A stretch of 64,000 nucleotides of DNA from assembly GCA_013178155.1 (NCBI GenBank), contig JABLXH010000026.1:1-64000 (forward strand), read 5' to 3'. This stretch comes from Armatimonadota bacterium (GTDB taxonomy: Bacteria; Armatimonadota; Zipacnadia; Zipacnadales; UBA11051). Positions 1-64,000 of this stretch are shown in pieces. Numbering within the stretch: the first letter of the stretch is position 1; the number at the start of each line of letters is the position of its first letter. A program made the position numbers and the translations under genes. The notes below the pieces were generated by a model that was given only the letters and a program-made list of their open reading frames with translations, did not search any database and was not told the origin of the DNA.

Positions 1-252
1 GCTTACTTGAAACAACAGAACCATATTGGTCTGGGGCTAGTCTCAATCCCTTGTTCATCAGGGCGGGGGGTACGACCCAGCGGCGAAAACGCGACTTCAC
101 GGGAAGTCGCTGACGCTGCACTTACCATGTCTCAATCCCTTGTTCATCAGGGCGGGGGGTACGACGGACATGGATGAGATCCTAATGGCCGCGCGGGATC
201 GCCACACCGTGGCGAGTCTCAATCCCTTGTTCATCAGGGCGGGGGGTACGAC
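1..252 (-). CRISPR. CRISPR array (leader-proximal end, array continues off the left edge)
   Basis: Three identical 37-bp repeats GTCTCAATCCCTTGTTCATCAGGGCGGGGGGTACGAC at 40-76, 129-165, 216-252; spacers 77-128 (52 bp) and 166-215 (50 bp), partial spacer 1-39. Reverse complement ends in ATTGAGAC, typical of the 8-nt crRNA 5' handle, so transcription is predicted on the minus strand with the leader at 253-457. Confidence 0.97.
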
Positions 253-457
253 AGTACCCCTACAGATAGCCACCAGCGGCCCCTCAACAGCCACCAGCAG
301 CATAGAGTGCGGAAACCCGGTTGTCAAGGGGCGATTTTGCACTCCCGGCTTCGCCGGCCCAATTCCCTCAATCGGCCCCCAGAGGCCCCCAGCGGCCACT
401 CAGTGGCTCTGCGGAAACCTACCCCCATTTTCGGCCCTCTGGGGGTTTCCGCAGCCC
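253..457 (-). promoter_or_regulatory. Putative CRISPR leader / cas2-array intergenic region
   Basis: Non-coding gap between the last repeat and the cas2 stop on the leader side; contains inverted repeats and a recurring TGCGGAAACC motif. Confidence 0.6.
409..454 (-). terminator. Strong inverted repeat immediately after cas2 (possible terminator of the cas operon)
   Basis: CTGCGGAAACC (409-419) pairs perfectly with GGTTTCCGCAG (444-454), 4 nt past the cas2 stop codon (458-460). Confidence 0.5.
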
Positions 458-742
458 TCAGATGATGACCACCTCCGGCTCCCACCACGGCTCGGGGCCC
501 ACCTCGGTCAGGCAGATGACCTTGCCCGCACAGGCACTGCACAACGGATACAGCCGCAGACTGTCTTCCTTGCCATCCACGACCCCCAACAGCCGCCGCT
601 GCAGTCGCTCCCGCCCTTCCGCCGTCAAACGCACCTCAAACACCGATTGTTGGACCCGATCGCCATAGTTGTCCAGGATGGCCGCAAAGCGACGCCGGCG
701 GCCATCGTCGGGCGTATCATAGACGACCAGCCAGCGATCCAC
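458..742 (-). CDS. cas2: CRISPR-associated endonuclease Cas2
   Basis: 94 aa, N-terminus MDRWLVVYDTPDDGRRRRFAAILDNYGDRVQQSVFEV matches the Cas2 fold signature; adjacent to cas1. Confidence 0.95.
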   Translation of the reverse strand: MDRWLVVYDTPDDGRRRRFAAILDNYGDRVQQSVFEVRLTAEGRERLQRRLLGVVDGKEDSLRLYPLCSACAGKVICLTEVGPEPWWEPEVVII

Positions 743-748
743 GGGGCC

Positions 749-1732
749 TCACCGCGCCATCCAGCGCCAGGGTTGCACCCCCGGCTCAGCGCCGCGGTAG
801 ACGCGGGCCAGTTGCTCCAACTGTTGCCGGATCGCCTCGCGGATGGCCAGCTTCTGCAGCACCCGCTCCCACTCGGCGAAGAAGTGTCGAAGGGCGTCGT
901 CCGTCAGATGCAAGCCCCCTTCCGGGTGGGGCTGAAAGTCATCCGAACATAGTATCTTCAGGTTGAACAGTCGCAAGGTCATCCGGTCCACCACCGGGGC
1001 GCGAAAGGGTTCGGCCAGGTCCAGGGCCAGCGCCGGATGGCCGTAGGTTTCCTGATGCAGAAACCCCAGGTAGGGGTCGAACCCCACCGCGTCCAGTTGG
1101 GAGGTGAGCAGGTTGGTCAGCAGGGAGTAGCCCAGGGACAGGGCCGCATTGATTGGGTCGGGTGGCGGGTGTTTCTGGCGCCCCGGGAAGGACAGACCCG
1201 AGGGAGCCAGGAGTTGTGGGAAGACCTTCCAGTACAGTGTCGCCGCCTGACCTTCCAGCCCCAGCAGGGCTGCGATTTCGGTGACCTGCGGCACCCGATC
1301 CGCCAGCACCGAGAGTTCGGCGGCCGCCGCCTCGACCGCCCCCTGCGCCCCCGGCTCATCCAGGGCGTGGCGCAGCAGTACCTGGCACTGGTTATTGATC
1401 TTGGCGGCGGTGATGAGCTTGCTTTGGGTCAGGGCGAAGAGCGGATCGGTCTCGGCGGCGTACTGGGCTCGCCGGAGGTCCAGGTTATTGGCCGTGGGTG
1501 GGGTCAGTTGTCCCAGCAGCCGCCCGTGGCTGTTAATGAGCGCGAACTCGACCCCGCCTCGCAGGAGCTCGCACAAGGCCTGCGTCGTGACCTGGACGCT
1601 GCTGAGCACAACGACGCTCTCGAGGCCCTGGACTTCGACCTCACCCAGCAACCGGTCATCCTTACTGATGACCAGTTGCTGGCCCTCCTTGGTGACCTTC
1701 GCACCCGGTTCGACGACATACAGGACGGGCAT
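749..1732 (-). CDS. cas1: CRISPR-associated endonuclease Cas1
   Basis: 327 aa with Cas1 motifs: LYVVEPGAKV, GLEGQAATLYW, GFDPYLGFLHQETYGHPALALDLAEPFR. Confidence 0.97.
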   Translation of the reverse strand: MPVLYVVEPGAKVTKEGQQLVISKDDRLLGEVEVQGLESVVVLSSVQVTTQALCELLRGGVEFALINSHGRLLGQLTPPTANNLDLRRAQYAAETDPLFALTQSKLITAAKINNQCQVLLRHALDEPGAQGAVEAAAAELSVLADRVPQVTEIAALLGLEGQAATLYWKVFPQLLAPSGLSFPGRQKHPPPDPINAALSLGYSLLTNLLTSQLDAVGFDPYLGFLHQETYGHPALALDLAEPFRAPVVDRMTLRLFNLKILCSDDFQPHPEGGLHLTDDALRHFFAEWERVLQKLAIREAIRQQLEQLARVYRGAEPGVQPWRWMAR

Positions 1733-1734
1733 GG

Positions 1735-3078
1735 TTACGGGCCGTCCGGGGTAGGGCCGCAGCCGGGCAGGATGGGTAGCGGAGGAATGTCATACTGCGC
1801 CTGTATCTGCTGGTCGGTGAGGCGGGTGACGCGCTCGGCGATGTGCCTGGCGTAGCGGGCGAAGCGTTGGGCCTCCTCCTGGGCCACGGGACGGAAGCCG
1901 TGGACGCTGAACATGTAGTTGCGTTCCTCGAGCACTTTCTCAAAGTCAGGTCGCCACAGGCCCTTCCTGTCCTTATGGCCCAATGGTTCAACCTCCGGCG
2001 CTCCCCACATATGCAGCAGGACGTACCCGGCCACCAGGCCGATCTTTTCGGTCCGGCCGTAGCGGCACTTCCACCGCTGTTCGACCTGCGACGGCACCTT
2101 TGACCAGTCGGGGTCTGAGGTGTCAATGCCGCGCTGCCACAGCCAGATCTGGGCCGCCAGTTCGATGATCCTGTAGTAGAGCAGCACGGCGCCGTCGTAC
2201 TGCCCGCGCTGTTCGCGTCGCCGAGCCGCCAGGAGCATCCAGGCGATCACTTCGGGCCGTGGTTCCGCGGGCTTCTCTCCGCCGTAGACATCGCGCAGAC
2301 GGGTCCACTGATCTGCGGTGTGATTCAGGTCAGCGAGGTAAGGCCGTGCTCCGGCCAGTTGGCGCAGGGTGGCGGCCAAGCGGTCGATCTCGGTCGTCAG
2401 GTCCGAGCGGAAGGGCTCGAAGCGGTCGATCCGGTCGGCCACCGCAGCGAGATCGCGGAGGGCCTGGACCAGGCTGCGCAGAACCAGGTCACCACTCTGG
2501 ATCATATCGAAGATCAGCCGAGCGCCGTGGAAGTCGGTGGCATTGAAGCGGGCAATACCCAGGGCCAGTAGGGGCATCTGGGCACACTCATAGATGCTGT
2601 CGAGAGGCACGATGCGCATGGTCCGCGGGTCAGGCGTGACGCGGCCGTTCTCGTCCCGTTTCGTCTCCACATGCACATACGGCAGGTGCAGACCCAGCGC
2701 CATCCCGGCCATCAGCGCCGCTGCCGACATCCACTTGCGCCCACCGGTGGCGTCGAGGCCTATGTCTGCCGGAGCAACACCGCGTTCGGTAGTCAGCCAG
2801 TAGTAGCCTTCGCGGCACTTCTCGGCCAGAGCTGCAGCCGCGTCGGGCGTGTCTGGTACAGTCAGCAGCCGGAACTTGCTCGGGGGCAGCTCGAAGTGTT
2901 GGACGATGGTGTCCACCTCGCCCTCTGAGGCGGGCGTTCTGGTGGCCAGAAAGACAACGTAGTCCGGCCGCGACTGCTCCAGTGAGAAGACGATCTGTTC
3001 GGACTGGCCACCAACAGTGATCAGCATGCCCCGCGGGGCGGTGTCGTCTCCCATGCGGTCAGTCCTCCTGGAAAGCAT
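1735..3078 (-). CDS. CARF-HEPN protein, TIGR02710-like / Csm6-like ancillary ribonuclease
   Basis: 447 aa; N-terminal CARF-like segment (MLITVGGQSEQIVFSLEQSRPDYVVFLAT, DATGGRKWMSAAALMAG); C-terminal RNYMFSVHG fits HEPN R-X4-6-H. Confidence 0.8.
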   Translation of the reverse strand: MLSRRTDRMGDDTAPRGMLITVGGQSEQIVFSLEQSRPDYVVFLATRTPASEGEVDTIVQHFELPPSKFRLLTVPDTPDAAAALAEKCREGYYWLTTERGVAPADIGLDATGGRKWMSAAALMAGMALGLHLPYVHVETKRDENGRVTPDPRTMRIVPLDSIYECAQMPLLALGIARFNATDFHGARLIFDMIQSGDLVLRSLVQALRDLAAVADRIDRFEPFRSDLTTEIDRLAATLRQLAGARPYLADLNHTADQWTRLRDVYGGEKPAEPRPEVIAWMLLAARRREQRGQYDGAVLLYYRIIELAAQIWLWQRGIDTSDPDWSKVPSQVEQRWKCRYGRTEKIGLVAGYVLLHMWGAPEVEPLGHKDRKGLWRPDFEKVLEERNYMFSVHGFRPVAQEEAQRFARYARHIAERVTRLTDQQIQAQYDIPPLPILPGCGPTPDGP

Positions 3079-4009
3079 CTTCCGGCAGCACGCAGGGCAC
3101 AGCCAGTGTGTAGCAGCACTGGATGGCCTCCGGGAGGCCGGGTGCGAGACCGGTCACTGCCCGACCATAGAAAGGCTGGGGCGGGCCGTCAGTCCAAAAG
3201 ACCGCCCCCGGCTCGAACTGGATCAGCGGCCGCTTGAAGGGATTCGCCCCGCCAGCGTTCTCGCCCAGCTTGCCATACTTCAAGCGCACGCGCCACCGTC
3301 CCCGGGTCGGGTCGGTGGCCGCGGGGCAGTAGCTGGAAAGCGAGACGAAACCGTTGGCTTCAGCAAGAGGTGAGAAGCCATCCCAGGGCTGGCAGTCCTG
3401 CACCTCGAAGGCCCCGATGCCCACCGACCGATCGCGCCCGAAGCCCAACAGGGACAGTCCCTCCAGCAGTTCGGCGACGCGCTCGGCCCAGGGCGGCTCC
3501 GCCCGCAGGTAGAGAGAGAGGTAGTCCAGGCCAGGGTCGCGGATGGCCATGAGTTCAGTCTGGAAGAAGGCCCCGCCTTCGGCTTCGCCCCCGGGGCCGG
3601 TGGTGGTCTCCGTGACGCGATTCAGGGAGGCATGGGGCACCTCGAACCGCTCCCAGGGGTCATCATGCCCCTTCCAGGTGGTACCGTTGCCCTGTCGAAT
3701 GGACGCGAAGTCTTCGGCCGTAACGAAGCGGCTTTTGCGGCGCTCGCGCTGCTGCTTGTACTCCTCCTGACTGGCCGCTGCCTGCGCCGCCACGGGCAGA
3801 AAGGGCCGGGGCAACAGGTCACCGGGGAAGCCATCGGACAGGACAAAGGGCGGGCTCCCGTCGCGGAAGGCGGCCAGGAAGTCCTCGAGGCTCACATCCG
3901 GTAGCGCCCCGCGGGCGACCTGCCAGGCCAGGTGCCCAAAGACCGTGTCTGACTGCCACGGCGTGCCGGTCGGGGCCGTCAGGCGGAGGCGGATCCGGTA
4001 GTCTCGCAC
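3059..4009 (-). CDS. csm4: Type III-A RAMP protein Csm4
   Basis: 316 aa; N-terminus MRDYRIRLRLTAPTGTPWQSDTVFGHLAWQVA, glycine-rich GLSLLGFGRDRSVGIGAFEV, C-terminal FKRPLIQFEPGAVF...FYGRAV. Confidence 0.8.
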   Translation of the reverse strand: MRDYRIRLRLTAPTGTPWQSDTVFGHLAWQVARGALPDVSLEDFLAAFRDGSPPFVLSDGFPGDLLPRPFLPVAAQAAASQEEYKQQRERRKSRFVTAEDFASIRQGNGTTWKGHDDPWERFEVPHASLNRVTETTTGPGGEAEGGAFFQTELMAIRDPGLDYLSLYLRAEPPWAERVAELLEGLSLLGFGRDRSVGIGAFEVQDCQPWDGFSPLAEANGFVSLSSYCPAATDPTRGRWRVRLKYGKLGENAGGANPFKRPLIQFEPGAVFWTDGPPQPFYGRAVTGLAPGLPEAIQCCYTLAVPCVLPEDAFQED

Positions 4010-4015
4010 GGGTCC

Positions 4016-4690
4016 CTACCCCGCTTCCGCGAGCTTCCGCAGATGCTCGTGCATGGGTGTGCCGTCTTCGTTGACGATCAGGACCTCGCCATAGCCCCGC
4101 GAGCCGGACCCGCCGAGATAGTGTTTGCTGAGGAGCTCAAACCCCTCTGCGAGAACCTTGTAGTACTTGGGGACATCATCGCCCTCGAAGGTGCGCAGAG
4201 AGAAGGAGAAGTTGAAGTCACTCCCGGCCGGAATGCGCTCCATGACGGCAAGAGCCCCCTTCCTGGCAGCGCCCGTGGTGCGGCTTATGGAGACATGGGT
4301 ACGTATCTCCGAGTCCACACCTGCCCTATCCCAGACGCTCATCGTGTGCTCCGTAGGCTGGCAGTCGCGGAACACCAGCCGGCTCGGAGTGACCGTATTC
4401 GCCGTGCTCCCACACCCAAAAAGCTGGCAGACGGTACACTTACCACAACTGCACGGGCCTCCCTCGTCTAGAGGTTTGTACTCTGGGCTCTGCTGTTCGA
4501 GCAGACAGCGTATCTTACCCTTCACTGATGAGCCCGGCACATACGGTACACGCGTGACCGGATGCCGCAGGATAGGGCCATCAACCTCACCCAACCCGGC
4601 CGTTTCCTCGGATGCTCCGATCCGCAAACCACTACCGAGGACTCTCAGTGTGCCACAGAATCTCTTGATAGCCATGCGCGGTGTGCTCAT
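4016..4690 (-). CDS. csm3: Type III-A RAMP protein Csm3
   Basis: 224 aa; GEVDGPILRHPVTRVPYVPGSSVKGKIRCLLE signature with the likely catalytic Asp, and GGSGSRGYGEV. Confidence 0.93.
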   Translation of the reverse strand: MSTPRMAIKRFCGTLRVLGSGLRIGASEETAGLGEVDGPILRHPVTRVPYVPGSSVKGKIRCLLEQQSPEYKPLDEGGPCSCGKCTVCQLFGCGSTANTVTPSRLVFRDCQPTEHTMSVWDRAGVDSEIRTHVSISRTTGAARKGALAVMERIPAGSDFNFSFSLRTFEGDDVPKYYKVLAEGFELLSKHYLGGSGSRGYGEVLIVNEDGTPMHEHLRKLAEAG

Positions 4691-4692
4691 TG

Positions 4693-5307
4693 TTAAGCTC
4701 TGCTCCTTCGCTCGTTATCAGGTTTGCATTCAAAGTAGCATACCAGGCTTGCCAGGTATTGTAGCAGCCCCAGCATCTCCTCAGGCCTGCTCAGCACTAG
4801 TTCACGGTGCTTGTCAAAGAACTCCTTTACCACAGGTCTGATGAGGCCCCTTCCCAACTGATAGACAATGCGCTCGGTGTAGAAGATTCCGAAGGCTTCC
4901 TTGGCCGCATCAAAGTCATCGCGTCCAGTGCGGATTGGGGCGGTGATCCTCATGAGACTGCTGTGCATGCGCCTAAGCTGAGTCTTCTTCAGGCCTGACT
5001 CATGAAAGACATCGGCCAGCCTCTGCGCCGCCACGAAAAACAGCTCCGGCCTCAGCTTTCCGTCCGCTCCGTAGAAGGTGTCAAAGACGCACTCCGGTGG
5101 GAGCTTGCTGGGCGGCTCCGGGGCACCAGCACTGCCCCCGCGATACGACTGTCCGCCCCCGCGCTGCTTCTGGCTGCACTCGTAGCACAGGTCAAAGTCA
5201 GGTTTCTTGCGGCCACCGCACTGCGGGCACTTCGTGCCATCGGACGCGCCCCCGTCGGACGTGCCACCGAGCTGCTTCCTGATCTCCGGGTTGTCACCAA
5301 GTCTCAT
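4693..5307 (-). CDS. csm2: Csm2-like small subunit with N-terminal zinc ribbon
   Basis: 204 aa; position between cas10 and csm3; helical C-terminus LRRMHSSLMRITAPIRTGRDDFDAAKEAFG; N-terminal CPQCGGRKKPDFDLCYECSQKQ. Confidence 0.75.
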   Translation of the reverse strand: MRLGDNPEIRKQLGGTSDGGASDGTKCPQCGGRKKPDFDLCYECSQKQRGGGQSYRGGSAGAPEPPSKLPPECVFDTFYGADGKLRPELFFVAAQRLADVFHESGLKKTQLRRMHSSLMRITAPIRTGRDDFDAAKEAFGIFYTERIVYQLGRGLIRPVVKEFFDKHRELVLSRPEEMLGLLQYLASLVCYFECKPDNERRSRA

Positions 5308-7646
5308 GAATGGTCTCTCCCCTCGTTATCGCCGCGGATGCCGTTGAGGGCGTATTCACAGACAAAGCGCAGGTAGGGCATCTCCTGGCTGTCGGGTACT
5401 GACAGCTCTCGCGCCCATTCCAGCGCCTCCGGAGGCGCTTTGTCCCAGTTCCGACGGATGTCATAGACCAGCAACGGCGCGTAACGCAGGTACTGGGCAT
5501 CACAGGTCGCCTGGTACTGCTGGTAGAGACGGGCATAGCCCAGCAACCGCCGGACCTGGGCCCTGCGCAGATCATCATTGCGCAACCAACTCAGGACCTG
5601 CTCGGCCCGAGCCAGCGCCGTGGGCACCAGTTCCCACGACAGGCTGCTGCCGAAGGCCACGAAGCGGTCCTTGCCACATTCATCCTTCCCTTGCTCCAGG
5701 CGTTCGGCGGCCGCCTCCGTGGCCAGCAGCACCGGTGTCTTGTTGCCGACGAGAGCTAGACCCGCCGTCAAGGACCAACTCGCGTTGCCGCACGTGAAGC
5801 GACGGAAGTCCTCGCGCAGGCGCACAGCAAAACGGACTACCTGGTTCCACGGACCGATGACCAGCAGGTCATCGCCGCCCGAATAGACGGTGTAGATGTC
5901 CCCGATGTCCTCTGCCAGCTTCTGCACGTGGCCGGCGAACAAAGCCTCCAGGGACCGTGACAGAGTCGTCAGACGCGACACGGAGCGCCGGTCCTTCTGC
6001 TCTCCGACCTGTAGGCCCTGGCTGAACATCAGACCCAGATTATCGACGTCCGCCTTGAGATACGCGAGGGCTGGACGCCCCGTGCTCTGCTGGGCCAGGT
6101 CCCCAAACTCCATCACGCTTCCGTCGCCGTCCCGCGGCACGTGACGGGCGGTCAGCCCCGAGACGATGGGCTTGTCGGGCTGCTCGCCGCAACCCCCTTC
6201 CAGATCCAGGGCCAGGTAGGCGTTCCTGGGGATGGCGGCCTCGCTTTCGACCAACTTCAGTGTACCAAAGGGCAGGTTGCCCGGCTCGGGCAGGAAGGCG
6301 GCGTAGCGGGAGCCCACCAGCTGCCGTCCGAGCTCTCGCTGGGCTGAACATTTCGCGCAGATGGCGACCATTCGGTCTCGCACTGAAGTGGGCTCACCGG
6401 GGTACAGACCACAGGCGTCACAGAGGTCGCTGGCGTCGCCGGTGGTCAGCGGCGGCATCGCGAAGTTATCGGTCCGCCACTGGCAGTCCTCCTGCAGGGC
6501 TGTGCTTAGCGGGCGCGCCTTGCTGGCCTCCAGTCTCACGGCCAGACGTTCCAGCAAGTCCCCGAAGTCATTGAGTTCCTCGGGCAGTAAGGGCAAGTAG
6601 GCAAGGTGAGGGTGCAACTGGCATCCCAGGTGCGTCTTGACCCAATCGTCGAGTTCGGTCCCAACGTCGCGGATCGTCTGGTGGGCCTGGTCGGTCGCCG
6701 GCAGCAACAGGGTGAACCGCCCGCCCGCAGCCAAGAGGCAGTTGCACAGCGGCAACTGCAGGCGACGAAGGATGTCATGAGCGACATTTTGGACGAGAAG
6801 GCTCACGAACAGAGAGCGAGCTCGCAACTGGCGCGCCAGCCCTCCCGCCCCATGTTTGACGCTGTACAGATACTCCTGGATGCCCCCGCAGTCGCCTGTA
6901 ACGAGCAAGAGATGCTCCTTGCGGTCCCGACGAGCCAGATACAGCGCCGTGGCAATGGCTGCCGTGGCCTTCAGGTGGTCGAAGAGCGAGATGTCGGGGT
7001 AGGTGTTGGTAGCGGCGGGGATGCACCAGGTGTAGTGCTCAAGGACCGACAACGCCCGGTTCAGGAATCCGAGTGGTTCGGCAACTCTGTTGCGGCTCCA
7101 TGCCTCCGTGAAATGCCCCCAGAGGCTTGCGTATTCCTGCGTCAGGTCAGGCGCGTCGCTGCCCGCCTGCTTTGGAGAGAGGCCGCCTGGCGTCAGAGCT
7201 TGCAGAGGTATGAACCACTGCCCTGCCGCGCGAGGCTTGTCCTCCAGTTGCACCTCGTTGGTGATGGCCCGTAGCGGTACACGACGAAAGCTCTGGCCCT
7301 CGCCCTCCTCCAGGTCCTCCCGTTCCATCCCCGAAGACAGGCGGTCCGCTTCCGTTACCAGCCGCTCATCCGGATCATCAGTCGGGCGATGGTGATAGGC
7401 GGCGAGTCGCAAGACCCGCTCCCGGTCCAGCTCTGACGGCAAGTGCTGGAGATACTCCAACGCAAACTGCGCCGTGTACAGGGAGTGCAAGTGGGTGGCG
7501 TACCCACCCGTGCCCGAGGGGCAGATCTGCCCCCGGAGCCCCTCAGCTTCGGGCCCGATCCCCTTGCCCGGGCCGTATGCTCGCTGGCTGAACTTGCCGA
7601 TGTCGTGCAGCATAGCTGCCAGTGCTACTTCGAGGTGCCGTGCCAT
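5304..7646 (-). CDS. cas10: Type III-A Cas10/Csm1 (HD domain and GGDD palm)
   Basis: Start set at 7646 (MARHLEVALAAMLHDIGKFSQRAYG); HD motif MLHDIGKF; zinc-binding CDACGLYPGE/CAKC; palm motif VYSGGDDLLVIG. ORF track start at 7745 overlaps cas6 and is unlikely. Confidence 0.95.
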   Translation of the reverse strand: MARHLEVALAAMLHDIGKFSQRAYGPGKGIGPEAEGLRGQICPSGTGGYATHLHSLYTAQFALEYLQHLPSELDRERVLRLAAYHHRPTDDPDERLVTEADRLSSGMEREDLEEGEGQSFRRVPLRAITNEVQLEDKPRAAGQWFIPLQALTPGGLSPKQAGSDAPDLTQEYASLWGHFTEAWSRNRVAEPLGFLNRALSVLEHYTWCIPAATNTYPDISLFDHLKATAAIATALYLARRDRKEHLLLVTGDCGGIQEYLYSVKHGAGGLARQLRARSLFVSLLVQNVAHDILRRLQLPLCNCLLAAGGRFTLLLPATDQAHQTIRDVGTELDDWVKTHLGCQLHPHLAYLPLLPEELNDFGDLLERLAVRLEASKARPLSTALQEDCQWRTDNFAMPPLTTGDASDLCDACGLYPGEPTSVRDRMVAICAKCSAQRELGRQLVGSRYAAFLPEPGNLPFGTLKLVESEAAIPRNAYLALDLEGGCGEQPDKPIVSGLTARHVPRDGDGSVMEFGDLAQQSTGRPALAYLKADVDNLGLMFSQGLQVGEQKDRRSVSRLTTLSRSLEALFAGHVQKLAEDIGDIYTVYSGGDDLLVIGPWNQVVRFAVRLREDFRRFTCGNASWSLTAGLALVGNKTPVLLATEAAAERLEQGKDECGKDRFVAFGSSLSWELVPTALARAEQVLSWLRNDDLRRAQVRRLLGYARLYQQYQATCDAQYLRYAPLLVYDIRRNWDKAPPEALEWARELSVPDSQEMPYLRFVCEYALNGIRGDNEGRDHS

Positions 7647-7647
7647 C

Positions 7648-8586
7648 TCAGTACTCCTCGATCTCACAGAAGCCATGGCCGAAGGCCGTGTCTTTGCCGA
7701 TGTGCACCAGACCGGCAAGGCGCAGCAGCGAGGCAAACTGCCCAACCTCCCCCGCGAACTCCGCCCAACCCGTCAAACCGCCCAGTGGCATGTTCTGGCC
7801 CTGCCGCTGACTGTATCGGACGTGGTCTCGCCAGCTCGTGGCGTCCCGCACCAGCTTTACCTCGCGTGCCTGTGCCACCAACGGGGCTGCATCAACATCG
7901 TAGGTGCCCGCACCGTGTACGCGGCACAGGAGCTCCAGTCGTCTGAGCCCGGCCGACAGGATCGCCGCGAAGTCCGGCTGTCGGAGCACCTGCCCCTCTA
8001 CACGCAAGCGAGTAGGAGTGCGGAAGTGAAGGCCTAGCCGGCCAGACCGCGGCTCTCCCACTGTCGCCGTCAACACAACAGGGGCAACGGGCAGGAGGGG
8101 CTGCCGCTTGCCTCCCTCGTAGATCAGTTGGCCCTCAGGCGTGGTGATGCTGTTGACCTCAAAGGGCACACGCTCGGCGCCGAGTCCCATCTCGCCCAGG
8201 CGCTGGAGAGCAAAGACGACATAAGGGAAGTACTCCGCCGCGCGACCGAAAAGCAGAAGAGTCATCTTCAGGTCCTGATCAGGGCCGGCAGAGCGCTGCT
8301 GCCCCGGTAAGACCCGCAGCACGAAGGGGTGCGGCGCATGGGTGTAGCGTCGCATCAGGGAGGCGTGAGGGGTGATGGGAGTGTCGAAGAGGTAACCGTA
8401 GGCGCAACGCCACCCGAGAAGGCAATCCCGACACTGGACCGAGGGGTTGGCGCAGGCCACTTCACGCAGCGCCCGCCCGAAGCCTCCGCGAAGCGTGGTT
8501 CCCAGGTAGGCCGACAAGTGACCCGAATGAGCTAAGCGGACTAGAACGTCGCAGATGACGGCCCCCAAGTGCACCCCCTGGGGCAT
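7648..8586 (-). CDS. cas6: Cas6 crRNA-processing endoribonuclease
   Basis: 312 aa; C-terminus LRLAGLVHIGKDTAFGHGFCEIEEY fits the Cas6 glycine-rich loop; first gene of the operon. Confidence 0.85.
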   Translation of the reverse strand: MPQGVHLGAVICDVLVRLAHSGHLSAYLGTTLRGGFGRALREVACANPSVQCRDCLLGWRCAYGYLFDTPITPHASLMRRYTHAPHPFVLRVLPGQQRSAGPDQDLKMTLLLFGRAAEYFPYVVFALQRLGEMGLGAERVPFEVNSITTPEGQLIYEGGKRQPLLPVAPVVLTATVGEPRSGRLGLHFRTPTRLRVEGQVLRQPDFAAILSAGLRRLELLCRVHGAGTYDVDAAPLVAQAREVKLVRDATSWRDHVRYSQRQGQNMPLGGLTGWAEFAGEVGQFASLLRLAGLVHIGKDTAFGHGFCEIEEY

Positions 8587-8667
8587 GTCGCGGTCCCCCT
8601 GTCGTGACCATGCAGGACACCGGCTTGCGAGAGCAGTGATGATTCGACCACGTTCCTGCCAGCACCT

Positions 8668-9880
8668 TCATGGTGCGAGCGAGAGCGTCAGCCCCCTTGC
8701 GGCAAGCCGCACACTGCACGCGCCGGCAAGGACCCCGGCTGCGTCGCGAGCAAGCGCCATGGCCAGATCACTGCCGGGGAGCGCCTCGCTCCACGGCGGA
8801 TGAACCTCGCGCCCCCAGGATGCCGTGTCGGTCGGGTCCGGCCACCAGCGGCCACGCTCCCCCCAAAGCCACAGGTACTCATCGGCGGTCGCCAGCGCGA
8901 CTTGCAGGCTATCCTGCAACCGCAGGACCCGCGCCCCTCCCCTGCCATCGACGAACCACGGTGAGGTTTCCAGCACGTTGTACCCATCCACATAGAGACC
9001 GAGGCCGATCTGTGCCTGCGCGCGGAACCTGGCGCGCAGCTCGGGCGCAACGAATCGCTGTCCGCCTACCTCTAGTCGCACCGCCGCGGTCTGGAGTTGC
9101 GAGAGCTCACTGAAGGTGTACGCCGACTCGGTACCGTCCACGATGGTGACAGAAGGCGTGGACGCCGCCAACATGCCTTCCACGAAGGCCGGCAGCAGGC
9201 CGTAGATGTCTACCTCAAGCCGGGCTCCCGCCGCGGCTTCAGGGTCGCCCGGCAACCCACCGTAGATGAAGTACGTGGGTACGGCGATGTCGGGGTGCTC
9301 GGCGGCTACCGCCGCCACCAACTCGCGACCCCGTCGCCGCGCCTGTTCCTGGTAGTCCGCGAAGCTGTGTCGGTCGCGCTGAGGCTGGGCGTCAAACATG
9401 AACTAGGAAGTCTCGCTGAAGGGCTGGTTATAACGCTCCGGGTCGAACAGGATGCTCTTCAGATTGCCCTGCCGGGCAAGCCAGGCGGCGATGCGCCAGT
9501 GGTCCTCGATGTTTTCCCAGGCTGGATCGTCGAACCAGTCCATGCCGCCAGGACTGGCGAGGAGGTTCAGGAAGTTGCTCTTTAGACGGGTCGGTCGCAG
9601 GGCCTGCGGGTCCGCGAGCGGCTGCGCGAACCACTCGCGCTACCACTTCGCATTGTTGGAGGCACGCCGGAAGGGGCACGCACCGGTGCTTTCCTGCGGT
9701 TCCGGGATGCGTACCTCAAGAACCACCCCGTCGAAGGGCTGCTGCTCCATCGCGGCCGGGTCGCGGCACGGGGTTGTCCCAGCCCGAGGCGATCAGCTTC
9801 TTGTCCTGTGCGTACGTGCAGGTCGCAACTGCGGGAAACAGCGCGGCGGCGAGGGCCGCCCGAAGGCAGTGTCTCTGCAT
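8668..9880 (-). pseudogene. Decayed secreted protein gene (family unknown)
   Basis: Signal-peptide start MQRHCLRAALAAALFPAVATCTYAQDKKLIASGWDNP (9880), frameshift, then continuous frame interrupted by TAG at 9640-9642 (NNAKW*REWFAQP) and TAG at 9403-9405 (NQPFSETS*FMFDAQPQ). Confidence 0.75.
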
Positions 9881-10009
9881 GATGGTCTCCTTCATCCGGC
9901 GGTGCACCGTCTGTAACCAGAAGCAGTGCCCCAACGGCCCCGGCGCGCGGCCAGCTTTCACGTACCCCTTACCTTCTCTAACTCAGCGGTGACTGCGCCG
10001 CCGTTACCT

Positions 10010-11480
10010 CTGTCACAGGTCACGGGCAGACAGCCGGATCGCCCAGTCTCCCCGCGGCGCGGTCAGGGCCACCTACCCCGGCCCCATGTCCTCCAGGGGA
10101 GTGGTACTCATGTTCCAGGTGTCAATGGCGTCGGCTCCGTAGGGCTGCTCGCCCGGGAGCACCACGGAAAGCGTCCCCGACTGCTGAAAGTGGTACAGGT
10201 GGTACTCGCCGGGGCGGCCCAGGCCGCTGACGCCCGGCGGCAGGTCATGCAGCGGGACGAGCGCCTCGAAAGGCGAGGCTTCAGCCATCACCTGCTTGGG
10301 GAAGGCAATGCGAGCGGGGCTTTCCCGTGCAGTACCCCGCCCTTGGACCACCACAGGATCTCCTCCGGGTGCAGGTACGTCTCAGCGTGGCCCACGTAGC
10401 AGCCGCCCATGGTGCCCAGCCAGAAACAGCGGGCCATCTCGGGGGCCTTCAGGTACCCCCACTCGCGGGGGACATTGCCCTCGTAGCGGCACTCATCGAA
10501 CAGGATCGGCTTGCAGTACTGCTCGCGCCATTGCTGCATGGAGGCGAAGTCAGAGCTCTGGATGCTGCAGTGGGCTACCCAGGGCTTCATGTGGTCATAC
10601 CACCGCACGCAGTTGTGGATTCCGCGGAGGTGTCCGTAGGGATCGGCTGCTTGCACAATCTGGAAAAACCGGTCCCATTCTGCGTCCTTCTTGATTTCCA
10701 TGATGTCAAACTCGTTAGCAGGTGACCACCAAACATTGCGGAACGCGGCGAGGCGGGCCACGGCATAGTGCAGGTAGCGGTCGTGGTCTTCAGCGTCCAT
10801 GGAGGCGAAGCCCAAGCGGTCATCAGGATGGAACAGGATGATGTCGGCCTCAATCCCCGGGTCGCGCAGTTGCCGCCCCGGCCCTCAAAGTGCCGCCAGA
10901 AGTCCGGGTTGAAGCGCGAGAGGTTCCACTCGCGCAGCGGGTGGCCCTGATAGGGATACAGCAGTGGCTCGTTACGGTTGTACTCATACGCCTTCGGGAA
11001 GACGCACACGCGCAGCTTGTTGAAAGGGGCGCTCGCCAGCGTCTCGAGGGTCTGCTCTTGCAGGGCATCGCCCTGGTGCGCCCACGCGTAGCAGGTCGTC
11101 TCGATCTAGAAGTGCGGTGTGCCATCCGCATAGGCCAGATACCAGGTGTTGCGGGCCCTGACCGGGCCATGGTTATCCGGTGAAGCTGGGGTGCAGATGA
11201 AGGACCCGGTCCTGCCATCCAGCTCCGGGCGGTTGCTGATCGCGCGGTAGCTTCACTCACCGGGCTCACCGGGCATCAGGCGCAGCCGGTAGATGCCGTC
11301 GCCGTCATAGAACCCCTCGGGCCTCAGGACTCGCTCTCCCTGGCGGAACTCGCCCTGCAGACTGACATCCACAGACGGGTTGCCGTCGCGGGGCCCCTCC
11401 AGCGCCAACTCGAACACGTCCCATTGCTCCACGCTGCTGGCAGACACGGCAAGCCCTCCTTCTCCGGCTCCTGGCGCGCC
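10010..11480 (-). pseudogene. Decayed DUF5060-like glycoside hydrolase gene
   Basis: Fragments in one order: [77 protein letters not shown]; in-frame TGA at 11253-11255 and TAG at 11106-11108; frameshifts near 10840 and 10320. Confidence 0.75.
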
Positions 11481-11859
11481 CGGGTCACACACTGTGGTCG
11501 CAGGCCGGACAGGGCAGTTGGCGTCGCGAGGGCCGCAGGCCTGCCCGGCGGTGCGACCCTCTGGCGGACTGTCACTGCTCGGTTCCGTGAGCAACAGCGT
11601 CTAGGCATGGTGCCCAATGACTGAAGCGGCAGGCGATCACCCCTCTTGACCGCGATGGGGACGGGCGGATCAGCCGGCCCCAATGCCATCAGCTCTGCAA
11701 GGACGCCGATGCCTTCTTCCACCACCGCCAGGAACTGCCGCAACCTGCTGACGGCAGGCCGTGTGCCCGCCCCGCTGCCCATCAGAGCAGCACCCGGTGG
11801 GCCTGCGCCGACATCAGGACTGCTTCCCCGGAACGACGGACCGGTCCGCCACGTGTATA

Positions 11860-12077
11860 GCACGTATGACCGGGGAATGGTATATTACCCCGAGCACTCG
11901 GTTTCTGAAGGTCGCAGTCTCGACGCCACGCGGCGCATCCTTGTCTCCCCGTTCCCCGAAGACGGTGGAAGTGCGCTGTACTTGGCCGGCCACGAAGGGC
12001 CGCATGTGGACAACCGAACGGCGCGAGTGTACCGGCTACCGTTGACACTTACCGGTGGAGGCCCTGAACGGCCATGA
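11860..12077 (+). pseudogene. 3'-end relic of a gene (C-terminal fragment)
   Basis: Protein-like frame ...DATRRILVSPFPEDGGSALYLAGHEGPHVDNRTARVYRLPLTL ending just before the next gene start, with no matching upstream body. Confidence 0.4.
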
Positions 12078-14977
12078 GTCCTGCCACTGCACCCCTCGCA
12101 GCTTGCGCGCTTCTGATCCCTCTCTCCACGGCAGTCTGGGGGCAGGGCCAAGCCGTGCGGGCCCGCTACGTGCGAGTGGAGTCAGGGGCGAGCACCAGCT
12201 ACCTGCACTTCGCCGAGCTGGAGGTCTACGTCAAGGGCAGAAACATCGCCGCGGGCAAGCCGGCAACGGCCTCGTCGACGATGCCGCCATTCACTCCAGA
12301 CCGGGCGGTGGACGGCATCATCGGCTATGCGTGGGGGCCCGACGCCAGCTTCTGGTCGTCGGCAGGGGCCAAAGGTGGGGAGTGGTGGGAGGTGGATCTG
12401 GGCGAGGAGGTTGCCATCGACCGCCTGGTGCTGTACAACCGTCTGGACGCGGTCCCGGAGCGGCTGGAGGGTGCCGTGCTGGTGGCGCTGGCGGCGGACC
12501 GGCGGGAAGTATACCGAAGGCAACTGGACGGCAACACCGTCCCCATCGAGAGCGTGTTCGTCGAGAGAGAGGATCCGCCTGTGGACCTATCCGCGGAGTC
12601 GCTTGCCGAGCGGCGTAGCGAACTGAGCCCCGTCTTTTCCGCACCCTCGGACGATGCGGGCTACGTCATGCCCGTGGGCAGCGGAGACCTCTCGGCGATG
12701 CTGCGCTATGCGGATGCGTGGGAGGTTCATCTCTCGAAGACGGATTCCTTTGGTCCCGGCAACATCCTGTCACCCGGGCATGTGCAACTGGACTTCGGAT
12801 TGAGCAACGATCAGATCACGGACTTCGAGCAGCGCCTGGACCTGAACCGGGGATCGGTATCACTCGCGATCAAGACGCCGGAAGGCGGCATCACCGCCGA
12901 GTGCTGGGGGGTCAGGGGCGCAAATGCGCTGGTGGTGGATGTACGGGACACGCGCCCGGCACCGCAGGCGAAGGTGACATTCTCCATCTGGCGGCCCGGC
13001 ATGGACCTGTCGGTTGCGGATGGCGTGCTGCTGGCCCGGGAGGTGCACGACTGCGACGAGAGCGGGGGGCGGGTTGTCGATCCGGCGCGGGTGAGTCCGC
13101 AGGATCGCGTCTATGGGCTGGAAGTAGCCACAGCGCTCGCGGTGGGGGGCGACGCTGGGCTGCTTCAGGCCACGGGAGAGACCCGCGAAGCCGCAGGAAT
13201 CAAGACGGTCGCGCTCCGCCCAACTGTCGAGGGCAGCTATCGAGTACTCATTGCCTGTGCGACGAGCTATGACGGCAAGGCTCAGGCCGCGGCCCGGGGT
13301 GCCCTGGACAGCCTCCTGGCGAGCGACCTGAGCTGGGTTCGCTCGGAACAACTGGCCTGGTGGGATGAGTTCTGGACGGCCTCCTTCGTGGACTTGTACG
13401 GGCGGGACGCCGACCGTCTGACTCAGCTTTGGCATGTCACGCTGTACTCCTACGCGTCGGTGGGGGAGGGGCCCGTGCTGCCGAAGTTCAATGGCGGGCC
13501 GGGTCTGGTGCATGAGGATGACCGCTGCTGGGGCTGGGGCTACTGGTGGCAAAACACCCGGGAGCTGATCTGGCCGATGTACGCGGCCAATCATCTGCGG
13601 TATGCGCAAGACCACCTTGGCTTCTACGACCGCGCTTTCATGCACTACAAGCGCCGCACGGCGGATCAGGGCAAGCTGGGGATTCGCGTGTGGGAAGACG
13701 CGCTGCCCGCCAGGCCCGGCTCTGTAACGGCGGGGAAGGTCGTCTCGAGCTTCGACCCGCAGGCCCTGGCGGCGGCGCAGGCTGACCGGCGCATGCAGAG
13801 CGTGCCCTCGGGCTACAACGCCCGCAGCATGGCCCAGGGGGCGGAGCTGGTGCAGCTACTGTTTGACTGGGTCGCCTTCACCGGCGATGCCGGGTACCTG
13901 CGCACCGTGGTCGCGCCTTGGCTCAAGGAGGTTGTGCTGTTCTACCTGAGTTACCTGAAGCTGGAGGACGACGGCCTGTACCACATGACTCCATCGGACG
14001 CGCTGGAGATGTGGTGGGAAGTCCGGGACCCCATGACGGATATGTGTGCGGTGCGTTACTGCTTCTGGCAGGCCCTCAACCACGGCGCGGACTTCGGGTA
14101 TGAGCCGGAGTTCCTGCAAGCAATCCGCGAGCGACTGGATCGCCTGGCGCCGCTCCCGACGGGCCACATCAAGCGCCGGGCAGCGCGAGAAGGGGAAGTG
14201 CCCGCCGGACGTCCGGACTATGTCGGGCAGGCCGCGGACCTTGAGCCTGCGGATGACCAGTACGCGCCGATGGCGGCGTTCCTGGCCGATCCGTGCATCT
14301 ACAACATGGAGCAGCCAGAGCTATATGTGATCTTCCCCTTCGGCCTCGTGGACGCGACCGCGCCCGACGCCGACTACCAGAGGGCGCTACAGGCCTTCCG
14401 GGCCCGGCAGAACCCCAACTCCGCCGGCTGGTCTCAATGCGGCATCCAGGCCGCGCGTCTGCGCCTCCCGGACACCGTGGACGTCATTATGGACCATGTG
14501 CGCCGCCACCAGCTTTACCCCTACGGGGGCTGGGTTAATGTGGCAGCGCCGCTGAAGGGCTCGAAGCTGGGTCTGAGCGACGTGCCCTATTTCGACGCGG
14601 CGGGCGTGAACGTGACCGCCCTGCAAGAGTCACTGCTGCAGTCTCACGTCCGGACCAGTCCCGAACGGACGGACCCTCTGAGCGGTGGCCCCATCTGCAT
14701 CCTGCCGGCGGTGCGTGACGACTGGGCCGGGCGCTTCCGTCTACGGGCCCGTGGCGGCTTCCTGGTGAACGTCGAGTTCCAGGCGAGACGCAAGCCCACC
14801 GTGATCCGCATCGAGTCGGAGCGCGGCCAGACACTAAGACTGGAGAACCCGTTCGTGGAGTGCCGGGTGCTGCGCGACGGAGAGCAGGTCGCCGTCAGTA
14901 CACACCCGGTGGTCATCGTGCCAACTCGACCGGGGGAGCTTCTGGAGTTCGTTGGAGATGCGATGCGGAATCATTGA
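12074..14977 (+). CDS. Secreted glycoside-hydrolase-like protein with discoidin-type and DUF5703-like domains (GH95-like)
   Basis: 967 aa, signal peptide; F5/8C-like segment (YLHFAELEVYVKGRNIAAGKPATASS, GGEWWEVDLGEEVAIDRLVLYNR); DAGYVMPVGSGDLSAMLRYADAWEVHLSKTDSF; alpha/alpha-barrel-like C-terminus. Confidence 0.75.
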   Translation: MSPATAPLAACALLIPLSTAVWGQGQAVRARYVRVESGASTSYLHFAELEVYVKGRNIAAGKPATASSTMPPFTPDRAVDGIIGYAWGPDASFWSSAGAKGGEWWEVDLGEEVAIDRLVLYNRLDAVPERLEGAVLVALAADRREVYRRQLDGNTVPIESVFVEREDPPVDLSAESLAERRSELSPVFSAPSDDAGYVMPVGSGDLSAMLRYADAWEVHLSKTDSFGPGNILSPGHVQLDFGLSNDQITDFEQRLDLNRGSVSLAIKTPEGGITAECWGVRGANALVVDVRDTRPAPQAKVTFSIWRPGMDLSVADGVLLAREVHDCDESGGRVVDPARVSPQDRVYGLEVATALAVGGDAGLLQATGETREAAGIKTVALRPTVEGSYRVLIACATSYDGKAQAAARGALDSLLASDLSWVRSEQLAWWDEFWTASFVDLYGRDADRLTQLWHVTLYSYASVGEGPVLPKFNGGPGLVHEDDRCWGWGYWWQNTRELIWPMYAANHLRYAQDHLGFYDRAFMHYKRRTADQGKLGIRVWEDALPARPGSVTAGKVVSSFDPQALAAAQADRRMQSVPSGYNARSMAQGAELVQLLFDWVAFTGDAGYLRTVVAPWLKEVVLFYLSYLKLEDDGLYHMTPSDALEMWWEVRDPMTDMCAVRYCFWQALNHGADFGYEPEFLQAIRERLDRLAPLPTGHIKRRAAREGEVPAGRPDYVGQAADLEPADDQYAPMAAFLADPCIYNMEQPELYVIFPFGLVDATAPDADYQRALQAFRARQNPNSAGWSQCGIQAARLRLPDTVDVIMDHVRRHQLYPYGGWVNVAAPLKGSKLGLSDVPYFDAAGVNVTALQESLLQSHVRTSPERTDPLSGGPICILPAVRDDWAGRFRLRARGGFLVNVEFQARRKPTVIRIESERGQTLRLENPFVECRVLRDGEQVAVSTHPVVIVPTRPGELLEFVGDAMRNH

Positions 14978-15279
14978 GGGGCGAGGACGACGAGGAGGGC
15001 GAGCGGTCTCCTGTGTAGGCGGCTTGGGGGGCGGGTTATCTCTTTCGGCCTGTGTCGATGCCGGACGGGAATCATGCAGGGACAGAACGGACAACGCGCC
15101 GCGTCGCCCGGATTACGACAGTCGGTGTCGTCCCCGGGCAGCCGTATCCGCCGTCAGACAGCTGACCAAGGGCCGCGACCACGGGCAAGTGACCCCCGAC
15201 ACACCGCGGTTCACCGTCGGCCAGGAAGCCTGGACTCGCGGGCCCAGGGTGAAGGTCATGCCGCCGGGCGCATTCCCCT

Positions 15280-16593
15280 TCAGAACTCCCACGCTGCCCG
15301 CGCCGAACCGGTGGACAACACTTCCTCCAGGTAACACCCGGTCTGCGGCGTCAGCGTCTCGCCTCCGACCCCCTCGGTGCTGAAGGCCATGACGCGGTAA
15401 CAGAGGACGCTGTGCCATTGGCCATCTCGAAGGCGCACCACGGCCCCCACCGGATGATCGGCGAACCAGCTCGTCTTACCCGGCGGGGGGCCGAAGTCCG
15501 CGTCGCAGTCCCGGGTGATGACCGGCAGCTGGAACCTGTTGCGCTCCGCCGATAACGGCCAGATCGCCGAGATGTTGCGGAACCCCTTCGGGTGATTCGC
15601 GGCCAGGTACGGCGTCCCGTCCGCAGCGCGGTTCAGCACCATCGGCGCATTCGAACGCAGCTTCGGATCATGCAGCACCTCGCACCAGTTCTCTCCTGCG
15701 TCCGTGGAGCGCCACACCCGGACCGAGTTACCGTTTCCATCCCCGTCCCGGGCGGTGTAGAGCAGTGCCCCGTCGGCGTCGCGCACCAGACTTGGTTCGT
15801 ACCCGCCCGAGATGCCGTAGAAGACCACCGGCCGCCAGCCCCCCGATCCGCTGCACCAACGCGTCACCCCCGAGACGTTCCGGCGCCCGTCGCTCGCCAG
15901 GACCGGGTACAGCAGGTCTTCGCCGTCAGGAATGGCGCAGGTGATCCCGGGCCCCACCACCCGCCACGGCCCGTCGCCAATGAGCACGGGGTCGTCTGGC
16001 GCGCCAAGCTCCGCCTCCGTGACCGAGAACGTGACGCCGTCCCAGGCGAACTGGTAAACACACCACGACTGCTCGAACCGGTCATCCCACTTGAAGAAGC
16101 CCTCGTCATTGAGGTCGAAGTGCAGGACCTGGGAGACCCCGAAGCCGGTCCCGGCGGCGGGATGCTCCGTGCCATCGCCACGCTTCGCGCCCAGGGGCCA
16201 GAAGCCCGGGGTCACCGGATAGTGCACCGCAACCCGCCGCTTGCCCGTCTCCGGGTTGATGTCGATAGCGTTGCGAGCGCAGACAATCGGCGCCCGCGCT
16301 GCGACACTCGCAAGGTCGTCGAAGACCACGATGTCGCTGCCGTTCTCGAAGTCCCAGTGGCCTACTCCGACGGTCCGCACGTTCACCGCCACCGCTGCGG
16401 TGTGCGGACCAATCTGGAACACGAAGCCCAGCCCGTACCGGCAGGTCTGCCCTTCTGTTGACTCCGCCGGCTGGACCAGTGTCGGCCCAGACTTTGTCAC
16501 CCCGGTGATGGTCAGCCTGTCCGTGGGCGTCACGGCATCGTCCCCCTTGGCAAGGGTCGTGAGACACACCGCGAGCGCAGCGGCGAGGCGCAT
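15280..16593 (-). CDS. Secreted protein, sialidase/BNR-like propeller
   Basis: Start set at MRLAAALAVCLTTLAKGDD (16593); contains SVRVWRSTDAGENWCEVLHDP (Asp-box-like). Confidence 0.6.
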   Translation of the reverse strand: MRLAAALAVCLTTLAKGDDAVTPTDRLTITGVTKSGPTLVQPAESTEGQTCRYGLGFVFQIGPHTAAVAVNVRTVGVGHWDFENGSDIVVFDDLASVAARAPIVCARNAIDINPETGKRRVAVHYPVTPGFWPLGAKRGDGTEHPAAGTGFGVSQVLHFDLNDEGFFKWDDRFEQSWCVYQFAWDGVTFSVTEAELGAPDDPVLIGDGPWRVVGPGITCAIPDGEDLLYPVLASDGRRNVSGVTRWCSGSGGWRPVVFYGISGGYEPSLVRDADGALLYTARDGDGNGNSVRVWRSTDAGENWCEVLHDPKLRSNAPMVLNRAADGTPYLAANHPKGFRNISAIWPLSAERNRFQLPVITRDCDADFGPPPGKTSWFADHPVGAVVRLRDGQWHSVLCYRVMAFSTEGVGGETLTPQTGCYLEEVLSTGSARAAWEF

Positions 16594-16749
16594 GGCTGTC
16601 CAGTTCCCTCGCACGATATTGATGCGGAGCACGGCTATAGGTTCGCGACCAGCCGTTCGGTGTCCTACGCGCTCACATGGAGCAGCAGTTGCGCCAACAG
16701 CCCGCTGCACACTGGGCCATGACGTCCCATGAGCGTCATTGTTCCGGCT

Positions 16750-18097
16750 TGCTAACCGACAAGTTGGTCGAGACCAGAGCGGGGAGGCCGTACGCCGATG
16801 TGGACCTCACCAACGGGCGTATCGCTCTGCTCCGTCACGTCCTCTCCGGGGCCAAGGTCCACAACACGCATGTCGGCGCCGTATGCGTGCATCAACTGAA
16901 ACTCCCGCCGGTTGACGACGCTGTTGTTGACTGCCACCACAAGCTGCAGCGACTCCGGCCCCAGGATTGGCCGGAAGCCCTCCAGTTGGACGTCCCGCTC
17001 GCTGGAAGCGATCTGTACAACGCCCTCGTTCCTCCTTGCGCCTAGCAGGAAGGGAGCGACCTTCTCTAGCTCCGCGAAGCACTGGCCAAGGGCGTGGAGC
17101 TGGGAGGTCTCGCGCCACGTTTCAGTGCGGAGCGTGTACTTTCACGCTTGGTTGTTCCACTTCAGGGAGGGTTTGTCGTAGTAGCCGTAGTAGTGGTAGA
17201 AAAACACGCCGGTGGCGCCCTCCTGGATCGCCGCCCAGGTCTGCCAGGCGCAGAAGGCCGGGGTGGGCAGGTAGTAGCCAGCCATCCAGCGGAACCACGG
17301 TGGGCGACCAGTCCACACCTGGTTGGAGCCCATCCCCTGGGCGATGACCCAGAAGGCGGCATCACCGGATCGCGCGATGGCGTAGTAGTCCTTGCAGAAG
17401 CGTCGGTAAAGGCTCTGAGCGTAAGGCACATTGTCCGGGGCGCAGCGCGGGTCGCGGCCCAGTGGGTAGATGTCGGTGCTCACCACCGGCAACCTGTACA
17501 GTTGCACCGCCCTTTCGGCCGATGCGGTCTTGTTGAACAGCATCAGAGGCGGATGGTTTGAGCCCTCCTGGCGAACCAAAGCAACACGTAGTCTGCCAGC
17601 TCCTCCACGGCCGACGGCGGCATCTCCTCGCAAAGCCCCCACGCCAGCAGGCCCCAGCGGTCCCTGAACCGTGCCGCCCACTCCCGAACCAGAGGAACGA
17701 TCTCGTTCTCATGCCGCTGCTTGCGAGATTCCGCCGTGCCCACGTTCCACGGGAGGAAAAGCGGATGCCCCCCATCGGCCCAGTAGATGCGCACCCCTGC
17801 TTTCTCGCCCAGCGTCAGCAGCCGGTCCAGCTCGTCCGCGCTCAGACCGCCCCCGTTCATCCACCAGCAGTTCATGTGGTGTTCACGAAGATCGTCCAGG
17901 ACGAAGTTCCATGTCTGTTCACCGTAGCTGCCGCCGTAGACGCCCAGGGGAAAGAACTGCTAGATCGGCGGTATGGCACGTTCGGGCGCAGGTCGCTCGA
18001 GCCATGCGGGTCTGTGGTTGGCGACCTCATCGGGCACGTACGCAGCGCTGGCAGTCCCCCCGAGCGCAAGCAAGGCCCCGGCCATGGCGATCAACAT
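16750..18097 (-). pseudogene. Decayed glycoside hydrolase (beta-galactosidase-like) gene
   Basis: Start MLIAMAGALLALGGTASAAYVPDE (18097); in-frame TAG 17960-17962 (PPI*QFFPLGVYGGSYGEQTWNFV); frameshift near 17560; in-frame TGA 17142-17144 (KWNNQA*KYTLRTETW). Confidence 0.75.
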
Positions 18098-18279
18098 CGG
18101 CTAAGCCCCCTTTAGGTGGAATGAACGGCCATCGCCTGGTGGGCGCCCCGTCCTGGCCGCGCAGACGGTGCGTCTGGCGCTTACTGACACCGCCTTCTCG
18201 CCCTGGCGATCACCTGCCGCACGACGAGCGCACGGCGCCACTCTCCGGCCTCACCTCACGATGGCTTCCAGCGAATGTG

Positions 18280-19567
18280 TCATCGGTAAGCCCGACCTGA
18301 CGCCAGCTCGATCACGTACTCGTAGGCATTGGCCTTGAGCCAGTGGTCCGGCGATTCACCGTAGCGTGTCAGGTACGGTTCAATGGCGCCAGTCTGCGTT
18401 TTCTCGAACGCCGGGAAGTTCGACAACTGGAAGTACTCGTGGACTGTTTCCTGCTCGCCCTTGGTGTCTATGGTGGTGACAGTGTCCCTGATGAGTGCAG
18501 GCTCTGTCTCGTCCACCTCGGCGATGGCCAGTGGATTTCGGGGCATGTTGCCCTGCGGCGGCTCCGGGCAGATGTTCCCGATTCAGTACAGCTTCCCATT
18601 GGAGTGGCGCAGGAGCCGAGAGAACGTGCTCGGGGAGTAGAACTGCTCGCCGTCTGCGTAACGCCAGTCGCGCACTGGTCCCCAGGTGTATCCGCCGTCC
18701 TGGCTGATTGCCAGCCAGTGCCGGCCCGGCTGGGTGACCTGGACATCTCCCTCCGGGCAGAGAGACCTCTCCACATCCGTGCTGCCCCGCAGGCATAACC
18801 ACCCGGCCATCTGCGAGCTCGGCGATGGTGGGCTCCATCAGACCCCGCCCCGACCACTCCAGGGGCACGGTAGCCACGCCAGAGACCTCCCAGGCGTAAT
18901 CGCCCGTGCCCTACTCCCAGGTCCCGATCATGCACCGCACGCCGCACATGGTCTGCTCGTCACCGTAAGTGCTGACGGTGGCGCGACAACAGAAGGGGTA
19001 GAGCAGCTTCCCCGCCCGGGTCACGATGGCGGTGTATCCCCCATACATGCCATTGCGTTTGAGGTACCCGGGCTGGCCCCAGTCGGACTCGTCGAAGTCG
19101 TCGCCTTCCTCGAACCGCAACAGCCGCGGCGCGGTGAAGGTTCGCCCTTCGTTTTTCGAGATGCAGTAGAAGCCATGGTCGAAGTGGCGCTCTTCGCCCT
19201 CCCACCCGGCGGCCAGCGCCTCCGGGCCTGTGCCGACGAAGACCCTCTGGAAGTCGAAGCGCAAGTCGTGGTTGCGGAGTGGATCATGGCAGACCGCAGA
19301 CCAGAACTGCTCCAGCTCGAAATTGCCCTGCCGGGGGTTCTCCTGGGCGATGACCTCGAAGTCGCTGAAGGTCTCCCCGTAGTCATCCGATCGCCGCCTG
19401 GCCATGGAGACGCAGTAGTCGCTCTCGACCTCATAGGTGAGGCTCTCAGTTCGGTGCAGGCTCGACCCGCCCCACACATGGACGCTGACGGCGGGCACCT
19501 GGTACCGCCCCTCTTCGTCTTGCCTGTACGAGAAGTACATGGTCCTGCTGACCCGTCCCGGAGTCAT
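18280..19567 (-). pseudogene. Decayed sialidase/BNR-repeat gene
   Basis: Fragments RRSDDYGETFSDFEVIAQ, SKNEGRTFTAPRLL, SQDGGYTWGPVRDWRY; in-frame TAG 18911-18913, frameshifts between, TGA 18583-18585 (NGKLY*IGNICPEPP). Confidence 0.8.
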
Positions 19568-19821
19568 CGGTCCTCTCCTCGTATACCCACATGCTTCGTG
19601 CCATCCCGAGTCGCCTCAGTGCGCCGTTGCCGCGCGGCGGCTGAGGCTACTCACCATGTTGCCGACTGCTTCATCGATTGGAGGAAATCGCTTCCTCGCG
19701 TTCCCAACTTCGACCGCTGCGTTCCAGCTCGTGCATGCTGCCGCTTGCACGATGCTCGCGGGTAGTATCCTGGCATCGGCCACCAATCAAGCGAAGACGA
19801 CAACGACATCCCGGCGTGTGC

Positions 19822-20973
19822 TCATCTGTGATTCCCTTTGCCGGACACTATCTCTGTACTTACCTCATGCACTTCGATCTCAATGTATGCGTACTCGCCG
19901 CCCGGCAGGGCGTAGCGGCCCTCCCCACGGGTGGCGAGCCGGTAGGGCCCCATGGCCCGGTAATCGCCAATTGGCGTGGACCAGCGTTGCGGGAGCATGG
20001 TTCTGCCGTCTTCCGCGAGAGCCGGGCGATCGTCGGACCAGAAGTCCGCGAGAGCTCCCGAATCGTCGAAGAGCAGCACGGCATGGATAGTGTGTGTGCC
20101 GTTCGTATAGGTTGCCTCGACGCTGCGCGCGTCTATCTCGCGCCAGCGGATCGACGGGTCGAGGAGGCGCCCCGGGGCGAAGAGGCACATGTCGTTGAAG
20201 ACAGTAACCGTCTCGGCCCGCATCATGTCTGGTCCGCCGAGATCGACGACGGGCACCAGCGAGACCAGGCGAATCCGCATGCTCGCACCGGATTCGTCGT
20301 AGACGTGCAGACCTTCGACCGGCAGGCCGCCGCGGGTCGCCTCCATCCAGAAATAGCGGCGGGGAGGGTCGTAGAAATTGTGCTGTTCGGCCTGGAATGG
20401 CATCCACGGGGCCGTGGCCGCTCCGCGGATGCGCCCGGTCAGCCGCGCGCGGAACCCCCGGGCGCGCTGCGTTCCGACCACGCCGGCGAAACGCAGGTAG
20501 CGCTGGACGGGGGGCGGGAGTACGGCGAGGTCGGCCTCGGTGATGTCCTGGGGATGCGTGCCGGTCATCGTCTGGGCCAGCCCGCGTTGAACCAGCCGCT
20601 CGTACTCGGCGCGCAGGCCGAAGGGACCCCAGGCAAAGGCAGCGTAGATGACAGCTGCAAGAAGGACGGTGTTTACGATCGTGCCGAACCCCGCATCACT
20701 CCAAGCTGCGATGATGGCGGTCTGCGACGCTGCCAGGCCGAAAGCCCCGACCAACCAGAACCAGCGGGGCGCGGCGTAGAGCGCGGCAACGGCAGAGAGT
20801 AGAAGCACCGCGGCCGCAAGCCAGAGCATGCCCATCGGCCGTGAAATCGGGGTACGCAACTGCTCAAACGACATGAGGTTGAAGGCCTCGGCAAAACCCA
20901 GCACGTGCATGGCGGCGTGCAGGGTGAGCAGCATCGAGAAGACGAGATGCACGCGCGGTACTCCCTTCCCCAA
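19822..20973 (-). CDS. DUF6544-like membrane protein
   Basis: 383 aa; N-terminal TM segments then ADLAVLPPPVQRYLRFAGVVGTQRARGFRARLTGRIR and MLPQRWSTPIGDYRAMGPYRLATRGEGRYALPGGEYAYIEIEV. Confidence 0.75.
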   Translation of the reverse strand: MGKGVPRVHLVFSMLLTLHAAMHVLGFAEAFNLMSFEQLRTPISRPMGMLWLAAAVLLLSAVAALYAAPRWFWLVGAFGLAASQTAIIAAWSDAGFGTIVNTVLLAAVIYAAFAWGPFGLRAEYERLVQRGLAQTMTGTHPQDITEADLAVLPPPVQRYLRFAGVVGTQRARGFRARLTGRIRGAATAPWMPFQAEQHNFYDPPRRYFWMEATRGGLPVEGLHVYDESGASMRIRLVSLVPVVDLGGPDMMRAETVTVFNDMCLFAPGRLLDPSIRWREIDARSVEATYTNGTHTIHAVLLFDDSGALADFWSDDRPALAEDGRTMLPQRWSTPIGDYRAMGPYRLATRGEGRYALPGGEYAYIEIEVHEVSTEIVSGKGNHR

Positions 20974-21045
20974 TCATCCGGCCGACGCGATCGGGGGCTT
21001 TCGTCGAGCGGATTGCCCCCGATCCATTGCGCCTGAGAGTCCTAC

Positions 21046-21395
21046 GGCTCCAGCAGGCCCATCCCGAACCACGCGACCTCGGAAAGTCCAGCGGGCTCAC
21101 CAGCTCCATTCCAGACCCTGCGTCCGCCAGAAGCAGCGTTGGCGGCTCTGAAGGGGCGCGCCGGCGCAGGCGATATGAGCCCCCTCCGCCAACTCCACCT
21201 TGCCGCTGTCCCCAAGATCGGTGGTGTGCGCGAGCAACACCCGGCTCCGACGCGGCTGGCGAATACCAATCCCCAGGGGGTGGTCAGATACCGGCACAAG
21301 CAGCGCTTGGGAGACAACCTCGGCCCAGACGCGGACATGGCCATGGCAACCCTCCCTGGTTGGGCTTCCTCTGTACCAGCGGCCTGGCGTCTCAC
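21046..21395 (-). pseudogene. Possible frameshifted gene fragment downstream of the sialidase-like gene
   Basis: Protein-like stretch PVSDHPLGIGIRQPRRSRVLLAHTTDLGDSGKVELAEGAHIACAGAPLQSRQRCFWRTQGLEWSW with no start. Confidence 0.35.
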
Positions 21396-21405
21396 TTCCA
21401 GGCCC

Positions 21406-22572
21406 TCAGCTCTTCGCCCCCGCGTTCAGCCACTCCTCGTCGAAGATTGCCATGTCGAGATCGCTGGTCATCGGCCGCACATCGCGGTAGTGGCTGATAC
21501 CCAGCAGGATCCGTCCGTCGTCCAGTTGGATGATGCCGTGGTTGCTGAGTTGGTTGGTGACGGTCTCTGTGGCGATCACAAGTGGCGGGCCCCAGGTCTC
21601 CCCGCCGTCGCGGGACACTGCTGCAACCAGCGGGTAACGCGGCTGCTGGTTGGTCGAAGAGACGTTGTTCCACACTACCAGCAGGTTACCGCTTCGCAGC
21701 TTGATCAACTGGCACATGGATTCGGGCGCGGTCAGGGGTGACGGCTCCGACGCGCTCCACGTCTCGCCGCCATCGTCGGAAGTTGTCGGGTACAGATACC
21801 CGCCCTTGATGCGGAACAGGCAGAGAAGGCGGTCGGGAGCGACTTCCACGATCCTCGGCTCCATCACCCCACGCGGGGTGTCCACCGTGATCTCGCCGCT
21901 GCGCCACCACGACTGGCCGCCGTCGTCGGAGATCATGCAGACGCCGGTAAAGTGTTGCCCCTCCCAGGAGCCCTTGCCAGGATCCGCGCGGGCCGGGTCC
22001 AGGAAGTCCCCGGCCGCCAGAATCCGCCCGCTCTCAAGCTGCACCAGGCTGACGTCGCCATAGTACATCCCGCCCCCCTGCAGTCCCTTGCCGCCAGTGA
22101 TCTCTTGCCAGGGCAGCTCCCGGCCATGATCGAAGGTGTGACCGCCGTCGGTGGAGCGCCGGACGTAGACATGGCTGCGGGCGGTGAAGTAGTCGGAGCC
22201 GGCTGTCGCCACGCGGCTGGCCTCATCCACCTGGATCTCATGGCGGGTCTGCACCAGATACATGATCGCCTCACGCCCGCCGCGCAGGATGAGCACCGGC
22301 CCACCCAGGGGCCCCGCCGGATAGTCGGCCATGTAGACCTGCGGGTCAGACCACGTCAGGCCGCGGTCACACGAGTCGGAATACAGCGTCACGCAGTTGG
22401 GGGAACACTCGTCGAAGTCATAGGCGCCCCAGGCCATGCGCAGGAGGCCGTCGGCGAACTGGTGGAACCCGGGGTTCTGGTGGTAGTCCGCTCCAACCCC
22501 GCCGCGGATGAACTGGAAATACTCGAGCCGGCCGGGACTGTACCTCAGAGGCGCGATGGTCGCAATCTTCAT
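21406..22572 (-). CDS. Exo-alpha-sialidase-like (BNR/Asp-box) protein
   Basis: 388 aa; Asp-box-like repeats SDSCDRGLTWSDPQ, STDGGHTFDHG, SDDGGQSWW, SDDGGETWSASEP, SRDGGETWGPP. Confidence 0.85.
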   Translation of the reverse strand: MKIATIAPLRYSPGRLEYFQFIRGGVGADYHQNPGFHQFADGLLRMAWGAYDFDECSPNCVTLYSDSCDRGLTWSDPQVYMADYPAGPLGGPVLILRGGREAIMYLVQTRHEIQVDEASRVATAGSDYFTARSHVYVRRSTDGGHTFDHGRELPWQEITGGKGLQGGGMYYGDVSLVQLESGRILAAGDFLDPARADPGKGSWEGQHFTGVCMISDDGGQSWWRSGEITVDTPRGVMEPRIVEVAPDRLLCLFRIKGGYLYPTTSDDGGETWSASEPSPLTAPESMCQLIKLRSGNLLVVWNNVSSTNQQPRYPLVAAVSRDGGETWGPPLVIATETVTNQLSNHGIIQLDDGRILLGISHYRDVRPMTSDLDMAIFDEEWLNAGAKS

Positions 22573-23122
22573 GGAGCGGTCTCTCCTGTTTCAGGCAGTG
22601 TGCGGCCGCAGTCTCAGCTTCCGCGGCAACGTGCGTTCGTCGGGCTGCATAATCGAACAGGCCATCGGAGGAGTCAAGCGCTGTCCCTGACAGAGTGGAG
22701 CGAGGCTTACGGTCGGACGCGAGCTCACCCACCGCGAAGGGGAAGCGGCAGGTAAACTGGCGGCGAAGCTCGCTCGTCGGCGGCTGATCACCTGCGGAAC
22801 CCGCGAGAGTTGAACGGGCGGGGACGTGGAATGGTGCTGCCCTGGGCACTAAGCGCGTACCTGGAGCCGGAGAAGGGCTTCAGCAAGATCGTCGGCTGGC
22901 AGGACCTGTGGGCATTCCGGTCGGTCCTCAAAGGAGCCCAGGTCGGCGAGGGAACCAGCGCACAGACGCCGAAGTGTAGGGAGCCGTCGGTACTGCTGGC
23001 TGACCCTGGAGTGAGCTCCCTGGCTATGCCCAATCTCCGCACATCAGCAGCCAGGAGAACTCAGTCAGATGAAGAGCATCATCGGTGCTGTGATCACACA
23101 AACCAGAGGCGGACGTTGCGCC

Positions 23123-24625
23123 ATGCGAAATGCCGTGCGGGCCGCCTTCCTCATGTCCGTCATCCTCTGGACGACAGCCCACGCCGGCCCCGTTCTCCAG
23201 CGCGACCCGAAGTCAGACGAACGCCTTGACGACCCGCAACGGAAGGGTGAGACGAGAGCTGCCATGGACTACGAGGCACTCAGCAAGATCGATTTTCTTC
23301 CCGAACTGGCCAGGCTGGACCTTGAGGGCAAGGCCCAGACTATCCAGTCGCTGCTGGAGCGGAGTTTCCTCCATCGGTCGGGGCTGTTTTACTCCCTCCT
23401 GCTTATTGACGGGCCAGACCATCTGCGGCCGATGGCGCGGTCGGATATGGAAGAGATTAGTGACGCCGTGGTAGAGGGGGCCTACGCCGACAATGGCGCC
23501 ACCGCCGAGGCGGCCAAAGAGGAAGGCATGACCTTTGAAAACTCCATCACTTCGGCCGGAAACTACCTGCAGGCACAGGTATGGCGCTACCAGGTTACCG
23601 GCGAGCCGCAGGCACACTCAGAGGCCCTGCGCGCGCTCGGTTCACTGCGCCTGATCTACGAGGACGGAAAGCGACGAGACCGAGCCGGCTGGTTGGGCAA
23701 ACCCTATGGCCTGGTGCCAAAGGATCATTCCACTCCCGATCAGTACTGCGATGCGCTGCTTGGACTGTACCGCTTCCGCAAGGTCGCGGCTGCCGCGGAG
23801 CGTGTGATGGTGGATGAAATGCTGCGGGACATTGCCGATTTCATGACCCTGCGCAACTACCAGATATGGGACCTGAACAAGCCCGCGGAGGCGGACCCCG
23901 GGAATCTTCAGGAGGCCTACTGCAACGCGACCTACGTTCTCGCGCAGGCGCTGGCGTTTCATGTAACGGGCGAGGACCGGTGCCGCCAAGAGGCTCTGCG
24001 GCTGGCTGCGCTGAGCCACTGGCGGGAGGAATCGAATCTGGACCTATGGCGACGTCAGGGGCTAAAGCGCATGCTCATGTTCGAGCGCGTCTGCCTTGGG
24101 GGATACGTGCTGAAAGCTGCCGAGGCAATTCAGGAGGTTCTCCCGGAGGTCTTTGGTGCCACGCCGCAGCAGCAGACGGCAACACTCAGCAATCTGTGCG
24201 AACGGTGGTGGCGGTTCTGTCAGTTGGGGATGGACGGGGACGGCTACCAGCACTACTGGATCGACATTGACGTCGCCAAGGGGACCTGGCAGCCCACCGG
24301 TATTCGTCCCAACGAAAACCCTCCCTTCCCCGGCACCTTCGGCGCCTACTACTACGATGTGCGCTGGAGTGATCAGCTCTACCGCATCATGACCGGCGCG
24401 TTCACTGTCGTGGAATGTTGTCCGGAATTGCGCGATAGCACGCTGGCCTGGATCGTGGGCATCCTCGAGAAGACAAATGGTCGCCGCTTACGCTGGATGA
24501 TTGACCTTGACGGAAACCAGCTCAGACCAGACATTCGCTGGATGGAGTGTGTGCTGTCCAGCGAGGCGCCTTTCCACTACCTGACGGCCTACTGGCGCGG
24601 CCGGAAGGCGGGTTGGTGGCGGTAG
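23123..24625 (+). CDS. Secreted protein of unknown function (alpha/alpha-barrel-like)
   Basis: Continuous ORF; likely start MRNAVRAAFLMSVILWTTAHA (signal peptide) at 23123 rather than 23069. Confidence 0.7.
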   Translation: MRNAVRAAFLMSVILWTTAHAGPVLQRDPKSDERLDDPQRKGETRAAMDYEALSKIDFLPELARLDLEGKAQTIQSLLERSFLHRSGLFYSLLLIDGPDHLRPMARSDMEEISDAVVEGAYADNGATAEAAKEEGMTFENSITSAGNYLQAQVWRYQVTGEPQAHSEALRALGSLRLIYEDGKRRDRAGWLGKPYGLVPKDHSTPDQYCDALLGLYRFRKVAAAAERVMVDEMLRDIADFMTLRNYQIWDLNKPAEADPGNLQEAYCNATYVLAQALAFHVTGEDRCRQEALRLAALSHWREESNLDLWRRQGLKRMLMFERVCLGGYVLKAAEAIQEVLPEVFGATPQQQTATLSNLCERWWRFCQLGMDGDGYQHYWIDIDVAKGTWQPTGIRPNENPPFPGTFGAYYYDVRWSDQLYRIMTGAFTVVECCPELRDSTLAWIVGILEKTNGRRLRWMIDLDGNQLRPDIRWMECVLSSEAPFHYLTAYWRGRKAGWWR

Positions 24626-24640
24626 GTGCGAGCCTTGGCG

Positions 24641-24655
24641 CGGGGCAAAGCCCCG
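24641..24655. terminator. Hairpin after the 518-aa ORF (terminator or REP-like)
   Basis: CGGGGC-AAA-GCCCCG, 15 nt after the TAG stop. Confidence 0.4.
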
Positions 24656-24751
24656 GGAGGCCGGAGAGCGACCCGTCGCCCGAAGCCCCGGCACCGACGC
24701 AGTGGTCCTGCTGCCGGTCCAAAGACAGTTACCGACCCATCGAGGGGTCCG

Positions 24752-27700
24752 ATGCTTGTACTGCTCGCTGTTCTCATCCCGGCCTGTTCCACCGCCGCCC
24801 TGGCCCCCCAGGCCCCCGAGATGCCCGTTACCGTCATCCGCGTCGAGGCCACCGCGGACACGGTGCTTTGCCCGGCGACGCCGACTGACGCTGCGGGCTC
24901 GGCTCCGTCGCTCCGCGTCGGCCAAGGCGGGGGCTATGCAGAGGATGGTCACCTCCTCGTTCGCTTCGATGAGCTCCCGGCGATCCCTGCCAGAGACGTC
25001 CTGCAGGTCCGCCTGGGGCTCTACCGAGAGTGGCGCGGCAACCCCTACGATGACGCGGATGAAATCGTTAAGCTGGTGGTCCCCGCCCCACGGGCTTTCC
25101 TGGAAAGTGAGGAGACCTGGCAGTCCGCCGCCGCCCACCCGGAGCCCAACCTGACGGTGCGCGACTTCCAGGCGGGAGCACAGTTAGCCGGCGTCCCAAG
25201 GAGTCGTCTGGTTCTGAGCACCAACGCACAGGGACGGGGCGAGTACAAGTACACGGACATCACCGAGATTGCCCGGGAATGGTTCGAGGGCACGCGGCCC
25301 AATGATGGGCTGCTGCTCATCACGGACTTCGCGCAGAGCGCTCCGTGGGTCGGCACGGCCTACGTCACCAGCCGCGAAGGCCCGCCGGACCAGCGTCCAG
25401 TGCTGGAGATCACCTGCGCGTCTCGGCCCCCCGGCATGCCTGAAGGACGGTGGGCGATCGTGGAGGCTGAGGGTGCGACCGAGACGGAGCGGACCGCCGC
25501 GACCGAACTGCGCAACGCCCTGCGGCGCATCTGCGGCGAGTGGTTTGAGATCGTCCCGGAGGGGTCTTTCACCGGTGAAAGGCCCGCGATCTACGTTGGC
25601 GACACAGCGCTGGCTCGGCGCAACGGTGTGCGGCGGGATTGCCTGGCAGGCGAGGAGTTCGTGATGCGGCGGATCGGCGACAGCCTCCTGCTGTGCGGCG
25701 GCAGGCCCCGGGGTACGCTCTATGCTGTCGCGGAGTTCCTGGAGGACCATTGCGGTGTGCGCTGGCTGACGCTGGCGGGCGAGGAGTATGTGCCCCTGCG
25801 CCCGGACCTGCGCCTGCCGCGAGTGAACCGGCGCGTGAAGCCTGCTTTCGTAGACCGGGACCTGCTCCCGCCACACCATTGGCCGCGCTCGGGGTGGTAT
25901 GACGACACCGGGCTGAGGACGCTGGGCCGCGCGTTGGCCTTCGGGCGCATCAACGGCAGAGCGCCGGGCATCTATATGGGAACTGACGCGCCCTCCAGCC
26001 GATACGGCGGCCACACCCGCGGGAACCACCACGGTCACACCATCCGGTGGTATCTGCCGCCGGAGAAGTACTTCGCCGAGCACCCGGACTTCTACGCCCT
26101 GCGGAAAGGCGAGCGCTCCGTGATGGGGCTGTGCAAGACCAACCCGCAGATGCGGGAGCTGTACCTCAAGAACATCACGGAGATCATCGCGACCGGTGCC
26201 ACCGACCCGAAGAATCCCTTCATCTTCCACATCAGTGACGAAGACGGCCCACCACAGGTCTGTGAGTGTCCCGACTGCCAGGCGGCGGATGCGCGGTATG
26301 CCGGCGCAAATGTCGGGCAGATGCTGGACTTCCTGAACTGGCTGGCGGAGAGGGGCAGGAGCGTTTGGCCGTCTGGCACTGTTCTGGAGACCTTCGCCTA
26401 TAGCGGGTACGAGACGCCGCCGCCGCATGGGACCATCCGTGACGACGTCATCATCCGCTTCGCACCGATACACAAGTGCCACTGGGACCGACTCGAAGCC
26501 GACGTGAACCGTCGGGACCTGACGAACCTCAGGGGCTGGCTGAAGCTGGCGAAGGATGTGCGGATTTGGGACTACCCGCACCAGCACGGCTCGGGCGCGG
26601 AGCCGGTGTCGGGGCTGGCGACGACGGGGCGCGGGGACGCAGGCCTCAGAGCGTGGGTGCAGCAGGCGGTCGCGGATCCAGCCGTGGCGCGCGCGGGACT
26701 CCACCTGTCCCTCGCCGCGCCGGTCGCGCCCAACGAGCGTCACGGGTTCACCGCTGGCATTGACGCCTTCTGGGAGCCGAACCGGGGCGTCAGGCCACGG
26801 CTGTTCGTCTGGTGGCAGCCATCCCGCGATGCGCAGCCGACGCTCAGCGTACTGACCGACTCCGCCGCGGCCATCGTCTCCTCGGACAAGCCGACCGAAC
26901 CCGTGCACGCCGTCTGGGAGCCGGGCGTCGCACGTGCCGGCGGCCTGGAGCTTGCCGGAACCCGGGGGCAGACCGAGGGCCTGCGGGAGTGGTCCTATTT
27001 ACGCTTTGACCTCCAGGCCATACCTCCTGACGCGCGGGTGACTGACGCCGAGCTGGTGTTGTCCCGGGTCTGGGCGCGCGGCAGCGAAGGACCGGCGACC
27101 GTTGAGTTCCGCGCCGTGAGACGCGGAGAGACCTGGGACCCCGTGACCGTGACCTGGGAAACGCAGCCCAAGACCGACGACCGGGTACTGTTCTCTCTGC
27201 ACCTGCCCCGCCCGGTGCCGGGCTACGCTGGCTATGACGGTCTGTTCCCGCAGCCAAACCTGCGAGCGCTGGTGGACAACATCCGGCTGTACCACAAGCT
27301 CGGAGTGCGAGGGGTCTTCATGGAAACCGACGCGCCGGGCCTCAACTCCGGCCTCCACTGCGACGCGGACATGACCTACTGGGTGCTCATGCAGGCCATG
27401 TGGGATCCAAGCCGCACCGCCGATGATCTTATCCAGGACTTCTGCCGCCATTACTACGGCCCCGCCTCCGACCCGATCGTCCAGTACGTAGCCCGGCTCG
27501 AACAGGCCTACGCTCGCGACCCGCATCGTCCGGCGTTCCACTTGGGCAGCTACGCCCTGCAGAGCTTCGTGGACCTGGACCTGATCACCGGCTGCCAGGC
27601 TCTGCTTGACCGGGCCGAGGCCGCCTGTGGTGCCGACGAGACACTGCTTTTGCGGGTACGCCGCGCGAGGCTGTCCCTGGACCTTCTGACTCTCTTCAAC

Positions 27701-27931
27701 CTGCAGCGTCTTCAGTCTCAGCATCGGCAGCGGCACCAGTCATCGAGCGGCTTCCCCTTCGACCGGGAGACAGTTGAACGCAGGTACACTGCAACGCGAC
27801 TCGCCAGCGTGGCCGAGCGCTACCCCTCCCGCAGGGTGGAGGTGGAGCGAGAGGAGATTGCGAAGCTCCTGGCCGCCGCCCGCAAGGCGGGGGATTGGAG
27901 ACTGTGGCGGACGCCGCCGCCCGCCCGGTAG
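24752..27931 (+). CDS. DUF4838 protein with DNRLRE-like modules
   Basis: Start MLVLLAVLIPACSTAALA at 24752; DUF4838 hallmark HISDEDGPPQVCECPDCQAAD, also HSEHPDFYALRKG-type region; two DNRLRE-like segments. Confidence 0.8.
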   Translation: MLVLLAVLIPACSTAALAPQAPEMPVTVIRVEATADTVLCPATPTDAAGSAPSLRVGQGGGYAEDGHLLVRFDELPAIPARDVLQVRLGLYREWRGNPYDDADEIVKLVVPAPRAFLESEETWQSAAAHPEPNLTVRDFQAGAQLAGVPRSRLVLSTNAQGRGEYKYTDITEIAREWFEGTRPNDGLLLITDFAQSAPWVGTAYVTSREGPPDQRPVLEITCASRPPGMPEGRWAIVEAEGATETERTAATELRNALRRICGEWFEIVPEGSFTGERPAIYVGDTALARRNGVRRDCLAGEEFVMRRIGDSLLLCGGRPRGTLYAVAEFLEDHCGVRWLTLAGEEYVPLRPDLRLPRVNRRVKPAFVDRDLLPPHHWPRSGWYDDTGLRTLGRALAFGRINGRAPGIYMGTDAPSSRYGGHTRGNHHGHTIRWYLPPEKYFAEHPDFYALRKGERSVMGLCKTNPQMRELYLKNITEIIATGATDPKNPFIFHISDEDGPPQVCECPDCQAADARYAGANVGQMLDFLNWLAERGRSVWPSGTVLETFAYSGYETPPPHGTIRDDVIIRFAPIHKCHWDRLEADVNRRDLTNLRGWLKLAKDVRIWDYPHQHGSGAEPVSGLATTGRGDAGLRAWVQQAVADPAVARAGLHLSLAAPVAPNERHGFTAGIDAFWEPNRGVRPRLFVWWQPSRDAQPTLSVLTDSAAAIVSSDKPTEPVHAVWEPGVARAGGLELAGTRGQTEGLREWSYLRFDLQAIPPDARVTDAELVLSRVWARGSEGPATVEFRAVRRGETWDPVTVTWETQPKTDDRVLFSLHLPRPVPGYAGYDGLFPQPNLRALVDNIRLYHKLGVRGVFMETDAPGLNSGLHCDADMTYWVLMQAMWDPSRTADDLIQDFCRHYYGPASDPIVQYVARLEQAYARDPHRPAFHLGSYALQSFVDLDLITGCQALLDRAEAACGADETLLLRVRRARLSLDLLTLFNLQRLQSQHRQRHQSSSGFPFDRETVERRYTATRLASVAERYPSRRVEVEREEIAKLLAAARKAGDWRLWRTPPPAR

Positions 27932-27991
27932 GAGCTTTGCAGCCGAGCCCGGCCCCGCCTGCGGACAAGGAATTGGCAAGGAGCCGCACCG

Positions 27992-29503
27992 ATGCTTGTC
28001 GCATTCCTGCTCCCCATCATTGCGCTTTCGCTCGAGAGCGGTACGGAGGCTGACCCTCTGCAAGCACCCATCGACATCGGAGACCGGCGCGAGTTGTTCG
28101 TGGACCGGCTGCTGATTGAGCGGCTTGACAACGCGGCCCTGAGGCTGCACGAGCCGGTCTCAGGCGGCGTGGTGATCCGCCTGGACAAGCCTTGGGAGGG
28201 ACCCGGGAACTTCCCCATGTCGGTGTTCGAGCACGGTGGCCGTCTGTTGATGTACTACCGCGCAATGAGGGTAGACACCGGGGATCCTCTCGGCGTGCTG
28301 TGCGTGGCCATTAGCGAGGACGGCGGAGAGACGTGGGCCAAACCGGCGCTTGGACTCGTCGAGTGGGGCGGCACGCGGGAGACCAACATCTGTGCCAACG
28401 AGCAGGGCCGACCGCTCATGGTCATCCCCTGGCTGAACACACGGCCTGGGGTGCCGGAAGACCAGCGCATCAAGGCCATCCACAGCGAGCCCCTGAGCGG
28501 CGAGGCACATACCGCCTATCAAGACCCGGCCGGCCCCAAGCGCCTGGTGTTCTGGGTGTCCGCCGACGGCTTCACCTTCCGCAAGCTGGACCCGCAGCCC
28601 GAGATGGTCAGCGACCTGCGCAACTGCTTTGACGGCGGAAACACCCTGTTCTGGAGCGAAGCGGAGCAGCAATATGTCCTGTACTACCGCTGGTATGAGA
28701 GCGAGGGGGGGAGGGGCTGGCGCAGCATGGCGCGCGCAACCTCGAAGGACCTGTTTCACTGGTCCGAGTCGATTCCCATGACCTACGGGGACACTCCCCG
28801 CGAGGAGTTCTACACCAACAACACGACGCCGTACTTCCGCGCCCCACACATCTACATCGCGCCAGCAGCGCGGTTCATGGAGGGGCGGCGGGTCATTACA
28901 GATGAGCAGGCGGCGGCTATCGGTTTGAAGGCCTCGCACGGGAACTTCTATGGCAACGACTGCTCCGACGCAGTCCTGCTCACCAGCCGGGCCGGGTCCA
29001 CGCGGTACGACCGCACCTTCATGGAGACCTTCATACGGCCGGGCCCGGGCGCGGGGAACTGGGTCTCGCGGACCAACTACCCGGTGACTGGCATCCTGCC
29101 CGCGGGGCCGGACCGCATCCAGATGTTTGTGGCCCGCCACTATATGCAGGATAGCTGGCATATCGAGCGTCTGTTGCTGCGGACCGATGGCTTCGTCTCG
29201 ATTACCGCGGCGTGGGCTGGAGGCGAAGCGGTCACCCGGTCGCTGGTCTTCAGGGGAAGCAGGCTGGAGATCAACTACCGCACCGGGGCCGCGGGCAGTG
29301 TGCGTGTGGAGATACAAGACGAGACGGACGCGCCGATCCCGGGTCGCAGCCTCGCTGACTGCAGGGAGATTATCGGCGACGAGATGGACCGAGTGGTGAC
29401 CTGGCAGGACGGCAGCGACCTAAGCGCCCTGGCCGGGAGGGCGGTGTGCCTGCGGTTCGTGCTGAGGGACGCCGACCTGTTCTCCCTGCGCTTCCGCGGC
29501 TAG
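27992..29503 (+). CDS. Secreted propeller-like glycosidase-family protein (function unknown)
   Basis: 503 aa; IDIGDRRELFVDRLLIERL, AISEDGGETWAKPALGL, VFWVSADGFTFRKLDPQ. Confidence 0.75.
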   Translation: MLVAFLLPIIALSLESGTEADPLQAPIDIGDRRELFVDRLLIERLDNAALRLHEPVSGGVVIRLDKPWEGPGNFPMSVFEHGGRLLMYYRAMRVDTGDPLGVLCVAISEDGGETWAKPALGLVEWGGTRETNICANEQGRPLMVIPWLNTRPGVPEDQRIKAIHSEPLSGEAHTAYQDPAGPKRLVFWVSADGFTFRKLDPQPEMVSDLRNCFDGGNTLFWSEAEQQYVLYYRWYESEGGRGWRSMARATSKDLFHWSESIPMTYGDTPREEFYTNNTTPYFRAPHIYIAPAARFMEGRRVITDEQAAAIGLKASHGNFYGNDCSDAVLLTSRAGSTRYDRTFMETFIRPGPGAGNWVSRTNYPVTGILPAGPDRIQMFVARHYMQDSWHIERLLLRTDGFVSITAAWAGGEAVTRSLVFRGSRLEINYRTGAAGSVRVEIQDETDAPIPGRSLADCREIIGDEMDRVVTWQDGSDLSALAGRAVCLRFVLRDADLFSLRFRG

Positions 29504-29658
29504 GCATGCCCGGCGCCTTGCCCCGGACAGCCCTGGCGTCGCCGGCTCGCTGCTCGCTCGCGGGCGGTCTGCCCTCGCCTCCTGGGCAAAGGCCGAAAAG
29601 GGGGCCGGGGGCGACCTGCCCCGACCTGACACCCCCTCGTGGGCTTTCGGAGGACTAC

Positions 29659-30918
29659 ATGACCAGTCGAACACCTGCTGCCCTGCTGATCGCTGTGGCC
29701 TCGGGCCTGGGTGCAGCCGCGCCCGCGTCGGATGGCCCTGCCCCGGCCTTTGAGAGGCCACAGCCCATCACCCTAGCAAAGCTGAGCGAACGGGAGGTCG
29801 CCGGGGTGTGTGCCGTAGAGGTCTGCGACTACGCTCCCGGCCATTACACGGGGCCGCTGGAGCCCAGCCCCCCGCACGCCGACCTGAACCCGCGGAGAGC
29901 GGTCATGGTTCTGTGGGAGGGCCACGCCCACCGGCTCGTCTTCAGCCACGAAGCCAGCTACTGCCCACTGCTGGAGCTACCCGGCGGGGAGGCGATGTGC
30001 AACCAGTTCTTTGAGGGGAACCTCGGCGAGGCCGAACTCTTCAACAACATGGGACGCAAGGAGAGGAACAGCTTCGTCGATATCCTCGAGGGCGGGCCGC
30101 AGCGCGTCTGGGTGCGCTGGACCTACTTCGCCGTCAACATGCTCGACGACTCGGCACCTCGCCTGCGCGGGTCCGAAGACTACTTTGCGTACCCGAACGG
30201 GCTTGTCCTGCGGCGGATGCGGTACGAGAGCCTGATGCCGGAGGCCGTGATCGGCTACAGCACGCAGCCGGTCGAGCTGTTTGGGGTGGCGCCGGTGGGC
30301 AAGCTCATCCGCGACCTGTTCCCGCGCGATGCCCGGGAGGGCGACTACCTCACCCACACGGCGCTCGATCTCTACAGCGACCGCCGCTACGACATCTTCT
30401 GGGGAGAGGACGGCAGGGTCCGGCGCAGCGGCGACGATGCCACGCTGGCCGCGATCTCTAGTTCGCCAGGCTGTGCTCTGGTCATGCCGTTCCGAGAGCG
30501 CCTGCTGTTCGCGATCCTGGGCCATGCCAGCGGCTTCCCGCCAGGCAGGAACCAGCTGATAGACCATTGCACGCCGGGTGCCGAGGGTGGCTGCGGGTGG
30601 GGCACGGGCCTCTGGGATCACTGGCCAATCGGGTGGCTGAACTCCCAGACTTCGCTGTGGAAGCCCGGCTCCCCCTACTCCTACAGCTTCGGATCCATCG
30701 GCCAGTTCTTTGTCCCGGAGGGGAAGCGTATCCGGTCCTTTGCGGAGGACTATCCGCGGTACTGCCAGGACATGGAACTCAATCGCTGGACAGCTGATCG
30801 GGTCTTCTACGTCCTGCTGGGCGCGGCCCAGGACTGGGACGAGATCCGCCGAATTGGTCGCGCCTGGTTGGGCAAGGGAGCGAAGTGCGCCGAACCGGAC
30901 AGCATCGCCGACCTCTAG
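29659..30918 (+). CDS. Secreted protein of unknown function
   Basis: Start MTSRTPAALLIAVASGLGAAAPASD at 29659; uninterrupted frame to TAG. Confidence 0.7.
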   Translation: MTSRTPAALLIAVASGLGAAAPASDGPAPAFERPQPITLAKLSEREVAGVCAVEVCDYAPGHYTGPLEPSPPHADLNPRRAVMVLWEGHAHRLVFSHEASYCPLLELPGGEAMCNQFFEGNLGEAELFNNMGRKERNSFVDILEGGPQRVWVRWTYFAVNMLDDSAPRLRGSEDYFAYPNGLVLRRMRYESLMPEAVIGYSTQPVELFGVAPVGKLIRDLFPRDAREGDYLTHTALDLYSDRRYDIFWGEDGRVRRSGDDATLAAISSSPGCALVMPFRERLLFAILGHASGFPPGRNQLIDHCTPGAEGGCGWGTGLWDHWPIGWLNSQTSLWKPGSPYSYSFGSIGQFFVPEGKRIRSFAEDYPRYCQDMELNRWTADRVFYVLLGAAQDWDEIRRIGRAWLGKGAKCAEPDSIADL

Positions 30919-30984
30919 CCAGCGACGGCGCACGAGGCAGGATCATGCACCGTGCTCCCGCGCTGCGTGAGGCTTCCGACCCAT

Positions 30985-31282
30985 CGCGCTGTGGGCTGGA
31001 GGCGAAGCGGTCACCCGCTCACTGGTCTTCAGCGGAAGCAGGCTGGAGATCAACCACCACACCGGGGCGGCTGGCAGTGTACGTGTGGAGCTCCAGGACG
31101 AGACGGGGGCGCCGATTCCCGGTCGCAGTCTCGCCGGCCGCGAGGAGATCATGGGCGACGGGATCGATCGTGTGGTGAGCTGGCGGGACGGGAGCGACGT
31201 CAGCGCCCTGGCGGGCAGAGCGGTACGCCTGCGGTTCGTGCTGCGAGAGCCGGACCTCTTCTCCATGCGCTTCGGCGACTGA
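30985..31282 (+). pseudogene. Relic: second copy of the 3' end of the 503-aa gene (27992-29503)
   Basis: VELQDETGAPIPGRSLAGREEIMGDGIDRVVSWRDGSDVSALAGRAVRLRFVLREPDLFSMRFGD aligns end to end with the last residues of the 503-aa protein; nucleotide match begins near ggctggaggcgaagcggtcacccg. Confidence 0.9.
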
Positions 31283-31456
31283 ACGCGAGTGGAGCTTCGA
31301 ACTGGCTTCGTCGCCGCGGGGAGTCGTTGCGGAGATATCCCCGGCGCCGTCCGGGGCCGCTCCTGGAACCGAACGCGCCTTCTGCTCTCGCTGGTCCCAG
31401 GCGCAGTCGGCCCAGGAGGGCCCAGGAGTAAGCCCGATAACCATTCAGGAGAACCC

Positions 31457-32770
31457 CATGCACCCAACCGAAAAGAAGCGAGACTGGTGGGCTTTCTGGA
31501 TCTGGGGCCTGGACTACACACCGAGAACAACGTTCATCTCCTGGCGCGTCGGGAGTTCGTATTGAGCGCCATCCAGGGGAACGCCGTACTCCGCATCACG
31601 GCGAACAGCCGCTACCGGCTCTGTCTGAATGGTGTTGAGGTTGGGCGCGGCCCCAGTCCGTCGTACCCCCGCTGGCAGTACTATTCCCGGGGCTGCACCT
31701 ATGGCGGCCCCAAGGAAGTCGCCGATCCGTTCGCACTCTGTCACGATGATGACACGTGCGCGGTTGTGACGCCGCTGAACCCCCAGGATGGCACGGTCCT
31801 GACCCCGGATTTTGGGCGCAACCTGGTCGGCTTCTTTGAGCTGGACATCGCGGATTGTGCGGGCGGCGTACTTGACATCGCCTATGGGGAATCGCTGAAC
31901 GTGACAGACGTGGACCGCGTGGAGCTGCGCTCGGGAAGGCAGGTGTACTCCCCCTTTGAGCGGCGTGCCGGTCGCTATCTGGTCCTGACTTTCCGCGACC
32001 TGGGCGGGCCGGTCCGAATCCGCCACGTGCGCTGCCTGCGGCAGTCCTATCCGGTAGAGCCTCGCGGCGAGTTCCTGTGTAGCGACCAGCGCCTCAACCA
32101 GATCTGGGAGGCTGGCCGCTACACGGTGCAGATGTGCATGGAGGACCACTAAGAGGACTGTCCCTGGCGGGAGCAGACACTGTACACGGGTGATTTGGCC
32201 GTGTCGGCCCCGCTATCGTAGTTTGCGTTCGGCACCGAGAACCTTGCCCGCAAGTGTCTGCGCCAGATGACGCGACTACAGGGATGCAGACGGCCTGGTT
32301 CCCATCCCGGGGCCCGCGCCGTGCAGCCTGTTCTATTCCCCGGAATATCCAGCTTTCTGGGTTCACGCCATCTGGGCGCACTGGCAACACTGGGGCGACG
32401 AGGCGCTGCAGCGCGAGCTGTTTCCCAATCTCGAGCTGCCTGGCGTGGCGTGGAAACCGAACCGCCGCCGACGGGCTGTTTCACCCGCTTGAAGGCGAAA
32501 GCCGCGGACGTGGACGCGGCACTTGTCCTCCTCTGGCCCGTCCGCCGACCGGGTCGGTGTGGACTGCCGGAAGACCGTTGCCTCTGCGCGATGAGGCTGC
32601 TGCGCTTCAAGAAGTTGCCCCACTTCTGAGCCCTTGGGAAACGGAGCACGGCCTTGTTCGCCTGGGTCTCGACGCCAGCGTCACGCCGCACGTGGTGCGT
32701 GTGGTCACGCTCTCGACTGGCGCTCCCCCGCAGAGCGGTGTCCTGCCCGAAGCTGCCATCATACCGTGAG
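31457..32770 (+). pseudogene. Decayed alpha-L-rhamnosidase-like (GH78-type) gene
   Basis: MHPTEKKRDWWAFWIWG start, frameshift, GEFLCSDQRLNQIWEAGRYTVQMCMEDH*EDCPWREQTLYTGD (TAA 32150-32152), TAG 32219-32221, later frameshift (SLFYSPEYPAFWVHAIWAHWQHWGDEALQRELF). Confidence 0.8.
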
Positions 32771-33009
32771 GCCCTGGCCACTGACCCTTCTGGTGGCCGA
32801 GATCGCATCGGGCGCGGCGGTCCCTGCCGTTGGGTTGGGCGCCGCCTTATGGTCGCAAGGCCTGGACGGGACCACGCCAGTGCTGCCCAACAACCACCGG
32901 AGTATCTTATAATCTTTGATACAACACCCCCCAGTCCGGACCTTGAAGCTCCATTGGCGGTTGTGTAACTTCCCCTGGTCAGCCATGAGGGCTGCCAGGA
33001 CGCTGCCTG

Positions 33010-34326
33010 CCGGTTCCGCTGCGGCCTTTGGTCCCTGCGCTCTGCCGGCAGCTCTCGACTGACGGCTGGACCACCAGTTGTGCCAGTAGCTGTGCGAAAT
33101 CGCGGGGACAGTGCCGGGCGTGCCACAGAGGGTTCTGGCCGGCAGGCTTGAGCACAGATCGGGGGCGTACCCCGAGACCGGAGGAGGGAGGGCCCGGGGG
33201 AACTGGCGCGGGGATCGTGGTCGGGGGCATCCTGCTCCGCGAACCGGGAGATCCGCAGTCTGTCGCGGGCCGCGGGGGAGAGAGTGGCGACAGGCGGGGC
33301 CATTGGGAGGAAGTCCCCGGCCTGGGCATCGTAGATCAGCGCCGGAACCTGCAGACTGTGGCCGTCCTGCCCGGTCAGCTCCTCCCAGTCCGACCGCGTT
33401 CTCGCCGTGGCCTCGGGCTACTGCTCGTCGGCCCGGGATGCAACCACTCCCGTGGAGAAGAGGTTGTGATCGGACCGAAGGGTCGCGTAGCTTGCGCGGA
33501 TAGTGTGCAGGCCGGCGCCGCAGGCGGCAGATAGATTGCTGAAGATGACCACGCCCGGGGATTCGCTGACCCCCGATTCCGCCCTGGGCGTTGCGGCAGA
33601 GGTGTTGGAGACTGCAGTGCCGTTCTGCATCTCGTGGAACCAGATGCAGTAACGCCCGTTGTCATGGGCAATGCAGTTCTCGACCCTGCTCCCATCCTGA
33701 CGGCAGGAAAGGACGCCGTCGAGCTGGTTGTCGCGGAGAACGCAGCGGTCCACGAGGCCGCCCGGCGATTCGGCGAACTCCATGGCTTGCTCGGAAGTGT
33801 CGCACACCTGGAGTCCTATCATCCTGACGTGGGGTCGGCGGACGACGACTCGGCAGCGTTCGATGGTACGTTTGCCCGGCTCACCGGTGTCGTCGCCCCG
33901 GAGGATAGCACCGCCGATGGGATCAGCCCGGAACACCGCGGGCTGGGTCGCATCCGGGTATCCGCCGACGCTGAGCACCTCGTGATAGATGCCAGGCGCG
34001 ATGATCACCTCGTCGCCCGGCCCGGCGGCCTGACCGGCATGGATGAGGGTCTTCCGCGGATGCTCGCGGGTGCCTGGGGCCACGTCGTCTCCCTCTGCGC
34101 TATTGACGTGGTAGGTAGCGGCAGACGCCGGCAGACAGAAAGCGGCAATGATGGCCAGCCAAAGGCAATTAGCGAAAGCCCTCTGGGGAGGGGGAGTCTG
34201 CCTGGTCCGCACAGTCCGCCTGCGGGCTGTTGGCGGCCCGTTGGCAGCTTCCTGCCGGGCTGGCGGTGACGTGCGAGATTGGCGGGGGAGCGTACTGCGG
34301 CCAAGAGCAACCGCTGGGCCGGGCAC
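33010..34326 (-). pseudogene. Right-handed parallel beta-helix (pectate-lyase-like) gene with in-frame amber
   Basis: AATYHVNSAEGDDVAPGTREHPRKTLIHAGQAAGPGDEVIIAPGIYHEVL...; stop TAG at 33418-33420 followed in frame by PEATARTRSDWEELTGQDGHSLQVPALIYDAQAGDFLPMAPP. Confidence 0.65.
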
Positions 34327-37170
34327 GACCGTGGCTGGACAAAAGCGCTGTCATGCTGGACACCAAGTTCCACCTCGCCTGGCTTCCAAGCCACGATGCC
34401 GACTTCCGGAAGTTCTGGAAGCGCGTTGTGTCCGAGTGGGGATGGTCCCGGGGTCCGGTGACGGGTATCAAGCTGTGGAACGAGCCCTGGAACGGGCTCT
34501 CGATTGCCGGCTGGGGCGCCGACGACCTGCGTTATCGGGAAATGTTCCTGGTTCTGTGTGAGGCCGCCCGGGAGGCCTGCCGAGAGGCCGGCACTGAGGT
34601 GCTCATCGGCGATTGCGACCCCTCTTCCAATAGCTTCGACAAGCTGTTCGGGGATGCCGAGGACACCTTCCTGCTCTACCTGGACTTGTGCTCCATCCAT
34701 TACCATGGCATGGCGTGTCCCAGCACGTACAAGCCCTGGGTCAACCGCAAGGGGCCCCATGGTCGGGTACGCATCTGAGACACGTAGAGCTGGGTCGCCA
34801 ACTGCGATGACCGGGTAACCACCGTCACCGCCACGAACCTGTCCACGGGCCACGATCGCGCCGTGGGGGCGTATCACAGGGCCATCGCCACCGGAGGGCA
34901 CCACTGGCAGACCTTCGATTGCTTTGACGACTAGGGGCAGGTCCAGCGGAGGAACATGGTGCAGTGCTGGTCGGTCGCCGCGGCGGTGGGGGCGGTGAAT
35001 CACTTCATCGGAGAGCGCAGATTCCGGGAGCTGCTGTTTGGGAACGGGCTGCCGTGGGTGATGGTCCTTGACGGCCTTACGGGACCGGGTGGCCGTCCCA
35101 ACCCGGAGGACGGCACCGTGGTTGTTGTCGGGGACATCAGGGAGGCGTTTGGGGCGGACAACGTGCTTTTCCGCACCGCACGGGGCCTCAAGGAGTGGGC
35201 GCATGAGGCGGAGCTGGCGGCCCAGCTCCTGGCCCTGCCACCGGACGCGCCGGAGAACGAACGCGTGAAGCTCAGGGCTCTGACTGCCCGTGATGAGCCT
35301 CTGTCCGGCGCGAGCCTCGTCCTCCGGGCGGACGACGCCTACGCGCTGTTTGACTTCTGGGGCAATCCCGTGGAGTCGGGGCCGGAGGGGATAGTGGTGC
35401 CTCTAGACCGCCGCGGGCTCTTTCTGCGCGGCAACGGACGGCCGGGGAGCTTCGCCCGACTTCTGGCCGCTATCAGGACGGCGGGAATTGAGGGTATCGA
35501 GCCCCTGGCCAAGGCGTGCCTGGACCTGACCGCTCCCATCAGCACCCGCCCTCCTCTCCGGCTGCGGCTCACCAACGTCCTGAACCGTCCCATCCGGGGG
35601 CTGCTGCGGGTGACTCCTGGGGGACCTGACTCTGGAGCGGCCCGTCCGTTACGTCAGCTTCCAGCGCCACCAGACGCGGGAGCTCGTCTTTCGGGTCATC
35701 GGCGGCAAGCCCGACGCCAGCAACGCCTATCCGCTCAGCCTGGAGTTTGATGCGGGAGTGGATGGCCGGTCCACCCATCGGGAGGATCTGCACGTCAACT
35801 GCCACGCGCGGCGCACGGTGAGAGTGGACAGCCATCTTGGCGACTGGGAGGGCGTGCTGCCGCACAGCATCACCAGCGAGGGCGTGCAGAGGGTCACACT
35901 GAAGGAGTTTGCCTGGCAGCCCTTCAAGTCCTTCGACCAACCTGTGAGAAAGGGAGCGGCCACCGGCTTCCTGGCGTATGACGATCGGCATTTCCACTTC
36001 GCCGCCAAGGTTGCGGGTTCGACGCCGGATGAGGGGATGCTGCGCTTCGAGGCCCGCGACAAGGAGGAGTTCTTCTACCCGGACAAGTGTTACAAGCGGC
36101 AACCGGTGAGCGGCTCTCCGAGCGAGAGCTTCTCCGTGCGCTGGAGCGGCTTTGTGGTGCCAGAGCAGACGGGGCGGCGCACTCTCATCACGCTGAGCGT
36201 CGACGGGGTGAGATTGTGGGTGGCCGGTTAGAAGCTGATAGACAACTGGACCGTGCACGGCCCCGCGGAGGACGCCGGTGCAGTCCAACTTGAAGCCGGC
36301 AGGGCCTACTCGATTCGGCTGGAGTTCATTCAGAGCGGCGGAGGCGCGTGCATCTGCCTGTTCTGGGAGGCCCCGGGCCAGACGAGGGAGGTCGTGCCGG
36401 CGGGTTGCCTGCGACGGGCGCAAGCAGACGGGGCGGGTCTGCGGGGGGTACTTCCTCGGCACCGACCTCACCGGACGGTCAGCGGAGCGCGTGGACCAGC
36501 AGATAGGCTTTGATCCCTTCTCCCCGGAGCTGCTCAGGAAGGTTCTCCTGCCGGAGTCCTGGGAGATCCTCAAGGATCTCACCTGGCCGGCGGGGGTCCG
36601 TCACTACACGTACCGAAAGGACCCGGAGCTGCCCAGCGGCAACTCCCCGTACCATGATAACGTGCAACTCGCCTTCAACGTACTGCCGCCCGCGCGCAAG
36701 GACTGGTACGCGTGCCCGCCCGGCACCATGCCCGGATATGCCAGCATCGACGGCACCGAGTATGAGTACGCGCTCAATCCTTTGGTCCCACGTTACGGGG
36801 CGGCACTGAGATCTGGCGCCTTCAGTACGCTGGTATGCCCCACAAGCACCGCTGTCCCCACTCGCCCAAGTCGCCGCTGGACGGCCCGGTCTGGGACGGC
36901 AAGCTGGTCATCCGCCGCGACGCCCTTACGCGCTTTGTGGAGGCTACCCTTCCCCGGAAGGAGATCCGAGGGGTGCGCCGGGCCATCGAGGAGCGCCGGC
37001 CCATCAGGTTCTCTTTCCGCGTCAACGACAATGCCGGGCTGAGCTGCCTGGAGTGCTCCCGCGGGCGCTCCGTTGCCGGACGCAATTGCCTGGGGTCCTT
37101 CGCCGCGGACTGGGTCGAACACTGGGATAATGTGCTGGAGTCTGGCGTTCAAGCTGCGACGTCGCAATGA
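34200..37170 (+). pseudogene. Large decayed glycoside hydrolase with PA14-like domain
   Basis: TGIKLWNEPWNGLSIAGWGADDLRYREMFLVL; in-frame stops at 34776, 34785, 34932, 36229 (RLWVAG*KLIDNWTVHGP); frameshifts near 35620, 36420, 36810. Confidence 0.8.
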
Positions 37171-37445
37171 GCAGAGGTCCCAGACAGCTGGTCTCGCCCT
37201 CTCTGGCAACGTCGCATCGCCATCTGACGCCGTGGCAACCTGTTCACAGGAGTCCAGGACGCCAATGCCGCCAGCTCAGTCGGCCTCCTTTACAACGCTC
37301 ACACCGAGTCCGCCATACGCACAAGTCAGGCCCAGCGGTGGGCGCTTTCGAAGGGCCAGGAGCGCAGGTCGCTTCTGTCGTGCAGCTGCGCCCGGGGCAA
37401 CAAACCGGGCCGGTCTCCCCACTGCCGGGGAGGTCATCAGTCCGA

Positions 37446-39684
37446 TGTACGCCATCGGGCCTGTTTACCATCTCGCCTTAGCGGCCGCTCTGACCACTGC
37501 ACCCGCCGAGCCTTTGCCGCGTACGAGCTTGAGCGGTGTCTTCCCATCATGACCGGTGTGCACCTGGCTCTTGCAGGACGCGACGAGGTGGCGCCAGGGC
37601 GCCGGGTTCTCATCGGGCGTGCAGCCCCCGCCACACCTCATCAGAGCGCTCCCGGCGGCTGACGACAGCTATGTGGTGTCCATTGACGCCGATACAGTGG
37701 CTTTGGCCGGACGGACAGGGCGACTCTCTATGCCGTCTACCATTTCCTGCGCGACCTCGGCTGCCGGTGGGTGATGCCCGGCGCGGAGAGGGAGGTCATT
37801 CCACACCGGGAGCGCCTCAGCCTCAGGCCCTGCCGGATAGTCGAAGCGCCCGACTTTGCTGTCCGTGGTTTCATGTGTTCCGCGCAGGACTTCGTTCCTG
37901 ATGGGGGCTGGATACCATCGGACACCATGCTCGACTGGGCGCTGCGCCATCACTTCAACGCCCCCTGGTGGGGTGGCGGAGCGACGGAACTGTACGGAGC
38001 CCACCGCAGCCACGGCCACGACCAGACCACGGGTCACTCCTACCACGCCTGGGCACCGCCCAGGCTGCTGTTCGAGAGACGTCCCGAATGGTTCCCCCTG
38101 TTGGGCGGCAAGCGCGAGCCGTACCACAGTTCGGGGCGACCCAACCAGCTCTGCCTGTCGAACCGTCACCTGCGGCAGTACATCGCCAGGCAGATGATCG
38201 CCTATCTCGAGATCCACCCGCAGAGGAAGGTCCTGGCGCTCAACGCCGAAGACGAGCCGGCGAGCTGGTGCGAATGTGAGGCCTGCAAGGCCCTGGACCG
38301 GGTCGCGGTGGACTGGACGAAGAACGGGATCGAGTGCTTCCCGCTCACGGACCGGGTGGTGGACTTCGTCAATGATGTCGCCACCAGGGTGGCCCGCAAG
38401 TTCCCCGACCGGCTCATCGAGATGTACGCCTATGGCTCCACTACCGAACCACCGGTAGCCGCCCGCTGCCATCCGAACGTGCTGGTCAAGTTCTGCATGT
38501 GGCCTATCTGCGGGCGACACCAGGTCTTCGACCGCAACTGTGAGCGTAACCGCCAGTTCGTCGCGAAGCTCAGGGCCTGGCGCGAGCGCTCCTCCCACCT
38601 GGCGGTCTACAACTGCGGTGACTATCGCTACCCTGAGATCCCGGCTTGCAGCTACACGCTCACCGCCAAACAGTTCGCCGCCCTGCGCAAGCTGGGGGTT
38701 GAGCACGTTCTCGGTGAGACGGAGAACTCGCTGGCCGGATCGGCCGCGTGGTACACGGTGCTTGGCGAATCGCTGTGGGACACGGAGACCGACCCGCAGC
38801 GGGTCCTTGCCGACTTCTGCGCGGCCGCCTACGGCCCTGCGGCCGCGCCAATGACGGAGTACTACCAGACTCTGGAGCGCGGCCTCATGGGTGCCGTCGA
38901 GGCCCAGGGCGAGCAGAACACGACCATCAACAACCTGCACACCTTCAGCCCGGAAGTGGTCGCCAGAGGCCGAGAGCTCATTGCCAAGGCCTTCGACGCC
39001 GCCGCCGGCGACGACCGGATCCAGGCGCGCATTGACCGTGCGCTGTTCAACCTGCTGTACGCCGAGACCTGTCGCATCGCCGATGTCGGTCCTCACACGG
39101 AGGAAGCCTTCCCGGGCGGCCGGGAGAGCTTCGTGCTCCTGAAGGCCATCCAGCGCAAGCGCAACATCTGCTCCGGGTGGCCATCCACGGCCGCGCGCCT
39201 GAAGGGGTTCTACGTGCCGCCCCTTGAGGCCCAGCAGGGCGAATTGCTGGCAGCTTTGCCGATCGTCTGGAAGTTCCGCACGGACCCGTCGGATGTTGGC
39301 CTGGCCGAGGGCTGGCACTCCTCCGCGCCCGGAGACACCTGGACCGACATCCGGACAGACGCCTCCTGGACTGACCAGGGGCACAGTTACCACGGAGTCG
39401 CATGGTACTCCACCGAGCTTGACGTGCATGCCTTCCCGCCCGGCCGCCGGGTGTGGCTGCTGTTTGGTGCGGTGGATGGAGTCTGTCAGGTGTGGGTGGA
39501 TGGAGAGGCGGTGGGGGGCCAGGAAGAGGACCCCGGGCTGATGTGGGACAAGCTCTTTGCGCTGGACGTGAGCGCCCATGTCGCTCAACCGGGCCGGCAC
39601 CGGGCCCCAGTGCGCGTGCGCAAGGATAGCCACGCCGCCGGGATCTGGAGGCCCGTGGAACTTCGGCTTGGGGCAGGCGGGTGA
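37446..39684 (+). pseudogene. DUF4838 protein with GH2-like C-terminal module, frameshifted 5' region
   Basis: 637-aa open frame from 37771 with NAEDEPASWCECEACKALD; upstream DSYVVSIDADTVALAGRTGR and ATLYAVYHFLRDLGCRWVMPG lie in different frames. Confidence 0.65.
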
Positions 39685-39776
39685 CAGTACCCCATGGATC
39701 TTTGCCCACTGCCTTCATCAGGGCAAAGACGACTGCGGCCCGTGTCTGCCACTTGCCCAGCACCCCCGGAGGGCGG

Positions 39777-39806
39777 TTGACCCCCCAGCGTGGCGATGGC
39801 TACAAT
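39777..39806 (+). promoter_or_regulatory. Putative sigma70-type promoter for the nitroreductase gene
   Basis: TTGACC (39777-39782), 18-bp spacer, TACAAT (39801-39806), 58 nt upstream of the ATG. Confidence 0.5.
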
Positions 39807-39864
39807 TGGCCCAGCGGCCGGGGCTGCATGGTCCGGCCTGAGCCCCAGGAGGCAGATAGCGGCC

Positions 39865-40860
39865 ATGAACCGAACGTGTCCCGATCCGACCGACTTCCCC
39901 GCCAGCGACTCCCTGCAGGAGCAGGTCCGTTTCCTGCTGCACTATGCGATCCTCGCCCCCTCCAGCCACAACTCCCAGCCGTGGCTGTTCCGCATGGTCG
40001 GGGATAGGCTGGAGGTCCTGGCCGACGACAGCCGGTGGCTGCAGGTGGCCGATGCCGATCGGCGGGAGCTGTACCTGAGCGTCGGCTGCGCCCTGGAGAA
40101 CCTATTGGTGGCAGCGGAGCACTTCGGTCTTGAGCACACCGTGCACTACTGCCCCGACCCGGCGGACGAACTGCTGGCGGCGAAGGTGGAGTTCAGCCCC
40201 CCGGGCGAACCGGGGGTGTCCCGGCCGCCGGAACTGTTCGACGCAATCCCGGTGCGGCACACCAACCACCAGCCTTACGATGAGCGGCTGGTGGCCGAGG
40301 AGATTCAGCGGCGGCTGCAGGATATTGTTCACGACCCCGGCGTCCACCTGTGGCTTACGGGAGATCCCCAGATCCGTGACAGCGTGAACGAGCTGGTGGT
40401 GCGGGCCGACGCCGTGCAGTTCGCGGACCCCGCCTACCGCCGCGAGCTGGCGCACTGGATCGGCCAGGGCGTGTTCGGGACCTCGTGGCTGATGTCGAAG
40501 ATGGGTAGCCTGGCGGTGTCGTACCTGAACATGGGCAAGCCTCAAGGCACGAAGGACTCGGCCCTCCTGATGAGCGCTCCCGTGCTGGGACTCATCACCG
40601 GCAACGACGACCGCCGCGAGACGCAGATCCGGGCGGGGCAGGTCTACGAGCGGATCGCCCTGCTGGCGGCGAGCGAGGGCCTGTGGACCCATCCGATGAG
40701 CCAGATCATGGAGGTACCCGAGTGTCGGGTAGAGGTAGCCAGACTGCTGCCGGGGGATGGGGGCATCCCGCTGCACCCGTTCCGCCTGGGCTTCGCCGCT
40801 CCGGAGGAAACGCGGACCCCGCGGCGGCCGCTGGCGGAGGTCCTGGCTGGCGGTTGGTGA
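39865..40860 (+). CDS. Nitroreductase-family protein (Acg-like)
   Basis: HYAILAPSSHNSQPWLFRMVGDRLEVLADDSRWL, ELYLSVGCALENLLVAAEHFG, IRAGQVYERIALLAASEGLWTHPMSQ. Confidence 0.85.
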   Translation: MNRTCPDPTDFPASDSLQEQVRFLLHYAILAPSSHNSQPWLFRMVGDRLEVLADDSRWLQVADADRRELYLSVGCALENLLVAAEHFGLEHTVHYCPDPADELLAAKVEFSPPGEPGVSRPPELFDAIPVRHTNHQPYDERLVAEEIQRRLQDIVHDPGVHLWLTGDPQIRDSVNELVVRADAVQFADPAYRRELAHWIGQGVFGTSWLMSKMGSLAVSYLNMGKPQGTKDSALLMSAPVLGLITGNDDRRETQIRAGQVYERIALLAASEGLWTHPMSQIMEVPECRVEVARLLPGDGGIPLHPFRLGFAAPEETRTPRRPLAEVLAGGW

Positions 40861-40999
40861 GCGGCTTTGAGCGGCTGCCGTGCGCACAGCGCCTGGTAGT
40901 CGGTCACCCGTCTGGCCGGGCATAGTTGAGGCTGGCCGTAGTGACCAATCATGGTTCGGTTGCGGGCCTTCGGTCCCCATTCTGTCACGCGAGGGGTGA

Positions 41000-43540
41000 A
41001 TGCTGGTGCTGTTTCGACTCGTCTCGGCCGCTGTCCTGTTCCTATGGCTGAGTTTGGCGTGGAGTGCCCCGCTGGGTCGCCCCGGCACCGTGGCGACCTA
41101 CACCCTCGACGCAGACCCCTCGGAACGGCCCGACTTCGAGCGTCAGGGCAAGCTCACCGTGGTCACGATGAGACTGGGAATAGGGCCGGTCGAGGCGGTG
41201 CAGGGCGTGGAGTTCCAGTGGGCCCATCTCTCCTTCTCCCGCCTCAACGGCCAGACCTATGAGGCCTGGCTGCTCATGAGCAGATGGCCGGAAGCGCGTC
41301 AAGAGCCACAGGTCATGCGGTATCTTTGGCGTGAGCCGGGCTGGCCCGATGCTGTCGAGTTCATCCACGAGGTTACTGGCGCTGCTCAGCTTCCCCGCTT
41401 ATCCCTCTGGCAATACGGCTGGCCGCAATCCGTACAAGGCGGACCGCTGGGGCTGCTGGACGACGTGTTTCCGGAGGCGGTGAGATTTCAGGGCTACCCG
41501 TACAGACGAACTCAACTCGCGACCGAGCAATCCCTGGAGCCACCCCGGGACGTCACGGTGATCAGGCTCAACCCCGACCTGATCATCGGCCACATGACGC
41601 GTGACACCGATGTGCATGGGAAGCCCTACTGGGCCCTTCCTGACGGCAAGTACGAATACCGGGCGAAGACCCCGGAGGACCATCGCAAGCATTTCGAGGC
41701 CGGCTTCAACCTGTTCCAGGCGACTCCCCGAACCGACTGGCTCCTCCGCAGCAGCGCCTGGGACAACAACCTCTTCTGGCTCATGGATGACTGGCCAGCA
41801 CAGCTCTACCGGTCCAACTACTGGGGTCGTGCGATCTACGTGGATGAGCCCGCAATCCACAACCGCGCTCTGGACGAGCGCGCCGACCTCGCCGGCAAGC
41901 TCACGCCAGGTGAGGCAGTTTCGGCCCTGCAGGAGAGGCTGAACGCCGCACTTAGGCCTCATATCGGCAACTACTCACAAGTCTGGATCAATGAGTTCAT
42001 CGACCGTCAGTTCGGGCGCGGCGACCTGTGGATTGTGGAGCGCGATTACCCGGTGTGGGAGGCCATCTGGACGACGGCCTGGTACCAGCTCTCAGTGGAA
42101 GACGGCGTCTCCGGAATCGTTGATGAAGATGTTCCGGTGGGTGACCTCGTCGAGAGCTACAACCGGGCCTTTGGCACCCAGATTCCGCCGACGGTCCAGA
42201 ACGCCTGCGCTATCCGGGTGGCGGTCCTGCGCGGGGCGGCGCGAAACTTCGGTAAGCGCTGGGGCGTGGCGTTCTACTCGCCCGCAGAGTCCCGCCTCAA
42301 GGCAACGACGATACCGTACCTGTACGACCGCGGCGCCAGCTACTTCTGGGTGTGGACGGGTTGGGTGGGCATCAGCGACAACTCCGGCCTGCCCCACAGC
42401 TACCAGCGGTACTACGCCTCTCTGGTCAGACAGGCCCAGGCAGCCAACCCCCGCCGGGACATGGATGCTCTCCGCAAAGCCGCAAAGACCTGTATCGTGA
42501 TCCCCTACGGTTACACCTTCGCCCCCTACCCACTGCAGTATCTGAAATGGCTGCACCTGGAGCGCGAGACTGGCCACGGGGCGACATATCGCCAGGTGCT
42601 GACCAACGCCGCCGTCGAGGTGGAGCGCTGCATCCGGATGGGGGTTGAGTTCGACATCGCGGTAGACGATCCCACGTTCGCGGCGACGGGCTACGACGAG
42701 GTGATCTGGTGCCGGGAGGATGGCACGGTTGTCGTGCAGCGCGGAGACACGCAGGCCCCGCTTGACTCGGGGCGCGAACCTCCGCGACCGGACCTCGGCC
42801 CCGGGCCGCAGATCGCCATCGAGGTGCCCAAAGCCGTGCCCCCGGCTCCCGGCGAGATTGCTCTTAAGGCCATCGCCACGGCTGGTACTGGAGAGTTTGA
42901 GAACGGCAAGCCGACCATCACCTGGGAAGTCTATGGCCCCGACCAGGGCGTGCGCATGGCCAGCGGGGAGCAGATCAGTGTTGCCTTGCCGACGGGCGGC
43001 ACCTACCGCATCCGTGCCGCTGTGGCGGATGTCTTTGGCCGCCCGGCGGTAGCCTGGACCGAGTTGGCGGTTGTCGAGAGCCGTACCGACGCGGCGAGGT
43101 TCCCGTCCGAGTGGACTTTCAATACCGACCCCGACAACGTGGGTGAACAGCAGGGGTGGCATAGGCCGGACTTTGACGACAGCCAGTGGCAGCAGGTTCC
43201 GGTCCCTGCCTGGTGGGAGATGACGTCCGTCGGGGCCTATGACGGCTACGCCTGGTACCGCGTGCGGTTCACCGTCCCTGCTGAGCTTGCCGAAAAGGAG
43301 TTGGTGCTGGACTTTGCAGGTGTTGACGAGGGAGCGTGGGTCTACGTCAACGGAGAGCTCATCGGCGAGCGTACTGCCCGTTCTACCGGGCTGGCTCCGC
43401 TGGACTTCTGGGACAAACCCTTCAGCGTGCCGGCCAAAGAGATCCGCTTCGGTCAGGAGAACCTTCTGGCCGTCAAGGTCCACGACTCCGAGAAGATGGG
43501 CGGCATTTTCCGGCCCGTGAGACTCTTGGTGGCCAGGTAG
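41000..43540 (+). CDS. Secreted protein with C-terminal GH2-like sugar-binding module
   Basis: 846 aa; C-terminus FPSEWTFNTDPDNVGEQQGWHRPDFDDSQWQQVPVPAWWE...WVYVNGELIGERTARSTGLAPLDFWDKPF. Confidence 0.75.
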   Translation: MLVLFRLVSAAVLFLWLSLAWSAPLGRPGTVATYTLDADPSERPDFERQGKLTVVTMRLGIGPVEAVQGVEFQWAHLSFSRLNGQTYEAWLLMSRWPEARQEPQVMRYLWREPGWPDAVEFIHEVTGAAQLPRLSLWQYGWPQSVQGGPLGLLDDVFPEAVRFQGYPYRRTQLATEQSLEPPRDVTVIRLNPDLIIGHMTRDTDVHGKPYWALPDGKYEYRAKTPEDHRKHFEAGFNLFQATPRTDWLLRSSAWDNNLFWLMDDWPAQLYRSNYWGRAIYVDEPAIHNRALDERADLAGKLTPGEAVSALQERLNAALRPHIGNYSQVWINEFIDRQFGRGDLWIVERDYPVWEAIWTTAWYQLSVEDGVSGIVDEDVPVGDLVESYNRAFGTQIPPTVQNACAIRVAVLRGAARNFGKRWGVAFYSPAESRLKATTIPYLYDRGASYFWVWTGWVGISDNSGLPHSYQRYYASLVRQAQAANPRRDMDALRKAAKTCIVIPYGYTFAPYPLQYLKWLHLERETGHGATYRQVLTNAAVEVERCIRMGVEFDIAVDDPTFAATGYDEVIWCREDGTVVVQRGDTQAPLDSGREPPRPDLGPGPQIAIEVPKAVPPAPGEIALKAIATAGTGEFENGKPTITWEVYGPDQGVRMASGEQISVALPTGGTYRIRAAVADVFGRPAVAWTELAVVESRTDAARFPSEWTFNTDPDNVGEQQGWHRPDFDDSQWQQVPVPAWWEMTSVGAYDGYAWYRVRFTVPAELAEKELVLDFAGVDEGAWVYVNGELIGERTARSTGLAPLDFWDKPFSVPAKEIRFGQENLLAVKVHDSEKMGGIFRPVRLLVAR

Positions 43541-43612
43541 ACCTGCCCAAACAACACAAAGTGCCGCACGACATACACGTAGATTGCCTTCGCAGACGAT
43601 GGGAGTGAGACG

Positions 43613-45973
43613 ATGCGAAAGTGCACTTTCTGGGCCGCATTCATCCTGCTTCACAGTGTCGGTCTTGCGGCTGGTGTCGCGCCACATCCTGAGTGGCGCA
43701 ACGCCATGGTCCCGCAAGGCGAACCAGGTCCGCTGCTGACGCTGGCTCAGGATGGAAAGACCGATTACGTGATTCTGCTCCCAGGGCGCCCGACCGGGCC
43801 GGAGCAGAAGGCAGCGGAGGACCTGGCGAAGTGGCTGGGGGAGATAACCGGGGCCCGTTTCCCGTTAGTGCGTGAGGGGACGGACCCTGCGCCCACGGGG
43901 CCATGTATCAGTATCGGCCGCACCCGCTTGCGCAGCGAGTGTCGGGTTTCGCGTCCAACGACAGACCTGGGGCGCGACGGCTACGCCATCCAGGTTGCCG
44001 CACCGCACCTATTCATCACTGGTGGCACGCGGCGGGGCATGGTCAACGCTGTGTACTCGCTGCTGCAGGAGGATTTGGGCTGCCGGTGGTACATCCCGGG
44101 CGTGGACCCGGTCATCCCGAAACGACCGACGCTGCGCTTCCGGCCGGTCTTGCGGTCGCACCGTCCCGTCTTTGAGGACCGGCGTGACCCGTACTACGGC
44201 GATGTGGCCTATGACGCTGACTGGTCCATCCAGAACCGGACCTACGCCCTGACGGCGACGGTGCCCGCGTCTGCAGGCGGCTATCCCCGCTACTGGCCGT
44301 CCTTCGTACACACCTACGACGCCTTGGTGCCGCCGTCGAAGTACTTCGCCCAGCACCCCGAGTACTTCTCGGAGATCGCCGGCAAGCGCCAGCCGTTCCA
44401 GCTTTGCACGACGAACCCGGACGTCCGGCGGATCATCATTGACCAGGTCCTGGCCGCTCTACGCACGGACCCGGAGATCCAGATTGTGGACGTGTCTCCC
44501 AATGACCGCCGCGACTACTGCGAGTGTGCCCAGTGTAAGGCGATTGACGACGCCGAGGGGACGAAGATGGGGTCGCTGCTGACGCTCATCAACCTGGTTG
44601 CGGACGCGGTGAAGGAGGAGTTCCCCAATGTCCGCATCACCACCCTCGCTTACCTGGACACGGTCGTGCCGCCGAAGACGATCCGTCCTCGCGACAACGT
44701 GCTGTTGTGGCTCTGCACCGACGCCCACGCGTGGAGCAACCCGAACCTGTTCGTCTGGGAGACCGAGAAGTTCTCCAGCTCGATGAAGCGCTGGCAGGCC
44801 GCCGGGGCGAAGATGGTCATCTGGGACTACCCCTCCTCCTTCGTCTACATGCAGCCCAACATCAACCTGCATGTCGTTGCCGAGAACGTGCGCTGGTACG
44901 CCAGGCATGGGGCCACCGGAATCTTCTACCAGTGCATGCACAACTGGAACCGGGCGGCGGACCACAGCTATCTGCGCGGCTGGTTGTGGGCGCAGCAGGC
45001 GTGGAACCCGGACCTGGACACGAGCGCGCTGGTGCGGGACTTCAACTACGGCTTCTACGGCGTTGCTGCCCCACCGATGCAGCGCTATGACGACATGCTG
45101 CACGCCGCCTGGCGCGAATGGCGCCGGCACCGGGGCCAGAAGGACTACACCGGGCCCGTGGACGCAAGCTTCGCCGCCCGTGGACTGGCGCTCATGGACG
45201 AAGCAATGCGATTGGCCGGCGGTGATAAGGAACTGGTGCGGCGCATCGAGATCGCCAAGCTGCCGTTGCTCTTTGTGACCCTGCAGGCCGGGAGAAAAGG
45301 CGAGCTCGCGCCGTATCTGGCGATGGTGGATGAGTTTGAGCGTATCGCCCGGGCCGCCAACGCCGTCTTTGTGGAGAACGCCTTCCAACAGGCCGACCTG
45401 GACGCCAAGCTCACCTACTGGCGCGAGAAAGCGCGACTTGATCCGAGCAAGGTGTCTATCCAGGCGCTTGGCAACGAGTGGCGGTTCCGGCCGGACCCTG
45501 GAGACGCGGGCGTGGCCGAGAAGTGGTTCGCGGCTGACCTGGACGATTCCGGCTGGGCGAAGGTCCGCTCGGACAAGGGGAACGGCTGGGAGGCCCAGGG
45601 CTTCTCGGGACACCACGGCTATGGGTGGTACCGCCAGCGGTTCACGGTGACGGAAGAGGTGCTGAAGCAGGAGGGCCTGCGCCTGTTCTTCGGCGCGGTG
45701 GATGAGCAGGCGTGGGTCTACCTCAATGGCCAGCTGGCCTTCGAGCACACTGTGGCGACGACGGGGCTGCCTGTCGAGATCCTCTGGACGACGCCTTTCG
45801 GCTTCGACCCGCGGCCGTTCCTCAGACCCGGTGAGAACACGATCGCCGTGCGCGTCCACGACACCTTGGGTATGGCCGGCATCTGGAAGCCCGTCAGTCT
45901 GGTGTGGGGTGACACCAGCTATAGCCCAATGATGCTGGAGGAAGTGGTGCGCCTGAAGACGGCTGCCCGCTGA
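43613..45973 (+). CDS. DUF4838 protein with GH2-like C-terminal module
   Basis: 786 aa; VSPNDRRDYCECAQCKAIDD; AWVYLNGQLAFEHTVATTGLPVEILWTTPF; VHDTLGMAGIWKPVSLVWGD. Confidence 0.85.
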   Translation: MRKCTFWAAFILLHSVGLAAGVAPHPEWRNAMVPQGEPGPLLTLAQDGKTDYVILLPGRPTGPEQKAAEDLAKWLGEITGARFPLVREGTDPAPTGPCISIGRTRLRSECRVSRPTTDLGRDGYAIQVAAPHLFITGGTRRGMVNAVYSLLQEDLGCRWYIPGVDPVIPKRPTLRFRPVLRSHRPVFEDRRDPYYGDVAYDADWSIQNRTYALTATVPASAGGYPRYWPSFVHTYDALVPPSKYFAQHPEYFSEIAGKRQPFQLCTTNPDVRRIIIDQVLAALRTDPEIQIVDVSPNDRRDYCECAQCKAIDDAEGTKMGSLLTLINLVADAVKEEFPNVRITTLAYLDTVVPPKTIRPRDNVLLWLCTDAHAWSNPNLFVWETEKFSSSMKRWQAAGAKMVIWDYPSSFVYMQPNINLHVVAENVRWYARHGATGIFYQCMHNWNRAADHSYLRGWLWAQQAWNPDLDTSALVRDFNYGFYGVAAPPMQRYDDMLHAAWREWRRHRGQKDYTGPVDASFAARGLALMDEAMRLAGGDKELVRRIEIAKLPLLFVTLQAGRKGELAPYLAMVDEFERIARAANAVFVENAFQQADLDAKLTYWREKARLDPSKVSIQALGNEWRFRPDPGDAGVAEKWFAADLDDSGWAKVRSDKGNGWEAQGFSGHHGYGWYRQRFTVTEEVLKQEGLRLFFGAVDEQAWVYLNGQLAFEHTVATTGLPVEILWTTPFGFDPRPFLRPGENTIAVRVHDTLGMAGIWKPVSLVWGDTSYSPMMLEEVVRLKTAAR

Positions 45974-45987
45974 CCGGCTGGCACCGG

Positions 45988-46135
45988 CACATCGCTCGTG
46001 GGCGAGGTCTCGCGGGTGAACGATGACCACCACGGTAACTTCTTCCTGGAACCCGTCGGGCGCTTCCCTGGGATCGAGGCTGACGACTCGCCGCTGCACC
46101 TGCTGTGCACCGAGTACCCCGCCGCGCGGCGGCAG
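45988..46135 (+). pseudogene. Short coding relic
   Basis: Protein-like frame SLVGEVSRVNDDHHGNFFLEPVGRFPGIEADDSPLHLLCTEYPAARRQ with no start codon or gene body. Confidence 0.4.
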
Positions 46136-46136
46136 A

Positions 46137-46191
46137 ACCGGCTGCCAGCCGGTCCCTGCCGAGAGCCACCCTGACAGGCAAACTGCCTGTC
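46137..46191. repeat. Pair of perfect intergenic hairpins
   Basis: ACCGGCT-GCC-AGCCGGT (46137-46153) and GACAGGCA-AAC-TGCCTGTC (46173-46191). Confidence 0.75.
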
Positions 46192-46219
46192 CTACCGATA
46201 GCGAAGGAGGCTCGCAGAT

Positions 46220-48838
46220 ATGAACGAAAACCAGCGCACCGGCACACTTTTCATCATCCCGCACACCCACTGGGAGGGCGCGGTGTTCCAGACCCGCGAG
46301 GCCTACCTGCGCATGGGCCTGCCCAACATCCTGCGCGCCCTCGCGCTGCTGAGAGCCTATCCGCACTACCGCTTCACCCTCGACCAGGCCTGCTATGTGA
46401 AGCCCTTCCTGGAGCGCTACCCGCAGGAGGAGGCGGATTTCCGGCGCTTCATCGCGGAGGGCCGGCTCGCGATTGTGGGCGGCACGGATGTGATGCTCGA
46501 TGTCAATATGCCCGGCGGCGAGTCATTCGTGCGCCAGGTGCTGTACGGCAAGGGCTACTTCCGCGAGAAGCTCGGGGTGGATGTGACCGTGGGCTGGCAA
46601 CTGGACACCTTCGGCCACCACGCCCAGATGCCGCAGCTTCTGAGGCTGGCGGGCTTTCGGTCCTTCTGGTTCTTCCGGGGGGTGCCGGACTGGGACACGC
46701 CTGCGGAATTCCTCTGGGAGGGGCTTGACGGCACGCGCATCCCTGCCGTCTGGCTGCCCGAGGGCTACGCAGTGGCGCACGGGTCGCCAGCGTCGCTTCC
46801 CGAGTTCTCCGCCCACATGCAGAGCTGCTATGAGCGTCTCGGGCGCTGGTCGCCAGGGCCCGATCGCGTCGGTCCGGACGGCCCCGATGTCTGCCCGCCG
46901 GAGGAACATCTCCCGGCCCTCGTCGAGCAGCACAACCGGCAGCCTGATCAGGCGCTGCGCCTGCAACTTGCCACGCCGCAGGAGTACGAGGCGGCTGTCC
47001 ACCTCGGTGAGAGCGGGCCGGTCCTCACGGGCGAGCTCAACCCGGTCTTCCAGGGCATCTACAGCAGCCGCATTGAACTCAAGCAGATCACGCACAGGCT
47101 TGAGAACCTGCTGACGACGGCCGAGGCGCTGGGCGTGTTGTTGCGCTGCGTCGGCGTCGAGACCTCGGACGACACCCTGTGGGCAGCCTGGGAGCCGATG
47201 CTGTTCAACCAGGCCCATGATCTGATGTCCGGCGTGATGACCGACGCCGTCTACGAGGACACGCTCGGGGGCTATGACTTCTCTCGCCGCATCGCCGAGC
47301 ACGAGGTCGAGACCCGCCTGCGCCGCTACTGCGAGGCGGTTGACACTCAAAGCTGTTCGAGGACCTCGCCGGTGCACTGCCATCACGGTCAGGAGACCGC
47401 TCCTACCGGTCCCGAAACCGCCTCGCAGGGCGAGGGGCTGGCGCTGGTGGTGTTCAACGCGCTAGGCTTTGCGCGTACCGGTGTCGTCACCACGACGATC
47501 GGCTTCGCCCGGCAGGATGTCAGGGCCATCCGACTGACGGGCGCTGACGGCGAGCCGCTGGCGTGCCAGATCCTGCGGGAGGAGCGCTATGGCAACGGCG
47601 CGCTGCTGGAGGCCGACATTGCCTTCGTCGCCCGCGATGTGCCCGCTCTCGGGCACATCGTGTACTGGGTGCTGCCGACCGAGCCGGACGATCCCGACGC
47701 AGCGGTTCCGGGCACACCGTCGCGCGCCGGGGTCCTGGAGAATGAGCTCCTGCGCGTTCAGATTGACCCGGGCACCGGAGCGATCCTGAGCATCCTCGAC
47801 AAGGTCAGCGGCCAGGAGGTCCTGAGTGCGCCCGGCAATGTCATCGTCCGTGAGGAGGACCACGGCGATCTGTGGGAACCGTACCGGCCCCTCGACGGCG
47901 GCAGCCGCATCGCGATGAAGGATGAGCACCCCGTGCCGCCGCGCGGGCAGGCCGTCTACAGCGATGAGCAGACCGGGGAGCCGGGACAGGGCGTGATCGG
48001 GCCGGTGGTGTCGGAGTTCAGCGTGGAGCACGACTTCGGCGATAAGGGTCGCTTCGCCACAATGGTACGCGTGTACTCCGGGATGCCAAGGATCGAGGTC
48101 CAGACGCGCCTCGTCAACAACGATGAATTCGTGCGCTACCGCGCACTGTTTCCCACGACCATCAAGAAGGGAAGGGTCGTCCACGAGATCCCGTTCGGGG
48201 CCATCGAACGTCCCTGCGGGATCGAGTTTCCCGCGCAGAACTGGGCGGACTACGGCGACGGAACGCACGGCCTGGCCCTGCTGAACCGCGGCCTGCCGGG
48301 CAATGCCGTCAGCGACGGGACGCTGCTTCTGTCCTTGCTGCGCAGCACCCGCATCGTGGCCTACGGCTTCGGCGGCGGCTACGGGCCAGGTATGTCCTCG
48401 GACTCGGGACTCGAGCTGGGCAAGGAGTTTACCTTCGACTACGCCCTGCTGCCCCATGCCGGAGACTGGCGCCAGACCGGCCTTTGCAGGCAGGGCCTGG
48501 AGTTCAACAGCCCGCTCCAGGCCGTGACAGCCGCCATGCACGCAGGAGTCTTGCCGGCGCGCTGGGGCTTTGTGCAGGTCCTGCCCGATAACGTCATGGT
48601 CTCCGCTCTGAAACCCTCGCGCGAGGGGAGCGCGGTGCTGCGGGTCTACGAGGCGGCGGGGCAGGCGACGCCCGGGGTCGAGGTTCGACTTCCCGGGGCC
48701 GTCCAACAGGTGCAGGAGGTGGACCTGATGGAGGACCCCATGGCTGAACTGCAATGCGAGGAGGGCATCGTCCGCTTCGATCTGCGGCCCTTTGAGATCA
48801 AGACGCTGCGGTTCAAGCTGCCACATCTGGCTGGCTAG
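46220..48838 (+). CDS. Glycoside hydrolase family 38-like alpha-mannosidase
   Basis: 872 aa; IIPHTHWEGAVFQTREAYL, VGWQLDTFGHHAQMPQLLRLAGF, MLFNQAHDLMSGVMTDAVYED. Confidence 0.85.
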   Translation: MNENQRTGTLFIIPHTHWEGAVFQTREAYLRMGLPNILRALALLRAYPHYRFTLDQACYVKPFLERYPQEEADFRRFIAEGRLAIVGGTDVMLDVNMPGGESFVRQVLYGKGYFREKLGVDVTVGWQLDTFGHHAQMPQLLRLAGFRSFWFFRGVPDWDTPAEFLWEGLDGTRIPAVWLPEGYAVAHGSPASLPEFSAHMQSCYERLGRWSPGPDRVGPDGPDVCPPEEHLPALVEQHNRQPDQALRLQLATPQEYEAAVHLGESGPVLTGELNPVFQGIYSSRIELKQITHRLENLLTTAEALGVLLRCVGVETSDDTLWAAWEPMLFNQAHDLMSGVMTDAVYEDTLGGYDFSRRIAEHEVETRLRRYCEAVDTQSCSRTSPVHCHHGQETAPTGPETASQGEGLALVVFNALGFARTGVVTTTIGFARQDVRAIRLTGADGEPLACQILREERYGNGALLEADIAFVARDVPALGHIVYWVLPTEPDDPDAAVPGTPSRAGVLENELLRVQIDPGTGAILSILDKVSGQEVLSAPGNVIVREEDHGDLWEPYRPLDGGSRIAMKDEHPVPPRGQAVYSDEQTGEPGQGVIGPVVSEFSVEHDFGDKGRFATMVRVYSGMPRIEVQTRLVNNDEFVRYRALFPTTIKKGRVVHEIPFGAIERPCGIEFPAQNWADYGDGTHGLALLNRGLPGNAVSDGTLLLSLLRSTRIVAYGFGGGYGPGMSSDSGLELGKEFTFDYALLPHAGDWRQTGLCRQGLEFNSPLQAVTAAMHAGVLPARWGFVQVLPDNVMVSALKPSREGSAVLRVYEAAGQATPGVEVRLPGAVQQVQEVDLMEDPMAELQCEEGIVRFDLRPFEIKTLRFKLPHLAG

Positions 48839-48944
48839 AGGATCGTCGCGCTCTCCCCCACAACCCGAGGTCGCGGGTGTCGCCGACGTTCAGGCGACAG
48901 GACCCGCGAGAGGTCTCGCACTGGTCCCGCGGGGCCTGCCCGCT

Positions 48945-49083
48945 CAACGACGCGGGCACCCGCGTGCACGATACTGTGGGTATGGCCGGCATCTGGAAGC
49001 CGGTCACTCTGGTGTGGGGTGATACGAGCTACAGCCCAATGATGATGGAGGAAGTAGTGCGCCTGAAGAGGGCTGCGGACTGA
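48945..49083 (+). pseudogene. Relic: second copy of the 3' end of the DUF4838 gene 43613-45973
   Basis: RVHDTVGMAGIWKPVTLVWGDTSYSPMMMEEVVRLKRAAD versus RVHDTLGMAGIWKPVSLVWGDTSYSPMMLEEVVRLKTAAR, with closely matching nucleotides through the stop codon. Confidence 0.9.
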
Positions 49084-49179
49084 CCGGCCGGGGCTCACGA
49101 AGGAAGCTTTGCTCAATGATAGCCGGTACAACGCGGTCCAGCTCAGGGCAGATCATGAACCCATGGGGACTGATTCCGA

Positions 49180-51378
49180 ATGAGCCATCTCACACTTGGG
49201 ACTCTGATGCTGGCTGCTGCGCTCCCAGCCTGGGGCGACATTGGCCTGGTGACGTGGCTTCATCCGCAGGCTGATGGGCGCTTCGCGTTGGAGAGCGCCG
49301 TTCGGGGCGTCGAGGTGCGGGTTGCGACTGCCGACGGCACCCCTGTGGTGGACGCCGAGACGCTCAGGGCGGCTGGTTGGGAGTGGTCCGGAGACGGGTT
49401 CTGGCAGACGCCCCGCCGGGCGGGCGGCGGCAAGCTGCTGATCACGGTAAGCGGACTGCCCGCCGGGACGCACCAGGTTTACCTGCGGTGTTTCACCCAG
49501 CCGCGCATTCCGGGCAACCCCTGGTGGTTCATCCTGCTCCGTGGTCTAGATGATGGTCGGCCGCCTTCGGAACCGGACCGCATCGTCGCCGGCACAGGCG
49601 GCCATGACCCCCGCACCGTATATGAGACCCACCTGGGCATCGTGGGCACGGAGGAACAGCCGACCGCACAGTTGACCCTGTGGATTGAGCGCTACGAGTG
49701 GAGCGAACTCGCTCGGTTTGGCTCCATCCGCATCGAGACTGCCCCCTCGATGAACTATTCGACTACCGCAGAACCGTCGCCGGCCAACGAACGCATCCGA
49801 GCCACACTACTGGAAAACGGACCGCGCGAGGACGGCAAGCCCGTCTACGGGGTGGCCGTGGTGAGCGGGACCCTGAAGGTGCGGCCCAAGAGCTTCACAG
49901 CGCTGGAAGATCAGCCGCTGGCATCCGCGATCAGCATGTCGGCCGCGAAAGGGGAGTACGAGAGCCGACAGGTCCTCATTTACAGCCCGGCGCGCGATCT
50001 GGTCGGCGTGACAGTGGATTGCTCACCGTTGACGAGCGAGACCGGCGACGTGATCCCTGCCACGGAGTTGCTGTTCGCACCCGTCGGCTACTGTCCCTAC
50101 CGCGTGCCCCATAACCTGACCGTCCACGGCTGGTGGCCGGAGCCGATTCTGACCTTCCTCAAGCAGTTCACCATTCAGGGCGGGGACGTGCAGACTCTGT
50201 GGTACCGTGTGCATGTGCCGCGGGATGTGCGGGCAGGAGTCTACCGCGGCACCGTCACCGTCAGGGCAGAGGGCGCTCCCGCCTGCACCGTGCCCGTCGA
50301 TCTTCGCGTGTGGGACTTTGCTCTCCCCAAGTGGCCGCGATTGCGGGTGGTTGTGGGCTGCAATCGGGTGGGCGAGTTCGAGATGAGCTATGGGCTGAAC
50401 CCGAGCACCATCTACGGCTTCGATGACCGCTGGACCGAGGAATTCCCGAGGTGGGCGGAGGCAGGGGTAACGGCCATCAACCTGGCCTACATCTGGGGCA
50501 AGCAGATGGACCCGCAGACGAAGTTGCCCACCGACGCACAGCTCGATGAATGGGTGACGCAGATCCGCAGGCGCTATGAGGCGGCTACGAGGGCAGGTCT
50601 GCGTGACGCCTGCTACGTCTACCTGTTTGACGAGGCCACCGCCGAATGGGACGCGGCCATGCAAATGGTCTCGGGCCGCCTGCGCCAGGAGTTCCCCGAC
50701 CTGCTGCTCTTGACAACCGCCCACCGTGCCTGGTACCCGGGGGCGACGGTGCAGGACGGGGGCGCCACCATCGAAGACATCAACGGCTGGTGTCCCGCGA
50801 CCTTCCACTACAACTACGAGGAAGCCGCAAAGGCTCGGCGTCTGGGCCGGCAGGTCTGGTGGTACACCTGCAACTCGCCGGAAAAGCCCTTCGCCAACAT
50901 TCTCATGAGCCACCCCGCCACGGACGCCCGGCTGCTGATGGGGTTCATGGCCTTCGCCTACCAGACCGACGGCTTCCTGTACTATGCAACCGCCGGCGGC
51001 ACCTACGAGAACCGGCCGGCGATCACCGAAGGACCCTACACGCAATGGGCGATTGAAGACAACGCCCACAACCACCTCTACCAGAAGGGCCCGGACGGGC
51101 CGCTGCCATCACTACGACTGGAGGCCATGCGGGACGGGCTGGAGGACTACGACTACCTTTACCTGGCCCAGCGCGCCCAGCGGGATTTACGGGAGGTGGA
51201 TGTGACTACCCCGGAGCTGGAAGCTCTGGCGCGTGAGATCACGCCGTACTTCGCACCAGGCAATGGGCTTGTGGAGAGCTTGACGGAATACAGCGAAGAC
51301 CCGCAGGAACTGGAGTCGGCCCGGGAACGGGTGGCCCGGTACGTTGAGGAGGCCCAGGCACTGCTTCAGGAGTTATGA
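49180..51378 (+). CDS. DUF4091 (GH123-like) glycoside hydrolase
   Basis: 732 aa; AKGEYESRQVLIYSPARDL, GVYRGTVTVRAEGAPACTVPVDLRVWDFALPKWPRL, YVYLFDEATAEW, MRDGLEDYDYLYLAQR. Confidence 0.85.
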   Translation: MSHLTLGTLMLAAALPAWGDIGLVTWLHPQADGRFALESAVRGVEVRVATADGTPVVDAETLRAAGWEWSGDGFWQTPRRAGGGKLLITVSGLPAGTHQVYLRCFTQPRIPGNPWWFILLRGLDDGRPPSEPDRIVAGTGGHDPRTVYETHLGIVGTEEQPTAQLTLWIERYEWSELARFGSIRIETAPSMNYSTTAEPSPANERIRATLLENGPREDGKPVYGVAVVSGTLKVRPKSFTALEDQPLASAISMSAAKGEYESRQVLIYSPARDLVGVTVDCSPLTSETGDVIPATELLFAPVGYCPYRVPHNLTVHGWWPEPILTFLKQFTIQGGDVQTLWYRVHVPRDVRAGVYRGTVTVRAEGAPACTVPVDLRVWDFALPKWPRLRVVVGCNRVGEFEMSYGLNPSTIYGFDDRWTEEFPRWAEAGVTAINLAYIWGKQMDPQTKLPTDAQLDEWVTQIRRRYEAATRAGLRDACYVYLFDEATAEWDAAMQMVSGRLRQEFPDLLLLTTAHRAWYPGATVQDGGATIEDINGWCPATFHYNYEEAAKARRLGRQVWWYTCNSPEKPFANILMSHPATDARLLMGFMAFAYQTDGFLYYATAGGTYENRPAITEGPYTQWAIEDNAHNHLYQKGPDGPLPSLRLEAMRDGLEDYDYLYLAQRAQRDLREVDVTTPELEALAREITPYFAPGNGLVESLTEYSEDPQELESARERVARYVEEAQALLQEL

Positions 51379-51649
51379 GCCGGCCGAGAGAGTGGCGGAA
51401 ACTTACTGCGTCGCCCTTCGGCCTGAGCCAGGAAGCGAGGTGAGCGGGGTAGTTCGGCCCCCAAGACCGCCACAGGCTTTACCGTAACCCTTACTCCGTC
51501 GTCGCCAGCACATGTCAGGTCATCCGGTCCAAGGCGAATCCCGGGTGAATGTGGACTGTGGGCAAAGGCTCTGACCGGCACCCGACGGCGGGACGCCGCG
51601 CCTGCTGGTTTCAGGCTCTCGGCCCAACATGCGGAGGTTGGAGTGTTGT

Positions 51650-51717
51650 GCAGGAGGAAGTATCTCCTGCCGGCAGTTTCAGGCCCCATTGACAGCGAGG
51701 CATGCGATGCGTGTACG
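51650..51717 (+). promoter_or_regulatory. Inverted repeat plus -35-like element upstream of crtI-like gene
   Basis: GCAGGAG-N7-CTCCTGC (51650-51670), TTGACA (51689-51694), 17 bp, TGTACG (51712-51717), ATG at 51742. Confidence 0.4.
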
Positions 51718-51741
51718 TGGAGAAGGGGCATAGCGCCATCC

Positions 51742-53232
51742 ATGATGCCCCAGGCCATCGTTGTGGGAGCTGGTCTGGGTGGTCTCGCCACAGCGGCTCG
51801 TCTGGCGCGCGCGGGCTATCGCGTTACTGTGTTCGAGAAGGACAAGGTCCCGGGCGGGCGCTGCGGACGGCTCGAGGCCGACGGCTACCGATTCGACACG
51901 GGCGCCACACTGTACCTCATGCCGTATGTCTTTGAAGAGCTGTTCTCCTACCTGGGCACCGCGGTATCCGAGCACCTGCAACTGCATCGCGTCCAGCCCA
52001 CCTACCGGATCCACTTCCAGGACCAGTCCCACCTCGACCTGACACCGGACCTTGTCGCCCTCCGCGACCAGCTCGAGGCCTTCGAGCCGGGAGCGTTCGC
52101 CTCGGCGCTGCAGTTTCTGGCCACCGGCGCCCGCTACCACGCCGTGGCGCTGCAACGCTTTGTGGGGCGCAACTTCCGCCGGTGGTACGAGTTCTTCAAC
52201 CCCGTGAACCTGCCCCTCCTGTTCCGCGCCGGCGCGACGCGGAGCCATCTGCGCCTGGTCAGCCGCCATTTCCGCGATCCCCGCCTGCGGGCTGCCTTCT
52301 CGTTCCAAAGCATGTATCTGGGCCTGAGCCCCCTGGAGGCCATGGCGACCTACGCGCTACTGCAGTACTCCGAGCTCTGCGAGGGCGTCTGGTTCCCTCG
52401 TGGCGGGATATACGAGGTGATCCTCGCGATCAGCAGTATCGCGCAAAGCCTGGGGGTACGGATTGAGTTCGAGACTCCGGTGACAGCGATAGCCGTTGCC
52501 GATGGGCGCGCCGACGGTTGCGTGCTGGCGGACGGGCGGACCGTTCGTGCCGATGTGGTGGTAGCCAACGCAGACCTGCCCTATGTGTATGGCAGGCTCC
52601 TGCCCGATGACGGTGAGGCCGCACGGCTGGCCAGGAAGCGGTATACCTCATCGGCGCTCGTCTTCTGTTGGGGACTGCGCGGCAAGCCCTCCGCGGCGCT
52701 CCTGCATCACAATGTCTTTGTTGCCGACCAGGAGTACCGCGCCTCCTTCGATCGCATCTTCCGGGACCACACCCTCCCGGACCGACCATCCTTCTATGTC
52801 TGTGCGCCGTCACGCACGGACCCGGGCATGGCACCAGACGATGGCGACGCGCTGATGGTGCTGGTTCCCGTGGGCTGCCTGAACGAGGCTGCCGGGCAGG
52901 ACTGGCCAGCGCTGCACAACAGAGCACGGTGTGCCGTACTGGAGAAGCTGTACGCACTCGGGCTCGACGTGGCGAGCGCCCTCGACTTTGAGGCATCCTG
53001 GGGACCCCGCGAGTACCAGTCTGACCTCAATCTGACCCGGGGCTCGGCTTTCGGCCTAAGCCACAACCTGAGGCAGGTTGGGTACCTTCGCCCTCACAAC
53101 CGCCACCGGCGCTACCGCAATCTGTACTTCGTCGGCGCCAGCACACATCCGGGTACGGGGTTACCACTGGTGTTGCTCTCCGCCCGTCTGGTGTGCGAAC
53201 GTATACTGACAGAGCAGGGCAACGGCAGGTGA
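51742..53232 (+). CDS. Phytoene desaturase-family protein (CrtI-like)
   Basis: AIVVGAGLGGLATAARLARAGYRVTVFEKDKVPGGRCGRLEADGYRFDTGATLY; FVGASTHPGTGLPLVLLSARLVCERI. Confidence 0.9.
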   Translation: MMPQAIVVGAGLGGLATAARLARAGYRVTVFEKDKVPGGRCGRLEADGYRFDTGATLYLMPYVFEELFSYLGTAVSEHLQLHRVQPTYRIHFQDQSHLDLTPDLVALRDQLEAFEPGAFASALQFLATGARYHAVALQRFVGRNFRRWYEFFNPVNLPLLFRAGATRSHLRLVSRHFRDPRLRAAFSFQSMYLGLSPLEAMATYALLQYSELCEGVWFPRGGIYEVILAISSIAQSLGVRIEFETPVTAIAVADGRADGCVLADGRTVRADVVVANADLPYVYGRLLPDDGEAARLARKRYTSSALVFCWGLRGKPSAALLHHNVFVADQEYRASFDRIFRDHTLPDRPSFYVCAPSRTDPGMAPDDGDALMVLVPVGCLNEAAGQDWPALHNRARCAVLEKLYALGLDVASALDFEASWGPREYQSDLNLTRGSAFGLSHNLRQVGYLRPHNRHRRYRNLYFVGASTHPGTGLPLVLLSARLVCERILTEQGNGR

Positions 53233-53239
53233 GAAGCAG

Positions 53240-54229
53240 ATGACTGAAGGGCCGTGCCGGGTGCTGGAGGACCACATCGCCGTGGCAACGCAGGCTCTTT
53301 CAGCACGAGCGCCCTCTTCGTCCCCGTCCTGCGCGGCGGGGGGGCTGTCGCAGGACGTGGAAGTGTGTCGTTGCGTCACGGCCACTCACTCGCGCACTTT
53401 CTACCTCGCCTCCGCGCTTCTACCCCGGGCGAAACGCGAGGCGATACGCTGCCTCTATGCCTTCTGTCGCACCACCGACGATCTGGTTGACCTGGCCGGC
53501 TCCGACCCGCATAGGGAGCTGATGCGCTGGAGAGAAGCCGCTCTCGGTGCGACGGACTACCACGACCACCCGATACTACGTGCCTGGCACGAGGTCCGCG
53601 TCCGCTATGGCATACCACTGCTGTTTGCCGCCCAGCTCATCGACGCCGTAGGTCTAGACATGGAGAGGAAACGGTACGCGACCTTCAGCGAGCTTGCCGA
53701 CTACTGCTACGGTGTGGCCTCTACGGTCGGGCTCATGAGCATGTGCATCATCGGCTACGAGGACCCCGCTGCCGTCCGATATGCGGTTTGCCTCGGGATG
53801 GCGTTACAACTGACTAACATTCTCCGGGACGTTGGCGAGGACTGGGGGCGGGGGCGCCTGTATCTTCCGGCCGAGGAACTGGCGTGCTTTGGTTTGTCGG
53901 AAACAGACGTTGGTGCCGCCTGCGTGGACGACCGCTGGCGCGACTTCATGCAGTTCCAGATCGCCCGGAACCGCCGGCTTTATGAGGAAGCCTGGCCAGG
54001 GATTGCGCTGCTGCATGCAGACGGCCAACTGGCGGTGGCCGCCGCCGCTCGGCTCTATGCCTCCATATTGGAGGATATTGAGCGCCATGACTACCAGGTC
54101 TTCCAGCGACGCGCCCGTGTGACCACAGTGAGCAAGCTGATGCGGCTGCCAGGGATCTGGAGCGACCTGCGACGGTTGCGCACCTCAGCACGCTCGGGCA
54201 ATGGACAGGAACTCAGGCGGAGACCATGA
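53240..54229 (+). CDS. crtB: Phytoene synthase
   Basis: HSRTFYLASALLPRAKREAIRCLYAFCRTTDDLVD; YEDPAAVRYAVCLGMALQLTNILRDVGEDWGRGRLYLPAEEL. Confidence 0.92.
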   Translation: MTEGPCRVLEDHIAVATQALSARAPSSSPSCAAGGLSQDVEVCRCVTATHSRTFYLASALLPRAKREAIRCLYAFCRTTDDLVDLAGSDPHRELMRWREAALGATDYHDHPILRAWHEVRVRYGIPLLFAAQLIDAVGLDMERKRYATFSELADYCYGVASTVGLMSMCIIGYEDPAAVRYAVCLGMALQLTNILRDVGEDWGRGRLYLPAEELACFGLSETDVGAACVDDRWRDFMQFQIARNRRLYEEAWPGIALLHADGQLAVAAAARLYASILEDIERHDYQVFQRRARVTTVSKLMRLPGIWSDLRRLRTSARSGNGQELRRRP

Positions 54230-54615
54230 GCAATCCGGTCCTGAGCATCCCCAATCTGGCCATCGCGGTGCAGTTGCTCGTCTGGTCGGTGAGTTGGCTC
54301 ACTGCGGCCACTCTCGGCCTGTGGAGAGCGCGGTCCGACCACTGGCGCACCTTCTGGCTCGTTTCGGGTGTCTGGTGTACCGCGAACTCGGCTTTTGCCC
54401 TTGCCGGCTTGCTGGCGCCCTTGAGCAGCACCGTCGCCCTGAGACGTGCACTCCTGATCAACGCGGGACTGGACCTGCTGTACATCGCGGCTGGTATCTG
54501 CCTGTTGTCTCGGCCCAACAGGAGTGCCCGGGGGGCTGGGCTGGCAGTCGTAATCCAGGGGTCCTTCCTGCTTTTCTTCGATGCTCTGCACGCCTGGCGC
54601 CTCTCACCGCCTTGA
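54226..54615 (+). CDS. Small membrane protein, DUF6992-like
   Basis: 129 aa with several TM segments, ATG overlaps crtB stop (translationally coupled). Confidence 0.55.
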   Translation: MSNPVLSIPNLAIAVQLLVWSVSWLTAATLGLWRARSDHWRTFWLVSGVWCTANSAFALAGLLAPLSSTVALRRALLINAGLDLLYIAAGICLLSRPNRSARGAGLAVVIQGSFLLFFDALHAWRLSPP

Positions 54616-55710
54616 CCCCAGGCCTTCATAGGTTCTCCCGCGCCAGGGCACCCGGCCCCGTCGGTGCCACAGGATAGACCGTGCCAGGGCCAGGAGGGTG
54701 AGCGTCACGGCGGGCGGCGTCAGCAGCGCGTACCACCAACCGAGGCCAAAGCGCGCGGCACAGAAGCCGTAAAGACCCGCTCCCTGAAGCCCCAGGATCA
54801 GCCCGAACCAGTCACCGGTGGCGGCGGCGGCCCAAGGCACCAGGTAGGCCAATGCCAGCAGGACGACGACGACGATTGCGCCGGTAACGCCCCCGCAGAT
54901 GGGGACACCCGTGCGGCCGAACCCCCGCAGCGCGTCGGCCAACCCGCGGTACATCCGGACCGAGAGCGTCCGAGTCGCGTCCGCGATCAGCACGCCGCGG
55001 CCCAATCGCTTGGCCCAGCGGGCCAGCGCGACGTCCTCCAGTAGAGTGTCGCGGACCTGTTCATGGGGTCTGTGCTGCCGATACTCATCGACCCGGAAAC
55101 CGATGACCTGGCCATTGGCAAACGCGAATGCCTCTCGCCTGTCGTTCTCAGCGCGAGCCAGGGGCAACAAGGAAAAGACGCTGAACGGCACCATGGCCGT
55201 CAGCATCCCGTCGCCCGCACTGGTGGGAGCGAAACGGGGAAGTGCAGTGATCAGCACGGCGTCGGTACCGGCCATCATGGACATCATTTCAGCCAGGAAG
55301 CCGGGGCCGGGAGTGACGTCAGCATCCAGGAACAGCATCCAGTCACCGGTGGCCCGCAGCCCCAGTTGGTGGCAGGCCCAGCACTTGCCCACCCAGCCTT
55401 CGGGCTTGCCAGGGGCACGGAACCACTGGGCGCCGAACTGCGCGGCATGGGCCTCAAGCCAATCGTCCGTGCCATCGTCGGACGCGTCGTCACACACCAA
55501 CACTTCCCAGGGCGCGGGCTGCTGCGCCGCGAGCGCCGCCAGGATCGTCGGCAGATTGTCACGCTCATTGCGAACCGGTATGAGTACCGAGAGGCGCAGG
55601 CCCTGCGCGGGCGGGTCCGGCCGCCGATGCCTCCAGTAAGCCACGTTTGCCAGCAGCACCACCGTCTGCACCAGCAGCAGCAACGCCGCAACCGCCAGCA
55701 GAGCCGTCAT
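54604..55710 (-). CDS. GT2 glycosyltransferase (CruG/CrtQ-like)
   Basis: Start MTALLAVAALLLLVQ at 55710; LSVLIPVRNERDNLPTILAAL, EVLVCDDASDDGTDDW, DWMLFLDADVTPGPGFL. Confidence 0.85.
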   Translation of the reverse strand: MTALLAVAALLLLVQTVVLLANVAYWRHRRPDPPAQGLRLSVLIPVRNERDNLPTILAALAAQQPAPWEVLVCDDASDDGTDDWLEAHAAQFGAQWFRAPGKPEGWVGKCWACHQLGLRATGDWMLFLDADVTPGPGFLAEMMSMMAGTDAVLITALPRFAPTSAGDGMLTAMVPFSVFSLLPLARAENDRREAFAFANGQVIGFRVDEYRQHRPHEQVRDTLLEDVALARWAKRLGRGVLIADATRTLSVRMYRGLADALRGFGRTGVPICGGVTGAIVVVVLLALAYLVPWAAAATGDWFGLILGLQGAGLYGFCAARFGLGWWYALLTPPAVTLTLLALARSILWHRRGRVPWRGRTYEGLGSRR

Positions 55711-56504
55711 GCGCTCTCGCCCCCGGTGCCTGGTCGCCGCAGGTAAAGGCCGACACAGAGCAGTCCAGTGCCGAGCGCCCAGATAATCGCCGCCGGAGCC
55801 CGTCCGTGCAGCAGCGCCAGTCCCGCGGGCAGACCTCCCTGCACGACATAAAGCCACAGTGAGTGTGGCGAACGGTCCGGACGCCAGACGCCCGACAGAA
55901 CCGTAAAGAGCCCCGCGATTAGCACGGAGACGGTGAACCAACCTGCGAAATTGGTGAACGGAATTCCGTAGTACGGCCCGGTGTCATGCCATTGCCACGC
56001 CGCAAAGCCTGTGGTCATTGCGGGGTCCAGAACAAGGTCCCACAGTGTGACCAGGACGCCTGCCAGGACTGTTGCCCCAAGCGACTTGGACACAAACTGT
56101 CGCGCCAGGTGGATGCTTGTAGACGTCACCATGAACCAGGCGAGGGGTATGGTTACCGGCAGTCCCCCCACCGCGACGCCCAGGAAGGGAGTGTAGGAGT
56201 AGCTTCCGTAGGGGAAGCCGGTGGCGATACAGAGCCATTCACTGCCTCCCCCGACCAGAGCGCTGAGCGCCAGCAGTTTCAGCACCCTACGGCCTCCCTG
56301 GCCGGCCGCCATGACCAGGAAGGCGGCACTGGTACCGATCAGGATGTTGGCCTGGGCCACTATGCCGGCCAGACGGGCGAAATCCATAGCGGGCGTCGGG
56401 AAGTGGAACCGCAGTGTGGCCGTGCCCAGCAAGGAGAACACCACCAGAGCGAAGTTGGCTGCGATGAGCCAGGAAGCCGCACGCCGCCAGCCTGTCCCAC
56501 TCAT
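55707..56504 (-). CDS. Carotenoid biosynthesis protein, CruF-like (PF04240-type) hydratase
   Basis: Start MSGTGWRRAASWLIAANFALV at 56504; GFPYGSYSYTPFLGVAVGGLPVTIPLAWFMV, LVTLWDLVLDPAMTTGFAAWQW, GIPFTNFAGWF. Confidence 0.85.
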   Translation of the reverse strand: MSGTGWRRAASWLIAANFALVVFSLLGTATLRFHFPTPAMDFARLAGIVAQANILIGTSAAFLVMAAGQGGRRVLKLLALSALVGGGSEWLCIATGFPYGSYSYTPFLGVAVGGLPVTIPLAWFMVTSTSIHLARQFVSKSLGATVLAGVLVTLWDLVLDPAMTTGFAAWQWHDTGPYYGIPFTNFAGWFTVSVLIAGLFTVLSGVWRPDRSPHSLWLYVVQGGLPAGLALLHGRAPAAIIWALGTGLLCVGLYLRRPGTGGESA

Positions 56505-57997
56505 GGCTGCAGTCCTTGGCTGTCTCTGAGCAGCTCCGAGCAAGCCAATGAAGCTGAGATGAGGACCAGTGCCATCCCGCCGCCCGGGTGTGCACTGCCC
56601 CCACAGAAGTAGAGTCCCTTCAGCTCGCGCGACCGGTTGGGGTGCCGCTGGAAGGTGGCTACGAGGCCATGGGAAGCCGGACCATAGAGACTGCCGCGGT
56701 GGCTGCCCGTGCACGCCGCGATCGCCGGAGGGGTCAAGATACGCTCACTCACCACCCGCGGCGCCACGTCGACGTTCAGCGCAGACTTGAGCCTGAGGAG
56801 AATCGCCGAGCGGACGACCTGAGTCTCGTGCTCCCACACCTGACCCAGGTCCGGCGGAGCGTTGACCATCACGAACCAGTTCTCATGCCCTGAAGGGGCA
56901 TCCGCGGGGGCGTATGAGCAGGACCGGTACAGATACACCGTCGGATCAGCAGGACAGCGTCCTCGGCGCAGTTCGCCAAACTCCCTCCGATAGTCGTGCG
57001 AGAAGAAGATGTTGTGTGTCTCCAGGTCAGCGAACTCACCCCGCACTCCCCAATAGAACACGATGGCGGAGGTTGATGGGTCCCGGCGGCTATGACGGCG
57101 CCCGGAAGGCAAGGGCCAGCCGTCAAGCAGTTGCTGGTAGGTCGTGTTGACATCAATGGCGGACACGACGGCATCGAAGCGTCTCGTCTGCCCGTCAACC
57201 ATCACGCCCCTGACCTGGCGGCCGTCGTGGGCAATGCCCTCCACACGCGCCCCCGTGAGAATCTGCACCCCCTGGCGCAAGGCAAGTTCGCGGATTGCCT
57301 CCACCAGGCGGTAGGTGCCACCGCTCACTGTACAAGCCCCGAGGCGGTGCTCCACGTGAGGAATCAGCGCCAGGGTGGCCGGGCAGCGGAACGGGTCAGA
57401 CCCGGTGTAGGTAGCGTAGCGGTCGAAGAGCTGGACGACACGGGGGTCACGGAAATACCGGGCATGCAGGCGGTGCATGCTCTTGGCGAACCCCAGATGG
57501 GGAAGATGCCGCAACGCCCAGAAGCCCTTCTCCCGCGACACTCCACGGCCGTAGGAAAGCCAGCCGGACAGCGGGCGAAAAAGATAGAAGTCCGCCGCCA
57601 GACGATACAGCACCTCGCTGTGAGCCATGAACCGCAGCACCGATCGCGAGCTATCGGTCGTGGCCGCGGCGACCGCGGCACCGAAGGTCTCGACGTCAGG
57701 GCACGACCTGAGCACAGTGCCGTCGGTGAACTGGTAGCGGCAGAGCACGGCCAGGGGATGAAAGTCCACGCAGTCGGCGCGGCGCTCCTTGAGGTCAGCG
57801 AAGAGAGCGTCGACCACGAACGGCATCGTCAGCAGCGAAGGCCCGGTGTCAAAGCGAAACCCATCGCAGATAAGCTCACCCGCCTTGCCGCCAACAGCCT
57901 CGTTTTGCTCAAAGACCGTCACCTCCATCCCAGCTCCGGCCAGCCGCGCCGCTGCGGCTAACCCGCCAAGACCCGCTCCAATGACCGCCACCTGCAT
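56501..57997 (-). CDS. CrtI-family carotenoid desaturase (CrtD-like)
   Basis: VAVIGAGLGGLAAAARLAGAGMEVTVFEQNEAVGGKAGELICDGFRFDTGPSLLTMPF; LYFCGGSAHPGGGMALVLISASLACSEL. Confidence 0.88.
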   Translation of the reverse strand: MQVAVIGAGLGGLAAAARLAGAGMEVTVFEQNEAVGGKAGELICDGFRFDTGPSLLTMPFVVDALFADLKERRADCVDFHPLAVLCRYQFTDGTVLRSCPDVETFGAAVAAATTDSSRSVLRFMAHSEVLYRLAADFYLFRPLSGWLSYGRGVSREKGFWALRHLPHLGFAKSMHRLHARYFRDPRVVQLFDRYATYTGSDPFRCPATLALIPHVEHRLGACTVSGGTYRLVEAIRELALRQGVQILTGARVEGIAHDGRQVRGVMVDGQTRRFDAVVSAIDVNTTYQQLLDGWPLPSGRRHSRRDPSTSAIVFYWGVRGEFADLETHNIFFSHDYRREFGELRRGRCPADPTVYLYRSCSYAPADAPSGHENWFVMVNAPPDLGQVWEHETQVVRSAILLRLKSALNVDVAPRVVSERILTPPAIAACTGSHRGSLYGPASHGLVATFQRHPNRSRELKGLYFCGGSAHPGGGMALVLISASLACSELLRDSQGLQP

Positions 57998-58003
57998 CGC
58001 GTA

Positions 58004-58534
58004 CTACTCCGGTAGCTCTTCCCGGCCTTTGAGATGAGCTGCTAGTAGCTCGAGTCCCGGCTGGAGCCAGGGAGCCCAGTGGTCACGGCCAGCGCTCACC
58101 AGGAGTTGGTCCAGGGCGTGCCAGCGCCATTCGGCCACCTCCGTGGGGTCCGGTGTGGGCTCGCCGTCATACGGTCCAGCCAGCACGAAGCAAACCTCAT
58201 GCTCCGCCCCCGCATCGCCATCCACGGCGTGATACTCAAAGCATCCCACTACCTCCAGATCGGCACTGATACCCAGCTCCTCGCGCAGGCGACGGGCGCC
58301 GGCCTGCAGACATGTTTCGCCCGGCAGCGGATGACTGGAGCAACTGTTCTCCCAGTGCCCAGCCCACAGACGCTTCAGTTGACTGCGACGGCAGAGAAGT
58401 ACCTCCCCGCGGGGATTGTGGATCAAGATCATGAAGGCCCTGTGACGGACCCCCTCACCATCGTGAGCGGCGCGGGTTTCCAGGGTGCCAATAACCTCGT
58501 CGGACTCATTGACAATGATGACGCGGCTCTCCAT
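58004..58534 (-). CDS. idi: Isopentenyl-diphosphate delta-isomerase type 1
   Basis: Start MESRVIIVNESDEVIGTLETRAAH at 58534; LLCRRSQLKRLWAGHWENSCSSHPLPGETCLQAGARRLREELGI. Confidence 0.9.
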   Translation of the reverse strand: MESRVIIVNESDEVIGTLETRAAHDGEGVRHRAFMILIHNPRGEVLLCRRSQLKRLWAGHWENSCSSHPLPGETCLQAGARRLREELGISADLEVVGCFEYHAVDGDAGAEHEVCFVLAGPYDGEPTPDPTEVAEWRWHALDQLLVSAGRDHWAPWLQPGLELLAAHLKGREELPE

Positions 58535-58602
58535 GGTCACCTCCCCCGGCAATGCCCCGGATGTTCCCCGCTCCGTGGCAGACACCTCTGTTTCCTGGTG
58601 CG

Positions 58603-60156
58603 TCAACGACAAAGAGTGTCACGCACGCGTGCCGCCTGGCTCGCGATCTGTTCCCTATCATCTTGGCTCAGACGCCGAAGGTTCCGGACTTGCAGCACCA
58701 TCCTCGGGTTGTTGCGAAGAGTACCCTCGTGCCGAGCAAGGAAGTCCCAGTACAGCGTGCTGAAGGGGCAGGCTCTCCCACCGACTGTCACGGCCGGATC
58801 GTAGCGGCAGCCCGCACAGTAGTTGCTCATCCTCTGGAGGTACTTGCCTGTGGCCACGTAGGGCTTGGACGCCATCAGACCACCATCGGCAAACTGCGAC
58901 ATGCCCAGCGTGTTGGGCAGTTCCACCCACTCCACCGCGTCCACGTACACGGCCAGATACCACCGATGGACCTCGCTGGGCGCAACCCCAAGCAACTGCG
59001 CCAGGAGGCCCGTTACCATCAGCCTTTGAATGTGGTGAGCATAGCCGTACTCCAGCGTCTGCCGAACCACCTCATGGAGGCAGTTGAGATCGGTGTCGGC
59101 AGTCCAGTAGAGCCTGGGCAAGGGCCCCTGGGCCCCAAGCGCATTGCGCTGCGCGTAGCCGGGCATGAACCGCCAGTAAACACCGCGGACATACTCACGC
59201 CAGCCCAGGATCTGCCGGATGAAGCCCTCTACCGAGGGAAGCGGCGCATCCCCCGACCGCCAGGCTTCCCCGGCCAGCGCGATGGTCTGACGCGGGTCAA
59301 GCAGCTTGAGGTTCAGGGGCGCCGAAAGCCGCGAGTGATAGAGCCAGGGCTGACCCGTCCACATGGCGTCCTGGTAAGGTCCGAAGGACGCGAGACGATT
59401 GCTGACAAAGTCCTTCAGCGCGGCTTCGGCATCTTCCGGTGTCACGGGCCAGTCGAAGTGCGCCAGACTGCCGGGATGCCCGGCAAAGCGTTTCTCGACA
59501 AGGGCAATGACCTCCCGCGTTGTGGCATCCGGGGTGAAGCGCAGGGGTGGCGGAACAGTGGATGGCCCCTCGCGGCCAAACCCTTGGCGATTCTCGGCAT
59601 CGAAGTTCCATCGCCCGCCCGCCGGGCCGTTACCTGCCATCAGCACACCGAGGCGTTGGCGCATCTGGCGGTAGAAAAACTCCATTCGCAATTGCCGACG
59701 GCTGGCGGCGTGCTGCTCGAAATCCTCAAGACTGCATAGGAAGTGCCGGTCCGGTCTGATCTCCAGGGGAATAGCGAGGCGGGCCGCCGTGCTCTGGAGA
59801 GCCTCTCGCACCCGCCATTCGCCGGGTTCGACAACAACCAGTCGTTCGGGTCGCAGCTTTCGCACCGACACAGTCAACTCGTCGCGGAAGTTGCCGCGAG
59901 CCCCCGCGTCATCCAGTTGTCGGTACTCCACTGTCCACCCTGCCTGACGCAGACGGTCCCGGAAATGCCGCATGGCACTCAGAAACAGCGCGATGCGCGC
60001 CTTGTGGGACCACACATATTCGGCTTCTTCGGTCACCTCCACCATCCAAACCCGGTCGTACGAAGGGTCAAAGCCGTCGAAGGCAGAGGACCTCGCGTCA
60101 AGCTGGTCACCCAGCACCAGTACCAGATTACGTGTCGCTCTCGTCCGGGTGTCCAT
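58603..60156 (-). CDS. Cryptochrome/photolyase-related protein (FeS-BCP / (6-4) photolyase-like)
   Basis: LVLVLGDQLDARSSAFDGFDPSYDRVWMVEV; FIRQILGWREYVRGVYW; YCAGCRYDPAVTVGGRACPFSTLYWDFLARHEGTLRNNPRM with FeS-type cysteines. Confidence 0.9.
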   Translation of the reverse strand: MDTRTRATRNLVLVLGDQLDARSSAFDGFDPSYDRVWMVEVTEEAEYVWSHKARIALFLSAMRHFRDRLRQAGWTVEYRQLDDAGARGNFRDELTVSVRKLRPERLVVVEPGEWRVREALQSTAARLAIPLEIRPDRHFLCSLEDFEQHAASRRQLRMEFFYRQMRQRLGVLMAGNGPAGGRWNFDAENRQGFGREGPSTVPPPLRFTPDATTREVIALVEKRFAGHPGSLAHFDWPVTPEDAEAALKDFVSNRLASFGPYQDAMWTGQPWLYHSRLSAPLNLKLLDPRQTIALAGEAWRSGDAPLPSVEGFIRQILGWREYVRGVYWRFMPGYAQRNALGAQGPLPRLYWTADTDLNCLHEVVRQTLEYGYAHHIQRLMVTGLLAQLLGVAPSEVHRWYLAVYVDAVEWVELPNTLGMSQFADGGLMASKPYVATGKYLQRMSNYCAGCRYDPAVTVGGRACPFSTLYWDFLARHEGTLRNNPRMVLQVRNLRRLSQDDREQIASQAARVRDTLCR

Positions 60157-62329
60157 GGTCGGCGCCTTCTGAAGCCAGAATCACGATGCCGAGGTATCCA
60201 TCAACGGTGACCCAGTCGCCGGTGTGGATGAGCTCGGTCGCCTGGGGGACGCCCGTGACGCAGGGCAAGCCATACTCGCGCGCGATGATGGCGCCATGGA
60301 TCAGCATTCCGCCGCGGCGCTCCACGATGGCCGCGCACAGCGGAACCACAAAGGTCATGGTGGGATCGAGGGCATCACACACCAGTATCTCGCCGGCCCT
60401 GAAGTCAAAGAGGTCCGCCGGTCGGTGCACCACACGGCAGTGGCCGCTGGCCAGCCCGGGGCCTGCGGGCTGACCGATAAGCTGCCTGGCGCGGGAGATC
60501 AGCCCCGTCTGCGTCTTGGCTGTGGACTCTACGGGTTCAGGCCGGTAGGCCGGATCTCGCAACGCCGCCACGACTTGCTGCGCCTCCAGCAGCTCCGGCG
60601 ACAGGCCTGTTCGCGCCGTCAGACGCCGGCGTCCCTCCTCCAGCGCGCGGTTCACCTCCGCCTCGATTCGCCCGAGGTAAATGTTGTCGTCGTCACGCAG
60701 CCGGTAGCTCGCTCGTGCCAAGTCCAACAGGTCGGATGCGCGGGCACGCTCGGCACCCGCGAAGTGAGCAAGGAATCCCTCCTCAAGGGCAGGGGTGGCG
60801 ATGGTCGGCGCTGGCACGGACATCGCGCCTTCCCGCGCCGCCTCACGCAGAAGTCTCAGCAGGGCTGAGCGGGCAGGGCCCGGCTGGCTCACGCCGTCCG
60901 GAATGCCGACCTGCTTCGCCAGGTCGTCCAGGTCCGCCGCAAACTGGTCGGGCAGTTCGTCACTCGTCCCGTCTCGCACCGCAGCCAGGCTCCGGTCCTC
61001 CCGCAACTGCGAGACCAGAGCCGCCATTGCCTGGTTGCGCTTCAAGCTCGCCAGACCGCCACTCGAAAGCAGGGAGATAAACTCGAAGGGGTCATCCGGG
61101 CGTACGGTGTCGTTGTACACCTGGCCAAACAGTCGGGCGCCGTGGGCGAACGGGATGAGCTCATCCCAGTAGATCCCCTTCCACCTGGCGAGCGTTTCCA
61201 GGCGTGCCTGCAGCTCGTCTGCGAGCTGTGGGTCGCTCAGGTCAGCGAGAGACACAGCCGCCATCCCCTCAGCGGCGGCGACCATTGCCGGTATCAGCTC
61301 CCCCTCGATGCGCTGCCGCAGTTTCTGCAGGTTGTCGTAGCTCCGGCGCAGGCTAAGGTACCAGGAGCGCTGGCCGTCTTCGGCAGCGTGGGTGGTGACC
61401 GGTCGGGACTGCAACACGAAAAGGCGCTCGGCGGCATAGGTCCACTCCACATCCTGCGGGCAACCGAACAGGTCCTCGCAGCGTCTCGCCAGTTCGTAGA
61501 CCGACACCACCTCGCGCTCGTCCAGCGGAGGGGTCGCGGCCAGCTCGGCCGGCAACGCCTCCAGCCCAACGCCGTTGCCCGATGGCCGCACAGCCGCAAG
61601 TCTCTGGGGGGCATGGTGGCCGACCAGGCGTCCAGAAGCTCGATCCAGCACCCAGCGGTCAGGCTCCACGGTGCCGTCAACAAGGCCCTGATTGAGGCCG
61701 TGGACGGCTTCTACCATTGCCCGAGTGCCGTCCGTCGGATGCACAGAAAAGACAACCCCCGAACGCTCACCCGAGACGAGCTGCTGGATCAGGACGGCCA
61801 TCGCGCTGCGCCCAACATCCAGGCCAAGCTCCTGCCGGTACAGGAGCGCTGCGTCGGACCACAGCGAGGCCCAGACCAGCCGCACGTGATCCAGGATCGC
61901 CTCGACGCCTCGGACGTTCACATACGACTCATGCAGACCTGCGAAGGAGGAGCCAGAGGCGTCCTCGTCCAGAGCCGAAGAGCGCACAACCACGGGCACT
62001 TCCGCCCAGCGTTCCCCGATCCCGTCCGCCAGAGCCTGGCGCAAATGGGGCGGAAGCGGGGTATTCAGGAACATATTACGGATCCTCAGAGCCGCGTCCC
62101 ACATTTCCTCCCAACGCAGATCCTTGAAGCGCTTTCGCTCCAACTCCAGATGAATGCGCCCACCGAGGCCGGTTCCTGTCAGGTGTTGACGGTACGCCTC
62201 GGCGGTGACGACCATGCCCGGGGGAACAAGGAGCCCGGCCCGCACCAGGCGTGACAGCGCGAATGCCTTCCCGCCCACTTGTGCCCGGTCGGTCTCACCA
62301 ATCCCTCGCAGGTCCACAAGCAGCTTCAT
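60128..62329 (-). CDS. PEP-utilizing enzyme (PEP synthase / rifampin phosphotransferase-like)
   Basis: VGGKAFALSRLVRAGLLVPPGMVVTAEAY, VVVRSSALDEDASGSSFAGLHESYVNV, swivel His motif ERRGGMLIHGAIIAREYGLPCVTGV. Confidence 0.85.
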   Translation of the reverse strand: MKLLVDLRGIGETDRAQVGGKAFALSRLVRAGLLVPPGMVVTAEAYRQHLTGTGLGGRIHLELERKRFKDLRWEEMWDAALRIRNMFLNTPLPPHLRQALADGIGERWAEVPVVVRSSALDEDASGSSFAGLHESYVNVRGVEAILDHVRLVWASLWSDAALLYRQELGLDVGRSAMAVLIQQLVSGERSGVVFSVHPTDGTRAMVEAVHGLNQGLVDGTVEPDRWVLDRASGRLVGHHAPQRLAAVRPSGNGVGLEALPAELAATPPLDEREVVSVYELARRCEDLFGCPQDVEWTYAAERLFVLQSRPVTTHAAEDGQRSWYLSLRRSYDNLQKLRQRIEGELIPAMVAAAEGMAAVSLADLSDPQLADELQARLETLARWKGIYWDELIPFAHGARLFGQVYNDTVRPDDPFEFISLLSSGGLASLKRNQAMAALVSQLREDRSLAAVRDGTSDELPDQFAADLDDLAKQVGIPDGVSQPGPARSALLRLLREAAREGAMSVPAPTIATPALEEGFLAHFAGAERARASDLLDLARASYRLRDDDNIYLGRIEAEVNRALEEGRRRLTARTGLSPELLEAQQVVAALRDPAYRPEPVESTAKTQTGLISRARQLIGQPAGPGLASGHCRVVHRPADLFDFRAGEILVCDALDPTMTFVVPLCAAIVERRGGMLIHGAIIAREYGLPCVTGVPQATELIHTGDWVTVDGYLGIVILASEGADHGHPDESDT

Positions 62330-62826
62330 CGGGCGACCTCGTACACCATGACCTGCTGGAACCGCGTCACGACGTGGTAGGTACGCACCTGGACACGGAC
62401 CAGGGCACAGGTTGGCGCATCCACGAAATCAGCAAGCTGCGGGTGTCTGGCCAGGTACACGGCGCGGGCCTCTGCCGCCTGATCGGGGGGCACCTCCTCG
62501 GCCCGTCCCACCGCTGTCGCCGCCATCGCCCGGCGGAGATCCGTCTCGTCGCCGCTGCGATCATCAATCAGCAGGGCGACCTCTCCGTGGCATTGCAGGT
62601 TGGCAAACTTCCGCGTGTGGCGGGAAGTCACAAACAGCAGTTGCCCCAGGTCCGGCGTTGCTGCGAAGGCCACCAGGCTGCAATACGGGTGCTCGCCGTT
62701 GTAGGTCGCCAGCACTGCCAGGCGCTGAGTGGCTACCAGTTCGCGTAGCCGAGCTTCCATCTCCTCTGTGATCACTCGGACCTCCCCCTTCGAGACCCGT
62801 TTCCGCAGGGCGTTCGCCCCGGACAT
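62326..62826 (-). CDS. Pyridoxamine 5'-phosphate oxidase-family flavoprotein
   Basis: 166 aa; LVATQRLAVLATYNGEHPYCSLVAFAATPDLGQLLFVTSRHTRKFANLQCHGEVALLIDDRSG. Start may be internal at 62760. Confidence 0.8.
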   Translation of the reverse strand: MSGANALRKRVSKGEVRVITEEMEARLRELVATQRLAVLATYNGEHPYCSLVAFAATPDLGQLLFVTSRHTRKFANLQCHGEVALLIDDRSGDETDLRRAMAATAVGRAEEVPPDQAAEARAVYLARHPQLADFVDAPTCALVRVQVRTYHVVTRFQQVMVYEVAR

Positions 62827-62999
62827 CCCGAGTCATCTTCGGGAGTGGTGGTCGGAATCCTCCGTTCACAGCGGCCGTCCCCGCGTCCGCGGACCCCTCC
62901 GATGCGCCACAGGCAGACGCAGGGCGCCGTGGAGGTAAGGCTTCAGGCAGGATGGAAGGGGGTGACACGACCCGGGACCAGTGTGCCGTGGTTGTTGGC

Positions 63000-63028
63000 G
63001 GTGCACCCCCAGCCACTGGGGGCGCACC
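63000..63028 (+). other. Strong hairpin just upstream of the last ORF
   Basis: GGTGC-A-CCCCCAG-CCA-CTGGGGG-C-GCACC. Confidence 0.6.
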
Positions 63029-63056
63029 GGCAGGCCGACCAGGAGGAGGTTGCCTG

Positions 63057-64000
63057 ATGGCGAGATTGGGTTGTGTTCTGTGCCTTGTCTTTGCGGTCCA
63101 ACTGGGCACCGCGTACGCTGAGCCGGTAGTCATTGACTGTGGCAACAGGGCCTTGCTGATGGCTCAGCCCCCCGGCCCGCCGGTTATCCAGACGGGCAGC
63201 GTCGGCGGACTCGACGCCGGCTATCCGGGAGACGCCGCAGAGCTGCTAATCTCCAGCGGTTCAGCAGGCAAGCGATACTACGGCACTCCTGACGCCGCAT
63301 CCGTCACCGTGCGAACCACGGGAGTGCCGCTGACCGTGGCGATCCAGTACCGAGCCTACAAGTACGGCACAAGCCGGCTGGAGGTGATGTGGGACGACAG
63401 TGCCCTGCAGGTGCTGGACTGCCGGTCGGCGAGCGAGGCGGGCGAGATGCGCGCAGTGGAATTCCGCCTCACCGACCAGCAAGCGGCGGCCGGACGGCAT
63501 CTGCTGACGCTGGCCGAGCGAGGCGGTACTGACGGGAACTACGCGACAGTTGACGCCATCGCATTCGATGGTGATCCGGGGCTGGTGGTCATCACGAACT
63601 CCGGCCGGGCCCTCCGGCCCGCCGCCTCACCCCGCAGGCCTGCGGCGACCTCCGACACAACGAAGCGACCGTTGCGGCTGGCTGAGAGTGCTGCGCTCTT
63701 GCGGGCCGACTTCAGCGCAAACGACAGCACTGATCTTGCCCGCGGGTGGCAAGTCACGGGCAGTGATGGCGGTACGGCTTGCCTCTGGGATGGGGCACTA
63801 TATGTGCCCACCCCTCCCCGGTTGGTGCATTCTCTCTCCTCGCCCGTGCGTGGCACAAGCGGCACCTTTGCCCTGCGACAGGATGTGCCCTTTCCGGCGG
63901 CCGGTACGCTGCTTGCTGAGCTCAAAGCGTATCCGGAGCGCGACACCGCGGCCATCCTGGTCATGTGCGAGCGCTCACAGGGGCCGGAGAAGCTCTATCT
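63057..64000 (+). CDS. Secreted protein of unknown function, truncated by the window edge (absent from the ORF track)
   Basis: ATG at 63057 preceded by AGGAGGAGG; MARLGCVLCLVFAVQLGTAYAEPVVIDCGN... open to the end. Confidence 0.75.
   Translation, partial: MARLGCVLCLVFAVQLGTAYAEPVVIDCGNRALLMAQPPGPPVIQTGSVGGLDAGYPGDAAELLISSGSAGKRYYGTPDAASVTVRTTGVPLTVAIQYRAYKYGTSRLEVMWDDSALQVLDCRSASEAGEMRAVEFRLTDQQAAAGRHLLTLAERGGTDGNYATVDAIAFDGDPGLVVITNSGRALRPAASPRRPAATSDTTKRPLRLAESAALLRADFSANDSTDLARGWQVTGSDGGTACLWDGALYVPTPPRLVHSLSSPVRGTSGTFALRQDVPFPAAGTLLAELKAYPERDTAAILVMCERSQGPEKLY

Follow-up and report, generated by a model that had tools for sequence, protein, structure and literature searches.

The analysed locus lies on contig C131 (positions 1-64,000, referred to below as the window) of a metagenome-assembled genome, most likely of the Armatimonadota (5.53 Mb, 211 contigs, estimated contamination 2.7%). 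Between 43 and 51 kb, the plus strand carries in succession gene U, gene A (DUF4838), the tail of an isomerase gene, gene B (GH38), an orphan DUF4838 tail (A') and gene X. Gene U (41000..43540), which forms the left flank of an inserted block, encodes a protein of 846 aa with a GH2-type C-terminal sugar-binding domain (Pfam). Gene A (43613..45973) is an intact ORF for a DUF4838 protein of 786 aa with a C-terminal Glyco_hydro_2_N domain (Pfam); DUF4838 paralogues are numerous in this genome (16 matches). Gene B (46220..48838) codes for a GH38 alpha-mannosidase of 872 aa and gene X (49180..51378), the right flank of the block, for a GH123-like protein of 732 aa (both from ORF and Pfam analysis). 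The interval between U and X is 5.6 kb long (43541-49179). A degraded second copy of gene U (67-77% identity at the nucleotide level) was noted on another contig (G000:C3:2474-3929, L115).

The orphan tail and its parent

The final 123 nt of gene A, together with 8 nt beyond its stop codon (45851..45981), are repeated on the same strand at 48961..49091. The two copies form an ungapped repeat of 131 nt with 88% identity (E 2.7e-41), which confirms the observation of the earlier note that the DUF4838 tail recurs directly after the GH38 gene. The whole-genome search revealed exactly two copies, 3.1 kb apart, with no significant third copy of this tail anywhere in the organism's own genome. The span of 48945-49090 given previously for the second copy is right as to the repeat and begins about 16 nt too early, since the nucleotide match starts at 48961; upstream of this point only the protein-level match extends weakly, to 48946 (tblastn). 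The downstream copy consists of 41 codons (stop included) from the end of another DUF4838 homologue, followed by 8 nt. It begins 122 nt past the GH38 stop codon (48838), stays in frame up to its own TGA at 49083, ends 88 nt ahead of X, and has neither a 5' part nor a start codon of its own that would give a sensible gene.

The 246-nt gap between the DUF4838 and GH38 genes contains a second truncated sequence (45980..46126, plus strand, 49 codons, without the 5' part). It is the 3' end (47-49 codons) of a gene for D-lyxose (D-mannose) isomerase, with matches to NCBIfam LyManIsomGneg and to positions 178-222 of the 222-position Pfam profile Lyx_isomer (E 2e-13). It corresponds to aa 178-226/227 of the isomerase gene on contig C173 of this genome, and its relatives are mostly 47-70% identical. 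Full-length homologues of about 220-240 aa are encoded by the majority of relatives within the order, and this genome has one such gene at another locus. The position of this tail, directly ahead of an alpha-mannosidase gene, suggests that the GH38 gene arrived with part of a mannose-isomerase neighbour.

The junction between B and A' includes a palindrome-bearing sequence of 42 nt (48868..48909, no strand assigned), 90% identical to the rlmN-trpB intergenic sequence of the related genome G020 (L214, 1501-1542) and present in a single copy in each. A mobile palindrome of the REP type was considered and rejected, as the 42 nt occur once here and once in G020, with a 24-nt piece in G045. The predicted fold of the GH38/A' gap is no better than those of shuffled sequences (z -0.69). 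Two further repeat arrays were encountered. Near the start of the contig (window positions 35-252), three repeats of 37 nt (GTCTCAATCCCTTGTTCATCAGGGCGGGGGGTACGAC), spaced about 88 nt apart, resemble the end of a CRISPR array. In the relative G014, locus L061 (G014:C338, 4380-4797) contains a tandem array with a period of 42 nt, whose frames read RSAAPSP...GRVVG repeats; it adjoins a REP-associated-transposase-like gene and copies of it appear again at the contig end.

The same layout had been reported at 28-31 kb, and this second case proved to be real. Its parent gene A28 (27992..29503, plus strand) and the intervening gene B28 (29659..30918, plus strand) belong to no Pfam or NCBIfam family. 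They are followed on the same strand by an orphan A28' tail (30985..31282) of 98 codons in frame plus a stop, with 84% identity to the parent; the repeat (29206-29501 versus 30985-31280) comprises 296 nt. The homology ends at the stop codon at 28 kb and about 8-9 nt beyond it at 48 kb, so that the two copies of each pair have no terminator in common, contrary to the earlier suggestion that the layout preserves the tail or terminator of a resident gene. Downstream of the A28' tail (31487 to about 34000), a carbohydrate-enzyme-like frame is broken by several stops and constitutes a pseudogene.

The pattern of substitutions was examined by codon analysis. Nine of the 15 differences in the coding part of the DUF4838 pair are synonymous (dS 0.42, dN/dS 0.16) and the 28-kb pair gave similar values (dS 0.43, dN/dS 0.27). 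Neutral evolution of both tails was rejected in each case (P 0.0025 at 48 kb and 8e-5 at 28 kb), and a model in which the orphan was neutral throughout also fits poorly (combined P 0.005-0.02 for both window pairs). The outgroups G014 and L059 are approximately equidistant from A and A' (32-36 differences per 120 nt). The synonymous excess in both pairs indicates that most of the divergence accumulated while each tail still belonged to a functional gene. Hence the orphan represents the end of another homologue, one that once functioned, and not a fresh copy of the tail of A; to judge from this coding-type divergence, the two tails stem from genes that evolved separately. The scar is in all likelihood without function.

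A gene whose 3' end contains a repeat of 100-150 nt that is found again downstream also recalls the TR/VR pair of diversity-generating retroelements. Such an element was rejected, because the mismatches do not lie at adenines (A is present in the orphan at 3 of the 16 differences and in the parent at none) and the orphan keeps its reading frame under coding constraint; the ORF list contains no reverse transcriptase gene between the two copies.

Recurrence in the genome

A wider scan had been proposed in the earlier note, comparing 3' with 5' fragments beside their parents. It was carried out on 2.13 Mb (38%) of the genome with home-made, permissive gene calls; repeats were searched for by blastn (in the first 1.85 Mb, then in all 2.13 Mb) and protein fragments by tblastn. 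Four cases of a parent, an intervening gene or reading frame and an orphan tail were found, with 81-97% identity and repeats of 113-296 nt. Besides the two window cases (C131 29206/30985, plus strand, 84%; C131 45851/48961, plus strand, 88%), these are a GH4 parent followed by a 617-aa gene and a frameshifted tail (C130 12241-12352/10172-10284, minus strand, 81%) and a parent of glycosyltransferase family 4 separated from its tail by an uncalled, frameshifted membrane-protein frame (C135 118098/119809, 97%). All four local orphans are 3' tails on the strand of the parent and downstream of it, with one gene or reading frame between. In the same sample, tblastn detected no 5' or middle fragment beside its parent. 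The idea of a recurring process at gene 3' ends is thus upheld for this part of the genome. If the eight possible placements (5' or 3', upstream or downstream, either strand) are taken as equally likely, the agreement of the two non-window cases has a probability of about 1/64 and that of all four with one another 1/512, figures that rest on small numbers.

A further 3' copy close to its parent, the fifth (C135 122851/123771), is a partial tandem with no called gene between. The 5' fragments found outside normal genes are all non-local, namely one at C3 12059, 16 kb from its parent, and one prepilin-like N-terminus, and the numerous 5' matches within intact genes trace to one conserved N-terminal family. 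Other local repeats were set aside as prepilin-like N-termini, PEP-CTERM tails with terminators, tandem paralogues or contig-end overlaps. In about 0.56 Mb of relatives' loci, mostly in pieces of 3-5 kb and hence with low power, the layout was not seen. Taken together, these data support a recurring, 3'-biased process, the bias being based on few events (n=4; 38% of the genome covered; home-made gene caller).

Another type of 3' duplication was observed at G000:C135:77007-79254 (L083), where two neighbouring genes with unrelated bodies have PEP-CTERM-like C-termini. The sorting tail and the terminator-like hairpin that follows it are common to both (91% over 169 nt, near 100% in the 3' part), and the pair represents a duplicated tail-plus-terminator module.

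Comparison with relatives and origin of the scar

In G020 (contig C698), the ortholog of U (79% aa identity) adjoins that of X (77-78%) at a distance of about 75 nt, with neither DUF4838 nor GH38 between them; the 5.6-kb block is absent. The closest G020 relatives of A (85%) and B (66-76%) are located on other contigs, and further relatives of A were found in G014 (80%/77%) and L059 (76%). For each of the genes A, B, U and X, the closest relatives belong to other families of the order, which is in line with horizontal transfer. At C130, none of 17 relatives has the intervening gene beside GH4 (in 13 of them, 0.7 kb or more could be compared downstream), which supports its being the newcomer there.

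The relatives G009, G014, G016, G020, G023 and G045 gave no DUF4838 gene beside a GH38 gene, several of their loci ending at contig ends, and no genome was found with a resident order U-A'-X or a donor order A-B. The identity of gene A to its relatives in G020, G014 and L059 varies along its length without one clear step, there being no close donor or recipient genome, and the G020 copy ends before the tail region. No microhomology is readable at the junctions, for which neither a close relative nor an undisturbed A' serves as reference.

We give about even chances to the view that the orphan is the 3' remnant of a diverged DUF4838 gene (A') that was resident at the site and was displaced by a foreign segment with A and the GH38 gene through one-sided recombination. 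The incoming segment would have carried A, or at least its 3' part, together with B. The first join would have been homologous, in or upstream of the A/A' gene, and the second illegitimate, formed inside A' near its 3' end or earlier, during formation of a donor circle. The body of A' would thereby have been displaced and its 3' end pushed downstream. The product would be an intact A (possibly an A'/A chimera), B and the leftover end of A', all on one strand beside the old downstream gene. Both the donor and the order of events, as well as the two kinds of join, are what we infer from the product. The isomerase tail between A and B needs one additional event. Of the modular insertion before a resident 3' end envisaged in the earlier note, the inserted block stands, given the adjacent flanks in G020; an insertion merely copying the tail of A does not agree with the divergence of the tails (dS about 0.42, dN/dS 0.16-0.27).

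Coding-type divergence of the tails would equally be expected if A and A' had been two long-lived DUF4838 genes on either side of GH38, of which A' was mostly deleted with its 3' end left, and the genome is rich both in DUF4838 paralogues and in pseudogenes such as the interrupted ORF from 31487. We nevertheless regard this as rather unlikely. Not one pair of intact homologues with at least 70% aa identity and one gene apart was found in 2.13 Mb, against four cases with a tail only, so that the loss of one flanking paralogue is not favoured. Random deletion should moreover leave 5' heads too, and none occurs beside a parent.

Alternatively, the tails might be the left edges of transferred segments to which the 3' end of the donor's upstream neighbour remained attached, for example [A' tail + X] and [lyxose-isomerase tail + GH38]. 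An exact example exists in G016 (C17, L196, at about 1.4-1.5 kb, reverse strand), where the ortholog of X is preceded by the last ~17 codons of U alone, beside the gene of ribosomal protein L31. This remnant is best explained as an independent orphan 3' tail in another family, formed as such a hitch-hiking edge, and the isomerase tail directly ahead of the GH38 mannosidase gene fits the same scheme. As the sole source of the tails this explanation seems improbable to us, since it leaves unaccounted for why, in four cases, the genome's best homologue of the tail should be the gene two positions further upstream, and the search found no symmetric 5' heads at right edges.

It is very improbable that a mobile element inserted GH38 shortly ahead of the 3' end of A and in doing so duplicated the tail as a target site or cassette. 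The layout by itself resembles this, and the youngest case (C135) is 97% identical, but the insert contains no recombinase or transposase ORF, the lengths of the tails vary (113-296 nt), and the window tails differ by 12-16% with a signature of purifying selection. More specific forms were rejected as well: an integrase-mediated island at a gene 3' end, as there is no recombinase, GH38 is the sole gene between the copies and the repeats are 131 nt long and 12% diverged; and an insertion sequence with target-site duplication, as there are neither short identical direct repeats nor a transposase-bearing insert. An assembly or binning artefact joining two strains is hardly credible, despite the 211 contigs, the 2.7% contamination and the true contig-end overlaps in the set, because the B-A' junction has no sequence common to the supposed strains at which an assembler could switch, the first 1.85 Mb checked contain no N runs, and the orphans have substitutions of their own and a frameshift.

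Comparison with displacement systems

For the favoured one-sided displacement of A', published precedents of such outcomes are available (PMC5361080, PMC2935791, PMC3240628). In the displacement of Rhs C-terminal tips (Jackson et al. 2009, PMC2935791), for which that paper names mafB as an analogue, incoming DNA is taken to recombine homologously, via a proposed circle, so that the former 3' end is moved downstream. Rhs loci and the present one share an intact gene, downstream of which orphan 3' fragments from its own gene family lie on the same strand. The Rhs fragments have a near-identical core and differing toxin tips, whereas the homology of the tails described here, which are 3-19% diverged, reaches to the stop codon or almost to it and, unlike in Rhs, a whole unrelated enzyme gene separates parent and tail. 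Rhs, polymorphic-toxin and immunity genes are absent (the Pfam families are DUF4838, GH38, GH123 and GH4).

A similar process has been inferred for T6SS effector-immunity modules of Vibrio cholerae (PMC5361080), in which the module is anchored by homology on one side and joined illegitimately on the other; the body of the resident gene is displaced and its downstream part left as an orphan. The leftovers in that case are intact immunity genes, possibly under selection, in contrast to the short, untranslatable tail in a glycoside-hydrolase cluster seen here. Homology-facilitated illegitimate recombination (HFIR), the defining events of which are laboratory transformants (PMC3240628; experiments cited in PMC5361080), predicts duplicated homologous ends flanking newly acquired DNA, as observed at this locus, which is known from its product alone. 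The mechanism would resemble C-terminal displacement, yet by gene content the locus is not a member of those toxin systems.

Our literature search revealed nothing on a pattern of 3'-tail displacement in polysaccharide clusters. Noteworthy here is a presumed displacement-type process seen repeatedly among ordinary catabolic genes. We consider it a doubtful extension that the clusters of this lineage, an order of Armatimonadota, grow by a strongly biased process, in which incoming genes are anchored through homology with the 3' half of a gene already present, whose 3' end is always left downstream. Ordinary catabolic genes would then be recruited by a general route of C-terminal displacement. 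At about one recognisable scar per 0.5 Mb, the process would be common enough to influence operon structure and to leave a fossil record of the sequence of cluster assembly.

Such scars record polarity, that is, which gene came later and beside which older gene. Should the pattern of four out of four prove true of the whole genome and of sister genomes, one-sided displacement leaving the 3' end, so far known mainly from toxin loci, would be a general route for adding enzymes to the carbohydrate-degrading clusters of free-living bacteria, and the assembly history of a cluster could be read from its DNA. It should also be borne in mind during annotation that short in-frame 3' fragments between operon genes may be leftovers and not small genes.
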